Source: Limimaricola cinnabarinus (lineage in GTDB: Bacteria > Pseudomonadota > Alphaproteobacteria > Rhodobacterales > Rhodobacteraceae). Taken from it: a stretch of 64,000 nucleotides of DNA. Positions 1 to 64,000 of this stretch are shown piece by piece. A program made the translations under genes and the position numbers. The notes under the pieces were generated by a model. It did not search any database and was not told where the DNA came from. It saw nothing but the letters and a program-made list of their open reading frames with translations. Location of the stretch: contig NZ_KZ304951.1 in the NCBI RefSeq assembly GCF_002723615.1, forward strand, positions 83,344 through 147,343. Direction: 5' to 3'. The stretch's first letter is position 1; the number at the start of each line of letters is the position of its first letter.

Positions 1-258
1 TTAAACGCGAGGTCAGATCGGCAACCGGCGCCGCGCTGCTGCGCCTTGACCGCGTTGCGCTGTCGGCTGCCAACTTGATCTCCGCAAAGGGCTCGCGTGA
101 TTGCGGTCGCTGAGTGCGACGGGTGCAAGGTTTGCGCTGCCTGATGAGCAAGAATGCCACGCCTCGAGCGAACTCCGCCTCTGCCCACGCCACAATTGGC
201 GACGCAAGAGGCAGGGTCCGACAGGAGGAGAGTGCCGTCGATGTTATGAGGGTGGCCG
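1..258. other. Left edge of the window, no gene supported
   Basis: This stretch lies outside the IS element. On the minus strand one frame is open through most of it and enters from beyond the left edge, but its translation resembles no family I recognise and it has no clear start. It may be the remnant of a gene cut by the IS insertion or an unrelated intergenic sequence. I see no RNA gene, terminator or copy of the tRNA-Asn end here. Confidence 0.3.
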
Positions 259-274
259 GGCTCTGTTGCGCAAA
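259..274 (+). repeat. Left terminal inverted repeat of the IS5-family element
   Basis: GGCTCTGTTGCGCAAA, matching the complement of 1295-1310 at 15 of 16 positions. This is the end sequence typical of IS903-like elements. Confidence 0.8.
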
Positions 275-312
275 ACGGGTGATGGCCGAGGTGCCCCTTT
301 CCCCAAACGGAC

Positions 313-1246
313 TTATCCTACGACCTCTGTCACAGGTATGCCGAGCGCGGTGAAGCCGTTGAGCACGGCAATGCGGATCTGGAGCTCGGCGACCTGACGA
401 TCGAAGTCCCGGGCCATGAGGCTTTGGCCCAGTAGCTTCACACAGTGCATCTTCGTCTCGACGCGGTTTCGGCGGTGATACCCGCTCCAATGGCGCCATA
501 GGGATCGGCCCAGATACTTTGACGCCCTGAGGGCTTCGTTGCGGGCGATCGCCCCAGCGGAGCCGGGCTTCCAAGGCTTCGCATTCTTGCGCGGCGGGAT
601 GACCGCATGCGCCCCCCGATGCGACGGCGTCATGGCACTTGCGCGTATCGTAAGCGCCGTCTGCCGTGACCGAGCCAATGTCTTGGTTGCTGGGGATCTG
701 GTCCAGCAGTTCAGGAAGCATGGGGGCATCGCCGACATGGCTCCCCGTAATCTCGACCGCCCGAACCTCCAGCGTGTCCTCGTCGATCCCGAGGTGGATC
801 TTGCGCCACAGGCGTCGCATTGGCCCGCCGTGCTTGCGCGCGTGCCATTCGCCTTCCCCTTCGGCTTTGATCCCAGTGCTGTCGATCAGCAAATGCAGCG
901 GACCCGGTGAGCCGCGATAGGGGATGTTCACGGCCAGCGCCTTCTGGCGCCGGCACAGGGTGCTGAAGTCTGGCACCACCCAGTCCAGGCCGATCAGCTG
1001 CAAAAGGCTCTCGACGAAGCCCGTTGTCTGGCGGAGCGCCGGGCCGAACAGCGATTTCATCGTCAGGCAGACCTGAATGGCGGCGTCGCTGTAGCTCTGC
1101 TGGCGCCTCCTGTTGCCGCTCGGTGGCGGCGTCCAGACCATGCCGGGATCGAACCAGATCGTCAGGGAGCCACGCTTCTTCAGGGCTGCGTTATAATCAG
1201 ACCAATTCCTGGTCTTGTAGCTCGGCGGCTTGGATCTGCTGCTCAT
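313..1246 (-). pseudogene. IS5-family transposase, frameshifted
   Basis: From the ATG at 1246 the frame reads an IS903-type DDE transposase: MSSRSKPPSYKTRNW at the start, then LLIDSTGIKAEGEG with the first catalytic Asp, and ADGAYDTRKCHD with the second. Near 611-624 the frame breaks. The rest of the protein, including the Y-R-E-K signature (YHRRNRVETKMHC) with the catalytic Glu, continues in another frame to the stop at 313. The junction reads as though two bases were lost: family members usually have a residue such as Asp between AVA and RGAHAV. Programmed frameshifting is known for some IS5 subgroups but IS903-like members use a single frame, so I read this as an inactivating mutation. The intact protein would be about 310 residues. 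Confidence 0.85.
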
Positions 1247-1294
1247 GCGCGCCCGCTATCATGCTGCTTCCAAGAGATGAATCCCGTCAGCCTG

Positions 1295-1310
1295 TTTGCA
1301 CAACAGAGCC
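1295..1310 (-). repeat. Right terminal inverted repeat of the IS5-family element
   Basis: Read on the minus strand it is GGCTCTGTTGTGCAAA, one mismatch from the left end. It lies on the transposase start side. Confidence 0.8.
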
Positions 1311-1328
1311 GTGGCAGGGCGGAAGTAG

Positions 1329-3023
1329 CTATCCAGCGGCTTCACCCTGTTCTACTTGAAAAAATCCCGATTGCTCTAAGCAGCTTCGAAGGAGCGACAT
1401 AAGCTCCTGACTCACCAGAGCTTCAAGATTTCGCCTACCACCGGGTTGCTGAGAAAGGCGGTCATTCAAATTTGATATCAACTTCTTGCCATACGCCCGC
1501 TCAAGATTTGCGCCTTCGTTTTCCGGCCAAAGCTCATTCGTGTTCGGACTCCCACCGTCCTTCCAAAATTTTTGATTTGCTTCTTGGCGTTTCTTCCGGA
1601 ATTTGGCCCGAAAGTCGTTTGCGCTGCGATCTATTTCTTCTTGAACAATTTGCCGGCATTCGAATTCACCGAGATCATAAACCGCAGCAACATGAGCTGG
1701 TGTGCAATGGTAGGATTCAATATCGCAAAGGGGAGGGGAGAAGACCAACATGTCGCGGTTTATATAATCCGCACCCCACATATTCACCTCAGCATCAATC
1801 ATGAAATCTCGATCCCGGTGAACAATGATGAGCGGGTTATTCTCATACAGATCAGCCATCGCTTTAATTGCTACGGACGAAGCCGCATTATTGATGCCGT
1901 TGTATGAGATTACTTTAATTCGCTCTGACAATCCCAAGCTCTCGACGCAGTTCTCCAGCGCTCTCTTGCCTTTGTCCTCGGTGCAAATGATGCAGTCTGC
2001 TCCTTGTGAGTCGAGTTGATCCAAGGCGCCAAGGTCCATGAGAACGCTGGCCAGATCTTTGCATTCATCCGACTCTATTTTCCCATCCTTCATCCATACG
2101 ATCTTCGCAGTAGATGATGCGGCAGCGACCAAGTGCCGACTGTGAGTGGTGACGACAATTGTTGATCCATACAGCTCTGATAGCTTATCAAAAGTCTTGG
2201 CCAGTATCGCTTGACGTGACGGGTGAAGGTGATTGTCAGGCTCATCAACTAATAGAAATTTGGGTTCGAAGAGGCACACATAAGCAACAATTTGAACCAG
2301 TTGAAGAATGCCAGTTCCAGTTAAGTCAATTGGAACACTCTTGCCTCCGCCCTGAGAAAACTGCACGTCCACGAATAGATCTCTTTCTGCATCATGGCTG
2401 ATGTAGATTTTGCAGTTGCCGATGATGTCCTTGAGGATATCCTCAACTTCTAAAATCTTATCTGATTCGTCCAGAATTCTAATGATATTCCTAAATACGA
2501 GATTGGCTTCTCCTCCGGCGGCCTTCAGGAAAACTGAGGCGTAATTTTTGTGCTCCTCTCTGTGAGGGATTCCAGATATTCCGGGAACGAACACCGAAAA
2601 CATACTCTTAGGGTCGCAGATCTCCTGCCCAAACCCGGCATACGTTCCACTCCTATCTACTCCAACACTCCCGTAGTTTCTACCTTTGTAAATCTCAACG
2701 CGGTAGCTTGCGACAGTGCCGTCATTCGCGGTTCCCGTAAACTCAATGCGCCCGCGTGATCCAGTGGCTTTATTTTCATAAGGAGCGCTGTGACCAAGCA
2801 GAGTGAATTCTGAAGTCGGTGAGTATCTCAGCTCAGCCTCGGGGAGAACTTGCTCCTTCCGTTCGAGAGAAAGCTTTGCGCATGATGCGGCCATATGAAT
2901 GGCTTGAAGAACACTGCTCTTTCCGGAATTATTGCCCCCAACAATGTAATTGACTTTCGATAGAGGTATTTCGACTTCGGAGATTCTTTTGAAGTTCTCG
3001 ATTTTAATATTCGTTACATCCAA
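1329..3023 (-). CDS. OLD-like AAA ATPase with TOPRIM-like nuclease domain
   Basis: A predicted ATP-driven nuclease of the OLD (overcoming lysogenization defect) type. With the TTG start at 3023 (564 aa), residues 1-35 hold the N-terminal strand and Walker A (GGNNSGKSS, Lys35). Walker B (KFLLVDEPDNHLHP, Asp260-Glu261) and the H-loop His294 follow. The C-terminal half has TOPRIM-like residues: Glu349 in ICTEDKG and an Asp-x-Asp at 404/406 in HRDRDF. I prefer this start because AAGAAGG lies about 9 nt upstream and the family begins about ten residues before the first strand. An ATG at 3197 in the same frame lies upstream of a -10-like TATACT, so it is less likely. Base composition is much richer in A+T than the neighbours, a sign of transfer. 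OLD proteins occur in phage-defence systems such as Gabija; no UvrD-like GajB partner is adjacent, so a defence role is inferred. Confidence 0.8.
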   Translation of the reverse strand: MDVTNIKIENFKRISEVEIPLSKVNYIVGGNNSGKSSVLQAIHMAASCAKLSLERKEQVLPEAELRYSPTSEFTLLGHSAPYENKATGSRGRIEFTGTANDGTVASYRVEIYKGRNYGSVGVDRSGTYAGFGQEICDPKSMFSVFVPGISGIPHREEHKNYASVFLKAAGGEANLVFRNIIRILDESDKILEVEDILKDIIGNCKIYISHDAERDLFVDVQFSQGGGKSVPIDLTGTGILQLVQIVAYVCLFEPKFLLVDEPDNHLHPSRQAILAKTFDKLSELYGSTIVVTTHSRHLVAAASSTAKIVWMKDGKIESDECKDLASVLMDLGALDQLDSQGADCIICTEDKGKRALENCVESLGLSERIKVISYNGINNAASSVAIKAMADLYENNPLIIVHRDRDFMIDAEVNMWGADYINRDMLVFSPPLCDIESYHCTPAHVAAVYDLGEFECRQIVQEEIDRSANDFRAKFRKKRQEANQKFWKDGGSPNTNELWPENEGANLERAYGKKLISNLNDRLSQQPGGRRNLEALVSQELMSLLRSCLEQSGFFQVEQGEAAG

Positions 3024-3150
3024 AGCGGAAGACCTTCTTTTTGTGATGCGCGTGGGAGTGCAAATTACGGATTGCGGAGTGAGTTGCAGGTTGCGAGGGG
3101 TGATGTAGAAATTCAGCAGTTGCGAGGCAGCAACGCACCTATCCGTGTTA

Positions 3151-3156
3151 AGTATA
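3151..3156 (-). promoter_or_regulatory. Possible -10 box for the OLD-like gene
   Basis: TATACT on the minus strand, in an AT-rich stretch about 128 nt upstream of the preferred TTG start. The -35 side is weak (CTAATT-like at 17 bp). It would leave a 5' leader of about 120 nt and argues against translation from the ATG at 3197. Confidence 0.3.
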
Positions 3157-3232
3157 GCATTTTGGGTCGGTAGAATTAGTGTTCTGTGTGACGGCATTTA
3201 GGCGGGTGGCCTATGGTCGCTTGGGGCTGAAA

Positions 3233-4669
3233 CTACGGATCGGCCAGGCGCCAGAACCCATGCTTGCGGCCGTGCTCCTGCTTGAGCACCTCGAGAAACC
3301 GCGCGTGTGAGGGGAAGTCGCCGTAATCCGCGATGGCGGCGTCGCAGGAGCGGCATTCGGCCAGATGCCGCGCCGCGTGACGATAGCGCTTAGACTTGCC
3401 CCCGTTCAGCGTGTCCAAAACCATGGCGCGCCGCATGAGCGTCGCGGCGAGCGGATGCCCGGCCTCGAGCGCATCGGCCGCTGTCGTGAGGGTATGGTAG
3501 GAGTTCCCATTCAGCTCGTCGGCTCGGGATAGCACGACCCGTGCCGCGCGGTCGTGAGACGGCCAATCGGCAAGGAAACCGATCGCTGCCTCCAGGTGCG
3601 GAAAGGCCTCCGCAAGATCCAGAGCCGACTCTTCGGCCTCGAAGTCCTCGAAGTCGGGCAGCAGCTTCAGATACTTGCGGAGGCAGGGCGTGCTGAGGGT
3701 CTGCTCGAACGCCCCTTTCAGATGGGCCTTCAATTCCTCCGTCCTGCCCTGCCGCTCGAGGCATTCTTCGAAGACCGCGTCGAGATCGTGGCGGAACATC
3801 CGGAACGGTTTGCCGTCTTCGCTGGCGCGGGCACGGACGACGATGTCGTAAGCCTCGTCGACCCGTCCCGCGTCCAGCAAGCGCCGGGCCACGTCGGGGG
3901 CGATGGTGCCATAGGTCAGCTGTTCCGCGGAATAGCGGGCCATGTAGGCGTCGACATCCCCCTGGGCGTCCGCGACATCCGCCAGGATGATCGACCGCGT
4001 AGCTTGCTTGTTGCGGCGCACGCTGTCTTCGGCAGAAGACCTAAGGCCATAGCCCTGGTATTGCTCGAGCTCATGCTCGGTCGGTGCCGCTTCGGCCCAG
4101 GCTTGCGTGATGCCTTTAAGATGCTCCAGCCCCTCCTGGCCGAGCGCCTCCGCCGTCGCGGGAATGATCCCGTCGAACTCTCCGTAGCCGGCTCCGGCGA
4201 CCGCGTCGAGAACGCGCTCGGCCAGGGCGGTGCGGTTCTTGGAAATCCTGGGCGATATCTCCGCGATCAGGTCCACCGCGTCACTCATGACGCCGCCGAC
4301 CGCGCCGTTGCTGTCATCCGTGCGCGCGTAGATCGAGGGGGCGAGCTGCAGGAAAGACCAGAGCAGTTCGAAAGCCTCGTCCGGGTCCTGCGGGACGATG
4401 TTGGTTTCGATCATTCTCAGCAGGCCTTCGAGATCCTTGACCAGCGTCCTTTGCTTGCGCCAGTCGACAAAGCCAGTCGCGCGGCGCAGCGAAGCGAAGC
4501 GTTTGCGCAGATCGGCAGCAACATCCCCGGGGCCCTGGGCGGCGCTGAGTTCCATCCGTGCGCGACGCTGAAGGGCCGCACTCCCCTGAACCAGCTCCAT
4601 GACCAGGGCGGCGAGCTTTTCCGCCCCCAGCTTCTCGAGGTTGGTCTGGTTCAAGGTCTTCTTGGACAT
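3233..4669 (-). CDS. DUF6880 family protein
   Basis: A 478-residue protein beginning MSKKTLNQTNLEKLGAEKLA, the typical opening of DUF6880 proteins. FVDWRKQRTLVKDLEGL and a helical repeat-like body rich in Leu, Ala and Glu follow, and the C-terminal HGRKHGFWRLADP is also a family hallmark. The frame is open for 71 more codons upstream, but that part resembles no family member, so I start at the ATG at 4669. No signal peptide or membrane segment is visible. The family has no known function. It lies on the same strand as and upstream of the OLD-like gene, but GC content here is normal for the genome, so the two may have come separately. Family call is good; role unknown. Confidence 0.8.
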   Translation of the reverse strand: MSKKTLNQTNLEKLGAEKLAALVMELVQGSAALQRRARMELSAAQGPGDVAADLRKRFASLRRATGFVDWRKQRTLVKDLEGLLRMIETNIVPQDPDEAFELLWSFLQLAPSIYARTDDSNGAVGGVMSDAVDLIAEISPRISKNRTALAERVLDAVAGAGYGEFDGIIPATAEALGQEGLEHLKGITQAWAEAAPTEHELEQYQGYGLRSSAEDSVRRNKQATRSIILADVADAQGDVDAYMARYSAEQLTYGTIAPDVARRLLDAGRVDEAYDIVVRARASEDGKPFRMFRHDLDAVFEECLERQGRTEELKAHLKGAFEQTLSTPCLRKYLKLLPDFEDFEAEESALDLAEAFPHLEAAIGFLADWPSHDRAARVVLSRADELNGNSYHTLTTAADALEAGHPLAATLMRRAMVLDTLNGGKSKRYRHAARHLAECRSCDAAIADYGDFPSHARFLEVLKQEHGRKHGFWRLADP

Positions 4670-5023
4670 GGCGTCAGGTCTGGCTTTGTTGCAATGCGTC
4701 CTGCGGACCATGTCGCACAGGTCTTCTTGCAACAAGCGCCAATGGTGGCTTTTGGGGGAGCCACGCGACGTGGTCTGACGGCGAATGAGACGCGCATTCT
4801 GGCACAGCGAAATGTTAAGGCGTTCGTGGAAGACGCGTCGGCCAGCATTGCCAATCCGATGCACCGATGAGGCAGGGCACACGTCGATTGCAGCAGTGCT
4901 AATATTTTGGCGTTGGCAGCAGGCCTCAGAACGGCTGCGTCATGGGCTACGGGCGGCCGTTCCTCGGGCTATCATCCCATACGGCGGCCTGAATGCGGAG
5001 GTAGGCATTTGCCACCCAGCAGG
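4670..5023. other. Intergenic gap in the island
   Basis: About 350 bp between the DUF6880 start and the stop of the 247-codon gene. Open frames here are extensions or shadows without recognisable content. I looked for a second copy of the tRNA-Asn 3' end and did not see one. The promoter of the DUF6880 gene is presumably here, but no convincing -35/-10 pair stands out. Confidence 0.4.
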
Positions 5024-5767
5024 TCACGACCGGTAGGATACCGCCTTTCTTCTGCGGCGGCTGCGCTCCTCTTCTTGCAGACGGCACAGCTGCTCGTCCA
5101 TTCGCTCAAGCTCAGACAGGTCTAAGCGCCTCTGCTTTTCGTTCACGAGCTCTTTATAATACCGCATCGCATTGCCGTAGCAGGCCAGTTCAGAAATGGG
5201 GGTGGATTTAATAAGCACGTCCCGCATTATTCTGATACTTTCTGCGATTTGGCAATCCAAGTTCCGGTCAGTCAGCCATAAGAGTGCCTTTCTATGCGCT
5301 TTCTCTGTTGCGTGGTCGCTTCGCATTTTTGATAACTCTGGACCATTGCGAATTGCGCGGAGGATGTGGAGATGCCGGTCGAACATGCGCGACATTCGCT
5401 GGGGAACTTGCAATTCCGCAATGGCTTGGCGCACAAAGGCCTCGATTTCTGGCCAGGGTTTCCAGGGTTGCTCCCCATCAAGGAGGGGGAGCAAGAAACA
5501 CGGATCCCCCATGTCGAGGGGAAGCGAAATGGAGCCTTCGACCGGGCCACGCCATTTCGGTTCGTAGGTGGCCGCGATCGATAGGACTGCGCCATCGTAT
5601 CGGACTGTCACGCGGGTCGGCCGGGCGGATGGGGGATGCGCAAGGCCGGAGGCTGCGAAAGAGCCGTTTTCATGGGTCACTTCGAGGGGGCCTGAACCCG
5701 CGCGTCCGAGAGCCCCTGGAGCAAGATGCTTGCTCGTCGAGTTTGATTTGGGCTTATTTTGCGTCAT
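5024..5767 (-). CDS. Unknown protein translationally coupled to the integrase
   Basis: A 247-residue protein I do not recognise. Its ATG (5767) overlaps the integrase stop by 4 nt (ATGA), so both are surely co-transcribed and probably translationally coupled. The first 45 residues are low-complexity and polar. A middle section of alternating beta-type residues follows (TRVTVRYDGAVLSIAATYEP) with PWKPWPEIEAFVRQAIAEL after it, then a helical C-terminal half with a charged tail rich in Arg and Glu that may bind nucleic acid or form a coiled coil. No membrane segment is seen. Its position suggests an accessory recombination function, for example a directionality or partner protein, but this is only inferred from context. 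Confidence 0.7.
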   Translation of the reverse strand: MTQNKPKSNSTSKHLAPGALGRAGSGPLEVTHENGSFAASGLAHPPSARPTRVTVRYDGAVLSIAATYEPKWRGPVEGSISLPLDMGDPCFLLPLLDGEQPWKPWPEIEAFVRQAIAELQVPQRMSRMFDRHLHILRAIRNGPELSKMRSDHATEKAHRKALLWLTDRNLDCQIAESIRIMRDVLIKSTPISELACYGNAMRYYKELVNEKQRRLDLSELERMDEQLCRLQEEERSRRRRKAVSYRS

Positions 5768-8019
5768 GACTTGCTCCCGTGCGCCAAGCGCAGACCTTGC
5801 ACTTCCTGCGGCCGTTCTGGGAATCCCGGGATCGGGCTTTGCACCCGTTCTGGGTCGAACGGAATCTTCTTTACCTGGTCGAAGAGGCTCGCGATGCTTA
5901 TTCCCTTCTGGGCGTAGGCACGTTCTCCTTCGTCGAGAGGCTCGTGGCCCATCAGTTTTCGCCGGTGCGCCCCCGGACAGGATCCATCCACCAAGCGGTG
6001 GTGGAACGTGGTGCGCAGAGCGTGGAAATCAAGGCCATGCCAGTAGACGTCATTGGTGCGGCGGTAGTAGCCGAAGGCCTTGGTGAAATTTTCGGTAAGT
6101 GTCCCCTTGTTCGCCCCACGCGTGAGCGAGGGAAAAAGGCGGCGATCTCCTCTTTTCCTGGCGCGCTCCACGAGTTCCATGAAGCCGAGGTCGATCAAGG
6201 CGGGATGCACCGGGATCTTGCGGGTCGCATTCTCCGACTTGACGCTATCGCCCAAGGCTTGGCGAACGATCAGGTAGGCAATCCCTTCATCGGATTGGAC
6301 ATCATCCGGTCCGGCTTGGGCGGCTTCTTCCATCCGCGTGCCCATCAGGTAGCCGATCAGCGGCATCCAAAACAGGGGATCAGCTTCATCTGCGGCATTG
6401 CCTTTGAATACTCGGGTTGCGAATAGCTCATTGAGGCGGTCATCCCAAGGTTGGCGCGCTACGTTTTCCTCGGTCATTTTCAGGGCCTTCGCTTCACGAT
6501 TGGAAAAGGTGCAGATGCTGAACGGATTCGTTCCCACGAGGCCGAGCTGCTCGAGCATCGTGCCAACCCTGTTGGCCATGCGAACGATGCGCATATAGGT
6601 CTCTGCCCGAAGACGCGGTTCGGCATGTGCGAGACGCGCATCTCGAATCTCGGCTTCGTTGTTGCAGCCTTGTCGCCGCAGTTCCCGTTCTGCGTTATCC
6701 ATCGCCTGGGCTTCACGCGCTTCGACCTTTGCGATCAGTGCCGGGTAGCTCTCGGCCGTGTATTTCTTTCCTTTGCCATGAAGTCTCGGGAGACTGCGGA
6801 TGACATTGATGGCGGCCTCGATCTCTTCTTCAGGGATCTCGGTGAATACTTTGGAGCCCAGTGGCTCCGCCCAGATTTTCAGGCTTGTCTTCGCCGAGGC
6901 GCCCGACGACTTGACCCACTTTCGCCCCACGGCGGCATCGGGACGCTGATACTTGTGCCATTCGTCGGCGAAGCCTGCTTCCTTCAGTTTGAGGTAGAAG
7001 TCGGCTGCTCTGTCGAACGTGATTGGTTCGCCGCTCTCGAGGCTTGCAAGGAGCTCGGGCGGGCAGCTTTGGAGAACCCCGCGTTTTTTCAAGAGATCTC
7101 TGACAGCTGGTTTCTCGGTCGGCGTTTCCTCGGGCCCCGATTTTTCATGTGCGGGCTCGCATGAGGCAAACCGGGATGGGGGGAACAGTTTCGTGGCAAC
7201 TTCCTTGTCGATGAGACGTTCGGCGATGGCCGAGGCGGTTGATTGCGCGGGAATGCCCGGGGATGTTTCCTCGGCGATCGCGCGGACGAAGTAGGGGCTG
7301 GGACTGGGGAAGATGCCCCGGTCCCGCCGGGCCTTCTCCTCGCTGGCATCCAGCAGCACGCGCGTGGCCTCGTAGGCCAGTAGCCGCGCCTGTTCGCTGC
7401 CCGCTTCGGGGAGCTCGATGCCCAGATGCGCGGCGACATGGCGCAGCGGCTCCTCCACCACGGTGTAATCCTGCTGGAAGAAGGCTTGCCGCAGAACGGC
7501 CTGCCGGGCCGCTTCCCGTTCCAGGGCCGCCTGCGCGAGCTGGGGGGATCGCGGATCGGCCAAGGCACGTTCGCGATCGGCCGCCTCGATCTCGAAGCGG
7601 GCGAGTGCGGTCAGGAGGCGGGTGACGTCTTGGGGTGACAGGTTCATCGTGGCGGTGGCGTAGAGGAATATCTGATCGCTGAGGGTGCTGAGCCTGCGGG
7701 CAAGCTCCGCGGCCACCGAAAAGCCATGGGTCTTGAGGGAAAGACATAAGGGGATTCCCCCAAACAGGGTTTGATTCCCCGAATTCTCCTCTTGCGTCTC
7801 GGCAACGAGCTTTGAACGGGTCATGTCGTTACAGAGAATCCGATTCTCTTCGCAGGCTTTGATGCGAACCGAGGCGAAAACCGCCGCCTTTTCAGCTTTC
7901 ACGGGTTGCCCGAGTCGCAGAACCGATCGCGGGAGTCGCCGCCGCCAGACGTAGCCTTGGGCGCGCAGTTCGAGATGGGGGATATGGGCGTGTTTGGAAC
8001 GGGCAAGGGGCACCGGCAC
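5764..8019 (-). CDS. Large tyrosine-type site-specific recombinase (island integrase)
   Basis: A 751-residue integrase predicted to catalyse excision and integration at the adjacent tRNA-Asn gene. The catalytic domain is C-terminal: Arg562 in GTRMEEAAQ, His666 and Arg669 in DFHALRTTF, His692 in KLMGHE and the nucleophile Tyr702 in ERAYAQKG. The N-terminus has a pattern like DUF6538 (YVWRRRLPRSV near residue 24, then LSLKTHGFSVAAELARRLS after an insertion), a DNA-binding extension seen in many alphaproteobacterial integrases. Between about residues 120 and 380 lies a long helical section, so the protein is nearly twice the length of a simple phage integrase. The gene starts about 125 bp from the tRNA 3' end and reads away from it. 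All catalytic residues seem present, so the enzyme may be active. Confidence 0.88.
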   Translation of the reverse strand: MPVPLARSKHAHIPHLELRAQGYVWRRRLPRSVLRLGQPVKAEKAAVFASVRIKACEENRILCNDMTRSKLVAETQEENSGNQTLFGGIPLCLSLKTHGFSVAAELARRLSTLSDQIFLYATATMNLSPQDVTRLLTALARFEIEAADRERALADPRSPQLAQAALEREAARQAVLRQAFFQQDYTVVEEPLRHVAAHLGIELPEAGSEQARLLAYEATRVLLDASEEKARRDRGIFPSPSPYFVRAIAEETSPGIPAQSTASAIAERLIDKEVATKLFPPSRFASCEPAHEKSGPEETPTEKPAVRDLLKKRGVLQSCPPELLASLESGEPITFDRAADFYLKLKEAGFADEWHKYQRPDAAVGRKWVKSSGASAKTSLKIWAEPLGSKVFTEIPEEEIEAAINVIRSLPRLHGKGKKYTAESYPALIAKVEAREAQAMDNAERELRRQGCNNEAEIRDARLAHAEPRLRAETYMRIVRMANRVGTMLEQLGLVGTNPFSICTFSNREAKALKMTEENVARQPWDDRLNELFATRVFKGNAADEADPLFWMPLIGYLMGTRMEEAAQAGPDDVQSDEGIAYLIVRQALGDSVKSENATRKIPVHPALIDLGFMELVERARKRGDRRLFPSLTRGANKGTLTENFTKAFGYYRRTNDVYWHGLDFHALRTTFHHRLVDGSCPGAHRRKLMGHEPLDEGERAYAQKGISIASLFDQVKKIPFDPERVQSPIPGFPERPQEVQGLRLAHGSKS

Positions 8020-8088
8020 TGACTCCTTGTGACTCCGATGTGTCCGGAGTGTGTAAGGCGGAGTGTCAGGACCTGTGTCCGAAACGCG

Positions 8089-8114
8089 AAAAGCGCCCCC
8101 GAGGGAGCGCTTTT
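8089..8114 (-). terminator. Terminator of the tRNA-Asn transcript
   Basis: AAAAGCGC and GCGCTTTT pair around a short C/G-rich inner stem, giving a hairpin ending in Ts on the minus strand. It lies about 30 bp past the tRNA 3' end and ahead of the integrase start, so it separates the two transcripts. It is symmetrical enough to work in both directions. Confidence 0.65.
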
Positions 8115-8144
8115 CCGTTTGTTTCCAACCATTTACTTAGTGGT

Positions 8145-8219
8145 TGGCTCCGGCGGTAGGGATCGAACCTACGACCAATTGATTAACAGTCAACTGCTCT
8201 ACCGCTGAGCTACGCCGGA
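8145..8219 (-). tRNA. tRNA-Asn (GTT)
   Basis: Minus-strand cloverleaf starting TCCGGCGTAGCTCAG and ending GCCGGAGCCA with encoded CCA. The acceptor stem TCCGGCG/CGCCGGA pairs fully, the T-arm GGTTCGATCC is present, and the anticodon loop has GTT (plus-strand AAC at 8185-8187). It is the likely attachment site of the island: the integrase lies just beyond its 3' end. Confidence 0.95.
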
Positions 8220-8289
8220 ACATGTGGGCGATATACAGTTATCGGATCGGGAGTGTCCAGAGGGGGTGGCGTAAAAAATTCAACTGCCC

Positions 8290-9171
8290 TCACGTCAGGA
8301 AGAAACGGGCCCCGACCAGACCGCCATCGCTCGGGGTGACGAGGTTTCGCTCCATGAGATCAATGAGATGGGCGAGGACGTTTCGGCGGGCGGCCGGATG
8401 GAGCGCGATCGGCAGGTCGGCATAGAGGCGCTCTGTCAGGGCGGCGGGGTCGAGCGGGCCGTCTTCGAGCGCGGCGCGGATCTGGGCCTCGCGCGCGGCG
8501 CGGTGGGCCAGCAGCCAGTCGATCCTTTCGGCGGGCGAGTCGACCGGGGCGCCGTGGCCGGGATAGAGCCGCCGGGGCGCATGGGTGCGCAGCCGCTCGC
8601 AGGAGCGGCGGAAGGCGGCGAGATCGCCGTCGGGCGGGGAGATCAGCGTGCTCGACCAGCCCATGACGAGATCGCCCGAGAACACCGCGCCGCGCCAGGC
8701 AAAGCACAGATGCCCGGCCATGTGGCCGGGCATGTGCAGCGCCGTCAGCGGCGCCCCCTCCGGGGCCAGCTCTGCGCCATCGGCCAGGCATCTGTCGGGC
8801 GCGAAGCCCTCGTCGAGACCCTCGCCGCCGCCGATCCCGGCATCGGCCAGCCTGCGCATCACCGCGCTGCGCCCGGCGGTGGCGGGGCCGTAGGCGCAGA
8901 CCGCAGCACCCGTGGCCCGCGCCAAGGCGGGCGCGAGGGCCGAATGATCGAGATGCGCATGGGTGACCAGGATCGCCTCCACCGGCCGGGCGCCGATCAC
9001 CGACAGGAGCGCCTGCAGATGCGCCGGATCGTCGGGGCCGGGATCGAGGACGACGAGGCGGTCATACCCCACGACATAGCTGTTCGTGCCCGGTCCGGTC
9101 ATCGGCGAGGGGTTGGGCGCGCGCAGGCGCATCAGCCCCGGTTCGAGCTCTTCGAGCGGCGCGTCGGTCAT
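8290..9171 (-). CDS. MBL-fold metallo-hydrolase (LACTB2-like)
   Basis: A 293-residue cytoplasmic metallo-beta-lactamase-fold protein. The zinc motif THAHLDH is near residue 80, further ligands are the His in MPGHMAGH and the Asp in FSGDLVMGW, and the last His is in YPGHG. The C-terminal 60 residues (RLYADLPIALHPAARRNVL) form the winged-helix tail found in LACTB2-type proteins, which act on RNA or small esters. The substrate is not evident here. It is transcribed away from the histidine kinase gene, with 36 bp between their starts, so the promoters must overlap. Fold call is firm; substrate unknown. Confidence 0.85.
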   Translation of the reverse strand: MTDAPLEELEPGLMRLRAPNPSPMTGPGTNSYVVGYDRLVVLDPGPDDPAHLQALLSVIGARPVEAILVTHAHLDHSALAPALARATGAAVCAYGPATAGRSAVMRRLADAGIGGGEGLDEGFAPDRCLADGAELAPEGAPLTALHMPGHMAGHLCFAWRGAVFSGDLVMGWSSTLISPPDGDLAAFRRSCERLRTHAPRRLYPGHGAPVDSPAERIDWLLAHRAAREAQIRAALEDGPLDPAALTERLYADLPIALHPAARRNVLAHLIDLMERNLVTPSDGGLVGARFFLT

Positions 9172-9207
9172 GCTTTTCCTTTCCGGCCCGGGCGGCTAGC
9201 TTGCGCC

Positions 9208-10521
9208 ATGGCTTTCGACTGGTTGAAACGATGGATGCCGCGCGGCCTGCAGGGCCGGGCCGCGCTGATCCTGCTGCTGCCCGTGGTCACCTTGCAGCTG
9301 GTGATCTCGATCAGCTTCGTACAGCGCCATTTCGAAGGCGTCACGCAGCAGATGACAAGGTCCGTGCTGATCGATCTGCGCTTCCTGTCGCAGGCGGTCG
9401 ATGCGGCCCCCGACCGCGCCGCCGCCGAGGCGCGGGCGCAAACGCTCGGGCAACCGCTCGAGCTCGAGGCGCGCTTCGCGCCGCCCATGCCCGCCGATGC
9501 GGTGCGGTTCTTCGACCTGTCGGGCCGCGCCGTGATCGAGACGCTGCGCGCCGGGCTCGAGACGCCGCTGGCGGTGGAGGTGGCCGAGGGGCGCAGGGTG
9601 ACCGCATGGATCGACACCGCGCATGGCCCGCTCGCGGTGACCTTCGACCGCCGCCGCGTCTCGGCCAGCAACCCGCACCAGCTGATCGTGCTGATCGTCG
9701 TGCTGGGGGCGCTGCTGACGCTGGTGGCCTATCTCTTCTTGCGCAACCAGCTGCGCCCGGTGACCCGGCTGGCGGCGGTCGCCTCGGCCTATGGCAAGGG
9801 GCGGATCCTGCCCTACAAGGCGGCCGGCGCCTCGGAGGTGCGGGCCGCCGGCATGGCCTTTCTCGACATGCGCAACCGGATCGAGCGGCAGACCCAGGCC
9901 CGCCGGCTGATGCTGTCGGGGATCAGCCACGATCTGCGCACGCCGCTGACCCGGCTCAGGCTGGGGCTGACCATGCTGCCCGAGGAGGAGGCCGCGCCGC
10001 TGGTGGGGGATGTCGACGAGATGCGCCGCCTGCTCGACGCCTTTCTCGATTTCGCCCGTGGAGACGCGGCCGAGGCGATGGAGACGGTGGACCCGGCCGA
10101 TCTCGTCGCCCGCGTGGTCGAGGATGCGCAGCGGGCCGGGCAGGCGGTGCGCCTGCGGCCCGTGCAGGGCCGCTCCGAGCCGATGCCGCTGCGGCCCACG
10201 GCGCTGCGCCGGGCGCTGGAGAACCTGATCAACAACGCGCTGCGCTACGGCACGCGCTGCGAGGTGGCGCTCGTGGTCGGGCCGCGCAGCCTGCGGCTCT
10301 CGGTCGAGGATGACGGGCCGGGCATCCCCGAGGAGCGGCGCGAGGAGGCGATGCGCCCCTTCAGCCGGCTCGATCCGGCCCGCAACCAGGATCGCGGCAC
10401 CGGGGTCGGCCTCGGGCTCGCCATCGTGGCCGATATCGCGCATGGGCATGGCGGCGCGCTGCATCTGCACGACAGCGAGGGGCTGGGCGGGCTCAGGGCC
10501 GAGCTGGTTCTGGCGCGCTAG
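9208..10521 (+). CDS. EnvZ-type sensor histidine kinase
   Basis: A 437-residue membrane sensor kinase. Transmembrane helices lie at about 18-37 and 158-177, enclosing a periplasmic domain of about 120 residues. A HAMP segment follows, then the H-box SGISHDLRTPLTRL with phospho-acceptor His241, the N-box ENLINNALRYG, and G-boxes DDGPGIP and GTGVGLGLAIV. The domain order matches OmpR-partner kinases such as EnvZ. I start at the ATG at 9208; the frame is open for 280 codons upstream, but that part is antisense to the MBL gene. No response regulator is adjacent, which is unusual. The 3' end overlaps the convergent membrane-protein gene by 29 nt. Confidence 0.88.
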   Translation: MAFDWLKRWMPRGLQGRAALILLLPVVTLQLVISISFVQRHFEGVTQQMTRSVLIDLRFLSQAVDAAPDRAAAEARAQTLGQPLELEARFAPPMPADAVRFFDLSGRAVIETLRAGLETPLAVEVAEGRRVTAWIDTAHGPLAVTFDRRRVSASNPHQLIVLIVVLGALLTLVAYLFLRNQLRPVTRLAAVASAYGKGRILPYKAAGASEVRAAGMAFLDMRNRIERQTQARRLMLSGISHDLRTPLTRLRLGLTMLPEEEAAPLVGDVDEMRRLLDAFLDFARGDAAEAMETVDPADLVARVVEDAQRAGQAVRLRPVQGRSEPMPLRPTALRRALENLINNALRYGTRCEVALVVGPRSLRLSVEDDGPGIPEERREEAMRPFSRLDPARNQDRGTGVGLGLAIVADIAHGHGGALHLHDSEGLGGLRAELVLAR

Positions 10522-11197
10522 GGCGCGGCCGGCCGAAGCTGCCCACCGCCTGCGCGGTCAGCAGGCTGAGAAACAGGTTCTCGCCGCCGCCTTCGGCGAT
10601 CATGAAGGCGCCGCTGAGCAGGGGCCGGTCGGGCCAGTAGAAGCCGACCAGCGTGTGCAGCGTGTCCATGCCCATCGCGCACAGCGCGATCCCCGCAAAG
10701 AACAGCCCCGTGCCCATCGCGCGGCGGCGCAGCCCGGCATCGGCCCGGCGCCAACCGATCCCCAGCGGCACCGCGCAAAGCAGCCCCAGCCCGGCCCAGA
10801 TCACCAGCTCGCAGATCTGGAACGCGATGGTGCCATGACGCTCCACGAGACCCGTGGCGAGCGCCAGCGCGATGCTGCCCTGTTCGTGCAGCCGGCCCGC
10901 ATCGTCGGCCACCGCGACGAGCAGCGTCGCCGCCATGGCGGCGGCCAAAAGCGCATCTTCGCGCCGCCAGGCCAGGGCGAGCGCCCCGGCCGCGACCAGC
11001 CATTTGACGTAGTTCAGCATCTCCGCAAGGCCCCAATCGTGATCGAACCGGAGCGCGGGCGGCCAATGCACCGAAGGATCGAACGCCACGGCCACCCCGT
11101 AGCCCACCCCGATCACCAGAAGCAGCAGGTCGAGCGCGATCAGCGGGAACAGGACCCGGCGATCCAGCCGTCCGAGCCCCCATGGCAGTTCGATCAT
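10493..11197 (-). CDS. Hypothetical polytopic membrane protein
   Basis: A 234-residue protein with about five or six hydrophobic segments (for example VLFPLIALDLLLLVIGVGYG, VAAGALALAW and LVIWAGLGLLCAVPLGIGW), so an inner-membrane protein. Charged residues lie in the loops (FDHDWGLAEMLNYVKW, DDAGRLHEQG), where AGRLHEQ and the later AEGGGENLFL could line a functional site. I do not recognise the family. The start at 11197 is the first Met before the first membrane segment. Its 3' end overlaps the kinase gene tail to tail. Confidence 0.65.
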   Translation of the reverse strand: MIELPWGLGRLDRRVLFPLIALDLLLLVIGVGYGVAVAFDPSVHWPPALRFDHDWGLAEMLNYVKWLVAAGALALAWRREDALLAAAMAATLLVAVADDAGRLHEQGSIALALATGLVERHGTIAFQICELVIWAGLGLLCAVPLGIGWRRADAGLRRRAMGTGLFFAGIALCAMGMDTLHTLVGFYWPDRPLLSGAFMIAEGGGENLFLSLLTAQAVGSFGRPRPSAPEPARP

Positions 11198-11363
11198 CCG
11201 TTCCGCTCCGTTCCGCTTTGCTTCGCCATGCGTGGATGCAGCCTGCCACGGGAAGGGAATGGCGGTCCAGATCGTCCATGGCGCGAGGCACGCCGTTCGC
11301 TCCTTCCGGCGAACCGTTCCATCCCGGCTGCGTTGAGCCGCGACGCAACAGAAGGAAACGGAC

Positions 11364-11558
11364 ATGGTCTACAAGTATCTCATCCCGGCGGCGCTGCTGC
11401 TTGGCGCCTGCACGACCATGCAAGGCGGCGCGGGCCTTTCGACCGAAGCGGGCGCGGATGGCACCGTCTTCAACGACGAGGATCGCCCCGATTATCGCCA
11501 AGGCGGCGATCCCGTGCTCAATACCGGCGGCGGGCTGAACGACGAGGAGGACGACTGA
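11364..11558 (+). CDS. Small acidic lipoprotein
   Basis: A 64-residue precursor with a lipobox (LLGACTT, Cys at about residue 16) after a short hydrophobic signal. The mature part is about 48 residues, rich in Gly, Asp and Glu, and ends NDEEDD. A good Shine-Dalgarno (AAGGAA) precedes the ATG. Very similar short lipoproteins of unknown role are common in Rhodobacterales, to my memory. It is divergent from the membrane-protein gene. No partner is evident. Confidence 0.7.
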   Translation: MVYKYLIPAALLLGACTTMQGGAGLSTEAGADGTVFNDEDRPDYRQGGDPVLNTGGGLNDEEDD

Positions 11559-11612
11559 CGCCGCAGGTCACGAATGACTTGCGCGCGCACCTATGAGCCG
11601 AGATTGCCGCTG

Positions 11613-11643
11613 GAGGACGCGGCCGGTGCCCGCCCGCGTCCTC
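11613..11643 (+). terminator. Hairpin after the lipoprotein gene
   Basis: GAGGACGCGG pairs perfectly with CCGCGTCCTC around an 11-nt loop. There is no T-run after it, so it may be a weak terminator or a transcript-end stabiliser. Confidence 0.35.
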
Positions 11644-11693
11644 ACGCTCGATCGCTGTCCTGACCAGAGCCACCGGTAAGTTCAGTCACACGG

Positions 11694-11701
11694 TCACGTG
11701 A
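11694..11701. promoter_or_regulatory. Palindrome upstream of the RTX gene
   Basis: TCACGTGA, a perfect 8-bp palindrome about 90 bp before the RTX start codon, in a stretch richer in A+T than the coding DNA. It could be a regulator half-site pair; no protein can be named. Confidence 0.25.
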
Positions 11702-11787
11702 TGAAACTTATGACACCGCCAGACGTGTATGCAGGGTCAACTTCTGGTGGCGGAGAACGTCACATATTATGACAGGGAGGAGAGCCT

Positions 11788-13080
11788 GTGGCTCATCTTA
11801 ACAGTTCTTACGGATCTTTCGAAACCTTTCTCAAGGGGTCGGAGGGCACCTGGGCCGTCGACCTGACGGCGCTGAACAACTCCGGTGTGTTCGGCAGCGC
11901 CATCGTGTCTCTCGGCGAAGCCGAGGATACGCCTTACATCAACGTGGCGGTGCTGGCCGAAAACCTGACGCCTGACGCCGCCCATGCCCAGCATATCCAT
12001 GGCGCCTTCGACGAAGATGGCGATCCCGCCAATTCGCGCACGCCGACGCTGCCCGATGATGCCGATGGCGACGGGTTCGTCGAGGTGCTCGAAGGGGTGC
12101 CGGCCTACGGCGACATCCTTCTTCCGCTCATCGACGAGGACGGCATGAGCCCGATGGCCGATGCCCGGGGGCAGCTCTCCTACATCCAGAGCTTCGACCT
12201 CACCGACATGGACAACCTCAAGAGCCCGGTCACCGGCAATCAGTATGACATGGAAGACCTGATGCCGCTGGCGCTGCGCGAGATCGTGCTGCACGGCCAG
12301 AATGTCGAGAGCGGCTATGGCGAAGGCACCGATGGCGAGATCGACGGCACGCAGGACGGCTATGTCGGCATCCTGCCCGTCGCTTCGGGTGAGATCACGA
12401 AGATCGATCTCGAACAGGCCCTCGACCTCCTCGCCGGGCAGCGCGCCTCTGCCAGCGGCAACTTCAGGCTGAGCGCGGATGATGACGTCTTCGATGCCGG
12501 TGCCGGCGATGATGTCGTGAAGGGCTTCAGGGGCAATGACGTGCTCGATGGCGGCGCCGACAACGACGTGCTGCGCGGCTTTGCCGGCAATGACCGGCTC
12601 GATGGCGGCATCGGAAACGACCTGCTGGCCGGCGGCGCGGGTGCGGATGTTCTCGCCGGCGGCAAGGGCAATGACACCCTGCAGGGCAAGGCCGGTGCCG
12701 ACGTCCTCATCGGCAACCAGCAGCGTGATACCCTGGATGGCGGGGCGGGCGATGACCGGCTTCTCGGCAATCTGGGCCGCGATACGCTCGATGGCGGCAA
12801 CGGCGCCGACACGTTGAATGGCGGCCGTCACAACGACGTTCTCACCGGCGGCAACGGGGCGGATCTCTTCGTCTTCCGCAGCAAGAAGGATGGCGATGAC
12901 GTCATCACGGATTTCGAAGACGGGTCGGACCTGTTCGACTTCACCCGCACCTCGCTGGATTTCGAGGACCTGTCCATCGAGAACCAGGGTGACGACGCCG
13001 TGATCAGCTATGGCGAGTCGCAGATCACGCTTCGCGGGGTCGATGCGGAGATGATCACGGAAGACGATTTCCTGATCTGA
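11788..13080 (+). CDS. CHRD-RTX calcium-binding secreted protein
   Basis: A 430-residue acidic protein with no N-terminal signal peptide, predicted to leave the cell by type I secretion. Residues about 15-200 resemble a CHRD domain: the core VAVLAENLTPDAAHAQHIHG carries its conserved His motif. Residues about 225-370 hold at least 14 RTX-type nonapeptides (GGxGxDxLx, for example GGAGDDRLLG, GGNGADTLNG), which fold as a calcium beta-roll. The C-terminal LFVFRSKKDGDDVITDFEDG and the final FLI are typical uncleaved type I secretion signals. The GTG start at 11788 follows a strong AGGGAGGAG. No ABC exporter genes are next to it. The function is unknown; a cell-surface or matrix role is plausible. 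Confidence 0.82.
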   Translation: MAHLNSSYGSFETFLKGSEGTWAVDLTALNNSGVFGSAIVSLGEAEDTPYINVAVLAENLTPDAAHAQHIHGAFDEDGDPANSRTPTLPDDADGDGFVEVLEGVPAYGDILLPLIDEDGMSPMADARGQLSYIQSFDLTDMDNLKSPVTGNQYDMEDLMPLALREIVLHGQNVESGYGEGTDGEIDGTQDGYVGILPVASGEITKIDLEQALDLLAGQRASASGNFRLSADDDVFDAGAGDDVVKGFRGNDVLDGGADNDVLRGFAGNDRLDGGIGNDLLAGGAGADVLAGGKGNDTLQGKAGADVLIGNQQRDTLDGGAGDDRLLGNLGRDTLDGGNGADTLNGGRHNDVLTGGNGADLFVFRSKKDGDDVITDFEDGSDLFDFTRTSLDFEDLSIENQGDDAVISYGESQITLRGVDAEMITEDDFLI

Positions 13081-13103
13081 TAGAACCGAGTTCGAAAAAG
13101 CCT

Positions 13104-13123
13104 GGGCCGCCCGCGGGCGGCCC
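13104..13123 (+). terminator. Terminator of the RTX gene
   Basis: GGGCCGCCCG pairs with CGGGCGGCCC as a perfect inverted repeat followed by CTTTCCCTT. It lies 24 bp after the RTX stop codon. Confidence 0.65.
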
Positions 13124-13290
13124 TTTCCCTTGCGCGATGTCCGGGATCGGGCAGGTCGCGCTTGCAGCACAAATCGGCTGGCCGAGTTTCGTCAGCAGAA
13201 GTCAGACGTTCGTAAGAGCGGCCTGTCGGCACCGGATTGGCATGCAGCAGAGATCGCCTCGTCCGAGAGGAGGGTCGGCCACGGCCCTTA

Positions 13291-13437
13291 TCACAGGGCC
13301 AGCGCCACCCCGATCCAGATGAGGCTCGCCCAGATCGCCAGTCCGATACTCGCGCCCGGGATGATCCACCACCCTTGATGGAACCACTTATCGTGTTGAG
13401 CGGGTCGCGTTGCGCGATAGGAAATACTGCTGATCAT
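13291..13437 (-). CDS. Possible 48-residue single-span membrane microprotein
   Basis: A short frame from the ATG at 13437 to the TGA at 13291. It encodes about 20 polar residues (MISSISYRATRPAQHDK), then WFHQGWWIIPG and one hydrophobic helix ASIGLAIWASLIWIGVALAL at the very end. The Trp-rich interface followed by a clean membrane helix ending at the stop codon is hard to explain by chance, and it lies in an otherwise empty 560-bp gap. The Shine-Dalgarno is poor. Alternatives are a start further downstream or a chance frame. Confidence 0.5.
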   Translation of the reverse strand: MISSISYRATRPAQHDKWFHQGWWIIPGASIGLAIWASLIWIGVALAL

Positions 13438-13568
13438 TGGCGCAGAACGCCGGTGCCGGGCTCATGTTCCCGATGATTGCGCAAGGGCAACGTAACCGGG
13501 CGTTCGACCGGGCTTTCTCGCGCGGCCCCGCTTTCACGGGGCAATCATGATGATGACCGGTTGACTCC

Positions 13569-13600
13569 CATGAGGCGGGGATTTGCCCCCACGCCTCATG
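13569..13600. repeat. Long hairpin near the CAT-anticodon tRNA
   Basis: CATGAGGCG pairs perfectly with CGCCTCATG, and GGG/CCC within the loop can extend the stem. It is followed on the plus strand by TGGTTTTCG. It lies 38 bp past the tRNA 3' end and may end the tRNA transcript. A smaller GCCCCG/CGGGGC hairpin is at 13525-13542. Together with the microprotein these are the only features I see in 13124-13637. Confidence 0.45.
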
Positions 13601-13637
13601 TGGTTTTCGTTTATCGTCAGTTACTTGAGGGTGTTTT

Positions 13638-13713
13638 TGGTAGGCCCGGAGGGATTTGAACCCCCAACCAAACCGTTATGAGCGGTCTGCTCTGACCGTT
13701 GAGCTACGGGCCC
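13638..13713 (-). tRNA. tRNA with CAT anticodon, probably Ile2 (lysidine type), possibly Met
   Basis: A minus-strand 76-nt cloverleaf beginning GGGCCCGTAGCTCAACGG and ending CCTACCA with encoded CCA. The anticodon CAT is at 13680-13678. The acceptor stem pairs, with a G1-T72 wobble. C4-G69 and C5-G68 are present; these pairs are known recognition elements of the tRNA-Ile lysidine synthetase TilS, which favours Ile2 over elongator Met. The initiator tRNA is excluded because its mismatched 1-72 end is absent. Confidence 0.85.
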
Positions 13714-13822
13714 CCTGCGTTCCTCTTAGCAGACCGGGGGGGCGGGTCAAGTTGGCGCTGGCTCTCGCGCGGGGTCTGAGGTATCGCGGCGTCACTTCAC
13801 ACACCGGCATTCGGGGGACGCG

Positions 13823-14863
13823 ATGCAGAAGGACGGGCTCACTTACGCGCAGGCGGGGGTGGATATCGATGCGGGCAATGCGCTCGTGGAACGGATCAAG
13901 CCCGCGGCGAAGCGCACCGACCGCCCCGGCACCATGTCCGGTCTCGGCGGCTTCGGCGCGCTGTTCGACCTCAAGGCCGCCGGATACAGCGACCCGGTGC
14001 TCGTGGCCGCCACCGATGGCGTGGGCACCAAGCTGCGCATCGCCATCGACACCGGCCATCTCGACGGCGTCGGCGTCGATCTCGTCGCCATGTGCGTCAA
14101 CGATCTCGTCTGCCAAGGCGCGGAGCCGCTCTTCTTTCTCGACTACTTCGCCACCGGCAAGCTCGACACCGACAGCGCCGCGCGGGTGATCGAGGGCATC
14201 GCCGCGGGCTGCGAAGCCTCGGGCGCCGCGCTGATCGGCGGCGAGACGGCGGAGATGCCCGGCATGTATCCGGCGGGCGATTTCGACCTCGCGGGCTTTG
14301 CCGTCGGCGCGATGGAGCGCGGCCACGCGCTGCCCGATGGCGTGGCCGAGGGCGACGTGCTCTTGGGCCTTGGCTCGGACGGCGTCCATTCCAACGGCTA
14401 TTCCCTCGTGCGCCGCATCGTCGAGCGCGCCGGGCTCGGCTGGGACGACGCCGCGCCCTTCTCGGGCGAGAGCCTCGGGGCCGCGCTGCTCGCGCCGACG
14501 CGGCTTTACGTCAAATCGGTCCTCGCGGCGATCCGCGAGGGCGGCGTGCATGGCCTGGCGCACATCACCGGCGGCGGGCTGACCGAGAACCTGCCGCGGG
14601 TGCTGCCCGAGGGCCTGGGCGCCGAGATCGATCTGGGCGCGTGGTCGCTGCCGCCGGTCTTCGACTGGCTCAAGCGCGAGGGCGGGCTGGACACCTCCGA
14701 GATGCTCAAGACCTTCAATTCCGGCATCGGCATGGTCGTCGTCGTCTCGCCCGAGAAGGCGGACGCCATCGCCGCGCTGCTCGACGCCGAGGGCGAGACG
14801 GTGCACCGGCTGGGCCGCGTCACGGCCGGGCAGGGGGTCGCCTATACGGGCAGCCTGTCGTGA
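13823..14863 (+). CDS. purM: Phosphoribosylformylglycinamidine cyclo-ligase (AIR synthetase)
   Basis: A 346-residue cytosolic enzyme that closes formylglycinamidine ribonucleotide to AIR with ATP, the fifth step of purine synthesis. It opens [20 protein letters not shown] and carries [32 protein letters not shown], the glycine-rich loop [12 protein letters not shown] and [16 protein letters not shown], all standard in PurM. Length is normal. The stop overlaps the GTG start of purN (GTGA), so the two are translationally coupled. Confidence 0.96.
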
Positions 14864-15456
14864 GCGAGACGCAGCGCGTCGCCATCCTGATCTCCGGCGG
14901 CGGGTCGAACATGCTGGCGCTGGTGCGCGACATGACGGGCGACCACCCCTGTCGCCCGGTGCTGGTGGCCTCGAACGACCCCGCGGCGGGCGGGCTCGCC
15001 CGCGCCGCCGGGCTGGGCATCCCGACCGCGGCGGTCGATCACAAGCCCTTCGGCCGCGACCGCGAGGCCTTCGAGGCGGCGCTGAGCGAGCGGCTGGAGG
15101 CGGCGCGGCCCGACATCATCTGCCTTGCGGGCTTCATGCGCATCCTGACGCCTGCCTTCATCGCCCGGTGGGAGGGGCGGATGCTCAACATCCACCCTTC
15201 GCTCTTGCCGAAATATCGCGGGCTTCACACCCATGCGCGCGCGATCGAGGCGGGCGACGCGGAGCATGGCGTTTCGGTGCACGAGGTCACCGCCGAGCTC
15301 GATGGCGGGCCGGTGCTGGGGCAGGCGCGGGTGCCGGTCCATCCGGGCGACACGCCCGAGGTGTTGGCGGCAAGGGTGCTGGAGCAGGAACACCGGCTCT
15401 ACCCGATGGTGCTGCGCCGCTTTGCCATAGGCGACCGGACGCCGATCCGGCTTTGA
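14860..15456 (+). CDS. purN: Phosphoribosylglycinamide formyltransferase
   Basis: A 198-residue enzyme that transfers formyl from 10-formyl-THF to GAR. It contains [14 protein letters not shown] near the start, then [15 protein letters not shown], the catalytic Asn-His pair in [18 protein letters not shown], and [19 protein letters not shown] with the conserved Asp. The GTG start at 14860 overlaps the purM stop. A longer open frame upstream is the antiparallel shadow of purM, not an N-terminal extension. Confidence 0.95.
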
Positions 15457-15546
15457 GCCGGGCGCTTTCCATCTGCGCGCCCGTCCCTTAAGAGAACGGG
15501 GACCGGCGCCGCCGCGCCGCCCCCATTTCCGCAGGCTCCAGACGAC

Positions 15547-16719
15547 ATGCAGACCATCACCACCACCGAAGATCTCGCCGCCTTTTGCCAAAGGGCCGCG
15601 AAGCACCCTTATGTCACGGTGGACACCGAGTTCCTGCGCGAACGGACCTATTACTCCAAGCTCTGCCTGATCCAGCTCGCCCATCCGGGCGAGGACGGCC
15701 CCGATGGCGGCGAGGGCAGCGCCGTTCTGGTCGATCCGCTGGTCGAGGGGCTCGACCTCGCGCCGCTTTACGACCTCTTCCGCGATCCGGGCGTGGTCAA
15801 GGTGTTCCACGCGGCCCGGCAGGATCTGGAGATCTTCCAGGTCGAGGCCGATCTCATCCCCGCGCCGCTGTTCGACACGCAGGTGGCGGCGATGGTCTGC
15901 GGTTTCGGCGAGCAGGCGGGCTACGAGACGCTGGTGCGCAAGATCGCCCGCGCCGAGATCGACAAATCCTCGCGCTTCACCGATTGGTCGCGCCGCCCGC
16001 TATCGGAGGCGCAAAAGAGCTATGCGCTGGCCGATGTGACGCATCTTCGGGTGATCTACGAATGGCTCGCCGCGCAGCTCAAGAAGACGGGCCGCGCCCG
16101 CTGGGTCGCCGAGGAGATGGCCGTGCTGAACGACCCCGCGACCTACCGCGTCGATCCGGCGCAGGCCTGGCAGCGGGTCAAGACCCGCTCCAACAGCCCC
16201 AAATTCATCGCCGCGCTGCGCGAGCTGGCGCAGTTCCGCGAAGCCTATGCGCAGGAGCGCGACGTGCCGCGCTCGCGCGTGTTCAAGGATGACGCGCTGG
16301 TGGAGCTGGCCTCGACCCGGCCCGCCAATGAAAAGGATCTCGGCCGCTCGCGCCTCTTGCTGCGCGATGCGCGCAAGGGCGAGATCGCCGAGGGCATCCT
16401 CGCCGCGGTCGATCGCGCTGCCAGGCTGCCCGCCGACAGGATGCCGCGCGCCGAGAAGCCGCGCGACCAGCTTCAGGTCAACCCGGCGCTGGCCGATCTC
16501 CTGCGCGTGCTGCTGAAGGCGCGCTCCGAGGCCGAGGGGGTCGCGCCCAAGCTGATCGCCAGCTCCGCCGATCTCGACGCGCTGGCCGCGGGCGAGCGCG
16601 AGGTGCATGCGCTTTATGGCTGGCGCCGCGAGGTGTTCGGCGAGCAGGCGCTGGCGCTGTGCGAAGGCCGGGTCGGCCTTGCCGCCCGGGGCGCGCAGGT
16701 GGTGACGGTCGATCTCTGA
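15547..16719 (+). CDS. rnd: Ribonuclease D
   Basis: A 390-residue 3'-5' exoribonuclease involved in tRNA 3' trimming. The DEDDy catalytic motifs are in order: VTVDTEFLRE (Asp, Glu, about 25-30), VFHAARQDLEIF (Asp about 98) and SYALADVTHL (Tyr and Asp about 160). A HRDC-type helical domain covers about 210-290 (SPKFIAALRELAQFREAYAQ), followed by a C-terminal tail. Length matches the family. No close operon partner; sufE starts 99 bp later. Confidence 0.93.
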   Translation: MQTITTTEDLAAFCQRAAKHPYVTVDTEFLRERTYYSKLCLIQLAHPGEDGPDGGEGSAVLVDPLVEGLDLAPLYDLFRDPGVVKVFHAARQDLEIFQVEADLIPAPLFDTQVAAMVCGFGEQAGYETLVRKIARAEIDKSSRFTDWSRRPLSEAQKSYALADVTHLRVIYEWLAAQLKKTGRARWVAEEMAVLNDPATYRVDPAQAWQRVKTRSNSPKFIAALRELAQFREAYAQERDVPRSRVFKDDALVELASTRPANEKDLGRSRLLLRDARKGEIAEGILAAVDRAARLPADRMPRAEKPRDQLQVNPALADLLRVLLKARSEAEGVAPKLIASSADLDALAAGEREVHALYGWRREVFGEQALALCEGRVGLAARGAQVVTVDL

Positions 16720-16742
16720 GCCGAGCCGTCCGACACGAGACC

Positions 16743-16757
16743 GGGGGCCGCGCCCCC
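16743..16757 (+). terminator. Short GC hairpin after rnd
   Basis: GGGGGC pairs with GCCCCC over a 3-nt loop, 24 bp past the rnd stop. No T-run follows, so it is only a possible terminator. Confidence 0.3.
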
Positions 16758-16818
16758 ACTGGCAAATGCGGGCAAAGCGCTTACCTGTGAGCCACAGCCC
16801 CGACGACAGGAGACGCAG

Positions 16819-17229
16819 ATGGCCCAGCCCGCCTTCGAGGAGATCGCCGAGACCTTCGAGTTTCTCGATGATTGGGAAGACCGCTACCGGCACGTGATCG
16901 AGCTTGGAAAGGCGATGGACCCGCTCGAGGACGCGCTGAAGGTGCCCGCGACCAAGGTGCTGGGCTGCGCCAGCCAGGTCTGGCTCGTGCCCGCGCCCGA
17001 GGGCGGCACCTATCATTTCCGCGGCGACAGCGACGCGATGATCGTGCGCGGCCTGATCGCGGTGCTGCACGCGCTTTATGACGGCGCGCCCGTCGCGGAG
17101 GTGCCCAAGATCGACGCGGGCGGCGAACTGGCGCGGCTCGGGCTCAACGATCACCTCTCGGCGCAGCGCTCGAACGGGCTGCGCGCCATGGTCGAGCGCA
17201 TCCGCGAGACCGCGATGGCCGCCGCCTAG
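16819..17229 (+). CDS. sufE: Cysteine desulfuration protein SufE
   Basis: A 136-residue sulfur acceptor that takes persulfide from the SufS cysteine desulfurase and stimulates Fe-S cluster assembly. It starts with a helical AFEEIAETFEFLDDWEDRYRHVIELGK. The active Cys is in KVLGCASQVWLVP, and FRGDSDAMIVRGLIAVL follows. The suf operon itself is not in this window, so sufE stands alone as in many alphaproteobacteria. Its TAG stop shares CTAG with the stop of the convergent DUF1638 gene. Confidence 0.93.
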   Translation: MAQPAFEEIAETFEFLDDWEDRYRHVIELGKAMDPLEDALKVPATKVLGCASQVWLVPAPEGGTYHFRGDSDAMIVRGLIAVLHALYDGAPVAEVPKIDAGGELARLGLNDHLSAQRSNGLRAMVERIRETAMAAA

Positions 17230-17861
17230 GCCCGCACCAGCGCGGCCTCCAGATCGCCGTAACCGGTCAGCCGCCGCTCGAAGCCCAGCCCCAGCCGTTC
17301 GGCATGGGCGCGGGCGAGGGCGGTGAGCGCCGGATCATCGGTCTGCGCTTGGTAGACCAGTGTGGTGTAATTGCCGAAATACATCTCGCGCAGCTCCGGG
17401 TGCCGATCGAGGCCCAGGGGCTGCCAGACGAAGGCGTCGAACTGCCGCACGAGAAAATCGGTGAGGTAGAAGCAGGTGACCTCGCCCGTCTCGGCAAAGG
17501 TCTCCACGCCTTCGTAGAAGGCGTAGCAATGCGGCCCCTCGACCATGCCCAGCCCCAGCCGTTCGCAGGTCCGGGCCAGCTCTCCCCCGGTGCCGCAATC
17601 GGCATAGACCACGAAGATGCGCGCGTAGCCTGCGCCCCGCGCCGCCACCGCCGCCTCGACGGCGGGGGCGATGCGCTCGGGGCGGTTGTGCAGGATCGCG
17701 GGCAGGCAGTGCAGGTCGAGATGGTCCCAGCCATTGCGCCCGATCAGCGCGAGGATCTCGCGCGCCAGCGCGCCGCAGGCGATGAGCAGCACACGGCCCC
17801 GCCCCGACGGGGCGAGGCCGTCGCGCGTCAGCGCGGCGTCGGAGGGCAGGGGCGCGCTCAG
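17226..17861 (-). CDS. DUF1638 protein next to a corrinoid protein
   Basis: A soluble protein of about 211 residues of the DUF1638 family, containing VLLIACGALAREILAL, FVVYADCGTGG, the aromatic HCYAFYEG and FLVRQFDAFVWQPLGLDRHPEL. Conserved Cys and His residues (ACG, DCGTGG, GPHC) suggest a metal or cofactor site. The family is known mainly from clusters of corrinoid methyltransferases, and here it follows the corrinoid gene directly. The start is uncertain. The family-like N-terminus LSAPLPSDAALTRDGLAP is encoded but begins at a CTG whose last bases overlap the upstream stop (CTGA); the first ordinary start is a GTG at 17792, which would remove it. Confidence 0.8.
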   Translation of the reverse strand: MSAPLPSDAALTRDGLAPSGRGRVLLIACGALAREILALIGRNGWDHLDLHCLPAILHNRPERIAPAVEAAVAARGAGYARIFVVYADCGTGGELARTCERLGLGMVEGPHCYAFYEGVETFAETGEVTCFYLTDFLVRQFDAFVWQPLGLDRHPELREMYFGNYTTLVYQAQTDDPALTALARAHAERLGLGFERRLTGYGDLEAALVRA

Positions 17862-18565
17862 GCGCCCGCCCGCATCCGGTTGTGCCGGCGCGAGACCTGC
17901 TCCTTGGCCGTCTCCACCGCCACGGCGGCGTCGCGGCAATAGGCGTCGGCGCCGATCGCTCGGCCGAACTCCTCGTTGAGCGGCGCGCCGCCCACCAGCA
18001 CGATGTAATCGTCGCGGATGCCCTGCTCCTTCATCGTGTCGATCACCACCTTCATGTAGGGCATGGTGGTGGTCAGGAGCGCCGACATGCCGAGGATGTC
18101 GGCCTGTTCCCGGGCCAGCGCCTCGAGATAGTTCTCGACCGGGTTGTTGATCCCGAGATCGACGATCTCGAAGCCCGCGCCCTCCATCATCATCGCCACG
18201 AGGTTCTTGCCGATGTCGTGGATGTCGCCCTTGACGGTGCCGATCACCATCTTGCCCATGCGCGGCGCGTCGGTTTCGGCCAGAAGCGGCTTCAGGATCG
18301 ACATGCCGCCCTTCATCGCGTTGGCGGCGAGCAGCACCTCGGGCACGAAGAGGATGCCATCGCGGAAATCGTTGCCGACGATGGTCATGCCGCCGACAAG
18401 GGCGCGGGTCAGCACGTCGTAAGGCTGCCAGCCGCGATCGAGCAGGATCTGCGTGGCCTCCATGATCTCGTCGCGCATGCCGTCATAGAGGTCGTCGAAC
18501 ATCTGCGCGACAAGCTCTTCATCGTCGAGTTCGGAGAGGATCAGGTCGTCATCTTCATCAGCCAT
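17858..18565 (-). CDS. B12-binding methyltransferase corrinoid protein
   Basis: A 235-residue cobalamin carrier related to MtbC/MttC. After an acidic start (MADEDDDLILSELDDEEL), residues about 25-105 form the four-helix cap domain (EATQILLDRGWQPYDVL, FVPEVLLAANAMKGG). The Rossmann-like B12 domain follows, with the cobalt-ligand motif DIHDIGKNLV, then DLGINNPVE, GMSALLTTTMPYMK and VGGAPLNEEF. It would shuttle a methyl group between a substrate methyltransferase and a folate- or CoM-like acceptor. The best partner in the window is the MttB homologue at 32511. I start at the ATG at 18565, preceded by GAGGAG; the frame is open upstream but not family-like. No B12 riboswitch motif was seen upstream. 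Confidence 0.9.
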   Translation of the reverse strand: MADEDDDLILSELDDEELVAQMFDDLYDGMRDEIMEATQILLDRGWQPYDVLTRALVGGMTIVGNDFRDGILFVPEVLLAANAMKGGMSILKPLLAETDAPRMGKMVIGTVKGDIHDIGKNLVAMMMEGAGFEIVDLGINNPVENYLEALAREQADILGMSALLTTTMPYMKVVIDTMKEQGIRDDYIVLVGGAPLNEEFGRAIGADAYCRDAAVAVETAKEQVSRRHNRMRAGA

Positions 18566-18772
18566 GTCACGGGGCTCCTCGGGGCGGGCTTTGCTCTTCG
18601 GGCCGATCAACGCCCGGATCGGCACGCGGGTCGCGGCCGTTTCCGACACTGCCTGCATCGCAACCGACGAGGATGCAAATGAAAAGACCCCACGACAGTT
18701 ATGAGCCCGCCTCAACTATGGGGCTTGCCCGGCGCGCGCGCTTGCGAAAGCGTGGCGGCAGGGAGGACAGGC

Positions 18773-19210
18773 ATGAAGATGGACGCAGCGGCGCTGACCG
18801 CGTTTCTGGAGCGCGATTTCGCGCAGGTCGCCGCGCAATTCGCGGTGGAGCGGGCGGAGGGGGAAGGAGTGCTGCTGCGGCTGCGGGTGACGGCGCTGCA
18901 TCTGCGCCCCGGCGGCACGGTCTCGGGGCCGTCGATGTTCGGGCTGGCCGATGTGGCGATCTATCTCGCGATCCTGTCGCGGATCGGCCCGGTCACGCAG
19001 GCGGTGACCACCGGGGCCACGATCGACTTTTTGCGCCGCCCCGTGGCGGGGGCGGATCTTCTGGCCGAGACGCGGCTCTTGAAGCTCGGGCGCAGGCTGG
19101 CGGTGGGCGAAGCGCTCTTGTTCAGCGAGGGGCAGGGCGCGCCGGTGGCGCGCGCCTCGATGACCTATTCGATCCCGCCCGATCCGGCGCAGGGGGCGAT
19201 GCCTGCATGA
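18773..19210 (+). CDS. PaaI-type hotdog thioesterase
   Basis: A 145-residue hotdog-fold protein. LHLRPGGTVSGPSMFGLADVAIYLAIL contains the active-site helix of PaaI-family acyl-CoA thioesterases, with Asp in place of the common Glu/Asp, then TTGATIDFLRRPVAGADLLAE and GRRLAVGEALLFSEG. The substrate cannot be named. The ATG at 18773 has a strong GGGAGGA. An upstream ATG at 18701 in the same frame adds 24 residues without family character. It ends at the bidirectional terminator. Confidence 0.85.
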   Translation: MKMDAAALTAFLERDFAQVAAQFAVERAEGEGVLLRLRVTALHLRPGGTVSGPSMFGLADVAIYLAILSRIGPVTQAVTTGATIDFLRRPVAGADLLAETRLLKLGRRLAVGEALLFSEGQGAPVARASMTYSIPPDPAQGAMPA

Positions 19211-19216
19211 AAAAAA

Positions 19217-19238
19217 GGGGCCGGATCGCTCCGGCCCC
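19217..19238. terminator. Bidirectional terminator between thioesterase and DUF1127 genes
   Basis: GGGGCCGGA pairs with TCCGGCCCC over a 4-nt loop. On the minus strand it is followed by a run of T (the A-run at 19211-19216), so it is strongest for the DUF1127 gene, and it lies 7 bp after the thioesterase stop. Confidence 0.8.
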
Positions 19239-19260
19239 GCAGGTTTGGTCAGGCCGGGGA

Positions 19261-19482
19261 TCAGCCCTTCCAGAACGGCAGCGCCGCCTCGCGCTCGGCC
19301 GAGACGGGATCGAGGCCGAGATCGCGCAGCATATGCGCATCGAGACGCGACAGCGCGCGGCGGGTGCGGGCGCGGCGCTCCCACAGCGCCACGCGGCGGG
19401 CCAGCCCGGCGAGAAGCGCGGAGAAGGCTCCCTGATCGAGGGCGGCCTCGAAGGGCGTGGCGGTGCGGGCGAGCGTGGTCAT
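19261..19482 (-). CDS. DUF1127 domain protein
   Basis: A 73-residue basic protein ending with the DUF1127 motif: WERRARTRRALSRLDAHMLRDLGLDPVSAEREA. Small Arg-rich proteins with this motif are abundant in alphaproteobacteria and some act on RNA turnover or in phosphate and carbon metabolism. The role of this one is unknown. The ATG at 19482 has GAGAGG upstream. It is divergent from the MocR gene, and their shared 90-bp control region holds the RTACAAT repeats. Confidence 0.85.
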   Translation of the reverse strand: MTTLARTATPFEAALDQGAFSALLAGLARRVALWERRARTRRALSRLDAHMLRDLGLDPVSAEREAALPFWKG

Positions 19483-19493
19483 GTCGGCCTCTC

Positions 19494-19583
19494 TTGTATT
19501 GGTACAATATCTGTCTATGCTTCGGATAAAGGCATACAATGCGCGGAAACTGACGTCTAGGGAAGTTTTGTCATGAGTACAAT
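19494..19583. promoter_or_regulatory. Likely MocR operator: three RTACAAT direct repeats
   Basis: GTACAAT at 19502-19508, ATACAAT at 19534-19540 and GTACAAT at 19577-19583. The spacings are 32 and 43 bp, close to three and four helical turns, so all lie on one face of DNA. The first overlaps TTGTA-TTGG-TACAA (19494-19507). MocR regulators are known to bind spaced direct repeats near their own gene; the third repeat lies within the first codons. Confidence 0.5.
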
Positions 19584-20970
19584 CTGGTGGCCCAGCCTCG
19601 ATGGCGGTGGCCCGGTCAAGCATCAGGCCTTGAAGCGGTCGATCCAGGAGGCGGTGGGCTCCGGCACCATCGCGCCGGGGCACCGCCTGCCGCCGGTGCG
19701 CGAGGTGGCCTGGCGGCTCGGCGTGACGCCGGGCACGGTGGCGCGCGCCTACAAGGATCTCGTCGAGCAGGAGGTGCTGCGCGCCGTGGTCGGGCGCGGC
19801 ACCTTCGTCGCCGAGCCCGACATGCCCGCGCCGCTGCCGGCGCTGATCGACCCGTCGGGCATGGGCCCCGAGGGCGAGATGCTCAACCTGCGCACCGCGC
19901 AGGTCGCCGATGTGGGGCAGGGGCGCATGCTGCATGAGCTATTGAAAAACCTGCCCGATCCGCCGCTTGGCGCCTATGTCGGCTATCCGCGCCCCGAGGC
20001 CGACGCGCCGCTGCGCGCGCTTCTGGCCGAGTGGTTCGCCACCCCCGCCCATGGCCCGCTGGAGGCCGAGGACCTCGTGCTCACCTCGGGCGCGCAGCAT
20101 GGCATGGTGGTGCTGCTGCAGGCGCTTTTGCACGGGCCGCGCCCGGTGGTGCTGACCGAGGAGCTGGCCTATCCCGGCTTTCGCCACGCCGCTGCGCTCG
20201 TCCGGGCCGAGATCCGCGGCATCGCCTTCGATGGGGAGGGGCTTTTGCCCGAGGCGCTGGAGCGGGCCTGCCGGGAGAGCGGGGCGCAGCTGCTTTGTAC
20301 CAGTGCAGAGGCACACAATCCGACGACGATCCGCACCTCGCCCGAGCGGCGGGCGCAGATTGTATCAATAGCGCGCCAGTACAATCTTCAGATCATCGAT
20401 GATGACTGCTTCCGCTCCGACGCGGGCGAGGATGCCAGTTACCGCCGCCTCGCGCCCGAGCGGTCATGGGTGGTCACGACGCTGTCCAAGACGCTGAGCC
20501 CCGACCTGCGGCTCGGCGCGATCCTCTCGGCCCCCGGGCGGGCCATGCTGCCGCGCATCGCGGCGCAGCAGCAGTTCTTCGGCCTGTCGCGCCCCACCGT
20601 CTCGCTGGCCGAGGCGGCGCTCTCGGGCGGGCTCGCGGCACGGGTGCGCGACGCGGTGCTGAAGGTGCAAAGCCGGCGGCTGGATTATCTCAATCGCCGC
20701 CTCGCGCCATGGCAGCCCCGCAGCCGCGAGGGCGTGCCCTTCGCCTGGCTCGACCTGCCGCGCGGCTGGCGGCCCTCTTCGCTGAGCCGCGCGGCGGAGG
20801 CCAAGAACATCCGTATCAAGCCCGCCGACGAGTTCGCGCTGATCGACGGGCGCGCGCCCTCGGCGGTGCGCCTCGCGCTGACCGGTCTGCGCGAGGATGC
20901 CGCCTTCGAGGCGGCGATCGACCGGCTCGCCGCACTTCTCGCCGCGCCGCCGCATGTGATGGAGGTCTGA
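19573..20970 (+). CDS. MocR family regulator (GntR HTH fused to aminotransferase-like domain)
   Basis: A 465-residue transcription factor. A winged helix covers residues about 15-80 (VKHQALKRSIQEAVGSGTIAPG, LPPVREVAWRLGVTPGTVARAYK). A fold-type I PLP domain follows, with LVLTSGAQHGMVVLLQALLHG, the Asp of IIDDDCFRSD, and the PLP Lys in VVTTLSKTLSPDLRLGAIL. The effector is unknown; family members sense PLP, taurine, ectoine derivatives and other amines. It probably represses or activates its own gene and perhaps the divergent DUF1127 gene through the RTACAAT repeats. Confidence 0.88.
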   Translation: MSTIWWPSLDGGGPVKHQALKRSIQEAVGSGTIAPGHRLPPVREVAWRLGVTPGTVARAYKDLVEQEVLRAVVGRGTFVAEPDMPAPLPALIDPSGMGPEGEMLNLRTAQVADVGQGRMLHELLKNLPDPPLGAYVGYPRPEADAPLRALLAEWFATPAHGPLEAEDLVLTSGAQHGMVVLLQALLHGPRPVVLTEELAYPGFRHAAALVRAEIRGIAFDGEGLLPEALERACRESGAQLLCTSAEAHNPTTIRTSPERRAQIVSIARQYNLQIIDDDCFRSDAGEDASYRRLAPERSWVVTTLSKTLSPDLRLGAILSAPGRAMLPRIAAQQQFFGLSRPTVSLAEAALSGGLAARVRDAVLKVQSRRLDYLNRRLAPWQPRSREGVPFAWLDLPRGWRPSSLSRAAEAKNIRIKPADEFALIDGRAPSAVRLALTGLREDAAFEAAIDRLAALLAAPPHVMEV

Positions 20971-20987
20971 ACCCCGCAAATTCATGG

Positions 20988-21001
20988 GGTATCATTATAC
21001 C
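20988..21001. promoter_or_regulatory. Inverted repeat upstream of rplM
   Basis: GGTAT-CATT-ATACC, 5-bp perfect arms, about 50 bp upstream of the likely rplM promoter and just after the mocR stop. It could be an operator or a weak terminator hairpin. Confidence 0.3.
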
Positions 21002-21049
21002 ATATTTGCAAGCGACTGATATTGGACGGTTTTTCGATACCTTGCGCGC

Positions 21050-21077
21050 TTGACTGCGCGCCAGCTTCGTTTAGAAC
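21050..21077 (+). promoter_or_regulatory. Likely rplM-rpsI promoter
   Basis: TTGACT (21050-21055) and TAGAAC (21072-21077) with a 16-bp spacer, close to the sigma-70 consensus. It lies about 65 bp before the rplM start. Confidence 0.5.
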
Positions 21078-21143
21078 CCGGCCATCGAATTTGCGCGGGC
21101 GGCCCGTACGGGGCGGTGCGCGTTGCAGATCAAGGGCAGAACC

Positions 21144-21605
21144 ATGAAAACCTTTACCGCTACACCGGCGGATATCGACAAGAAGTGGATCCTGATCGAC
21201 GCCGAGGGCGTCGTCCTGGGCCGCCTCGCCTCGATCATCGCCATGCGCCTGCGCGGCAAGCACAAGGCCTCCTTCACCCCGCACATGGACATGGGTGACA
21301 ATGTCATCGTGATCAACGCGGACAAGGTGCAGCTGACCGGCAAGAAGCGCGAGAAGCCGCATTACTGGCACACCGGCCATCCGGGCGGGATCAAGTCGCG
21401 CACCACGCAGCAGATCCTCGAAGGCGCGCATCCCGAGCGCGTCGTCATGCAGGCCGTCAAGCGCATGCTGCCGGGCAACCGCCTGTCGCGCACGCAGATG
21501 ACCCATCTGCGCGTCTTCGCCGGTGCCGAGCACGGCATGGAGGCCCAGAAGCCCGAGGTTCTGGACGTCACGTCCATGAACAAGAAGAACACGAGGACCG
21601 CATAA
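21144..21605 (+). CDS. rplM: 50S ribosomal protein L13
   Basis: A 153-residue ribosomal protein. It begins [20 protein letters not shown] and has [36 protein letters not shown] and [11 protein letters not shown], all standard for L13. I start at 21144; an in-frame ATG/GTG further upstream would add only seven residues. The stop TAA overlaps the rpsI ATG (TAATG), the usual coupled pair. Confidence 0.97.
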
Positions 21606-22096
21606 TGGCCGATCAGATCAACTCGCTCGAAGAGCTGGGTGAAGCCGTCTCGACCGAAGGTCAGGTCAACACCGAGGCGCTCGCCCCCCGCGAGCCCGTC
21701 CGTGACGAGCTGGGCCGCTCCTACGCGACCGGCAAGCGCAAGGACGCGGTCGCCCGCGTCTGGATCAAGCCGGGCTCCGGCAAGGTCACCGTCAACGGCA
21801 AGGAAATGAGCGAGTACTTCGCCCGCCCGGTGCTGCAGATGATCCTGCGCCAGCCGTTCCAGGTTGCCGGTGTCTCCGGCCAGTTCGACGTCTACGCCAC
21901 CGTCGCCGGCGGCGGCCTCTCGGGCCAGGCCGGTGCCGTGAAGCACGGTGTCTCCAAGGCGCTGCAGCTCTACGATCCCTCGCTGCGCGGCGCGCTGAAG
22001 GCCGCGGGCTTCCTGACCCGCGACAGCCGCGTCGTCGAGCGCAAGAAGTACGGCCGCCGCAAGGCCCGCCGCAGCTTCCAGTTCTCCAAGCGCTGA
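21605..22096 (+). CDS. rpsI: 30S ribosomal protein S9
   Basis: A 163-residue protein with an acidic alphaproteobacterial N-terminal extension of about 35 residues. The S9 core follows: [49 protein letters not shown] and the basic tail [19 protein letters not shown] that reaches the P-site tRNA. It is co-transcribed with rplM and followed by a strong terminator. Confidence 0.97.
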
Positions 22097-22119
22097 TCGC
22101 CAGCCTTCGGGATTTTCGG

Positions 22120-22149
22120 AAAGGGCGGCCCCGGCGGGGCCGCCCTTTT
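22120..22149 (+). terminator. Terminator of rplM-rpsI
   Basis: AAGGGCGGCCCC pairs with GGGGCCGCCCTT over GGC, and TTTT follows. A clean intrinsic terminator 24 bp after the rpsI stop; it may also serve the convergent PagL-like gene. Confidence 0.85.
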
Positions 22150-22166
22150 CGCATCTCCCGGCCCGT

Positions 22167-22670
22167 TCAGAGCGGCAGGGCGACGCGAAGGCCGAAGGTT
22201 TCCAGCCCGGGATTGGGGTCCGACAGGCCGCCATTCGAGCGGTGATCGAATTGCAGCGAGATCCGCGCGCCATTGTCGAACTCGTAGCCCACCCCCGCCG
22301 AGGAGCGGAACTCCAGAGCATGCCCCAGATCGGGGCCGTCCATCGGCGCATAGAGACCGGGCAGGAGCGACAGCTGCACGAAGCTGTCATGCGGCAGCGC
22401 GCCGGTCCATTGCAGCCCGGCGCCCAGCCAGGCATCGCCATCGGCCGAGACCGACAGGCCGATCACCGGCTCGAGCCTGCCATAGCGCGCCGCGAGGTGA
22501 TGCTGAAGATAGAGCTCACCGCCCTGGCGCTCGCGCTGGAACAGCACCTCGCCATATTGCAGCGCGGTGCGCGCCGGGGCGGGGGCGGCGCAGCGCGGGG
22601 TCGCGCAATCGGCAAAGTGAAGGTCGGCGGTGGCCACCAGGGCAAAGAGAAGGGCTAGCGAGCCGTCCAT
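22167..22670 (-). CDS. PagL-like acyloxyacyl hydrolase (lipid A 3-O-deacylase family)
   Basis: A 167-residue predicted outer-membrane beta-barrel enzyme. A signal peptide covers about the first 20 residues (MDGSLALLFALVATADLHFA). The body alternates in beta-strand fashion, and the C-terminal strand region carries the catalytic pair in FDHRSNGGLSDPNPGLETFG: His and Ser as in PagL, and NPG as in the family. It ends with the aromatic-poor strand LRVALPL. It would trim the 3-hydroxy-acyl chain from lipid A. Activity is inferred from the motif. Confidence 0.75.
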   Translation of the reverse strand: MDGSLALLFALVATADLHFADCATPRCAAPAPARTALQYGEVLFQRERQGGELYLQHHLAARYGRLEPVIGLSVSADGDAWLGAGLQWTGALPHDSFVQLSLLPGLYAPMDGPDLGHALEFRSSAGVGYEFDNGARISLQFDHRSNGGLSDPNPGLETFGLRVALPL

Positions 22671-22761
22671 GCGATACTCCTCCGAGTTGTACCGGCGCCA
22701 CCTTGCGAATTCGCGCCGGGGCGACAAGCACCGATCGCCCCGAGACGCGCGCTTGGCATGA

Positions 22762-23892
22762 TCAGGTGCCCAGCCGTGCCACGAGAGCCACGAGTTCGGC
22801 CTGCCGCCGCGTGCCGGTCTTGTCGAACAGGCTGCAGATCTGGTTGCGCACCGTGTTCTGGCTGACGCCGCGCAGCGTGGCGATCTCGGAGATCGACAGG
22901 CCGACGCAGAGCTGACGCAGCACCATGCTCTCGGCCGGGGTCAGTTCGAACAGCGCCCGCAGTTCTTCGTCCGCCACGCCGCCCCCCCGGCTCGGCAGGG
23001 TCAGGGTCAGCGTCACCACCGCCCGCTCGGGCGCGAGGGCGTTCTCGATCGGCGGAATGGCACGCGGGCGCGGCAGCGGCGCCAGCCGGGCCAGGATGCG
23101 CCCCGCGACCGGGTCGGGCACCACGAAGCCATGCCCGACGCGCCCGCCCGTCCCGAGCCCGGCATCGAGCGCGCTATTGGCCGCGTCATCGACGAATCGC
23201 AGCCGGCGGTCCCGGCCGAGGCGCAGCACCTGTCCGGCCGAGAGCAGCTGTTCGCCACGCGCGTCGCAGGCCACGAGACGCGAGCGCGGATCGAGCGCCA
23301 GGCAGGCATGCGGCGCCGCCGTCCCATCCATGATCCGGGCGCTGGCGCAGATGACGCTGCGCTCGAACAGCCGCGTGAGATCGAAGGCGCGCCGCAGATG
23401 CGGGCCAACCAGGTCGAGGATGCGGCCCGCCGCGGCGCCGATGCTCTCGGCATGGCGCGGCGCATAGTTGCAGCTGGCGATCAGCCCGCCGGTATCGCCA
23501 CGCAACAGCACCATGCCGCAAGCCCTGTGGATATCGCCCTGCGGCCTGAGGAAATCGGCGTAGAACTCCGAGTGCAGCAGCTTCTCGGGATCGAGAACCT
23601 GGCTGTCCTGGATGAGCTGCAGCGCCGGCATGCGCATCAGCCCCGACAGCCACGGGTTCTTTGCGGCATAGCGCTCGGGGTAGAGCGCGAGCAGGTCGGG
23701 GTCGAACCCCACCCCGTGCACCGCGCTGTGCCATGGCGGCCCGGGCCGCACCAGCTGCAGCGCCCAGGAGCCGCCGCCCGCGACCGCGGCAAGGCGACCG
23801 GGCAGGGTTTCCCACATCTCGGGCGAGATCGCGCTGCGATAGATATCATCGCATAAACCGGCAATCTCAGGGTCACTCGGTAATGGAGGCAT
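22762..23892 (-). CDS. LuxR-type HTH transcription regulator with long N-terminal sensor region
   Basis: A 376-residue regulator. The last 65 residues are a LuxR HTH: LTPAESMVLRQLCVGLSISEIATLRGVSQNTVRNQ, then SLFDKTGTRRQAELVALVARLG. The first 300 residues do not match an autoinducer-binding or receiver domain that I can recognise. The opening LPSDPEIAGLCDDIYRSAISPEMW is typical of a set of alphaproteobacterial LuxR proteins with PAS/GAF-like sensing parts. It stands alone with no kinase or LuxI gene nearby. Confidence 0.85.
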   Translation of the reverse strand: MPPLPSDPEIAGLCDDIYRSAISPEMWETLPGRLAAVAGGGSWALQLVRPGPPWHSAVHGVGFDPDLLALYPERYAAKNPWLSGLMRMPALQLIQDSQVLDPEKLLHSEFYADFLRPQGDIHRACGMVLLRGDTGGLIASCNYAPRHAESIGAAAGRILDLVGPHLRRAFDLTRLFERSVICASARIMDGTAAPHACLALDPRSRLVACDARGEQLLSAGQVLRLGRDRRLRFVDDAANSALDAGLGTGGRVGHGFVVPDPVAGRILARLAPLPRPRAIPPIENALAPERAVVTLTLTLPSRGGGVADEELRALFELTPAESMVLRQLCVGLSISEIATLRGVSQNTVRNQICSLFDKTGTRRQAELVALVARLGT

Positions 23893-24034
23893 AGGCGCCT
23901 TCGAAACAATGGGGCCTCTGGTTCAAACGAACCATGCAGCTTCCCTCTGCCCATGACACTGACTGTTATTGGTGGGTCCTGTCCAGTTTGTCGTTCTCCT
24001 AGTTTCCCGGTATCGGACAGGATTCACCGCCCCC

Positions 24035-24652
24035 TTACCCGTCTGGCGCGATCAGCCCGAGACCGCGCAGATAGACGCCGATGCCGCTTTCGAGCAGGTC
24101 CTCGGGCGGGAAGGGCGAGCGCGTTCCGGGCGAGCCGCGCGCGAACAGCTCGACCACGCCGTGGCTCATCGCCCAGACATGCGCGGCGAACATCTGCGGC
24201 GGCGGGCGGCGGTCTTCGGGGATGCGCTCGGATAGCGCCTCGGCCGCGCGTTCGAGCACGCCGAGCGCGCGGCGCGAGGCAGCGGCGAGCTCGGGTGTGC
24301 GCTGCACCGAGATGCCGCTTTCGAACATGGCGACGTAATGGCCCGGATGCTTGCGCGCGAAGGCGAGATAGGCACGGCCCGTCTTCTCGAAGGCCGCGAG
24401 CACCGAGGGGCGGCCCGCGTCATAGGCAAAGTCGAGCAGGTCGGCGAAGATCTCGTAGCCCTGCCGCGCGGCTTCGGCGATGAGGTCTTCGCGCCCGGCG
24501 AAATGGCGATAGACCGCCGCCGGGGTCACCCCCGCCTCGCGCGCGGCCTCCGAGAGGGTGAAGCCCGTGGGCCCCTTGGCCTCGATCAGCTTCAGGCAGG
24601 CCTCGACCAGCGCCTGGCGCAGGTTGCCGTGATGATACCCCTGCTTGGCCAC
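24035..24652 (-). CDS. TetR/AcrR family regulator
   Basis: A 205-residue repressor-type protein. The HTH is at residues 7-50 (YHHGNLRQALVEACLKLIEAKG, FTLSEAAREAGVTPAAVYRHFAGREDLIAEAA). The C-terminal part resembles the WHG-type ligand domain (YLAFARKHPGHYVAMFESG, MFAAHVWAMSHGVVELFA). It follows ppk2 with a single base between the ppk2 stop and this start, so the two are one transcript. It could regulate the operon; its ligand is unknown. Confidence 0.87.
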   Translation of the reverse strand: MAKQGYHHGNLRQALVEACLKLIEAKGPTGFTLSEAAREAGVTPAAVYRHFAGREDLIAEAARQGYEIFADLLDFAYDAGRPSVLAAFEKTGRAYLAFARKHPGHYVAMFESGISVQRTPELAAASRRALGVLERAAEALSERIPEDRRPPPQMFAAHVWAMSHGVVELFARGSPGTRSPFPPEDLLESGIGVYLRGLGLIAPDG

Positions 24653-24653
24653 C

Positions 24654-25526
24654 TCAGTCGCGCGGCCAGATGTCGGGGCCGCCCGCGATCTTCGGATCGA
24701 TCGCGCAGGCGGCCCGGTCGTCCTTGTCGGGGTAGTCGAGGCCCGAGAGCACGCGGCGGATGGCGCTCACCCGCGCGCGCCGCTTGTCGTCGCCGCGCAC
24801 CACCGTCCAGGGCGCGAAGTCGAAATCGCTGCGCTCGAACATGGTGGCGATGCGGTCGGTATAGGCGTCCCATTTGCGCAGGCCCTCGACATCGACCCAT
24901 GACAGCTTCCACTGCTTCAGCGGATCGTTCTCGCGCTTGAGAAAGCGTTCGAGCTGGGTGGCGCGGCCGACATTGATCCACAGCTTGAACAGCAGGATGC
25001 CGTCATCGGTCAGCATCTTTTCGAAAGGCGCGAGCTGGTCGTAGAACCGCGCGACCTGATCCTCGTCGGCAAAACCGAACACCGGCTCGACCACGGCGCG
25101 GTTGTACCAGGAGCGGTCGAAGAAGACGATCTCGCCCGCGGTGGGCAGCTCGCGCACATAGCGCTGGAAATACCACTGGCCCGCCTCGATCTCCGACGGC
25201 TTGGCCAGCGCCACGACCCGCGCGCCGCGCGGATTGAGGTTCTGGCGAAACCGCGCGATGGTGCCGCCCTTGCCGGCGGCGTCGCGCCCTTCGAAGATCA
25301 CCACGACCCGCTGGCCCGTCTCCTTGACCCAGGCCTGCATCTTGACCAGTTCGATCTGCAGCGCGTCCATCTCGGCGTCATAGGCCTTGCGCTTCCACTT
25401 CTCGGGATAGGGAAAGCGCGGGCTGGCGATGTCGCCCTTGCCGGCCCCGGCCAGCGCGCGGCGGATCTCCTCGGGCGCCTCTTCTTCATGGAAACGGCTG
25501 ATCGCGGCGTCGAACGGCTTGGTCAT
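24654..25526 (-). CDS. ppk2: Polyphosphate kinase 2
   Basis: A 290-residue PPK2-family kinase that moves phosphate between polyphosphate and nucleotides. Walker A is FEGRDAAGKGGTIARF at about residues 77-93; NPRGARVVALAKPSEIEAGQWYFQRYV, Walker B FFDRSWYNRAVVEPVFGF and KLWINVGRATQLERFLKRENDPLKQWKLSWVD follow, typical of class I enzymes. Whether it favours GDP or ADP cannot be told. Start at 25526 is preceded by AGGAGAGA. The longer upstream frame is the shadow of the hydrolase gene. Confidence 0.92.
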   Translation of the reverse strand: MTKPFDAAISRFHEEEAPEEIRRALAGAGKGDIASPRFPYPEKWKRKAYDAEMDALQIELVKMQAWVKETGQRVVVIFEGRDAAGKGGTIARFRQNLNPRGARVVALAKPSEIEAGQWYFQRYVRELPTAGEIVFFDRSWYNRAVVEPVFGFADEDQVARFYDQLAPFEKMLTDDGILLFKLWINVGRATQLERFLKRENDPLKQWKLSWVDVEGLRKWDAYTDRIATMFERSDFDFAPWTVVRGDDKRRARVSAIRRVLSGLDYPDKDDRAACAIDPKIAGGPDIWPRD

Positions 25527-25567
25527 CTGTCTCTCCTCGCGCGGGCCATGTTGCGATCCGGGGCGCG

Positions 25568-26545
25568 TCAGCGCAATCCCGCGCGCGCCGCGGCCCGGTC
25601 GATCGCCGCGACCACCTCGAGCGGGGTGGTGTGATGCGGCATGTGGCCAACGTTTTCCAGCACGCGCAGGTTCGCGCCGGGGATCAGCTCGGCCAGCCGG
25701 GCGGAATGCACCTCGAGCGGCACGATGGTGTCGGCCACGCCATGCACGATCTCGACCGGCAGGTCGATCGAGGCATAGCGCTCGCGCATCCGCGCCACCT
25801 GCGGCAGGAGCCCCGCGACCTGCCGGGCGTTGACGCGCAGGCTGTCGCGGCGGATGGCAAGCCCTGCGCCGACGAAATCGGCATAGCCCTCGGGCACCGG
25901 GTTGGGGGCGAAGACCGCCTCGACCGTCTCCTCGACCATGGCTTCGGGCGCAAAGGCGGTGATGAGCGGCGGCACCACCGCGCCGCCGAGTGCCGTGCCG
26001 TTGATCTGGTAAAGCGTGCCGAGCCCGCTCTCCCACGGCATGGTGGCACCCGAGACATCGACCACGGCGGCGATGGCCTCGGGCCGCTCCAGCGCCCAGG
26101 CCATGGCCACCGCGCCGCCGAAGGAATGGCCCAGAACGATCGGCCTTTCGGCGCCGAGTTCGGCGGCGGCGGCCTGCAGCAGCCGCGCCTGCGCCGCGAC
26201 GCTGTCGGCGCGGGTGGTGAAGACATCGTCCGCCGCCCCGTCGATCGGGTCGGAATAGCCCAGCCCCGGCCGGTCGAAGGCGATGACGCGGTAGCGCTCG
26301 TCGAGCTGGTCGATCAGGTCGAAGGCCATGTCGCGCAGGTTGCCCGAAGCGCCGTGGATCAGCACGAGGTCGGGCCCCGACCCCGAGACCAGCGCATGGA
26401 CACGCTTTCCCTCGACCTCGACGAATTGGCCCAATGGCGGGTGCGCCTGCACCGCCTGCGCCTCGCGCCGGTCGGCGCGGTGATCGACGAAGGCACAGCC
26501 CGCGACGGCCATGACCGCGACGAGAGCGGCGAGCTTCAGGACCAT
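25568..26545 (-). CDS. Alpha/beta hydrolase lipoprotein
   Basis: A 325-residue hydrolase with a lipoprotein signal (MVLKLAALVAVMAVAGCAF, Cys17). The fold is seen in LVLIHGASGNLRDMAFDLIDQL (oxyanion loop), VIAFDRPGLGYSD, the nucleophile elbow LGHSFGGAVAMAWALE, the acid region VHGVADTIVPLE and the catalytic His in NVGHMPHH. It is anchored to a membrane facing the periplasm. The substrate is unknown; haloperoxidase/esterase-like. It starts 1 bp before the metA stop, so it belongs to the ATPase-metA transcript or close to it. Confidence 0.85.
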   Translation of the reverse strand: MVLKLAALVAVMAVAGCAFVDHRADRREAQAVQAHPPLGQFVEVEGKRVHALVSGSGPDLVLIHGASGNLRDMAFDLIDQLDERYRVIAFDRPGLGYSDPIDGAADDVFTTRADSVAAQARLLQAAAAELGAERPIVLGHSFGGAVAMAWALERPEAIAAVVDVSGATMPWESGLGTLYQINGTALGGAVVPPLITAFAPEAMVEETVEAVFAPNPVPEGYADFVGAGLAIRRDSLRVNARQVAGLLPQVARMRERYASIDLPVEIVHGVADTIVPLEVHSARLAELIPGANLRVLENVGHMPHHTTPLEVVAAIDRAAARAGLR

Positions 26546-26546
26546 C

Positions 26547-27470
26547 CTAGCGGCCAATGTCGCTGAGATCATAGGGGGTGGTCTGGTAGATCTCGTTGAT
26601 CCAGTTGCCGTAGAGCAGATGCGCATGGCTGCGCCAGCGGTTCGAGGGCGGCTTCGAAGGATCGTCACCGGGGTAGTAATTCGCCGGGACGGCGATGTCG
26701 TTGCCCGCCGCCACGTCGCGGTCGTATTCTTCCTTCAGCGTGTGGCTGTCATATTCGAAGTGGTTGAAGATGTAGAGCGTGCGCTTGGCGGGCTCCTCCA
26801 CGAGGCAGGGGCCGACCTCGTCCGAGGCCAGAAGCGTCACCAGTTCGGGCCGCGCGTCGATCTCGTCCTGCCGGATCTCGGTCCAGCGGCTGACCGGCAC
26901 GGTGCAATCATCCGAAAAGCCGCGCAGATAGGCGCTGTCGGGCTTGAGGTTGCGATGCCTGAAGCAGCCGAAAGCCTTTCGGTCGAGCAGGTGCTTGGCC
27001 ACGCCGTGCCGGTGCGCGATCAGCGCCATGCCGCCCCAGCAGACGCCGAAGGTCGAATGGGCATGGGTCTCGGCCCAGTCGAAGACGCGGCGCAGCTCGT
27101 CCCAATAGGTCACGGCGTCGAAATCGAGATGCTCGACCGGCGCGCCGGTGATGAGAAAGCCGTCGAATTTCTGCCCCGAGGCCTCGATCTCGGAAAACGG
27201 GTGGTAGAACGCCTCCATATGCTCGGGCGTGGTGTTGCGCGCCTCGTGCTCGGACATGCGGATGAGCGTCAGCTCGATCTGCAGCGGCGTCGCGCCGATC
27301 AGCCGGGCGAACTGCGTCTCGGTCTGGATCTTCTTGGGCATCAGGTTCAGCAGGCCGATCTTCAAGGGCCGGATGTCCTGCCGCGCCGCCTGATCCTCCG
27401 ACATCACCATCACGCCCTCGCGCGTCAGCACGGAATAGGCGGGGAGGGCTTCGGGGATCTTGATGGGCAT
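26547..27470 (-). CDS. metA: Homoserine O-acyltransferase MetA, probably acetyl-CoA specific
   Basis: A 307-residue enzyme that activates homoserine for methionine synthesis. The nucleophile Cys144 is in [13 protein letters not shown]; the catalytic His/Glu are in [37 protein letters not shown] and [12 protein letters not shown] are typical. The acyl-donor switch position (111 in the E. coli/Bacillus numbering, Glu113 here, in [11 protein letters not shown]) is Glu; published work on MetA shows that Glu here favours acetyl-CoA and Gly succinyl-CoA. Many databases would call it a succinyltransferase. AGAAGG precedes the ATG by 7 nt. It lies 28 bp after the ATPase gene, leaving no room for a SAM-II riboswitch of its own. 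Confidence 0.93.
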
Positions 27471-27498
27471 GGTGCAACCTTCTGATGGAAGGGGTGAT

Positions 27499-28383
27499 CT
27501 ATGCTTCGCGGCGGCGCTTGCCAAGACGGGCGTCGAGCGCCTCGGCCACCACCGCGTCGAATGCCTCGGCCGAGGACAGGTCGGCCAGCGCCTCGGCCGG
27601 GATGGAAAGGCCCCAGCGCTCGGCCATCCTGGCATAGCGCGGCTGCCGATGCGCCAGCGCCTTGGCATAGGTCCAGCGGATGAAGCTGTCGGGATCGACG
27701 CGGGCCTCCGAGAGGCCGGTCTCGGCGAGGTAGTCGCGCCAGCAGCGCATCAGGAAATCGGGGCTGTAAGCCATCGGCTTGGGCGCGCGGTCGAAGCGGC
27801 GCACCAGCTCGGCGGTATGCGCCTCCGAGCCCTCGATCCAGATCATCAGCATCTGGCGCGACAGAAGGGTCATCAGCGGATCGTTCGGGTCGTCGGGGTC
27901 GACCCATTCGCAGATCGAGCCGCCGGTGTCGCAGACGAAATGCGGATAGCCGTAGAGCGCGAGGCTGCGCTCGATGAACCACGGCGTGTCCTCGAGGGCG
28001 GCGATCTCGGCCCGGCGAAACTGCTCCTGCCTCTGGCGATAGGTCTCGAAGGGCAGGCCGCCCTTCTCGGCGCAGCCGGGCTTGCCGAGATAGGTCGAGA
28101 CGGGGGCAAGGTTGTCGAAGCTGATGTTCGAGCCGATGTAGATCGAATCCGACAGCAGCAGGTCGCGCAGGAACGGCACCTTCATCGCCTCGCGCTTGGC
28201 GTTGTCGGCAATGAGCTCGCCCATATGGCGGGTGCCGATGCGGTAGTCGATCGAGTAGTGGAACCAGTCGCCCGAGCGGCGCAGCAGGTTCGACACATGG
28301 GTCTTGCCCAAGCCCGACATGCCGAAGAACAGGACGCGTTTGCGCGGGGCGGACAGCCAGTCCGAGGCGGAGGAATGGATCAT
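27499..28383 (-). CDS. P-loop ATPase upstream of metA
   Basis: A 294-residue soluble ATPase with Walker [17 protein letters not shown] near residue 20, then [40 protein letters not shown] and [21 protein letters not shown]. The overall look is of a kinase-like P-loop protein conserved in Rhodobacterales; no substrate is known to me. I start at the ATG at 28383, ten residues inside the longest frame. It is the first gene of the transcript that includes metA, so a role linked to methionine or cell-state control is possible but unproven. Confidence 0.75.
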
Positions 28384-28440
28384 GCGCGCATGGGTAGCGG
28401 GCGCGCGGGGCACGGTCCAGACGGAACTTGGAGCATCCGC

Positions 28441-29373
28441 TCAGAACCGTGGCGCGGGCGACGCCCCACGCGCCCGCCTGCGCCGCAACAGCCGCCCGTC
28501 GAGCACGACGAGCCCGCAAGCGAGCAGTGCAAAGCCCGCATAGGCCCGTGCGGGCAGCGTCTCGTCCAGCACCGCGACGCCCAGAAGGATCGCCACGGGG
28601 GCGACCATCAGCGTCACCAGAAGCACGTTGCCGCTGCCGGCGATGGCGATGACGCGGTAGTAGATGATATAGGCCAGCGCGGTCGATCCGACCGAGACAT
28701 AGGCCAGCGCGCCGATGGTGGCGGGGGCGAGGTCGAGCGCGGGCGCGCCCTCGGCCAGACAGGCGAGCGGCACGATCAGCAGCGCCGCCCCGGTGGTCAT
28801 CCCCGCCGCCGAGGTCAGCGGCGGCAGGGCCCCCATCTTCTTGCGCGCCCAGACGCTTGCCAGCGCATAAGAGACCGTCGCCCCGATCGCCGCGACCTGG
28901 CCCAGCGCGCCCGGATCGAAGCCCGACAGCGCCGCCGGCCCGATCACCCAGACCACGCCGGAAAAGCCCAGACCGACGCCCAACGCCTTGCGCGCCGAGA
29001 GCCGCTCATCGGCAAAGAAGATCGCGGCGAAGAGCACGCCGAAGATCGCGGTCGAGGCGTTGAGGATGGCGATGAGCCCGGTTTCGACATGCTGCTGCCC
29101 CCAGGCCAGAAGCCCGAAGGGGATGACGTTGTTGAGCGCGCCCATGACGATCAGCACCGCCCAGATCCGCAAGCCGCGCGGCAAGGGCAGGCGGCGCAGC
29201 AGCACCACGGGCCAAAGCACGGCGGCGGCCCAGACCGCGCGATGCGCCACGATCCACATCGGCCCGACCTCGTCGAGCGCCACGCGCACCGACAGGAACG
29301 AGCCGCCCCAGATCAGGGCGAGCAGGCCGAGCTGCGCCCAGGCCGCGTTGGTCATGGTTTTCTGTGCCGTCAT
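28441..29373 (-). CDS. DMT/EamA family transporter
   Basis: A 310-residue inner-membrane carrier with ten predicted helices in two EamA repeats. The first repeat starts AWAQLGLLALIWGGSFLSVRVAL; NNVIPFGLLAWGQQHVETGLIAIL is a usual signature, and the second repeat begins GALGQVAAIGATVSYALASVWARKKM and ends GFALLACGLVVLDGRLLRRRR. Such proteins export amino acids or other metabolites; the substrate is unknown. Start at the ATG at 29373; the longest frame would add 15 residues. Confidence 0.87.
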   Translation of the reverse strand: MTAQKTMTNAAWAQLGLLALIWGGSFLSVRVALDEVGPMWIVAHRAVWAAAVLWPVVLLRRLPLPRGLRIWAVLIVMGALNNVIPFGLLAWGQQHVETGLIAILNASTAIFGVLFAAIFFADERLSARKALGVGLGFSGVVWVIGPAALSGFDPGALGQVAAIGATVSYALASVWARKKMGALPPLTSAAGMTTGAALLIVPLACLAEGAPALDLAPATIGALAYVSVGSTALAYIIYYRVIAIAGSGNVLLVTLMVAPVAILLGVAVLDETLPARAYAGFALLACGLVVLDGRLLRRRRARGASPAPRF

Positions 29374-29485
29374 GAGGCGCACTGTGCACGCCGCCCCGGC
29401 GGGCGCAATCCGAAACATGCGGTTTGCATGGAAATGCCGAAGGGGCCGGCGCGCGGGCCGGCCCCTCCAGGCGATCCGCGCGGGA

Positions 29486-30610
29486 TCAGAAGCGGTAGGC
29501 CACGCTCATGCCGACCGCGAGAGCCGAGTTGTCCTCGAAACTGGCCGCGCCGCGCGGTTCGGCATCGCCCAGCATGGTATAGCGGACACCGCCCGAAACC
29601 GTCACCGCCTCCATGTTGTAGGCGCCGCCGAGGCTGACCCAGCGCTTGCCATCGGTCGGGTCGAGCGGCGAGATACGCTCGTCGCCCTCGGGCTCGAAGC
29701 CGATCGCCGCCTGGCCGGAGAACATGTCCGAGAAGCGCCGGCCGATGCCGACCTGGATCGAATAGTTGTCGTCGATGTCGGTCAGGCTGACGCCGCCCGT
29801 CTGATCCGAGAAGAACTCCGGCGAGACGCGCGTGTCCTCATAGGTGGCGTAGCGGATGTTGGCAAAGGCCAGCGTGTCGGGCGCGATGCCGGTCTGCATG
29901 TCGAGGTTCCACGCTTCGGGGGTCTGGACCTCGGTCGGCTTGCTGGGGGGCAGCGGGTTGCCCGAAAGGGTTTCGACCGTATCGAATTCATGGTCGATCG
30001 CCGAATTGTAGGTCAGCGCCACGCGCAGCGCGATCTCGGGCTTCTCGTAGGCCGCGCCGACGAGGTAACCATTGGCGCCGTCCTCCGCCAACTCGACCCG
30101 GTATCCGCTCAGACCCGCATAGCCGGCCCCGGCAAGTGTGATGTCTGCCTCCAGCCACTCGCGCCGCAAGCCGGCATGAAAGCTCACATTCTCGTTGAGC
30201 CGGTAGCGGCCGACCGCGGTGACCGCCCGGCTGTCGAGATGGGCCATGGTGCCATTGAAGACGCTGGCCGCCGCCGGGGTGGTCGGCTCACCCTCATAGG
30301 AAATATCCGCGCCGAAGGGCTGATCGATGATCAGCGCGCCGGAAAAGCCGTTGCCGAAATCCATCTTCAGGCTGGCCGCGGCATTGGTGAAATCGTCTCC
30401 GACGTCGTCGTAGCGGTCCATCGCCGGGGCATTGTCCTCGCCCGACAGATCGACAAAGACCTTGCCGAAGCTCAGCTCCGCGACGTTGCCCTCCTCGAAG
30501 ATGGCCGTCACGTCCTGGTTCGATCGGTCGAGGCCGATCGCGCTTGCCCCCGTGGCCGTCAGCGCCGCTGCCAGCGCCATCGCGCTTGTCGCGCTCAAAT
30601 GCAGTTTCAT
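29486..30610 (-). CDS. FadL/OmpP1-type outer-membrane porin
   Basis: A 374-residue outer-membrane beta-barrel with a signal peptide ending around ATGASAIG. The mature protein starts IGLDRSNQDVTAIFEEGN, and the family features are FVDLSGEDNAPAMDRYDDVGDDFTNAAASLK, the Asn-rich INQPFG-like LIIDQPFGADISYEG, and the C-terminal strand AVGMSVAYRF with the final Phe needed for barrel insertion. FadL-type channels admit hydrophobic substrates such as fatty acids. GGGAG precedes the ATG. It is monocistronic as far as visible. Confidence 0.85.
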   Translation of the reverse strand: MKLHLSATSAMALAAALTATGASAIGLDRSNQDVTAIFEEGNVAELSFGKVFVDLSGEDNAPAMDRYDDVGDDFTNAAASLKMDFGNGFSGALIIDQPFGADISYEGEPTTPAAASVFNGTMAHLDSRAVTAVGRYRLNENVSFHAGLRREWLEADITLAGAGYAGLSGYRVELAEDGANGYLVGAAYEKPEIALRVALTYNSAIDHEFDTVETLSGNPLPPSKPTEVQTPEAWNLDMQTGIAPDTLAFANIRYATYEDTRVSPEFFSDQTGGVSLTDIDDNYSIQVGIGRRFSDMFSGQAAIGFEPEGDERISPLDPTDGKRWVSLGGAYNMEAVTVSGGVRYTMLGDAEPRGAASFEDNSALAVGMSVAYRF

Positions 30611-30742
30611 GTCGTCTCCCTGTCGCATGAAGCGTCCTCCGGGGGACAGGAGAGGCAGGGCGGGGCATCGTCGCAATCTGTGACGCAACGGCAGGTTGAC
30701 GTGGACGTCGCAGCGTCACATCGCTGCATCAGGGCGGGCACG

Positions 30743-30767
30743 AAAAGGGCCCCGAAGGGCCCCTTTT
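30743..30767 (-). terminator. Terminator of guaA
   Basis: AAAAGGG pairs with CCCTTTT with CCC/GGG inside (one mismatch), and T-runs lie on both strands. It lies directly after the guaA stop on the minus strand. Confidence 0.7.
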
Positions 30768-30770
30768 GTC

Positions 30771-32339
30771 TCATTCCCACTCGATCGTGCCCGGCGGCTT
30801 CGAGGTCACGTCATAGGTGACGCGGTTGATGCCGCGCACCTCGTTGATGATCCGGGTCGCGGTCTCGCCAAGAAACTCGTGGCTGAACGGGTAGTAATCG
30901 GCGGTCATGCCATCGACCGAGGTAACGGCGCGCATCGCGCAGGCATAGTCATAGGTCCGCCCGTCGCCCATCACGCCGACGGTGCGCACCGGCAGGAGCG
31001 CCACGAAAGCCTGCCAGATCTCGTCATAAAGGCCGTGCTTGCGGATCTGGTCGATATAGACCGCATCGGCGCGGCGCAGGATGGCGAGCTTTTCGCGGGT
31101 GATCTCGCCGGGGCAGCGGATCGCGAGGCCCGGCCCCGGAAAGGGGTGGCGGCCGATGAAGCTGTCGGGCAGGCCCAGCTCGCGGCCAAGCGCGCGCACC
31201 TCGTCCTTGAACAGCTCGCGCAGCGGCTCGACGAGCTTCAGGCCCATCTTTTCGGGCAGGCCGCCGACATTGTGGTGGCTCTTGATCGTCACGCTCGGCC
31301 CGCCCGAGAAGCTGACGCTCTCGATCACGTCAGGGTAGAGCGTGCCCTGAGCGAGGAAGGTCGCGCCGCCGACCTCGGCCGCGTGCTTCTGGAACACGTC
31401 GATGAAGAGCCGGCCGATGGTCTTGCGCTTGACCTCGGGATCGCTCACGCCCTCCAGCGCGTCGAGGAAAAGATCCTCCTCCTGCGCGTGAATGAGCGGC
31501 ATGTTGTAATGATCGCGGAACATGGTGACGACCTGCTCGGCCTCGCCCTCGCGCAACAGGCCGTGATCGACGAAGACGCAGGTGAGCTGATCGCCGATCG
31601 CCTCGTGGATCAGCACCGCGGCGACCGAGCTGTCGACGCCACCCGAAAGCCCGCAGATCACCTTCTGATCGCCGACCTGCTCGCGGATGAGGCGGATCGC
31701 CTCCTCGCGGTAGGCGCCCATGGTCCAGTCGCCGGTGAAGCCCGCGATGTGCAGGAAATTCTCGAGGAAGGTCCGGCCATTCGGGGTGTGGTGCACCTCC
31801 GGGTGGAACTGCACCGCATAGAAGCGGCGGTCGAGATCGGCGGTGATGGCGAAGGGCGCGCCCGGCGAGGTGCCGCAGACCTCGAAGCCCGGCGCGAGCT
31901 TGCTCACATGATCGCCATGGCTCATCCAGACCTGCTCGCGGCCCTCGAGGAACCAGCCGCGCAGGAGATCGGTGGCCTCGCCCTCGGGCTCGACATGGGC
32001 GCGGCCGAATTCGGCGGTGCCGTCGCCGCGCAGCACTTCGCCGCCCAGCATCTGCATCATCACCTGCTGGCCGTAGCAGATCCCGAGCACCGGCACCTCC
32101 AGCTCGAACACCCGCATCGGCGGGCGCGGGCTGCCCTCGTCGGGGACGCTGGCCGGGCCGCCCGACAGGATCACCGCCTGCGGCTCGAAGGCGTCGAGGA
32201 AGGCCTCGTCCACCACGTTGAAGGGATGAATCTCGCAATAGACGTTCAGCTCCCGCAGGCGGCGCGCGATGAGCTGCGTTACCTGTGAGCCGAAATCCAC
32301 GATGAGAAGGCGCTGGTGCTGTTGGCTGTGCTCGGTCAT
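30771..32339 (-). CDS. guaA: GMP synthase (glutamine-hydrolysing)
   Basis: A 522-residue enzyme that aminates XMP to GMP. The N-terminal class I glutaminase has [20 protein letters not shown], the nucleophile Cys in [16 protein letters not shown] and the His-Glu pair in [10 protein letters not shown]. The ATP pyrophosphatase has the P-loop [21 protein letters not shown], and the dimerisation domain ends [13 protein letters not shown]. Length and start are normal. It is divergent from the MttB homologue with 171 bp between starts. Confidence 0.97.
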
Positions 32340-32510
32340 GGCCCAGCGAATAGGCCCGGCGATGGTTTCGCGCAAGAGGCGGCGGAAGCGAAAAAGCGCG
32401 AGATGACGGCCCCCATGTCGCTTTCGCGCCTGAGGCGGCGCAATCCGGCCAAGCGGCGCGGACGCGCGGGGCTATCAGGGGGGTGAAAGACGCATCACGG
32501 AGAGCGGGCG

Positions 32511-34073
32511 ATGACGGAAGCGGCACAGATGGCATCCGGGCGGAGCGGACGGCGCGGACGGTCGGGCGGAGGGGCCGCGCGCCGGGCGGAACGCACCGCC
32601 GTCAGCGTCGAGACCGCGCGCTTCATCACCCGCAACATTCCCGATTTCGAGGTGCTCGACGAGGCCGCCCTCGCGGTGATCGAGCGCAATGCCGAGACCG
32701 TGCTCGAAGAGATCGGCGTGGTGTTTTCCGACAACGCGCCGGCGCTGGAGCGCTGGCGGCAGGCGGGGGCGCATGTCGATGGCGAGCGGGTGCGCATTCC
32801 GCGCGGGCTGGCGCGCGAGCTGTGCGCCACCGCGCCCGCAAGCTTCACCCAGCACGCGCGCAACCCAGAGCGCAATGTCGAGATCGGCGGGCGCAACCTC
32901 GTGCTCGCCCCGGTCTACGGCCCGCCCTTCGTGCGCGACGCGGCGGGCGGGCGGCGCTATGCCACGATCGAGGATTTCCGCAGCTTCGTGAAGCTCGGCT
33001 ACATGTCGAAATGGCTGCATCATTCGGGCGGCACGGTCTGCGAGCCCACGGATGTCGCGGTCAACAAGCGCCATCTCGACATGCTGCTCGCGCACATGAC
33101 CTATTCCGACAAGCCCTTCATGGGCTCGGTCACCGCGCCCGAGCGGGCGCGCGACAGCGTCGAGATGTGCGAGATCCTGTTCGGCAAGGAATTCGTCGCC
33201 GAAAACACGGTGATGACCTCTCTGATCAACATCAACTCGCCGCTGACCTTCGACGGCATCATGATGGGCGCGCTCGAGGTCTATGCGAAGGCCAACCAGG
33301 CTTGCATCATCTCGCCCTTCATCGTCGGCGGCGCGATGGCGCCGGTGTCGGTCGCGGGCACGCTGACGCAGGTTCTGGCCGAGGCGCTGGCGGGCGTCGC
33401 CTATTCCCAGCTGGTGCGCCCCGGCGCGCCGGTGATCGTCGGCGCCTTCGTCACCTCGATCGACATGAACTCGGGCGCGCCGACCTTCGGCACGCCCGAG
33501 GCCGCGCTCGTCACCTATGGCATGGGCCAGCTGGCGCGGCGCATGGGGCTGCCCTACCGCTCGGCGGGCGGGTTCTGCGGCTCCAAGCTGCCCGATGCGC
33601 AGGCGGGCTACGAGAGCGCCAACAGCCTCAACATGGGGCTGATGGCGGGGGTGAACTTCATGCTGCATGCCTGCGGCTGGCTCGAAGGCGGGCTGGTGGC
33701 CTCCTTCGAGAAATTCGTGATGGATGCCGACCAGCTCGGCGCGCTGCACCAGATCGCGCGGGGGGTCGACATCTCCGAGGAGATGCAGGCGATGGACGCG
33801 ATCCGCGAGGTCGGCCCCGGCGGGCATTACCTCGGCTGCGCGCATACCCAGGCCAATTTCAAGACCGCCTTCTGGCGCAGCGACCTGCTCGACTACAAGC
33901 CCTTCGAGACTTGGGAGGAAGAGGGCGGGCGCGACACGCAGGCGCTGGCCTCGGCGCGGGTGGCGAAGATGCTCGACACCTACCGCCAGCCGCCGCTCGA
34001 TCCACAGATCGCGCAGCGGCTGGAGGACTACGTGGCGCAAAAGAAGGCCTCGATGCCCGACAGCTTCAGCTGA
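32511..34073 (+). CDS. MttB-family corrinoid methyltransferase without pyrrolysine codon
   Basis: A 520-residue relative of trimethylamine methyltransferase MttB. The frame is continuous, with no in-frame TAG, so it is the non-pyrrolysine type. A known member of this type, MtgB from Desulfitobacterium, demethylates glycine betaine, so a quaternary amine is a likely substrate. Recognisable stretches are NIPDFEVLDEAALAVIERNAE, PRGLARELCATAPASFTQHARN, APVYGPPFVRD, MTSLININSPLTFDG, MSKWLHHSGGTVCEP and GPGGHYLGCAHTQ. It would pass methyl to a corrinoid protein, the best candidate being that at 17858-18565. GGAGAG lies before the ATG. The last 8 bases overlap the convergent DUF6477 gene. Confidence 0.9.
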   Translation: MTEAAQMASGRSGRRGRSGGGAARRAERTAVSVETARFITRNIPDFEVLDEAALAVIERNAETVLEEIGVVFSDNAPALERWRQAGAHVDGERVRIPRGLARELCATAPASFTQHARNPERNVEIGGRNLVLAPVYGPPFVRDAAGGRRYATIEDFRSFVKLGYMSKWLHHSGGTVCEPTDVAVNKRHLDMLLAHMTYSDKPFMGSVTAPERARDSVEMCEILFGKEFVAENTVMTSLININSPLTFDGIMMGALEVYAKANQACIISPFIVGGAMAPVSVAGTLTQVLAEALAGVAYSQLVRPGAPVIVGAFVTSIDMNSGAPTFGTPEAALVTYGMGQLARRMGLPYRSAGGFCGSKLPDAQAGYESANSLNMGLMAGVNFMLHACGWLEGGLVASFEKFVMDADQLGALHQIARGVDISEEMQAMDAIREVGPGGHYLGCAHTQANFKTAFWRSDLLDYKPFETWEEEGGRDTQALASARVAKMLDTYRQPPLDPQIAQRLEDYVAQKKASMPDSFS

Positions 34074-34353
34074 GCCGCGCGGCGCGCAGAAGCCGCGCCT
34101 CGCCCATCAGCGCCACGATCAGCTCGACATGGCGGGCCGGGCGGTAATCGCCCGAGCCCGAACGCCGCCGCGCCTCGATCTCGGCCTCGCGGTCGAGAAG
34201 CGCCGTCGCGGCGCGGGCCGGGCCGAAGCCGCCCGCGCCGATCAGCCGCGGCAGAAGCCGGGCGCGGTCATAGCCATCGATCCCGAAGCGTGCCGCCTCG
34301 ACGAGCAGCGGCGGTCGTTTCAGCGCGGCGATCCTGCTCAGGGGGTCCTGCAT
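34066..34353 (-). CDS. DUF6477 family protein
   Basis: A 95-residue protein: MQDPLSRIAALKRPPLLVEAARFGIDGYDRARLLPRLIG at the start and a helical tail with LDREAEIEARRRSGSGDYRPARHVELIVALMGEARLL. It matches the small DUF6477 family, found almost only in Rhodobacterales next to a DUF6456 gene, as here, where the two are divergent. Function unknown. Start at the ATG at 34353 by family length. Confidence 0.8.
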   Translation of the reverse strand: MQDPLSRIAALKRPPLLVEAARFGIDGYDRARLLPRLIGAGGFGPARAATALLDREAEIEARRRSGSGDYRPARHVELIVALMGEARLLRAARLS

Positions 34354-34534
34354 GGGGCGTCCTTTCCCGTCTCGTGTCTGCGATCCCTCCTTTCTCTCAC
34401 GGCTCCTGCCGCGTTGCGCGCGAGGCACTCGGCGCGCGCGGTGGCTTCAGTCTTGTTTGGGAATTCTCAACCAGGATGAACTGGTTCGAAGCGGCTTAAC
34501 GCTTCGGTAACCGGGGCAACTGAAAGTCGATATC

Positions 34535-35640
34535 GTGAAGCTTGGGGATGTCAGGGAGAGCCGGGGGCTGCCGCCATGCGCCGCCATCGGGGGAAAGGTG
34601 CAACCGCGCGACGGCGTCAGGGCAGGGCTGCCCGGATGGGTGCCGCCCGCGGTGCGGCATTACATCGAGCATGTCGAGGGCGGCGCGCCGATCCGGGTGC
34701 TGGCCCGCCGTTCGGCGGTCCATGCCTCGACCGTGCTCAGACAGGTGCGCCAGCTCGAAAGCCGCCGCGACGATCCGCTGGTCGATGCCGGGCTGAAGCG
34801 GCTGTCGCAATGTTTCGGTTCCGACATCTCCGAGGAGAACGAGATGACCCATCATGACCGACATGGACCGCGCCCCGAGGCCGGCGGGGAGGAGGCCGAG
34901 GCGCTGCGCGTGTTGCGGCGCATGGCCGAGCCGGGAGCGGTGCTCGCGGTCGCCGCCGAGATGGCCGTGGCGGCGGTGATGCGCGAGGCCGAGGGCGGGG
35001 CGGCGCAGCGGCTGGCGCGGCTCGACCGCAGCCTGGCCGAAACGCTGGCGCTGCGCGGCTGGATCGCGGCGCGGGGCGGGGCGGGGCGGGGCGGGTGGCG
35101 CGCTACCGCATCACCGCCAAGGGCCGCGCGGCGCTGCGCGCGGCCATGCCCGCGCCGCCGCCCGAACCGGGATTTGCCGAGGCGCAGGCGGGCTTCGCGG
35201 CCGCGCCGCAGGGCGCGCGGGCGATCACCAATGAGGGGCCGCTGACGCTTCTGGCGCGCCGCCGCGACCGCGACGGGCGGCCCTTTCTGGCGCGCGAACT
35301 GGTGACGGCGGGCGAGCGGCTGCGCGAGGATTTCGAGCTGGCGCAGATCGGCCCGCGGGTGACGCAGGACTGGTCGCGCTACCTCACCGGGGGCTGCGAG
35401 GGCGGTCGCGGCGGCGGCGCGCCATCCGGTGCCCGGGGCAGGCTGGCGGCGGCGCTGTCGGATCTCGGCCCCGGGCTCGGCGACGTGGCGCTGCGCTGCT
35501 GCTGCTATCTCGAAGGGATGGAGGTGCTGGAGCGGCGCATGGGCTGGTCGGCGCGCTCGGGCAAGATCGTGCTGCGCATCGCGCTGGAGCGGCTCAGGCG
35601 GCATTACGACGGCATGTCGGGCGGCGACATGATCGGCTGA
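34535..35640 (+). pseudogene. DUF6456 helix-turn-helix regulator, frameshifted at a CGGGG repeat
   Basis: The first part (34535 to about 35095) reads GWVPPAVRHYIEHVEGGAPIRVLARRSAVHASTVLRQVRQLE, the HTH of DUF6456 proteins, then DPLVDAGLKRL, RVLRRMAEPGAVLAVAAEM and ETLALRGWIAARG. The expected continuation, RYRITAKGRAALRAAM then GPLTLLARRRDRDGRPFL, FELAQIGPRVTQDW, LGDVALRCCCYLEGMEVLERRMGWSARSGKIVLRIALERLRRHYD, is in another frame to the stop at 35640. The switch lies in four CGGGG units at 35072-35091. Loss of one unit restores a single frame of about 366 codons. Either this is a pseudogene, a slippage-controlled gene, or a sequencing error in a hard G-rich tract. The gene is normally conserved in this order, so the break is notable. 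Confidence 0.8.
35072..35095 (+). repeat. (CGGGG)4 tandem repeat plus partial unit inside the DUF6456 gene
   Basis: Four perfect CGGGG units followed by CGGG. Units of 5 bp change the frame each time one is gained or lost; three or six units would be in frame, four are not. Confidence 0.9.
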
Positions 35641-35647
35641 GACGCGA

Positions 35648-35677
35648 AATGGCGGCGGGTTTTCCCCCGCCGCCATT
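35648..35677. terminator. Bidirectional terminator between the DUF6456 gene and katA
   Basis: AATGGCGGCGGG pairs perfectly with CCCGCCGCCATT over a 6-nt loop. It lies between two convergent genes, 7 bp after the DUF6456 stop and 23 bp after the katA stop. Confidence 0.75.
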
Positions 35678-35700
35678 CGAGTTTCACGCGAACCGGTCGA

Positions 35701-37191
35701 TCACTCGGCGGCGTGGCTGGTGTCGACGCTCGCATTCTCGGTCTTGGCATGGCGCAGCGCCTCGCGCACGCCGTCGCCATACGCCTGATCGACCTTGTCG
35801 AAATGCGCGAGCTGGCGATCGACGATCTCCTGCGGCACGCCCGCCATGGCGGTGGCGATGTTCGAGAAGAGGCGGCTCTTCTGGCCTTCGTCGAACATGT
35901 TGAACAGCGCGCGCGGCTGGCTGTAGTGATCGGCCTCCGCGCGGAAATCATAGCGCCCCACCTCGCCCTCGTAGCGATGCGGCGGCTCCTGCACGCTGGG
36001 GTCCTCGACCGGCCCGCCGAAGGAGTTCGGCTCGTAATAGGCGTCGGGGTTGGTGCGCAGGCCGGTCGGCATCTCGCCGTCGCGGTGGTAGTGATGCACC
36101 GGGCAACGCGGCTTGTTGACCTCGAGCGTGTCGTAATGCGTGCCGATCCGGTAGCGATGCGCGTCCGGGTAGGAAAAAAGCCGCCCTTGCAGCATCTTGT
36201 CGGGCGAAAAGCCGATGCCCGGCACGACGTTCGAGGGGTTGAAAGCCGATTGCTCGATCTCGGCGAAGTAGTTCTCGGCGTTGCGGTTCAATTCCATCTC
36301 GCCGACCTTGATCAACGGGTAGTCGCCATGCGGCCAGACCTTGGTCAGGTCGAAGGCCGACCAGCCGGTCTTCTTCTCGAACTCGATCGCCTCCATCTCG
36401 GGCATCACCTGGATGAACATGTCCCATTGCGGGAATTGTCCGTTCGCGATGGTGCCGAACAGCGCCTCCTGGTAGGTCTCGCGGCTCTTGCCGATGACCT
36501 GCACCGCCTCGTCATTGGTGAAGTGCTTGTGGCCCTGCCGGGTCTTGAAGTGGAACTTGACCCAGAACCGCTCGCCTTCGTCGTTCCACAGGCTGAAGGT
36601 GTGGGAGCCATAACCGTTCATGTGCATCGGCGTCTGCGGCAGGCCGCGATCCGACATCAGGATCGTCACCTGATGCAGGCTCTCGGGGCAGAGCGACCAG
36701 AAATCCCACATCGCGGTGGCCGAGCGCAGATTGGTGCGCGGGTGGCGCTTCTGGGTGTGGATGAAATCCGGGAACTTGTAGGGATCGGCCACGAAGAAGA
36801 CGGGGGTGTTGTTGCCCACGAGGTCCCAGTTGCCTTCCTCGGTGTAGAACTTGAGCGCGAAGCCGCGCACGTCGCGCTCGGCATCCGCGGCACCCTGTTC
36901 GCCCGCCACGGTCGAGAAGCGCGCGAGCATTTCGGTCTCGGCGCCCGGCTTGAACACGGCGGCGCGGGAGTATTTCGTGATGTCTTCGGTCACCCGCAGC
37001 GTGCCATAGGCGCCCCAGCCCTTGGCGTGGACCACGCGCTCGGGGATGCGTTCGCGGTTCTGATGGGCGAGCTTTTCGATCAGCTGGTAGTCTTCGAGCA
37101 GGACGGGGCCGCGCGGGCCGACGGTCTTGGCGTTCTGGTTGTCGGCGACGGGCGCGCCTGCGGATGTCGTGAGGCGGGGGCGATCGGTCAT
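35701..37191 (-). CDS. katA: Catalase (small-subunit, monofunctional haem catalase)
   Basis: A 496-residue cytosolic haem catalase that dismutates hydrogen peroxide. It opens [26 protein letters not shown]; the catalytic His is in [18 protein letters not shown], the distal Asn in [14 protein letters not shown], and the haem-ligand Tyr in [15 protein letters not shown]. The NADPH-binding [11 protein letters not shown] segment is present. The length fits the clade of about 480-500 residues. It is divergent from oxyR, and the 105-bp gap holds two inverted repeats, so induction by OxyR under peroxide is very likely. Confidence 0.96.
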
Positions 37192-37236
37192 GGCTGTCCT
37201 CCGGGGTTGGCTTCGGACAGGACTATGGCGCGCGGT

Positions 37237-37266
37237 GGCCAGAAGACAAAATCGGATTTTCTGGCC
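37237..37266. promoter_or_regulatory. Inverted repeat in the katA-oxyR gap, distal site
   Basis: GGCCAGAA and TTCTGGCC, perfect 8-bp arms 14 bp apart, with an inner AAAATC-G-GATTTT palindrome. It lies on the katA side of the gap, where an activator site or the katA promoter is expected. Confidence 0.5.
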
Positions 37267-37270
37267 TTAT

Positions 37271-37289
37271 CCATAAGCCGGGCTTATGG
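37271..37289. promoter_or_regulatory. Inverted repeat next to the oxyR start
   Basis: CCATAAGC-N3-GCTTATGG, perfect 8-bp arms, containing ATAA-N7-TTAT in the manner of LysR-type sites (T-N11-A). It ends 7 bp before the oxyR ATG, so OxyR bound here would repress its own gene. The site is a strong OxyR candidate by position. Confidence 0.55.
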
Positions 37290-37296
37290 GTAGGGC

Positions 37297-38223
37297 ATGA
37301 CGCCATCACTCAAACAACTGCGCTACTTCGTGGCGCTGGCCGAAACCGGCGGCTTCGGGCGGGCGGCCGAGACGGTCTTCGTCACGCAGCCGGCGCTCAG
37401 CCAGCAGATCCGCGAGCTGGAGACGATCCTCGGCGTCGGCCTCGTGGAGCGGCTGCCGCGCGGGATCAGGCTGACGCGGGCGGGGCGCGAGGTGCTGGAG
37501 CGGGCGCGGCGCATCCTGTCGGAGGTCGCCGATCTGGAGCGCGCGGCGCGGCTGTCGCGCGGTCTGACGGGGCGGCTTCGGCTCGGGGTGATCCCGACCG
37601 TGGCGCCCTATCTGCTGCCCGGCGCGCTGACGCGGCTCAGGGCGCAGGATCTCACGCTCGACATCCGGGTGCGCGAGGCGCAGACCGAAGCGCTGCTCGA
37701 CGATCTGGAGGCGGGGCGGGTGGATGCGGTGGTCGCGGCGCTGCCGCTGCCGGATGCGGGGCTGGCGGTGGAGCCGCTCTTCGAGGACCGTTTCGTGCTG
37801 GCGGGCACGCGGGCGCGGCTGGCGCGCTGGTCGCGCGGGGCTGGGGCGCGGCGCCCGGCCGAGCTGGCGCCCGACCAGCTCCTGCTGCTCGACGAGGGCC
37901 ATTGCCTTGCCGATCAGGCGCTGGAGGTCTGCGGGCTGAGGGAGCGCGGGCGCGTCGATCTGGGCGCCTCGTCGCTGGCCACGCTGGCGGGGCTGGTGGC
38001 CGAGGGGTTCGGGCTGACATTGCTGCCCGAGATCGCGCTCAGGGCCGAGAGGGCGGCGGCGCCGGGGCTGTCGCTGATGCGCTTTGCCGGACCCGAGCCC
38101 GCGCGCAAGCTGGCGCTGCTCTACCGGGCGGGCGGCGATGACGGCTGGTCCGCGCCGCTCGCCGCGCTCTTGCGCGATGCGGGGGCCGAGCTTCTCGGCT
38201 CGGCCCGCGCGGTCTGTCCCTGA
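37297..38223 (+). CDS. oxyR: Hydrogen-peroxide sensor OxyR (LysR family)
   Basis: A 308-residue LysR-type regulator. The HTH is at residues 1-60 ([38 protein letters not shown]). The sensing domain holds the two redox cysteines of OxyR in [19 protein letters not shown], nine residues apart, as in E. coli Cys199/Cys208. With the divergent katA and the convergent peroxiredoxin this is a complete peroxide-response locus. Length is normal. Its stop is 5 bp from the stop of the peroxiredoxin gene. Confidence 0.95.
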
Positions 38224-38227
38224 AGGA

Positions 38228-38782
38228 TCAGGCGGCCTGCTCGCGGTTGGCCTTTTCGAGCCATTCGAGCACGCTCTCGGGCGAGGAGACGCCGTAGGGG
38301 TCCTCGGGGTGGTTGTCGCACAGGCCCGGCTCCTCGAACCACGCCTCGACGCGGCCGTCATTGATGACGGCGGCATAGCGCCACGAGCGCAACCCGAAGC
38401 CGAGATTGTCCTTGCGCACCAGCATGCCGGCGCGGCGGGTGAACTCGCCGGAGCCGTCGGGGATCACCTCGACATTCTCGAGGTTCTGGGCCTTGGCCCA
38501 CTGGTTCATCACGAAGGCGTCGTTGACCGACATGCAGTAGATCGCGTCGATGCCCTGGGCGCGGAACGCCTCGATGTTCTTTTCGAAGCCGGGCAGCTGG
38601 TAGGTCGAGCAGGTCGGGGTGAAGGCACCGGGCAGCGAGAACAGCACCACGCGCTTGCCCGCGAAATAGGAGGCGGTGTCGCGCTCTTCCCAGCGGAAGG
38701 GGTTGGGGCCGTCAATGCTTTCGTCGCGCACGCGGGTGCGGAAGGTCACGTCGGGAATACGGGCGCCGGGCTGCATGGGCAT
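38228..38782 (-). CDS. Peroxiredoxin (Prx5 type)
   Basis: A 184-residue thioredoxin-fold peroxidase. The peroxidatic Cys is in the hallmark [26 protein letters not shown] precedes it, and [25 protein letters not shown] and [18 protein letters not shown] follow. The last matches the Prx5 class that uses glutathione/glutaredoxin or thioredoxin. A second Cys in EPGLCDNHP may act as resolving Cys. It is convergent to oxyR and likely part of the same response, though its own promoter region shows no obvious OxyR palindrome. Confidence 0.9.
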
Positions 38783-38986
38783 GCTCCTGTCTGTCTGATC
38801 GATGGGCTCGGGGCGTCACTTAGGAAATCGGGCGCGGCTTCGCAATGCTGCGATGCGGCAGTTCGGGATTCCGCCGAAGCCGCATGGCAGGGTTGCAGCG
38901 GGCGCGGTCCGTGCGGCCCCTGCCGCGTTGCGCCCATGCGCGGCGCGGCCTATGTATCGGTCAGGCCAAGAGGAAAGGCATCCCCC

Positions 38987-39937
38987 GTGCGCGACCTGAA
39001 GATCCCCGGCGACCGCCACCCCGAAAAGGCGCGCCGCGCCGACAGCGCGCCGCAGCCCAAGAAGCCCGACTGGATCCGCGTCAAGGCGCCGACCTCGGAA
39101 GGCTACAAGGCGACGCGCGACATCATGCGCGAGCACAAGCTCGTCACCGTCTGCGAGGAGGCGGGCTGCCCCAATGTCGGCGAATGCTGGAGCCAGGGCC
39201 ACGCCACCATGATGATCATGGGCGAGATCTGCACCCGCGGCTGCACCTTCTGCAACGTGGCGACGGGCCGACCCGACACGCTCGACGTGTTCGAGCCGGG
39301 GCGCGTGGCCGATGCGGTCAAGAAGCTCGGGCTCAACCATGTGGTGATCACGAGCGTCGACCGCGACGACGTGGATGATGGCGGGGCCGAGCATTTCGCC
39401 CAGACGATCCGCGCCATCCGCCGCCAGTCTCCCGGCACGACGATCGAGATCCTGACGCCCGATTTCCTGAAATCGAAGCCCGGCTCGCTGGAGATCGTGG
39501 TCGCCGCCAAGCCGGACGTGTTCAACCACAATCTCGAAACCGTGCCGGGCCTCTACCCGGAGGTGCGCCCCGGCGCGCGCTATTTTCACAGCCTGCGGCT
39601 GTTGCAGCGGGTCAAGGAGATCGACCCGTCGATGTTCACCAAGTCGGGCATCATGGTGGGCCTTGGCGAGGACAAGCAGGGCGTGCATCAGGTGATGGAC
39701 GACATGCGCGCCGCCGATATCGATTTCCTGACCATCGGCCAGTATCTCCAGCCGACGCCGAAGCACCACGCCGTGGACCGCTTCGTCACGCCCGAGGAGT
39801 TCGCCAGCTACGAGAAGGCGGCGCGGGGCAAGGGCTTCCTGATGGTTTCGGCGACGCCGCTGACGCGGTCGTCCTACCATGCGGGCGAGGATTTCGCGCA
39901 GCTGCGCGCGGCGCGGCTGGCCCGGCTGGGCGCCTGA
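38987..39937 (+). CDS. lipA: Lipoyl synthase
   Basis: A 316-residue radical-SAM enzyme that inserts two sulfurs into octanoyl chains of lipoyl domains. The auxiliary cluster motif is [13 protein letters not shown] and the radical SAM motif [10 protein letters not shown]. The conserved C-terminal Ser is in [15 protein letters not shown] start at 38987 with AGGAAAGG nine bases before it; no ATG fits. Length typical. lipB is not nearby. Confidence 0.96.
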
Positions 39938-39977
39938 TCCGTTTCATCTTTCTTCAAATACGCATATCCGCCGCCGG

Positions 39978-40868
39978 TCACTCGACCGGCGGCACCGATT
40001 TGAGATAGGCGGCGACCGCGGCGCGGTCTTCGGACGAAAGCCTGGCCATCTCCTCGACCACCAGCGCCATCTCGCCGCCCGCCGTGTCGAAATCGGGCGT
40101 GAAGCCGGTTTCCAGGTAATAGGCGATGTCCTCTTCGGACCAGTCGAGCCCGGCGGGGGTGATGTTCGGGATGCGGCCTTCGCCCGAGGGGTTGGGTGCG
40201 CCCGACAGCCAGCGCGCCTGATCGAGCCCGCCCAAGGGCCCGCGCGGCGTGTGGCATTCGCCGCAATGGGCCAGCGCCTCGGCGATGTAGCGCCCGCGCT
40301 CGGCGGGCTCCGGCAGATCGCCATCGACGACCCATTCCTCGCGCAGGTTCATCAGCTTCCACAGCCCGACCCCGCGCCGGATCGAGAATGGAAAGGGCAG
40401 GTCATGCGGCCGGTTTTCGGCCTCCGAGGGCGGCAGCTCGCGCAGATGCGCCACCAGGTCGCGCATGTCCTGCGGCTCGGCGCGGGCATAGGCGGCATAG
40501 GGCAGGGCGGGATAGTAATGCGCGCCCGAAGGCGAGACGCCGCGCATCACCGCATTCACGATCTCGGCGTCCGACCAGTCGCCCACGCCTTGTGTCGAGG
40601 GCGAGATATTGGGCGCGTAGAAGGTGCCGAAGGGCGAGGCGAAGGCGCGCCCGCCCGACAGAACCGGCGCGTCGCCGATATCGGCCTCGGGCGCCACGTG
40701 GCAGGCCGCGCAGCCCGCCGCCGCGAAGACCCGCGCGCCGCGCGCCGCATCGCCGGGCGGCCCCGCGAGCACCTCCTCGGGCAGCGGCTCGGGCGCGGTC
40801 AGCACCCAGCCCGTGCCCGCCGCCAGCAGCGCCAGCGCCGCCGCGGCCCCGAGCGCGCGGCGGATCAT
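39978..40868 (-). CDS. Membrane-anchored diheme cytochrome c
   Basis: A 296-residue c-type cytochrome. An N-terminal helix (ALGAAAALALLAAGTGWVL) anchors it in the membrane and the rest is periplasmic. Two CxxCH sites are present: CAACHVAP near residue 52 and CGECHTPRG near residue 203; axial Met candidates include MRGVSPSG and FTPDFDTAGGEMALVVEEM. It resembles the diheme subunits linked to periplasmic dehydrogenases (alcohol, sorbitol or gluconate type). It overlaps the upstream cytochrome c' gene by 4 nt (ATGA), so the two form one unit. A CCGCCGGTC/GACCGGCGG hairpin covers its last codons at 39971-39992. Confidence 0.88.
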   Translation of the reverse strand: MIRRALGAAAALALLAAGTGWVLTAPEPLPEEVLAGPPGDAARGARVFAAAGCAACHVAPEADIGDAPVLSGGRAFASPFGTFYAPNISPSTQGVGDWSDAEIVNAVMRGVSPSGAHYYPALPYAAYARAEPQDMRDLVAHLRELPPSEAENRPHDLPFPFSIRRGVGLWKLMNLREEWVVDGDLPEPAERGRYIAEALAHCGECHTPRGPLGGLDQARWLSGAPNPSGEGRIPNITPAGLDWSEEDIAYYLETGFTPDFDTAGGEMALVVEEMARLSSEDRAAVAAYLKSVPPVE

Positions 40869-41344
40869 TCTTCGGGTTTGCGGAAGGCCTTGTGGCAATC
40901 GCCGCAGGCGCCGCCAAGGCCGCCCATCGCGCCTTGCAGCGCGGCCAGATCGGTGCCGGCGGCGTCCTGCATGACCGAAGTCGCCTCAACGAGGCTGGCC
41001 TGGTGCTCCTCGAATTCGCCCATCTTCTCCCAGATGGCGGGCAGGGCGCGGCTGTCGGCGATCTGTTCGCTCGACGAGCCCTCGACCCAGTAGACATCGC
41101 CCGCCGCGCCGACCGCATCGGCCAGACCGGCGAGAGCGCCCGCCGCGGCACCGGCGGTGGCGGCGTCATAATCCGTCTCGCCCTTGGCCATCGCGCCCAG
41201 AACGCCCAGATGCGCGCCCATCAGCTTCATGTGGCTCTCGCGCAGCTCATGCGCCTTTTGCGGCTCGAAGGCCTGGGCGGAGGCGAGGCCGGCCAGGGCG
41301 GTGAGCCCGGCGGCGGCGAGGGCAAGACGGATCGGACGGGACAT
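40865..41344 (-). CDS. Cytochrome c'-type protein
   Basis: A 159-residue precursor with a signal peptide ending near LASAQAFEP. The mature part is a four-helix bundle with the haem site CGDCHKAFRKP at the very C-terminus, the hallmark of cytochrome c'. The conserved N-terminal RESHMKLMGAHLGVL follows the mature start. Cytochrome c' binds NO and CO; coupling with a diheme cytochrome suggests NO detoxification or electron transfer, but this is inference. Confidence 0.9.
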   Translation of the reverse strand: MSRPIRLALAAAGLTALAGLASAQAFEPQKAHELRESHMKLMGAHLGVLGAMAKGETDYDAATAGAAAGALAGLADAVGAAGDVYWVEGSSSEQIADSRALPAIWEKMGEFEEHQASLVEATSVMQDAAGTDLAALQGAMGGLGGACGDCHKAFRKPEE

Positions 41345-41431
41345 GACGGCATCTCCTGCTGTGCGACTATGCGTGATCTACCCTAGCGTCAGCCGGCTCT
41401 CGGTCCAGCGGAAACACGCCGCGCGATGCGC

Positions 41432-41614
41432 TCAGCGCAGCCCCGCGCCGCGGCCCGTCGGCGTGACGCTCAGCGCCTCGGGCCAGCCGATGAAACGCTC
41501 AACCCCCACCAGAAGCAGGCACAGCGCCACGACGCCCGCGATGAGCGCCATGCGGCGCGGCGAGGGGGGGTGGCGGACCCAGTGGGTCAGCCGCAGCAGC
41601 CAATGGATGTTCAT
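41432..41614 (-). CDS. Small membrane protein
   Basis: A 60-residue protein with a basic N-terminus (HWLLRLTHWVRHPPSPRR), one membrane helix (MALIAGVVALCLLLVGVERFIGW) and a short tail. AGGGAAAG precedes the ATG. Short proteins with the same ERFxGWPE segment after a helix seem common in Rhodobacterales. Function unknown. It is divergent from the RatA/Coq10-like gene. Confidence 0.7.
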   Translation of the reverse strand: MNIHWLLRLTHWVRHPPSPRRMALIAGVVALCLLLVGVERFIGWPEALSVTPTGRGAGLR

Positions 41615-41736
41615 GTCGCACTTTCCCTGTCGGTTCGTTGCACCAGATCGGTGCGATGATCGCATGGCGCAAGCGGTCCGGGGTTGATCCCGGGCGGCGC
41701 GAGAGCGAAATGAGGCGAGACACGAAGGACCGATCC

Positions 41737-42186
41737 ATGCCGACACATTCCGAGACCCGCACGCTGCCCTACAGCGCCCAGCAGATGTACGACCTCGTGG
41801 CCGATGTCGGCAACTATCCCAAGTTCCTGCCATGGACCGCCGCCGCGCGGGTGCGCTCGGTCACGCCCGAGGGCGATCACGAGGTGATGCTCGCCGACAT
41901 GGTGATCTCCTTCAAGGTGTTCCGCGAGCGTTTCACCAGCCGGGTCACGCTCTGGCCCGGGCAGAAGAAGATCCATACCGAATATATCGACGGGCCGTTC
42001 CACCATCTCGAAAGCAATTGGAGCTTCCGCGACGTGGAGGGCGGCGCGGAGGTGCATTTCGACGTGGATTTCGAGTTCCGCAACCGGTTGTTGCAGGGCG
42101 CGGCGGGGCTGTTCTTCAACGAGGCGATGCAGCGGGTGGTGCGCGCCTTCGAGCGGCGCGCGCATGAGCTTTACGACCGGCCCTGA
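41737..42186 (+). CDS. RatA/Coq10-like START-domain protein
   Basis: A 149-residue protein of the polyketide-cyclase/START superfamily. It contains RTLPYSAQQMYDLVADVGNYPKFLPW, then HTEYIDGPFHHLESNWSFRD and FDVDFEFRNRLLQGAAGLFFNEAMQRVVRAFERRA. Proteins like this are annotated either as ubiquinone-binding Coq10 homologues or as RatA ribosome-association toxins; no antitoxin gene (RatB) follows, so a Coq10-like role in respiratory quinone handling is more likely here. It is convergent to cinA. Confidence 0.88.
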   Translation: MPTHSETRTLPYSAQQMYDLVADVGNYPKFLPWTAAARVRSVTPEGDHEVMLADMVISFKVFRERFTSRVTLWPGQKKIHTEYIDGPFHHLESNWSFRDVEGGAEVHFDVDFEFRNRLLQGAAGLFFNEAMQRVVRAFERRAHELYDRP

Positions 42187-42201
42187 AGGGCCTTGCGCCG
42201 C

Positions 42202-42681
42202 TCAGCCATCCTGCCGGGTGATCGCGTCGATCACCGCGGCGATGGCGTGATCTCGGGCCAGGGCGCGCACCGTGTCGCGCCCGCGCGCGCCGAACTCGAC
42301 AAGCTCCGTCTTGCAGCCTTGCGCCGTGGCGACGCCGAAGCAGACCCGTCCTTCGGGCTTGTATTCGGATGCGCCCGGCCCGGCGATGCCGGTGATCGAG
42401 ATGGCGATGTCGGCGCCCGAGGCGGATAGCGCGCCCTGCGCCATTTCCGCCGCGACCTCGACGCTCACCGCGCCATGCGCGTCAAGCGTGGCGGGGGAGA
42501 CGCCGAGCAGCGCCTGCTTGGCGGCGTTGGAGTAGGTGACGACGCCCCAGTCGAAGACGTTCGAGGCGCCCGGCGTTTCGGTGATCGCCGCGGCCAGCAT
42601 GCCGCCGGTGCAGCTTTCGGCGGTGGCCACGCGCAGCCCCGCCGCGCGCGCCGCGTTCACCAGACGTGCCGTGTCGCCCAT
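42202..42681 (-). CDS. CinA-family nicotinamide-nucleotide amidohydrolase
   Basis: A 159-residue protein equal to the C-terminal deamidase domain of CinA (PncC type). The motifs are VATAESCTGGMLAAAITETPGAS, GVVTYSNAAKQALLGV, VEVAAEMAQGAL and the Ser/Thr-rich ISITGIAGPGA. It would deamidate NMN in pyridine-nucleotide recycling. It starts 2 bp after the pgpA stop, as the last gene of ispDF-pgpA-cinA. Confidence 0.92.
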   Translation of the reverse strand: MGDTARLVNAARAAGLRVATAESCTGGMLAAAITETPGASNVFDWGVVTYSNAAKQALLGVSPATLDAHGAVSVEVAAEMAQGALSASGADIAISITGIAGPGASEYKPEGRVCFGVATAQGCKTELVEFGARGRDTVRALARDHAIAAVIDAITRQDG

Positions 42682-42683
42682 GC

Positions 42684-43181
42684 TCAGCCTCCGAAGATCA
42701 GGACGCCATGCGCCAGCGCCGCCAGCACAACCACGCCGAGGGCGGCAAAGATCCCGGCGACGACGTCGTCGAGCATCAGCCCGGTGATGTCGCCGCGCCG
42801 GTCGATGCGGCCCACGAGCCAGGGCTTCCAGATGTCGAACAGCCGAAACAGCGCGAAGGCCGCGACCCAGCCGGGCCACAGATCGAGCACCGGCGCGCCG
42901 ACATGGGCCGCGCCGAACAGCACCGGCCAGATCGCGATCCACTGGCCCACCACCTCGTCGATGACGACATGGGAGGGATCGTGATCGCCCGCGCGCGCGG
43001 CCTCGGCCCTTGCCGCCGGAAAGCCCAGAACCAGCGCCAGCGCGATCATGGCGAGCATCAGCCACGGCCCGCCGATCCAGTGGATCGGCAGCGCCACGAC
43101 GAGGGCGGCGAGAGAGCCCCATGTGCCGGGGGCGGGGCGGATCAGCCCGCTGTAGAAGAAGGTGGCGATGAGCCGGCTCAT
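42684..43181 (-). CDS. pgpA: Phosphatidylglycerophosphatase A
   Basis: A 165-residue membrane enzyme that makes phosphatidylglycerol from its phosphate. It has the family start [22 protein letters not shown], the acidic motif [13 protein letters not shown], then [13 protein letters not shown] and the second acidic site [15 protein letters not shown]. Four helices are predicted. Its ATG overlaps the ispDF stop (ATGA). Confidence 0.93.
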
Positions 43182-44374
43182 GATTTCACCAGCGTCGCGG
43201 TGGCCATGGCGGCGATGCCTTCCTCGCGGCCCGCAAAGCCCAGCCGCTCGGAGGTGGTCGCCTTGACGCTGACCCTTCCCGGCTCGATCTGCATGATCCG
43301 CGCAAGCTCGGCGCGCATCGCCTCGGCATGCGGGCCGATCTTGGGCCGCTCGCAGATCAGCGTCACGTCGCAATGGGTGACGGCAAAGCCCTCGACCCGC
43401 GCGAGATCGGCGGCATGGGCGAGGAAGATCTCCGAGCGCGCGCCCTTCCACTGCGGATCGGAGGGCGGGAAATGCTGGCCGATATCGCCATGCGCCATCG
43501 CGCCATAGATCGCGTCGGTCAGCGCGTGCATGCCGACATCGGCGTCCGAATGGCCCGCAAGCCCTGCGTGATGCGGGATCTCGACCCCGCACAGCCAGAC
43601 CGCGTCGCCCGGCCCGAAGGCATGCACGTCGAATCCATTGCCCGTTCTCACATCCATGTCGCACCCCAATATCCGCTCGGCGCGGGCGAAATCCTGCGCG
43701 CCGGTGATCTTCAGATTGTCCTCGTGGCCCGGCACGACCGTAACCGCAAGCCCCGCCGCGCGCGCCACCGCCACATCGTCGGCGGCGGGCGGGCCGTCAT
43801 GGGCGCGATGCGCCGCGAGGATGGCGTCGAAACGAAAGCCCTGCGGCGTCTGCGCGCGCACCAGTCCCTCGCGCGAGGGGGCCTCGGCCACCCTGTTGTC
43901 CGAGACGCGCCACAGCGCGTCGGTGACGGTGAGGCCGGGGGCCGCCGCCGCTCCATGATCGAGCGCCGCGATCACCGCGCGGATCGTCTCGCGCGGCACC
44001 AGCGGCCGCGCGGCATCATGAATGAGAACCCTCAATGGCGCGTGCTTTTCCAGCGCCTCCAGCCCCGCGCGCACCGAATGCGCGCGCTCCGCGCCGCCCG
44101 GCACGACGAGATCGGCCATGGCCTCGATCTCGGGGTGCCGGCCGATCTCCTCGGCGCGCAGCACGAGGCAGAGGGGGCCGAGCCCGGCAAAGGCCGCGAT
44201 GCTGCGCGCCAGCACGGTCCGCCCGCCCAGATCGCGCCACTGCTTGGCCAGCCCGCCGCCCGCGCGCAGGCCGCGCCCGGCGGCGACGATCACGGTGGCG
44301 ACCGTCGCGTCATCGGTGGTCGAGGGGTCGGGATCGGGCAGGGACGACGAGGGGTCGGACGGGCGGGATGTCAC
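43178..44374 (-). CDS. ispDF: Bifunctional IspD/IspF of isoprenoid synthesis
   Basis: A 398-residue fusion of two enzymes of the methylerythritol phosphate pathway. Residues about 20-240 are IspD ([61 protein letters not shown]). Residues about 242-398 are IspF ([15 protein letters not shown] with Asp-x-His zinc ligands, [40 protein letters not shown]). Such fusions are normal in alphaproteobacteria. GTG start at 44374 with GAAGGAGAGAGC before it. Confidence 0.95.
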
Positions 44375-44487
44375 GCTCTCTCCTTCACGCGGCGGTCGGG
44401 CTTGTGTAGGGGCTGGCACGGGGCGGTGCAATTCCATCCTTTCCGGCAGGATTGCGCACAATTTTTAGGCAAATGCGATATGCTGCG

Positions 44488-44506
44488 GCAATTGCACATG
44501 CATTGC
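44488..44506. promoter_or_regulatory. Inverted repeat upstream of dusB-ntrBC
   Basis: GCAAT-N9-ATTGC at 44488-44506, in an AT-richer 190-bp control region. It may be a regulator site for the dusB-ntrBC transcript; I cannot name the protein. No good -24/-12 sigma-54 box is present. Confidence 0.25.
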
Positions 44507-44564
44507 GATTGAGACGCCCCGGCCCACCCCGTAATTCGGACCCATACGCACAGGTTTCAGGCAG

Positions 44565-45563
44565 ATGACACCCGCCCCGCTTTCCCCCATCGATCTCGGC
44601 TCCGGCGTGACCTTCGACGCCCCTGTGGCGCTGGCGCCGCTGGCGGGGATCACCGACCTGCCGTTCCGCCGCCTCGTGGCCTCCTTCGGGGCGGGCTGGG
44701 TCGTTTCGGAGATGGTCGCGAGCCAGGAGATGGTGCAGGCCAAGCCGGGGGTGCGCGAACGCGCCGAGCTGGGATATGAGCGCTCGGATACCGGCGTGCA
44801 GCTCGCTGGCCGCGATCCCTACTGGATCGCCGAGGCCGCGCGCATGGTCGAGGCCAATGGCGCGCGCTTCATCGACATCAACATGGGCTGCCCGGCCAAG
44901 AAGGTGACGGGCGGGCTGTCGGGCTCGGCGCTGATGAAGACGCCGGACCACGCGCTGCGGCTGATCGAAGCGGTGGTCGGCGCGGTCTCGGTGCCGGTGA
45001 CGCTCAAGACCCGGCTGGGCTGGGATGACGAGCTGCGCAACGCGCCGCAGATCGCCCGCCGGGCCGAGGCGGCGGGCGTGCGCATGGTGGTGATCCACGG
45101 GCGCACGCGCTGCCAGTTCTACAAGGGCGCCGCCGACTGGGCCGCGATCCGCGCGGTGCGCGAGGCGGTCTCGATCCCGGTGATCGCCAATGGCGACATC
45201 CTCGATGCCGAGACCGCCCGCACCGCGCTGGCGCGCTCCGGCGGGGCGGGGGTCATGGTCGGGCGCGGCGCACAGGGGCGGCCCTGGCAGCTGGCGCGGA
45301 TCATCGCCGCGCTGACCGGCGCGCCCGCGCCCGAGATCCCGCAAGGGCGCGGCTTCACCGACATGGTGGGCGCGCATTACGAGGCGATGATGGGCTTTTA
45401 CGGCACGGCACTCGGCGGGCGCGTCGCGCGCAAGCATCTGGGTTGGTACATGGAGGAGGCGGGCACGCCCGCGCCCTTGCGCCGCGAGCTGCTCACCGCC
45501 GCGCCGGAGCGGGTGCCGGGGCTCCTGCCGCTCGCGCTGCAAGGCGAGAGATGCGCGGCATGA
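44565..45563 (+). CDS. dusB: tRNA-dihydrouridine synthase DusB (NifR3)
   Basis: A 332-residue FMN enzyme that reduces uridines in the tRNA D-loop. It has VALAPLAGITDLPFRRLVASFGAGWVVSEMV, the catalytic Cys in FIDINMGCPAKKVTGGLSGSALM, VTLKTRLGWDD, VIHGRTRCQFYKGAADW, and VIANGDILD followed by GVMVGRGAQGRPW. In Rhodobacter it was named nifR3 because it heads the ntrB-ntrC operon; the arrangement is the same here. Its stop overlaps the second possible ntrB start (ATGA). Confidence 0.95.
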   Translation: MTPAPLSPIDLGSGVTFDAPVALAPLAGITDLPFRRLVASFGAGWVVSEMVASQEMVQAKPGVRERAELGYERSDTGVQLAGRDPYWIAEAARMVEANGARFIDINMGCPAKKVTGGLSGSALMKTPDHALRLIEAVVGAVSVPVTLKTRLGWDDELRNAPQIARRAEAAGVRMVVIHGRTRCQFYKGAADWAAIRAVREAVSIPVIANGDILDAETARTALARSGGAGVMVGRGAQGRPWQLARIIAALTGAPAPEIPQGRGFTDMVGAHYEAMMGFYGTALGGRVARKHLGWYMEEAGTPAPLRRELLTAAPERVPGLLPLALQGERCAA

Positions 45564-46636
45564 CCGATGATGGCGCGCTGTGGAACTCGCTGCCCGTGCC
45601 GGCGCTGCTCTTGGGCGAGGAGGATCGCATCCTCGAGGCCAATTCCGCCGCCGAGCTTTTCCTCAACGTCTCTCTGCGCAGCCTGAGCGGCGCGGTGTTG
45701 TGGGACAAGCTGCGCAGCGAGGTGCCGCTCGAGGAGGCCTTTGCAAAGGCCCGCGCGCAGCGCAGCGCGCTTTTCGTCAACGATATCGAGCTGGGCACGA
45801 ATGACCGGCCCACGACCCAATGCTCGGTGCAGATCGCGCCGCTGGCGGGCCACGAGACGCAGATGCTGCTCCTGATCTCGCCGCGCGAGATGGCGCATCG
45901 CATGACCCAGAAGCAGGCCACCGGCAAGGCCGCGAAATCGGCGATCGGCATGGCCGAGATGCTGGCACACGAGATCAAGAACCCGCTGGCGGGCATCACC
46001 GGCGCGGCGCAGCTTCTGTCGATGGGGCTGTCGGCCGAGGACCGCGAGCTGACCGATCTCATCGTCGAGGAAAGCCGCCGGATCGTGAAGCTGCTCGAAC
46101 AGGTTGAGCAGTTCGGCAATCTGCGCCCGCCCGCGCGCCGCCCCGTCAACGTGCACGACACGCTCGACCGGGCGCGGCAATCGGCGATGGTGGGCTTTGG
46201 CGCGCATATGAGCTTCGTCGAGGATTACGACCCCTCGCTGCCGCGCGCGCTTGTCGATCCCGACCAGCTCCTGCAGGTGGTGCTCAACCTCGTGAAGAAC
46301 GCCTGCGAGGCCGGCGGCCCCGGCGGCACGATCCGCCTGCGCAGCTATTACGACCCCGCCTTGCGCGTGCGCCAGCCCGATGGCGGCCAGGCCCGGCTGC
46401 CCTTGCAGATCGAGGTGCAGGATGACGGGCCGGGCCTGCCGCCCGAGATCGCCGAGGAGGCCTTCGAGCCCTTCGTCTCGGGCCGCGAGAACGGCACCGG
46501 GCTGGGCCTCGCGCTCGTCTCCAAGCTCGTCACCGAGAATGGCGGCTGGATTTCCGTCGAAAGCGCCCCCGGCCGCTCCGTGTTCCGGATCTCGCTGCCG
46601 CGCGCCCCCGAAGATCATCCCAGCGGAGAACACTGA
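45551..46636 (+). CDS. ntrB: Nitrogen-regulation sensor kinase NtrB
   Basis: A 361-residue cytosolic PII-controlled kinase. A PAS domain spans about 8-110 ([26 protein letters not shown]). The H-box [23 protein letters not shown] has His140; N-box [11 protein letters not shown], and G-boxes [10 protein letters not shown] and [14 protein letters not shown] follow. The start is either 45551 (MRGMTDD, AAGG six bases before) or 45560 (overlapping the dusB stop). It would phosphorylate NtrC when nitrogen is scarce. Confidence 0.95.
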
Positions 46637-48009
46637 TGGACGGAACGATCCTGGTCGCCGATGACGACCGCACCATCCGCACCGTGCTGACCCAGGCGCT
46701 GACGCGCGCGGGCTGCAAGGTGCATGCCACATCCTCGCTGGTGACGCTGATGCGCTGGGTCGAGGAGGGCAAGGGCGATCTGGTGATCTCGGACGTGGTC
46801 ATGCCCGACGGCAACGGCATCGAGCAGCTGCCGAAGATCGCGCAGGCCCGGCCCGGCCTGCCGGTGATCGTGATCTCGGCGCAGAACACCATCATGACCG
46901 CGATCCAGGCGACCGAGGCCGAGGCCTATGACTACCTGCCCAAGCCCTTCGACCTGCCCGACCTGATGAAGCGCGCCAGCCGCGCGCTCGAGGCCAAGCG
47001 CCGCGCGCCCGCGCCCCGCGGCCCCGAGATGTCCGACGCCGCCGCGGGCGGTGACCTGCCGCTGGTGGGCCGCACGCAGGCGATGCAGGCGCTCTACCGG
47101 CTGGTGGCGCGGGTGATGAACACCGCGCTGCCGGTGCTGATCACCGGCGAAAGCGGCACCGGCAAATCGCTCATCGCGCGCGCCATCCATGATTTCTCCG
47201 ACCGCCGCGCGCGGCCCTTCGTCACCGTCACGCCCTCGGACCTCGCCGGCATGGACGGGCCGGATGCGGTTCTGAGCCGGGCGCGCGGCGGCGCGATCCT
47301 GTTCGACGAGGTCGGCGATCTCGATGCCGAGGCGCAGCTCCGGATCGTGCGGATGCTCGACGCGATGGGCGATCACGCGCCGCGCATCATGGCGACCTCG
47401 CAAGGCGACCTGGCGCAGAGGCTCGAAGAGCACAGCTTCCGCGAGGATCTCTACTACCGCCTCGCCGGCGTCACCATCGCCGTGCCTTCCTTGCGCGAGC
47501 GGGTCGAGGACATCCCGCTTCTGGCCGAGCATTTCCTGCTCAGGGCGGAGCGCGACGGGCTCGGGCCGCGCCGGCTCGCGCCGCAGGCGCTCGAGGCGAT
47601 CCGCGCCTATTCCTGGCCCGGCAATGTGCGCCAGCTCGAAAACGCGATGCAGCGACTCGTCGTGACCTCGAATGGCGAGGAGATCGGGCGCGGGGATGTC
47701 GAGCTGGTGCTCGGCGGGCAGCCCATGGCCGAGCCCTTGCGCGGTGGCCATGAGGGCGAAAAGCTCTCGGCCAGCGTCGAGCGGCATCTCAAGCGCTATT
47801 TCGACCTGCATGGCGGCCAATTGCCACCCATCGGCCTCTACCAGAGGATTCTCAAGGAAATTGAAACACCTCTGATCGAAATCTCACTCGATGCGACAGG
47901 TGGAAACCAGGCGAAATGCGCCGATCTTCTGGGCATCAACAGGAATACGCTGCGCAAGAAGATCACCGATCTCGATATACGCGTGACACGACGCCGCAAA
48001 TTGATGTAA
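46636..48009 (+). CDS. ntrC: Nitrogen-regulation response regulator NtrC (sigma-70-type, without GAFTGA)
   Basis: A 457-residue regulator. The receiver has Asp53 in [16 protein letters not shown]. The AAA+ domain has Walker [18 protein letters not shown] and Walker [12 protein letters not shown]. The loop that carries GAFTGA in ordinary enhancer-binding proteins is missing: the segment goes from [16 protein letters not shown] straight to [15 protein letters not shown]. This matches the known Rhodobacter capsulatus NtrC, which activates with the sigma-70 holoenzyme. The C-terminal Fis-type HTH is [19 protein letters not shown]. The ATG overlaps the ntrB stop (TGATG). Confidence 0.95.
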
Positions 48010-48106
48010 AACCGCAACAGAACCGTGACCCCCCGGACCCAAGGCCGGGGCGGAATCGCGGCGACGAGGCGGGGAACTTGCGTTCCCATCAGACGGGGCA
48101 GGGTGT

Positions 48107-50389
48107 TTGAGGCGGCTATCGACCTCCCGATTCGCGCGTGTCACGCGCTGGCGTCGCCAGCGGCGCGTGCAGAATGTCGCGACGCTGTCGCTCGTTCTGC
48201 TCGGCCCGGTGCTGGCCTTTGCCACCTATTGGGTGATGGGTCCGCTCGATCAGGGCGCCTCCTCGTTTTCGCTGCGCCTCGTGCTGCTGGCGGATCTGGT
48301 CTACGCGCTCGTGGTCGCGGCGCTGGTCTCGTTCCGGGTGGCGCGGATGATCTCGGCCCGGCGCGCGCGCTCGGCCGGCTCGCGGCTGCACCTGCGGCTC
48401 ACGGGCGTCTTCGCGCTGCTGGCGCTGATCCCCACCGTCCTCGTGGCCGTGTTTTCGGTCCTCACCATCAATGTCGGCCTCGAAGGCTGGTTCTCCGAGC
48501 GGGTGCGCACCGTGCTGGGCGCTTCGCTCACCGCGGCGCAGGCCTACGAGGAGGAGCACCGGCAGGACCTGTCGCGCGACGGGCTGGGGCTTGCCAATTT
48601 CCTCAATGCCGAACGCAGGGCGCAGCCCTTTCTCTCGGATGGCGAGGTGCGCCAGGCCCTGGGCCGGGTGGAGGGGCAGATCGAGCGCGGGCTGACCGAG
48701 GCCTTCGTGATCGACAGCGCGGGCGAGATCCGCGCCCGCGGCGCGCGCAGCTACGAGTTCGGCTATGAGCGCCCCGAGCCCGAACGCTTCGCGCAGGCCG
48801 ATGCGCGCGGCATCGCCATCGTCGAGGACTGGGTCAACAACGAGTTCCGCGCGCTGATCCCGCTCGACGCCTTTCTCGACCGCTATCTCTATGTCACCCG
48901 CGAGGTCGATGGCGGCATTCTCGCGCTGCTCGACGACACGCAGCAGACGGTCGAGCTCTACCAGCAGCTCGAAGCCGAGCGCGGGCGGCTCCTGTTCGAG
49001 TTCGGCCTGCTTTATCTCGGCTTCGCGGTGATCCTCATCCTCGCGGCGATCTGGCTCGGGCTGTGGTTCGCCGAGCGGCTGTCGAAGCCGGTGGGCCGCC
49101 TCGTCTCGGCCTCGCAGCGCGTCGGCGCGGGCGATCTCGACGTGCGGGTGGTCGAGGAGGAGGGCGATGACGAGATCGCGCAGCTCGGCACCTATTTCAA
49201 CCAGATGACGCTGGAGCTGAAGGCGCAGCGCGACCGGCTTTTGGACAATACCCGCCAGATCGAGGCGCGGCGCCGGCTGTTCGACAGCGTGCTGGGCTCG
49301 GTCACCTCGGGCGTGATCGGGCTCGAGGCCGACGGCCATGTCGCCTTCGTCAACCGCTCGGCTCTGCGGCTGCTGGGGATCGAGGGCGAGCTGGAGGCGA
49401 CGGCGCTGGCGGTGGTGGTGCCCGAATTCGCGCCGCTCTTCGACGCGCTGCGCGATGGCGAGCGCGAGGCGGTGCAGGAACAGGTCCAGCTGATCCGCGA
49501 CGGGCGGCACGAGACGCTTCTGGTGCGCATGGCCCCGAGGCGCGCCGATGACGGCGCGCTCGAAGGCTACGTGGTCGCCTTCGACGATGTGAGCGACCTC
49601 GTCTCGGCGCAGCGCATGGCCGCCTGGGGCGACGTGGCGCGCCGCATCGCGCATGAGATCAAGAACCCGCTGACCCCGATCCGGCTTTCGGCCGAGCGGA
49701 TCCAGCGCAAGTTCTCCCGCAGGCTCGACGCCGAGGATGCCGAGGCGCTCGAACGCATGACCGAGGTGATCGTGCGCCAGACCGGCGATCTGCGCCGCAT
49801 CGTCGACGAGTTCTCGAAATTCGCGCGGATGCCCGAGCCCGACCGCATCCGCAACGATCTCGTGGCGATCCTGCGCGACGCGGTGACGCTGCAGGAGGCC
49901 GGCCAGCCCGATGTGCGCTTCGAGGTGGATCTGCCGGCGCAGGGCGTTCCAGCCGCGCTCGATGCGACCATGATCACCCAAGCGCTCACCAACCTTATCA
50001 AGAACGCAGGCGAAGCCATTGAGAGCGTTCGGGAAAAACATGGCGATGAGGGCTATGAGCCGGTGATCCGCATCGAGATGAGCGCCGGGGCCACGGAGGC
50101 GCGGATCATCATTGCCGACAATGGCATCGGCCTGCCCGAGGATCGGGCGCGGCTGTTCGAGCCATATGTCACGACGCGCGACAAGGGCACCGGCCTCGGC
50201 CTGCCCATCGTCAAGAAGATCATCGAGGAACATGGCGGCAGCCTGTCCCTCGTCGACGCGCCACCCTTCGAGGAGGGCGCCCGCAGGGGCGCCATGGCGG
50301 TCATCACCCTTCCGGTTCTGCGCGAGGGTCATGACGAATCGGGGGACATCGAGAAGACCGGGCAACCGGCATTGCAGGCAACAGCATGA
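48107..50389 (+). CDS. ntrY: Membrane sensor kinase NtrY
   Basis: A 760-residue histidine kinase with four N-terminal helices: the first pair is [19 protein letters not shown] and [21 protein letters not shown], the third [20 protein letters not shown], and after a periplasmic domain of about 180 residues the fourth [25 protein letters not shown] and PAS domains follow, then the H-box [17 protein letters not shown] (His near residue 515), N-box [11 protein letters not shown], and [19 protein letters not shown] start at 48107, since no ATG or GTG in frame fits. It pairs with NtrX and senses a redox or nitrogen signal. Confidence 0.93.
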
Positions 50390-50397
50390 GGCATGAG

Positions 50398-51792
50398 ATG
50401 GGCGACATCCTGATCACCGACGACGAGCGCGACATCCGCGAACTGATCTCCGACATCCTGCGCGACGAGGGCTATTCGACCCGGCTCGCCAGCAGCTCCG
50501 ACGAATGCATGACCGCGATCGAGGAGGAGGTGCCCGCGCTGATGATCCTCGACATCTGGCTGAAGGACAGCCGGATGGACGGGATCGACATCCTGAAAAC
50601 CGTCAAGCGCGAGCATCCCGGCGTGCCGATCGTCATCATCTCGGGGCATGGCAACATCGAGATCGCGGTCGCCGCGATCAAGCAGGGCGCCTATGACTTC
50701 ATCGAGAAGCCCTTCAACATCGACCAGCTTCTGGTGGTCATCAAGCGCGCGATGGAAACCTCGCGGCTGCGGCGCGAGAATGTCGAGCTGCGCCGCGGCG
50801 ATGCGCCGCCCTCCGAGATGCTCGGCGAAAGCGCCTCCTTCCGCTCGCTGCGCAGCCAGCTCGACAAGGTGACCCGCTCCAATGGCCGGGTGATGCTCAC
50901 CGGCCATCCCGGTTCGGGCAAGGAGATCGCCGCGCGCTACATCCACGCCAATTCCAACCGCGCCGCGGCCCCCTTCGTCACCGTCAATTCGGTGACGATC
51001 GAGCCCGAGCGCATGGAAGAGGTGCTGTTCGGCAAGGAAAGCGCCGAGAAGGGCATCGAGAAGGGCCTCTTGGAGCAGGCCAATGGCGGGGTGATCTATT
51101 TCGACGAGGTCGCCGACATGCCGCTCGGCACACAATCGAAGATCCTGCGCGTGCTGGTCGACCAGTCGTTCCAGCGCGTCGGCGGCAGCGAGAAGGTGCA
51201 GGTCGACCTGCGAGTGATCTCTTCGACCAACCGCGACCTGCAGGCCGCGATCCGCGGCGGCTCCTTCCGCCAGGAGCTCTATCACCGGCTCAACGTCGTG
51301 CCGATCCACGTGCCCGGCCTCGAGGAGCGGCGCGAGGACATCCCGCTGCTGGCCGAGCATTTCATCGCCGAGCTCAACAAGAGCCAGGGCCTGCCGCTGC
51401 GCCCCTTGGGCGAGGATGCGCGCGCGCTGTTGCAGACCATGCTCTGGCCCGGCAATATCCGCCAGTTGAAGAACGTCGTCGAACGCGTTCTGATCCTTGG
51501 AGATTCCTCGGGCGAGATCAGCGCCAAGGAGCTGCCCGGGGTCGATGATCCGAATGGCGAGGAGGGCCGCGTCGTGCTGTCTGGCGGGCTGGCCACGCTG
51601 CCCTTGCGCGAGGCGCGCGAATTGTTCGAGCGCGAATACCTGCTCACCCAGATCAACCGCTTCGGCGGAAACATTTCGCGCACCGCGGCCTTTGTCGGGA
51701 TGGAGCGCTCGGCGCTGCACCGCAAGCTCAAGAGCCTCGGCGTCGTCACCTCCTCCAAGGCGGGCGCGCGGGTGGCGCATGTCGGGAACTGA
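50398..51792 (+). CDS. ntrX: Response regulator NtrX
   Basis: A 464-residue regulator (468 if it starts at 50386, where the ATG overlaps the ntrY stop). The receiver has Asp52 in ALMILDIWLKDSRMDG. The AAA+ domain has GHPGSGKEIAARYIHANSN and VIYFDEVADMP; the GAFTGA loop is replaced by VLFGKESAEKGIEKG, so this protein should not drive sigma-54 either. The C-terminal HTH is NISRTAAFVGMERSALHRKLKSL. The internal start is preferred because MGDILITDDERDIREL is the normal family beginning. Confidence 0.93.
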   Translation: MGDILITDDERDIRELISDILRDEGYSTRLASSSDECMTAIEEEVPALMILDIWLKDSRMDGIDILKTVKREHPGVPIVIISGHGNIEIAVAAIKQGAYDFIEKPFNIDQLLVVIKRAMETSRLRRENVELRRGDAPPSEMLGESASFRSLRSQLDKVTRSNGRVMLTGHPGSGKEIAARYIHANSNRAAAPFVTVNSVTIEPERMEEVLFGKESAEKGIEKGLLEQANGGVIYFDEVADMPLGTQSKILRVLVDQSFQRVGGSEKVQVDLRVISSTNRDLQAAIRGGSFRQELYHRLNVVPIHVPGLEERREDIPLLAEHFIAELNKSQGLPLRPLGEDARALLQTMLWPGNIRQLKNVVERVLILGDSSGEISAKELPGVDDPNGEEGRVVLSGGLATLPLREARELFEREYLLTQINRFGGNISRTAAFVGMERSALHRKLKSLGVVTSSKAGARVAHVGN

Positions 51793-51805
51793 TCGGGCGG
51801 GGCGA

Positions 51806-51827
51806 CGGGCGGCCGATTGACCGCCCG
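51806..51827 (+). terminator. GC hairpin between ntrX and trkA
   Basis: CGGGCGG pairs with CCGCCCG over 8 nt, with a second hairpin (GGGGGC/GCCCCC) at 51848-51865. No T-runs. They may weaken read-through from ntrX into trkA. Confidence 0.3.
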
Positions 51828-51896
51828 CGCCGGCTCTGGCACTCCGTGGGGGCATGAGCGCCCCCGCGGGCGCGTTCCAACGGGTCGGGAACCAAG

Positions 51897-53273
51897 ATGA
51901 AGGTCATCATCTGCGGCGCCGGGCAGGTCGGCTGGCAGATCGCCCGGCACCTGTCGGGCGAGCGCAACGACGTCACCGTCGTCGACAGCAACCCCGATCT
52001 CGTGCGCCGCGCCACCGATACGCTCGACGTCCAGGGCATCACCGGCTTTGCGAGCTATCCCGACGTGCTCGACCGCGCAGGCGCGCGCGATGCCGACATG
52101 ATCATCGCCGCCACCCATAGCGACGAGGTCAACATGGTCACCTGCCAGGTGGCCCATTCGGTGTTCTCGATCCAGCGCAAGATCGCCCGGCTCAGGGCGC
52201 AGTCCTATCTCGACGCGATCTATTCGGACCTCTACCGCCGCGATCACATGCCGATCGACGTGGTGATCAGCCCCGAAAAGGCGGTCGCCGAAGCGGCGTT
52301 GCAGCGGCTTGCGGCCCCTTCGGCCTTCGATGCCGAGAGCTTCCTCGAAGGGCGCGCGCATCTTTTGGGCATCGCGATCGACGAGGACTGCCCGGTCATC
52401 AACACGCCGCTGCGCCAGCTCACCGATCTTTTCTCGACGCTGCGCGCCATCGTGGTCGGGATCAGGCGGCGCGGCCGCCTGTTCGCGCCCTCGCCCGAGG
52501 ACCAGATCTTTCCCGGCGACGCGATCTATGTCTTCACCGACACCGACGACATGGTCCGCACGCTGGAGATCTTCGGCAAGCGCCACGCCAAGCAGGAGCG
52601 GATCGTGGTGATCGGCGGCGGCAATGTCGGCCTCGGCGTCGCCCGCGCGCTCGAAAACCGGCCCGACCGGCTGCGCGTCAAGATGATCGAGCGCGACCGC
52701 ATGGCCGCCGAGCGCGCCGCCGATCAGCTCGACCGGACCATCGTGCTCAATGGCGACGGGCTCGACGCGGCGCTTCTGGAGGAGGCGCAGATCGGCACCG
52801 CCGACGCGGTGCTCGTGGTCACCGATGACGACAAGACCAACCTTCTGGCCTCGGTGCGCGCCAAGGCGCTCGGCTGCCCGCTGGCGATCTGCCTCGTCAA
52901 CGACCCGACGCTGGTGCCGCTCATGCAGGCGATGGACATCGACGCCTATATCAACCCGCGCTCGACCACCGTCAGCTCGATCCTGCGCCATATCCGCCAT
53001 GGCCGGGTGCGCGGGGTCTATTCGATCGGCGACGCCGAGGCCGAGCTGATCGAGGCGCAGGTGCTGGGCACCTCGCCGATCGCCGGGCAGCGCATCCGCG
53101 ACATCGCCTTTCCCGAGGGCGTGCTGGTCGGCGGCGTGCTGAAGGACGGGCGGATGACCAAGATCCACGGCGCGCTGAGGATCGAGGAGGGCGATATCGT
53201 GGCGCTCTTCGCCATGGCCTCGGACGTGTCGGAGGTCGAGCGCCTGCTGCAGGTCTCGATCGACTTCTTCTGA
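51897..53273 (+). CDS. trkA: Trk potassium uptake regulatory subunit TrkA
   Basis: A 458-residue peripheral protein that gates the TrkH channel by nucleotide binding. Two RCK_N Rossmann repeats are seen: VIICGAGQVGWQIARHLSGERNDVTVVDSN at the start and VVIGGGNVGLGVARALENRPDRLRVKMIE near residue 235. Each is followed by an RCK_C domain (VINTPLRQLTDLFSTLRAIVVGIRR and LIEAQVLGTSPIAGQRIRDIAFPEGVLVGGV). Length is the family norm. It is 4 bp from trkH. Confidence 0.95.
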   Translation: MKVIICGAGQVGWQIARHLSGERNDVTVVDSNPDLVRRATDTLDVQGITGFASYPDVLDRAGARDADMIIAATHSDEVNMVTCQVAHSVFSIQRKIARLRAQSYLDAIYSDLYRRDHMPIDVVISPEKAVAEAALQRLAAPSAFDAESFLEGRAHLLGIAIDEDCPVINTPLRQLTDLFSTLRAIVVGIRRRGRLFAPSPEDQIFPGDAIYVFTDTDDMVRTLEIFGKRHAKQERIVVIGGGNVGLGVARALENRPDRLRVKMIERDRMAAERAADQLDRTIVLNGDGLDAALLEEAQIGTADAVLVVTDDDKTNLLASVRAKALGCPLAICLVNDPTLVPLMQAMDIDAYINPRSTTVSSILRHIRHGRVRGVYSIGDAEAELIEAQVLGTSPIAGQRIRDIAFPEGVLVGGVLKDGRMTKIHGALRIEEGDIVALFAMASDVSEVERLLQVSIDFF

Positions 53274-53277
53274 CGCG

Positions 53278-54798
53278 ATGGAGCACCGTCTCACCCGCAT
53301 CCCGTTCTTCGTGCTGCTGATGGCGATCGGCTCGGTGGCGATGCTGCTGCCGGCGGTCCACGCGCTGGTGCGCGAGGACTGGCTCACCTCGCGGACCTTT
53401 CTCTACGGCGCGATCCTCGGCCTGATGCTGTCGCTGCTGATCGGCCTCGCCACCGCCAATTACCGCCCGACCAGCGTGCCGCGCAGCCAGCTCTCGGCGC
53501 TGCTCGCGGCCTTCACGCTGCTGCCGGTGATGTTCGCCATCCCGTTCCACGAGGCGCTGGGGACGACCTCCTTCCTCAACGCCTGGTTCGAGATGGTGTC
53601 GAGCTTCACCACCACCGGTGCGACGGTCTACGACAATGTCGCCCGGCTCAACGACAGCCTGCATCTGTGGCGCGCGACGGTGGGCTGGCTCGGCGGGCTG
53701 CTGATCTGGGTCACGGCGGTGTCGATCCTCGCGCCGATGAATCTCGGCGGTTTCGAGGTGCGCAACCCGGCCATGGTCGGCGAGGGCGGCAGCCGGCTGA
53801 GCCAGATCACCCGCGTTGCCGATTCCTCCGAGCGCCTGGTGCGCTATGCCGCGCGGCTGCTGCCGATCTATACCGCGCTGACCGCGCTCTTGTGGCTCGG
53901 CCTCGTGGCGGCGGGCGACCGGCCCTTCGTCGCCTTCAACCACGCGATGTCGACGTTGGCCACCAGCGGCATCAGCCCGATCGGCGGGCTGCGCTACGAC
54001 ACTTCGGGCTTCCTGGGCGAGCTGCTGATCATGATCTTCGGCGTCTTCGCGCTGTCGCGGCTTACCTTCGCGCGCAACATGTTCGGCGATCATGGCGGCC
54101 GGCTGATGCGCGACCCAGAGCTGCGCATGGGTCTTGCGCTGGTGCTGATCGTGCCGGGGCTGTTGTTCATGCGGCATTTCTTCGGCGCGGTCGAGGACCG
54201 GGTGGAGGCGGACCTGCCGCAGGCCGCTGCCGCCCTGTGGGGCGCGCTGTTCACCGTGTCGTCCTTCCTGACCACCACCGGCTTCGAAAGCCGCTACTGG
54301 CTCGGCGCGGCCGACTGGTCGGGGCTGGAGACGCCGGGGCTGGTGCTGGTCGGGCTGGCTTTGATCGGCGGTGGCGTGGCGACGACGGCGGGCGGGGTCA
54401 AGCTGATGCGGGTCTATGCGCTGTGGATGCATGGCAAGCGCGAGCTGGAGCGGCTGGTGCACCCGCATTCGATCGGCGGCGACGGGGTCGAGGCGCGGCG
54501 CATCCGGCGCGAGGGCGCCTTCATCTCGTGGATCTTCTTCATGCTCTTCGCCCTCTCGGTCACCGCCGTCATGCTGGCGCTGTCGCTGACGGGGGTGCAG
54601 TTCGAGGTGGCGATGACGCTGACGGTGGCGGCGCTGTCGACCACCGGGCCGCTTGCCGAGATGGGCGCGCAATACCCGATTTCCTATGCCGGCATCCCGG
54701 CCATGGCCAAGATGATCCTCGCCGCCGCGATGGTGCTGGGCCGGCTGGAGACATTGGCGATCATCGCGCTCTTGAACCCGTCGAGCTGGCGCAGTTAG
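53278..54798 (+). CDS. trkH: Trk potassium transporter membrane subunit TrkH
   Basis: A 506-residue inner-membrane K+ channel subunit with four pore repeats. The selectivity-filter regions can be seen as [40 protein letters not shown] and [13 protein letters not shown], each after a membrane helix. [24 protein letters not shown] and [15 protein letters not shown] are standard. It follows trkA by 4 bp, one functional unit for potassium uptake. Confidence 0.95.
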
Positions 54799-54923
54799 GA
54801 CACGCGGGAGGGCCGGTGCGCCAGCGCATGGATTTCCGGGCTGGAAACTCCACCCGCGCCAAGACATACTTGCCCGAACATGCGAAAAGGCCGGTCCGCG
54901 GCCGCAAGAACAAAGGGACGGTG

Positions 54924-55157
54924 ATGGCCGGAGACAAGCAGAACCTTCAGGACGCCTTCCTGAACCACGTGCGCAAGATCAAGGTGCCGGTGACGATCTT
55001 CCTGATCAACGGCGTGAAGCTGCAGGGCGTGATCACCTGGTTCGACAATTTCTGCGTGCTGCTGCGCCGCGATGGCCAGAGCCAGCTCGTCTACAAGAGC
55101 GCGATCTCGACCATCATGCCGTCGCAGCCCGTGAACCTCTATGACGGTGAAGATTGA
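54924..55157 (+). CDS. hfq: RNA chaperone Hfq
   Basis: A 77-residue Sm-like protein that forms a hexamer and pairs small RNAs with mRNAs. It contains [31 protein letters not shown] (Sm1) and [15 protein letters not shown] (Sm2 with the YKH-like YKS). The C-terminal tail is short as in alphaproteobacteria. AAGGGA precedes the ATG. The stop overlaps the hflX TTG start. Confidence 0.97.
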
Positions 55158-56437
55158 CCGATTATTACATCCCCGAGGCCCCGGACACCCGCACATGGGT
55201 GATCCACCCCGAGATCAAGAACGACCCCGACCGGCGTGAGCCCGAGGCCGCGCTGGCCGAGGCCGTGGCGCTGGCCGAGGCGCTGCCCGGGCTCGACATC
55301 ACCGGCTCCGAGATCGTGCGCCTGCCCAAGCGCCACCCGGGCATGCTGTTCGGCACCGGCAAGATCGAGGAGCTGAAGCAGCGGCTCAAGCAGAACGAGA
55401 TCGAGCTGGTGCTGATCGACGGCCATGTCGGCCCGGTGCAGCAGCGCAATCTCGAAAAGGAATGGAAGGTCAAGATCCTCGATCGGACCGGCCTCATTCT
55501 CGAGATCTTCGGCGACCGCGCCGCCACCCGCGAGGGCGTGCTGCAGGTCGAGATGGCGGCGCTGAGCTACCAGCGCACGCGGCTCGTGCGCGCCTGGACG
55601 CACCTTGAGCGCCAGCGCGGCGGGCTTGGCTTCGTCGGCGGCCCCGGCGAAACCCAGATCGAGGCGGACCGCCGCGCCATCGACGAGCAGCTCGTCCGGC
55701 TGCGCCGGCAGCTCGACAAGGTCGTCAAGACCCGGACGCTGCACCGCGCCTCCCGCGCCAAGGTGCCGTTTCCGATCGTGGCGCTGGTGGGCTATACCAA
55801 CGCCGGCAAGTCGACGCTGTTCAACCGGCTCACCGGGGCCGAGGTGATGGCCAAGGACATGCTCTTCGCCACGCTCGACCCGACCATGCGGCGCGTGGTG
55901 CTGCCCACCGGCGACGAGGTGATCCTGTCGGACACGGTGGGCTTCATCTCGGACCTTCCGACCGAGCTGGTCGCGGCCTTCCGCGCCACGCTCGAAGAGG
56001 TGCTCGACGCCGATCTGGTGCTGCATGTGCGCGACATCGGCCATGCGCAGACCGCCGAGCAGGCGCGCGAGGTCGAGACCATCCTGTCGGGCCTCGGCCT
56101 GCCCGAGGACACGCCCCAGATCGAGGTCTGGAACAAGATCGACGCGCTGGAGCCCGACACCCGCGAGGCCGCGCTGGAACGGGCCGGGCGCACCGAGAAT
56201 GTCTGCGCCGTCTCGGCCATCACCGGCGAGGGGATGGAGCCTCTGCTCGACCTCATCTCGGAGGCGCTCGGCGGGGCCAAGCATGCCGAGGAGCTGACCG
56301 TGGCCTTCGCCGAGGGGCGCAAGCGGGCCTGGCTGTTCGAGCAGGGTCTCGTCGAGGAGGACACGCAGACCGAGGAGGGCCACAGGATGCTGGTCCGCTG
56401 GTCGGCGGCGCAGAAGGCGCGGTTCGAACGGCTTTGA
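55154..56437 (+). CDS. hflX: Ribosome-associated GTPase HflX
   Basis: A 427-residue GTPase that splits stalled ribosomes. The N-terminal domain holds [45 protein letters not shown]. The middle Gly-rich [17 protein letters not shown] is a hallmark, and the G domain has [26 protein letters not shown] and [12 protein letters not shown] start at 55154 overlaps the hfq stop; hfq-hflX is a classic pair. Confidence 0.95.
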
Positions 56438-56478
56438 GGGGCGCGGCGCAGGCGGTGCGCCTTGTGGAAAGACACGCG

Positions 56479-56838
56479 ATGATCCTCGACCTGCATCACC
56501 TCCAGCTCGCCATGCCGAAGGGCGGCGAGGCGCTGGCGCGCGGCTTTTACGGCGGCGTGCTGGGGCTGTCGGAGACCGCCAAGCCCGCGGCGCTGGCCGG
56601 GCGCGGCGGGGTCTGGTTCGAGACGCGGGCGATCAGGCTGCATCTCGGCGTGGAGGAGCCATTCGCCCCGGCGCGCAAGGCGCATCCGGCGTTCCGGGTC
56701 GCCGATCTCGACGCGATGCGCCTGCGCCTTGCCGCAAGGGGCATCGAGGCGCGCCCCGACATCGACCTGCCCGATCTCAGGCGGCTTTATGTCGACGACC
56801 CCTTCGGCAACCGCATCGAGATCTGCGAGACGGTCTGA
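56479..56838 (+). CDS. VOC family protein (glyoxalase-like)
   Basis: A 119-residue vicinal-oxygen-chelate protein: LDLHHLQLAMPKGGEALARGFYGGVLGL at the start with a first metal His, HLGVEEPFAPARKAHPAFRV in the middle, and RLYVDDPFGNRIEICE at the end with the metal Glu. No substrate can be named. I start at the ATG at 56479; the frame is open 15 codons further upstream over the hflX stop. It is convergent to the DUF3140 gene with 4 bp between. Confidence 0.87.
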   Translation: MILDLHHLQLAMPKGGEALARGFYGGVLGLSETAKPAALAGRGGVWFETRAIRLHLGVEEPFAPARKAHPAFRVADLDAMRLRLAARGIEARPDIDLPDLRRLYVDDPFGNRIEICETV

Positions 56839-56842
56839 ACCC

Positions 56843-57178
56843 TCATTTCAGCGGGTCGTGGCCCCAGTTCATCAGGCTGTAGCGCCACTTGGAATGCTCG
56901 ACGTCCTCGTCGGGGCCGCCTTGCGCCTTGTGGCGCTTGATGTAGCCCACGACCTTGGCCATGTGGTCCCACTGGTCGTCGGAAAGATCGGCCTTGTTGG
57001 TGCGCTTGATCTCGACGATGCGCTTGCCCGATTTGTGGCCGGTGCTTTCGCCCTCGCCGCCGGTATCGCCGACCTTGCGGCTTTCCTCGGTGTCGAGAAA
57101 CTCCTCGACCTCCTTCGGGGCCATGTTCACCAGATCGCCCCATTCCTCCCAGATCTCGTCATGCGACTTGCCGCTCAT
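56843..57178 (-). CDS. DUF3140 protein
   Basis: A 111-residue protein, rich in charged residues, matching DUF3140: DEIWEEWGDLVNMAPKEVEEFLDTEESRKVG near the start, SGKRIVEIKRTNKADLSDDQWDHMAKVVGYIKRH in the middle and WRYSLMNWGHDP at the end. The second part resembles DUF2945/SHSP-type stress proteins in its Lys-Arg content, but no function is known. No signal or membrane segment. Confidence 0.85.
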   Translation of the reverse strand: MSGKSHDEIWEEWGDLVNMAPKEVEEFLDTEESRKVGDTGGEGESTGHKSGKRIVEIKRTNKADLSDDQWDHMAKVVGYIKRHKAQGGPDEDVEHSKWRYSLMNWGHDPLK

Positions 57179-57235
57179 GCCGTCCTCCCATGCCTGCGTG
57201 CAGGGGCAACCGGCGCGCGGCGCGGCGGTTCCGCC

Positions 57236-59701
57236 TCAGGTCGGGGCGGGGATCAGCTGGGTGATGCCGACGGCGGCGCCGCGGGCGAGGGAGGGGTCGA
57301 GCGACATGGGGATGTATTCGCCGCGCCGCCACAGCTCGCCCAGATCGTCGTAATGGCGCGACAGCGGGTGGCCCGACTGGCCGGTCGAGACGATGAAGAC
57401 CGAGCTGTCGGGGTCGGCGAAGTCGTAGACGCCGCGATAGCCCGCCGCGTGGACGTTGTGGAACGGGTCGGGTGCGCGCCCGTCGGTCAGCCCGCGGCGC
57501 AGCGTGTTGTCGCCGCCCGAGGTGCTCTGGCGCAGGTTGACGAACCAGTTGAGAAACGGCGCGCGGCCCAGCACCGGGTGATCCTGCCGCGCCTCATGCG
57601 CGTCGCCCCAGCGCAGCGCGTCGAGATCGCCGCCATATTTCTCCGCGATCCAGATCAGCGCGTCGTCGAGCGCCATCCGCGCGATGTCGGCGCAGCTTTC
57701 CTCGGCCGCCGACTGGCGGATGTCGCACCAGGCCGCGGCGCCGCCTTCGTCGCGGAACACCCGGTCGATGAAGAGCGGCCGCAGATGGGCGTATTGCGCC
57801 GCCAGCGGGCCGAGATCGTCGCGGATCAGCCGGTCCTGAAGCGCCCGCATCCAGGCGGCGTAGATCAGCGGCTCGGGCAGGTGCTCGTTCATCTCGCCGT
57901 TCCATTCGCCCAAGAGCTCCAGCGCGCGCTGGCGGCGGCGCTCGGGCGTGCCTTCCTCGGCGGGCTCTCCGGTGAACCACAGATCCGCGCCGACGATCGG
58001 CAGCAGGGCGCGCGCGGTCGGGCTCACCGTGTCGAGCTGCGCCTCGATGAAGCTGTCGCGGGTATGCACCTCGCGCGATTGCATCAACCCGCGCCAGCGC
58101 GCGATGCGCTGCGTGTCGCCCCAGTGATAGGAGACATGCTCGGGAAAGGGGCGATCGACGGTCTTGTTGTTGGTGTTGCCGACGAGCCCGCCCACCGGCT
58201 CGGTGCTTTCGGGCAGGTCGGAATAGGACAGCCGGCCCTGCCAGCGGTTCTCGGCGATGTAGCCCAGCGTCGGCAGGCGGCCCTTGCTCTGGTGGTCGGG
58301 GTCGCGCAGCGGCACCGCGCCCACGGTCTTGAGCGCGACGCGGTTGCGATCGGCGAGGATCAGGTTCTGGTTCGGCGCGACCTGCAGGCGGCCGGCGCGG
58401 ATGCCTTCCTCGATCGAGCGGGCCTGCATCAGCCGCAGCCCCGCGGTCATCGAGGTGTCGTCATCCGACAGGCCCGACCAGGCCAGCGACATGACATGGC
58501 CGCGCGGGCGGATCGTGTCGAGCGCGAACTGCTCGGGCGGCAGCACCGGGCCGTTGGCGGTGCGCTTGAGCCGCAGCGTGACGGCGGCGGCGTCCTTGAT
58601 CTCGACGATGCTGTCGCGCGCCTCGAACCGTTCCCAGCCCTCGGGCGTGCGGTATTCGGCGGCGTTCTTGGGGTTCACCTCCTCAGCGTAGAGGTCGAGA
58701 TCATCGGCGAAGGAGGCGGTGATGCCCCAGCCCAGATCGGCGCTGCGGCCCGCCAGGACCAGCGGGATGCCCGGCACGGTCGCGCCGATCACCCCGCCCG
58801 AGCGCAGCTCCAGCCGCGCGAGATACCAGATCGAGGGCGCGGTGAGCAGGCGGTGCGGATCATTGGCCAGAAGCGTCGCCCCGGTGGCCGAGCGCGAGGG
58901 CCCGGCGGCCCAGGCGTTCGACGCGCCCGAAAGCGGCGCGGGCAGGCTGGCCGAGAGCGGGTCGAACGGCGCCTCGGCGGCGGCGACGCGGACAGGGATC
59001 TCGGGCATCAGATCGGCGTAGCGGGGCAGGGCGGTGAGGCCCGGGCCCGGCACGTCGGGCAGGATGTCGCGCAGCCGCTCCTCTTCGAGCACGAGCGAGG
59101 TCCGCGCGCGTAGCACCTCGGCCTGCAGGTGGTCACTCTGCTGCCAGCCCATGAGCTTGAGGATCGCGATGCTGTCGGCGGGCTGCCATGGCGCGATCGG
59201 CTGGTTGAAGAGCCACATCTCGGGCGCGCCGCGTCCCAGCGCCCCGGTGTTGACCTCGCCCAGCCAGGCGTTGACGCCCGAAGCATAGGCGTCGAGCGCG
59301 GCGCGGGTCTGGCCGTCCTGATCCTCGAGCGAGGCGGTGGCGGCACGGTAGAGATCGAGCCTGCGCATCAGCACGTCGCTTTCGACGGTGCGCTGGCCGA
59401 ACAGCTCTGACAGGCGGCCCTGCACCGTGCGGCGCAGCATCGTCATCTGCCACAGCCGGTCCTGCGCATGGGCGTAGCCGAGCGCGAAGAACACGTCGCG
59501 GTCGGTCGAGCCGAAGATGTGCGGCACATTGGCATGATCGCGCACGATCTCGACCGGCGCGGTGATCCCGGCGACGCGGGTGCGCGCGTCGTAATCGGGC
59601 AGGGAGCGGGCGAAGAACCACCATGTCAGCGCGAAGGCCACGAGGCCCAAGAGGATCGCGCCGACGGTCAGGCGCAGGAGCCAGCGGAACAGGGTGGCCA
59701 T
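57236..59701 (-). CDS. Penicillin acylase family protein (Ntn hydrolase)
   Basis: An 821-residue precursor with an N-terminal membrane helix (LLRLTVGAILLGLVAFALTWWFF). The alpha-chain part has PVEIVRDHANVPHIFGSTDRDVFFALGYAHAQDRLWQM. Self-cleavage before the catalytic Ser is expected at LSGASNAWAAGPS, followed by LLANDPHRLLTAPSIWYLARLE. The late VGGLVGNTNNKTV and VHAAGYRGVYDFADPDSSVFIVSTGQSGHPLSRHYDDL are family signatures. Related enzymes act on acyl-homoserine lactones or beta-lactams; the substrate is not known. The frame is open far upstream, but that part is antisense to the dehydrogenase gene. Confidence 0.9.
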   Translation of the reverse strand: MATLFRWLLRLTVGAILLGLVAFALTWWFFARSLPDYDARTRVAGITAPVEIVRDHANVPHIFGSTDRDVFFALGYAHAQDRLWQMTMLRRTVQGRLSELFGQRTVESDVLMRRLDLYRAATASLEDQDGQTRAALDAYASGVNAWLGEVNTGALGRGAPEMWLFNQPIAPWQPADSIAILKLMGWQQSDHLQAEVLRARTSLVLEEERLRDILPDVPGPGLTALPRYADLMPEIPVRVAAAEAPFDPLSASLPAPLSGASNAWAAGPSRSATGATLLANDPHRLLTAPSIWYLARLELRSGGVIGATVPGIPLVLAGRSADLGWGITASFADDLDLYAEEVNPKNAAEYRTPEGWERFEARDSIVEIKDAAAVTLRLKRTANGPVLPPEQFALDTIRPRGHVMSLAWSGLSDDDTSMTAGLRLMQARSIEEGIRAGRLQVAPNQNLILADRNRVALKTVGAVPLRDPDHQSKGRLPTLGYIAENRWQGRLSYSDLPESTEPVGGLVGNTNNKTVDRPFPEHVSYHWGDTQRIARWRGLMQSREVHTRDSFIEAQLDTVSPTARALLPIVGADLWFTGEPAEEGTPERRRQRALELLGEWNGEMNEHLPEPLIYAAWMRALQDRLIRDDLGPLAAQYAHLRPLFIDRVFRDEGGAAAWCDIRQSAAEESCADIARMALDDALIWIAEKYGGDLDALRWGDAHEARQDHPVLGRAPFLNWFVNLRQSTSGGDNTLRRGLTDGRAPDPFHNVHAAGYRGVYDFADPDSSVFIVSTGQSGHPLSRHYDDLGELWRRGEYIPMSLDPSLARGAAVGITQLIPAPT

Positions 59702-59806
59702 CGATCCTCCGGGGGTGTTCGGCGCCCGCGCTTGACGGGCCGGTTGGGCATGGTGAGTATCGCGCCTCGGGGGCGAGCGAAAGCCCCGGGAGGCAGGGAG
59801 AGCGCA

Positions 59807-60676
59807 ATGGCGAAGCTGACATTTCTGGGACTTGGCGTGATGGGATACCCCATGGCGGGGCATCTGGCCCGCGCGGGCCACGAGGTGACGGTCTACAACC
59901 GGACCACGGCCAAGGCGGAGAATTGGGCCAAGGAACATGGCGGCCACCACGCCGCGACCCCGCGCGAGGCGGCGCGCGGCGCCGGGATCGTCCTTGCCTG
60001 CGTCGGCAATGACGACGACCTGCGCAGCGTCTGCCTGGGCGATGACGGCGCCTTTTCGGGCATGGAGGCGGGCGCGCTTTTCGTCGACCACACCACCGTC
60101 AGCGCGGCGGTGACGCGCGAGCTTGCCGGGCAGGCCGACGAGATGGGCCTCGGCTTCGTCGATGCGCCGGTTTCGGGCGGTCAGGCGGGGGCCGAGAACG
60201 GCCAGCTTTCGGTGATGTGCGGCGGCGCGCAGGACCATTTCGACCGGGCCGAGCCGGTGATCGACGCCTATGCCAAGATCTGCCGCCGCTTGGGCGAAAG
60301 CGGCGCGGGGCAGCTGGCGAAGATGGCCAACCAGATCGCCATCGCCGGGCTGGTGCAGGGCCTGTCGGAATCGCTGGCCTTCGCCGACAAGGCCGGGCTC
60401 GACGGGCGGGCGCTCGTGGAGGTGATCTCGCAGGGCGCGGCGGGAAGCTGGCAGATGGTCAACCGCCACGGCACCATGCTCGACGATGAGTTCGAGCACG
60501 GCTTCGCGGTGGACTGGATGCGCAAGGATCTCGGGATCTGCCTCGATGCGGCCGACGAACTGTCGGTCAGCCTGCCGGTGACGGCGCTGGTCGACCAGTT
60601 CTACAAGGAGGTGCAGCAGATGGGCGGCGGGCGCTGGGACACCTCGTCGCTGATCAGGCGGCTCAGGCGGCCCTGA
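59807..60676 (+). CDS. Beta-hydroxyacid dehydrogenase-family protein (3-HIBADH-like)
   Basis: A 289-residue NAD(P) enzyme. The Rossmann start is LTFLGLGVMGYPMAGHLARAGHEVTVYNRT. FVDHTTVSAAVTRELA, FVDAPVSGGQAGAENGQLSVMCGG and the catalytic Lys in GAGQLAKMANQIAIAGLVQGLSE follow. The C-terminal HGFAVDWMRKDLGICLDAAD matches the family. Whether it acts on 3-hydroxyisobutyrate, tartronate semialdehyde or another acid cannot be told. It is divergent from the acylase gene. GGGAG precedes the ATG. Confidence 0.9.
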   Translation: MAKLTFLGLGVMGYPMAGHLARAGHEVTVYNRTTAKAENWAKEHGGHHAATPREAARGAGIVLACVGNDDDLRSVCLGDDGAFSGMEAGALFVDHTTVSAAVTRELAGQADEMGLGFVDAPVSGGQAGAENGQLSVMCGGAQDHFDRAEPVIDAYAKICRRLGESGAGQLAKMANQIAIAGLVQGLSESLAFADKAGLDGRALVEVISQGAAGSWQMVNRHGTMLDDEFEHGFAVDWMRKDLGICLDAADELSVSLPVTALVDQFYKEVQQMGGGRWDTSSLIRRLRRP

Positions 60677-60682
60677 GCGGGG

Positions 60683-60710
60683 TTGCCTTTGCGGGCGGGT
60701 GGCGCTATGG
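60683..60710 (+). promoter_or_regulatory. Possible rpsB promoter
   Basis: TTGCCT and CTATGG separated by 16 bp, 120 bp before the rpsB start. Only a moderate match to the consensus. The leader between it and rpsB is long enough to hold an autoregulatory structure for S2. Confidence 0.3.
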
Positions 60711-60832
60711 GCGGCGCACGATCAATCCCGCAGGCGGAGGCGGGCCACGGGCGGGAGACATCCCCCGCGGTCCACCGGTTGGGGCAGACGCCCTGATCCT
60801 CCGCCGAGGCTAAACCGGAAAGGTATAGAGAC

Positions 60833-61618
60833 ATGGCTCTTCCCGAGTTCTCCATGCGCCAGCTGCTCGAGGCCGGCGTTCACTTCGGCCACCAGACCGC
60901 CCGCTGGAACCCGCGGATGTCCGAGTACATCTACGGCGCCCGCAACGGCATCCACATCATGGACCTGACCCAGACCGTCCCGATGCTGGACAAGGCGCTG
61001 CAGGTCGTGCGCGACACCGTCGCTAAGGGCGGCCGCGTTCTCTTCGTCGGCACCAAGCGCCAGGCTGCCCAGCCGATCGCCGACGCCGCCGAGAAGTCGG
61101 CCCAGTTCTACATGAACCACCGCTGGCTCGGTGGCACGCTGACCAACTGGCAGACCGTGTCGCAGTCGATCAACCGCCTGCGCGCCATCGACGAGGCGGC
61201 CGAGCAGGGCTTTGCCGGCCTGACCAAGAAAGAGCGTCTCGGCATGGAGCGCGAGCAGATCAAGCTTCAGGCCTCGCTCGGCGGCATCCGCGAGATGGGC
61301 GGCGTGCCGGACCTGCTCTTCGTGATCGACGTCAACAAGGAAGACCTGGCGATCTCCGAAGCCAAGAAGCTCGGCATCCCGGTCGTCGCCGTCGTCGACA
61401 CCAACTGCTCGCCCGAGGGTGTGGACTACGTGATCCCGGGCAATGACGACGCCGCCCGCGCGATCGCGCTCTACTGCGACCTTGCCGCCCGCGCGGCGCT
61501 CGACGGCATGAGCGCGCAGCTCGGCGCCGCCGGCGTCGACATGGGTGCGATGGAGCAGTTCACCGAAGAGCAGCTCGCCGCCGGCGCAGACGCCGAAGCC
61601 GAGGCCGCCGCCCAGTAA
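60833..61618 (+). CDS. rpsB: 30S ribosomal protein S2
   Basis: A 261-residue ribosomal protein. It begins [27 protein letters not shown] and contains [85 protein letters not shown] and a short acidic Ala-rich tail. It is followed by tsf as nearly always in bacteria. Confidence 0.97.
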
Positions 61619-61626
61619 GCGGGCCC

Positions 61627-61666
61627 GCCCGGCAAGGCCGCTGGCCTTCCCAGACGATTGCCGGGC
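61627..61666 (+). promoter_or_regulatory. Nested stem-loops between rpsB and tsf
   Basis: GCCCGGCAA pairs with TTGCCGGGC, and AAGGCC pairs with GGCCTT inside, sharing the two As with the outer stem, so two folds compete. No T-run follows, so it is not a simple terminator. It may balance S2 and EF-Ts levels. Confidence 0.45.
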
Positions 61667-61712
61667 GCGGATCACCGCGCCCGGACTCCATTCAAATTCT
61701 AGGAGAGATGCG

Positions 61713-62588
61713 ATGGCGATCACCGCGAGCATGGTCAAGGAACTGCGCGAGAGCACCGGCGCAGGCATGATGGACGCCAAGAAGGCGCTGACCGAAACCG
61801 ATGGCGACATGGAAGCCGCGACCGACTGGCTGCGCACCAAGGGCCTGGCGAAGGCCGCCAAGAAATCCGGCCGCACCGCCGCCGAGGGCCTCGTGGCCGT
61901 CGCGGTCGAGGGTGGCCGCGGCGTCGCGATCGAGCTGAACTCGGAAACCGACTTCGTCGCCAAGAACGCCGATTTCCAGGCGCTGGTGTCGAAGATCGCC
62001 AAGGCCGGCGTCAAGGCCAACAGCCTCGAAGAGCTGAAGGCCACCGATCTCGACGGCAAGCCGGTCGAGACCCAGGTCACCGACGCGATCGCCAAGATCG
62101 GCGAGAACCTGACGCTGCGCCGCATGGCGATGGTCGAGGGCGAGAAGGTCGTCACCTACGTCCACAACGCCGCCGCGACCGACATGGGCACCATCGGCGT
62201 TCTGGTCGCCTTCTCGGGCGCTGACGAGGCCTTTGGCCGCCAGGTCGCGATGCACATCGCCGCCGCCAACCCGGCCGCCCTGGGCGAAGCCGATCTCGAC
62301 CCCGCGATCGTCGAGAAGGAAAAGCAGGTCCAGATGGACATCGCCCGCGAAAGCGGCAAGCCCGAGGCCGTGATCGAGAAGATGATCCAGGGCCGGATGA
62401 AGAAGTTCATGGCCGAATCGACCCTGCTCGGTCAGGCCTTCGTGGTGAACCCCGACCTGACCGTCGAGGCCGCAGCAAAGGAAGCCGGTGCGACCATCAC
62501 CGGTTTCGTGCGTCTCGCCGTGGGCGAGGGCATCGAGAAGGTCGAGGAAGACTTCGCCGCCGAGGTGGCCAAGGTCGCCAAGGGCTGA
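61713..62588 (+). CDS. tsf: Elongation factor Ts
   Basis: A 291-residue nucleotide exchange factor for EF-Tu. The N-terminal UBA-like domain is [26 protein letters not shown], and [19 protein letters not shown] is the exchange signature. [20 protein letters not shown] and [26 protein letters not shown] follow. AGGAGAG lies before the ATG. It ends at a strong terminator. Confidence 0.97.
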
Positions 62589-62614
62589 GCCCAAGCTTTC
62601 GAGCCGAAGATCGC

Positions 62615-62643
62615 AGACGCCGCCCGCATCGCGGGCGGCGTCT
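62615..62643 (+). terminator. Terminator of rpsB-tsf
   Basis: AGACGCCGCCCGC pairs perfectly with GCGGGCGGCGTCT over 3 nt, then TTGCATTG. It lies 26 bp past the tsf stop. Confidence 0.75.
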
Positions 62644-62918
62644 TGCATTGCGCGGATGTGAAACGCGTCGGGGCAGGGCGGCAGGATCGGTTCGGTGGGG
62701 CAGTTCGCCACATGAAAGTGCCGCGCCCGGCGGCGACGGGCGCGGCGATCTCATGCTGAATTCCGACCTGCTGCTGTCGGAGAAGGCCCGGCTCCTCGAT
62801 CATCTCGGGGCGGCGCCATGGTCGAAACGACCGATACTCGTGAACATCACAACCATGTCACGACATGTGATTCTCCGAAAGTCAGGTAAACCAGACCCCG
62901 TGACGCCATGGTTTTGCC
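62644..62918. other. Intergenic stretch after tsf
   Basis: No gene supported. A short frame from the ATG at 62754 (MLNSDLLLSEKARLLDHLG) looks helical at first but then runs antisense into the LuxR gene, so I do not call it. An AT-richer part at about 62830-62930 may hold the end of the luxR transcript. Confidence 0.35.
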
Positions 62919-63680
62919 TTAAGTATAGAGTTGCGAAAATCGCAGCGCGCGGGCGATGGCCTGGGCCGTCGTCGTGGCATCGAGCGCTTCGCGCGCCAGC
63001 CGCAGATGCTTGTCGATCGTCGCCGGGCTCAGATCGAGCTCCTGCGCGATCTGCTGCACCGTGAACCCGGCGGCCACGCGCCGCAGGACTTCCTTCTGGC
63101 GCGCGGTCAGCCGGAAACCATCCGTGTAGATCAGCTGGAATCTCTGGTGGAAGACATGGATCTGCGCCTCGATCTCGTCGCGCTGGCGCAGCCACAGCCG
63201 ATCGAGCCGGCTTTGCGGCAGATCGGGACGGGCGGCCAGCACCAGCGTCGCATGGGTATGGTTCGGCAGGACCGGAAAGCTCACCATCGCCCCGGCGCGC
63301 AGCTGGTGCATGCGGTTGAGTTCCCGCAGGCGGGTCTCGCTGACCGGATCGCCGGGGGCGAGCATGTGATGCCGGCTCCACAGCAGGGTGCCGGTGTGAT
63401 CGCGCGCCCAGATGGCATAGCGCGTGTCGAGATAGAGATCCTCGGCGACGAAGCGGCGGGTATAGGTCTCGCCATGGCTGCTGCGCAGGATCCAGTTGGA
63501 GGGGGCGTTCGGGCCCGGTTCGGGAAGAGCGGTGAAGCCGTAGAGCAGGCGATCGAGACCGTAGCTGTGCATCCTGTCGCAAAACAGCGACCAGAGCGCA
63601 TCGTCCTGCGCCAGCTTGCAGGCGTCGGATATGAACGCGAGTGCCGTATTGCGAACCGGGGCCGTGGTCGTGACGTGCAT
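62919..63680 (-). CDS. LuxR-family regulator with autoinducer-binding-like domain (LuxR solo)
   Basis: A 253-residue regulator. The N-terminal part of about 170 residues resembles an autoinducer-binding domain in size and in its aromatic residues (LDRLLYGFTALPEP, YLDTRYAIWARDHTGTLLW, GAMVSFPVLPNHTHATLVLA). The C-terminal HTH is LTARQKEVLRRVAAGFTVQQIAQELDLSPATIDKHLRLAREAL. No luxI gene is in the window. The ligand could be a foreign or distant acyl-homoserine lactone or another molecule. Confidence 0.85.
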   Translation of the reverse strand: MHVTTTAPVRNTALAFISDACKLAQDDALWSLFCDRMHSYGLDRLLYGFTALPEPGPNAPSNWILRSSHGETYTRRFVAEDLYLDTRYAIWARDHTGTLLWSRHHMLAPGDPVSETRLRELNRMHQLRAGAMVSFPVLPNHTHATLVLAARPDLPQSRLDRLWLRQRDEIEAQIHVFHQRFQLIYTDGFRLTARQKEVLRRVAAGFTVQQIAQELDLSPATIDKHLRLAREALDATTTAQAIARALRFSQLYT

Positions 63681-64000
63681 TTCTTACGGTATCATCTTGC
63701 GGATCATATCCAACCCTCTCGGTATATATTACATAATCTTCGTTATGAGATAATCGTTATGACCCGGGGCATCCTTCGACATCGCATATGACAATCGCTC
63801 CATCCTGCCGCATATGAGCTGACCGATACTCCCCGCCCGTGGGTTTATTTTCGGTAAAGACAAGCGATGGTCCTGCCGAACGGCTGCCTCGCGGCGCCTG
63901 TCGTGCTACGGATGATCCTCGCCCCAAATGGCGCGGCCCTTATCCCCGTTTCTCTCTCCGGCCTAGCTCGCCACCCCCGCCATCTCGAACGAAACGAGCA
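63681..64000. other. Control region of the LuxR solo and right edge of the window
   Basis: The first 100 bp are AT-rich and hold two CGTTATGA direct repeats 14 bp apart (63741-63748 and 63755-63762). The rest shows no gene. At the edge, a minus-strand frame reading LVSFEMAGVAS before a TAG at 63965-63963 could be the end of a gene that lies mostly outside the window, but 12 codons are too few to name it. Confidence 0.35.
63741..63762. repeat. Direct repeats upstream of the LuxR solo
   Basis: CGTTATGA occurs twice, 14 bp apart from start to start, about 60-80 bp upstream of the start codon. Spacing is not far from one and a half helical turns; possible regulator sites. Confidence 0.4.

Follow-up and report, generated by a model that had tools for sequence, protein, structure and literature searches.

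The locus raised the question of whether a solitary gene of foreign base composition, which joins an OLD-like ATPase to a TOPRIM domain, could be a complete defence system in itself and, if so, where it stands among the known ATPase-TOPRIM systems. The gene was analysed within a stretch of 64,000 nucleotides of Limimaricola cinnabarinus DNA (hereafter, the window), in which the following features are relevant:

259..1310, no strand assigned: IS5-family element with 16-bp terminal repeats and a frameshifted transposase (NF033579 covers only part of the ORF)
1329..3023, minus strand: gene of the ATPase-TOPRIM fusion protein (564 aa), with TTG as start codon and its stop codon at 1329-1331 (from ORF, ribosome-binding site, end of homology and alignments)
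3233..4672, minus strand: DUF6880 gene (PF21810, 538 bits), a neighbour, not a partner
5764..8019, minus strand: the island's large tyrosine integrase, matched weakly by Pfam (PF00589, E=3e-4)
8145..8219, minus strand: tRNA-Asn (gtt), integration site, with 8144-8161 repeated exactly at genome position C1:59261

Position and Start of the Gene

The preliminary description had assigned the gene to 1329-3232. The gene is real, but it lies on the minus strand and spans 1329-3023, and the proposed end at 3232 falls beyond the reading frame. In the ORF listing the longest minus-strand reading frame at this locus covers 1329-3197, so that 3198-3232 is non-coding for this gene. As judged from the ribosome-binding site and the end of homology, the TTG at 3023 is the likely start codon: AAGAAGG precedes it with a spacing of nine bases, the DNA similarity to Paracoccus halophilus (79.5%) is limited to 1375-3036 and ends at 3036, and the P. 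halophilus homologue (L004) starts at the same residue. The G+C content of the gene was 0.472, compared to 0.652 in the DUF6880 gene, 0.609 in the integrase gene and 0.686 in the window to the right of the tRNA, which confirmed that it is richer in A+T than its neighbours; its foreign origin was likewise supported. The right end of the IS5-family element is located 18 bp beyond the stop codon.

Domains and Catalytic Residues

The protein consists of an ABC-type ATPase followed by a TOPRIM domain in one chain. Pfam searches detected AAA_15 and AAA_21 over residues 1-300, both above cut-off (102 and 77.7 bits), and the ATPase is related to RecF/SMC. The C-terminal half had no convincing Pfam match, and no Pfam or PADLOC model names it. 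The motifs of both domains, located in family alignments, are:

2913..2939, minus strand: Walker A, GGNNSGKSS, residues 29-37 (K35)
2220..2258, minus strand: Walker B, FLLVDEPDNHLHP, residues 256-268 (D260/E261), confirmed as LLVDEPDNHLHP
2133..2147, minus strand: H-loop, THSRH, residues 293-297 (H294)
1974..1979, minus strand: TOPRIM motif 1, E349-D350 (TED), invariant in the family alignments
1806..1820, minus strand: TOPRIM Asp-x-Asp, HRDRD, residues 402-406, with H402, D404 and D406 invariant in 30 sequences
1716..1724, minus strand: third acidic motif, D434-x-E436, with E436 invariant and D434 conserved in at least 90%, aligning with the Glu of DUF4435
1485..1487, minus strand: conserved C-terminal Lys, K513 (GK), nearly invariant in alignments A1 and A3 and invariant in A2

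Walker A, Walker B, the H-loop, the TOPRIM glutamate (E349) and Asp-x-Asp (D404/D406), all of them read earlier from the sequence, were present, and the catalytic residues of both domains showed no or almost no variation in 30 full-length relatives and in alignments of 18 and 14 sequences. In the numbering of alignment A3, which holds 30 C-terminal halves, E24, D25, H77, D79, D81 and E111 were invariant. The DxE (D434/E436) and the C-terminal GK (K513) come in addition to the residues recognised at first. An AlphaFold2 model computed with 14 sequences (mean pLDDT 86, pTM 0.64) predicted a strand-helix-strand-helix-strand-helix order for the TOPRIM half, with strands at 344-348, 369-373 and 398-402 alternating with helices, a short strand at 426-428, the Glu after strand 1 and the DxD after strand 3. 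This predicted order is the one expected for a TOPRIM domain and, together with the profile comparison described below, supports the term TOPRIM-like.

The Gene Lies in a tRNA-Asn Island with Defence Genes

A stretch of 18 bases at the tRNA-Asn 3' end (8144-8161) recurs exactly at C1:59261 (position 5261 of L103, the stretch that carries the island reverse transcriptase), where G+C drops from about 0.67 to about 0.57. This single short repeat, together with the drop in G+C, suggests an island of about 32 kb ending at window position 8161, with a tRNA-Arg gene about 0.45 kb outside its left end. Its cargo comprises a GmrSD-like gene, a Type ISP restriction-modification gene, a reverse transcriptase (RT), a second integrase, transposons, the ATPase-TOPRIM and DUF6880 genes and the integrase of the window. 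At the left end (L103:6706-13719) the GmrSD-like gene (HEC-05-like) adjoins that of the Type ISP protein (1641 aa, PADLOC 2234 bits). The RT is encoded at L103:17546-18943 (C1:71546-72943; PADLOC RT 117 bits, DRT UG17 115 bits), about 12 kb from the ATPase-TOPRIM gene with transposons in between. In a genome of another genus (G149), a relative of the 5764-8019 integrase lies beside the same tRNA-Asn site, with a second partial tRNA copy, a 31%-identical ATPase-TOPRIM gene and an AbiJ-domain gene. The Type ISP system, the GmrSD-like gene and the RT in the same island support a defence setting for the gene.

Retron-linked OLD proteins (class 3, Eco8) likewise combine ATPase and TOPRIM, and an RT is present in the same island. 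Membership of this class was rejected: the RT is not adjacent, and an Rfam scan of L103 found no retron RNA.

No Partner Gene Recurs

Among 35 neighbourhoods of ATPase-TOPRIM genes the only recurring neighbour family was the tyrosine integrase (8 loci), although some loci had short flanks, so that a rare partner could escape notice. The earlier reading had found no adjacent partner except DUF6880, about 200 bp upstream and of different composition, and had proposed a survey of whether it recurs. The distance is 209 bp, on the same strand, and the gene never recurred in the other 34 neighbourhoods. DUF6880 was found in 14 of 120 genomes of the family, none of which, besides the own genome, also carries ATPase-TOPRIM. 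A system of two genes, in which DUF6880 or some other gene of the island would be the second and the protein might, for instance, act as effector of the island RT, would fit the upstream position and the shared island, but given the missing DUF6880, its independent carriers in the 120-genome sample, and the distance and transposons that separate the RT, we consider it very improbable. The view of a single-gene system was upheld.

The protein shares its ATPase-TOPRIM architecture with GajA of Gabija (OLD class 2). Gabija membership was rejected: no UvrD-like gajB is adjacent, the neighbours being the IS5 element and DUF6880, and, integrases apart, no neighbour gene recurred in the 35 loci.

Distribution, Mobility and Selection

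Carriers were found in 9 of 395 genomes of the host's family (own genome included), in one of the 8 genomes of its genus and in 7 of 398 genomes of the phylum; the spread is thin and patchy and reaches across phyla (Emticicia, Bacteroidota). Relatives occurred on 11 plasmids (coverage of at least 80% in 8), several of them near IS elements, restriction genes or integrases, and viral contigs yielded 12 long relatives; the phage records searched gave no match. Relatives with 50% identity reside in prophages, one copy (L049) between a tape-measure gene and portal and terminase genes, and others share viral contigs with genes for a terminase (L059), a tape-measure protein (L057), an integrase (L050) or a tail fibre (L051), a setting typical of prophage cargo. 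The P. halophilus protein is 86% identical to that of the window, and since the DNA in common is this gene alone, the gene moves alone. Comparison of both copies (dN 0.08, dS 1.8) gave a dN/dS of about 0.05, which is indicative only because dS is saturated, and which points to purifying selection with both halves constrained.

The analysis also weighed a housekeeping function in repair or chromosome maintenance, as the kinship of the ATPase with RecF/SMC might suggest. Two relatives (in G192 and G446) directly follow gyrB in the dnaA-dnaN-recF-gyrB cluster and one other adjoins carB, but the gene is absent from seven of the eight genomes of the genus, patchy, borne on plasmids and prophages, and foreign in G+C; we judge such a function highly unlikely. 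Relatives did not always lie in housekeeping contexts, the outcome named beforehand as speaking against a defence gene, but also on plasmids, in prophages, by integrases and at the tRNA-Asn island. The copies just past gyrB (L091, L097) belong to two bacterial families, and the site is possibly an insertion hotspot.

Relationship to OLD and PARIS Proteins

Class 1 OLD proteins are defined by their ATPase-TOPRIM order and an isolated gene (PMC10568477). As in P2 Old, TsOLD and YbjD/OldB, an ABC ATPase and a C-terminal TOPRIM are encoded here in one chain by a single gene, isolated in 35 neighbourhoods, and the whole-length profile gave 99.6% against OLD proteins. YbjD is a single-gene OLD protein with an anti-phage phenotype in which its TOPRIM is dispensable. 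The protein could be a class 1 OLD-type nuclease in the manner of T. scotoductus OLD or GajA, with an ATPase-regulated TOPRIM that attacks phage DNA directly by degradation or nicking. In hhalign comparisons, however, the TOPRIM half matched DUF4435, the domain of PARIS AriB, with 93.7% probability (score 55.8; Glu, DxD and DxE in register) and OLD TOPRIMs, which align in register weakly, with 4.9% (score 24.8), a gap of which part may reflect profile quality, since the OLD profile held six sequences only and the DUF4435 profile fourteen. The best of 40 column-shuffled decoys scored 17.4 and reversed profiles 12-17. A second OLD profile, built from ten full-length proteins, reached 12%, and the OLD TOPRIM family PF20469 was not among the matches to the TOPRIM half. 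These comparisons suggest that this half is clearly closer to AriB/DUF4435 than to OLD TOPRIMs. A PDB search with the full-length profile retrieved PtuA, OLD, GajA and AriA via the ATPase half, and one with the TOPRIM profile gave chance matches only.

In a tree of 60 proteins, the 30 family members grouped together with 100/99 support and separately from the nine OLD proteins and the nine fused DUF4435 proteins; the deep relations in this tree are unsure, given its long branches, the gathering of the family by similarity and a protein set without MAD3, NsnB and AbiL. The nearest group consisted of ATPases from Bacteroidota whose TOPRIM-like C-terminus is of the EG type. Bacteroidota relatives (L005-L019) have a similar ATPase and a TOPRIM-like end with LEGSTD and LENYF, in which Asp-x-Asp is apparently missing (LALFDRID). 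Of the original assignment to OLD-like ATPase-TOPRIM proteins, the chain of ATPase and TOPRIM holds, but class 1 or GajA is not the best place for the family, because its TOPRIM half is nearer AriB and it forms a clade of its own; a DNA-cutting class 1 nuclease of the OLD type is in our view rather unlikely.

PARIS proper would be a single-gene AriAB triggered by anti-restriction proteins. Fused AriAB (AAA_15/AAA_21 plus DUF4435) is known (PMC9122126), and the window protein resembles it in having ATPase then TOPRIM in one chain, aligned acidic motifs and a mobile defence setting; AAA_15 and AAA_21, either of which characterises PARIS, exceed their cut-offs, AriA was the best PADLOC match and DUF4435 the nearest TOPRIM. 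This assignment already fails on sequence: DUF4435 (PF14491, threshold 27 bits) was not detected in the window protein, where its likeness is of the remote profile kind, and matched only one of 30 relatives (E=0.046); fused DUF4435 proteins form another clade; and the motifs are TED and HRDRD in the family versus VEG and xDxD in PARIS. The PADLOC AriA models (02979/02980) seem generic, since their alignments fall on the stretches also covered by Pfam AAA_15/AAA_21, and the AriB model matched 3 of 30 relatives, weakly. We therefore hold PARIS membership to be improbable.

MADS MAD3/MAD4 and AbiL have a separate ATPase and a possible TOPRIM partner, in contrast to the one fused chain found here. 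The MAD3 model matched all 18 relatives scanned and the MAD4 model 5 of 30 TOPRIM halves. MAD4 was rejected as the nearest TOPRIM: among the nine genome matches collected there was one OLD protein, and a profile of the five short MAD4-like proteins gave no alignment with the TOPRIM of the family.

A Proposed Single-Gene Anti-Phage System

The analysis shows how the domains are ordered, that their catalytic residues are conserved, that the gene is under selection and mobile, and that it lacks a partner and lies in an island; we regard a role in defence as highly probable. It is also probable, with a little less assurance, that the gene is a one-gene anti-phage system akin to fused PARIS and OLD proteins, in which an ATPase sensor controls a TOPRIM nuclease acting by abortive infection. 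The roles of sensor and effector are given by analogy with AriAB (PMC12409363), in which AriB, once set free by the sensor AriA, acts as a tRNase, and with OLD (PMC10568477, PMC13261556). Modelled on these relatives, the N-terminal ABC ATPase (residues 1-325) would form an oligomer, bind ATP and keep the TOPRIM inactive; contact with a phage product would free or activate the C-terminal TOPRIM nuclease (326-564), which, with E349, D404/D406, E436, K513 and two metal ions, would cut nucleic acid, probably host tRNA, and growth of the infected cell would stop. The AriB-like TOPRIM slightly favours tRNA over DNA as the substrate, DNA cutting as in GajA being the other possibility.

At the level of sequence the family appears as a branch of its own, alongside OLD and PARIS. 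Tentatively, it may be an unrecognised single-gene ATPase-TOPRIM class between the two, in which an AriB-like tRNase is combined with its own sensor and a trigger unlike both. One-gene ATPase-TOPRIM systems are poorly understood, and having sensor and effector in one chain makes ATP gating and the trigger testable. Whether tRNA cutting is a general property of such nucleases could also be learned from a clade that is widespread, uncatalogued and equipped with an AriB-like TOPRIM.
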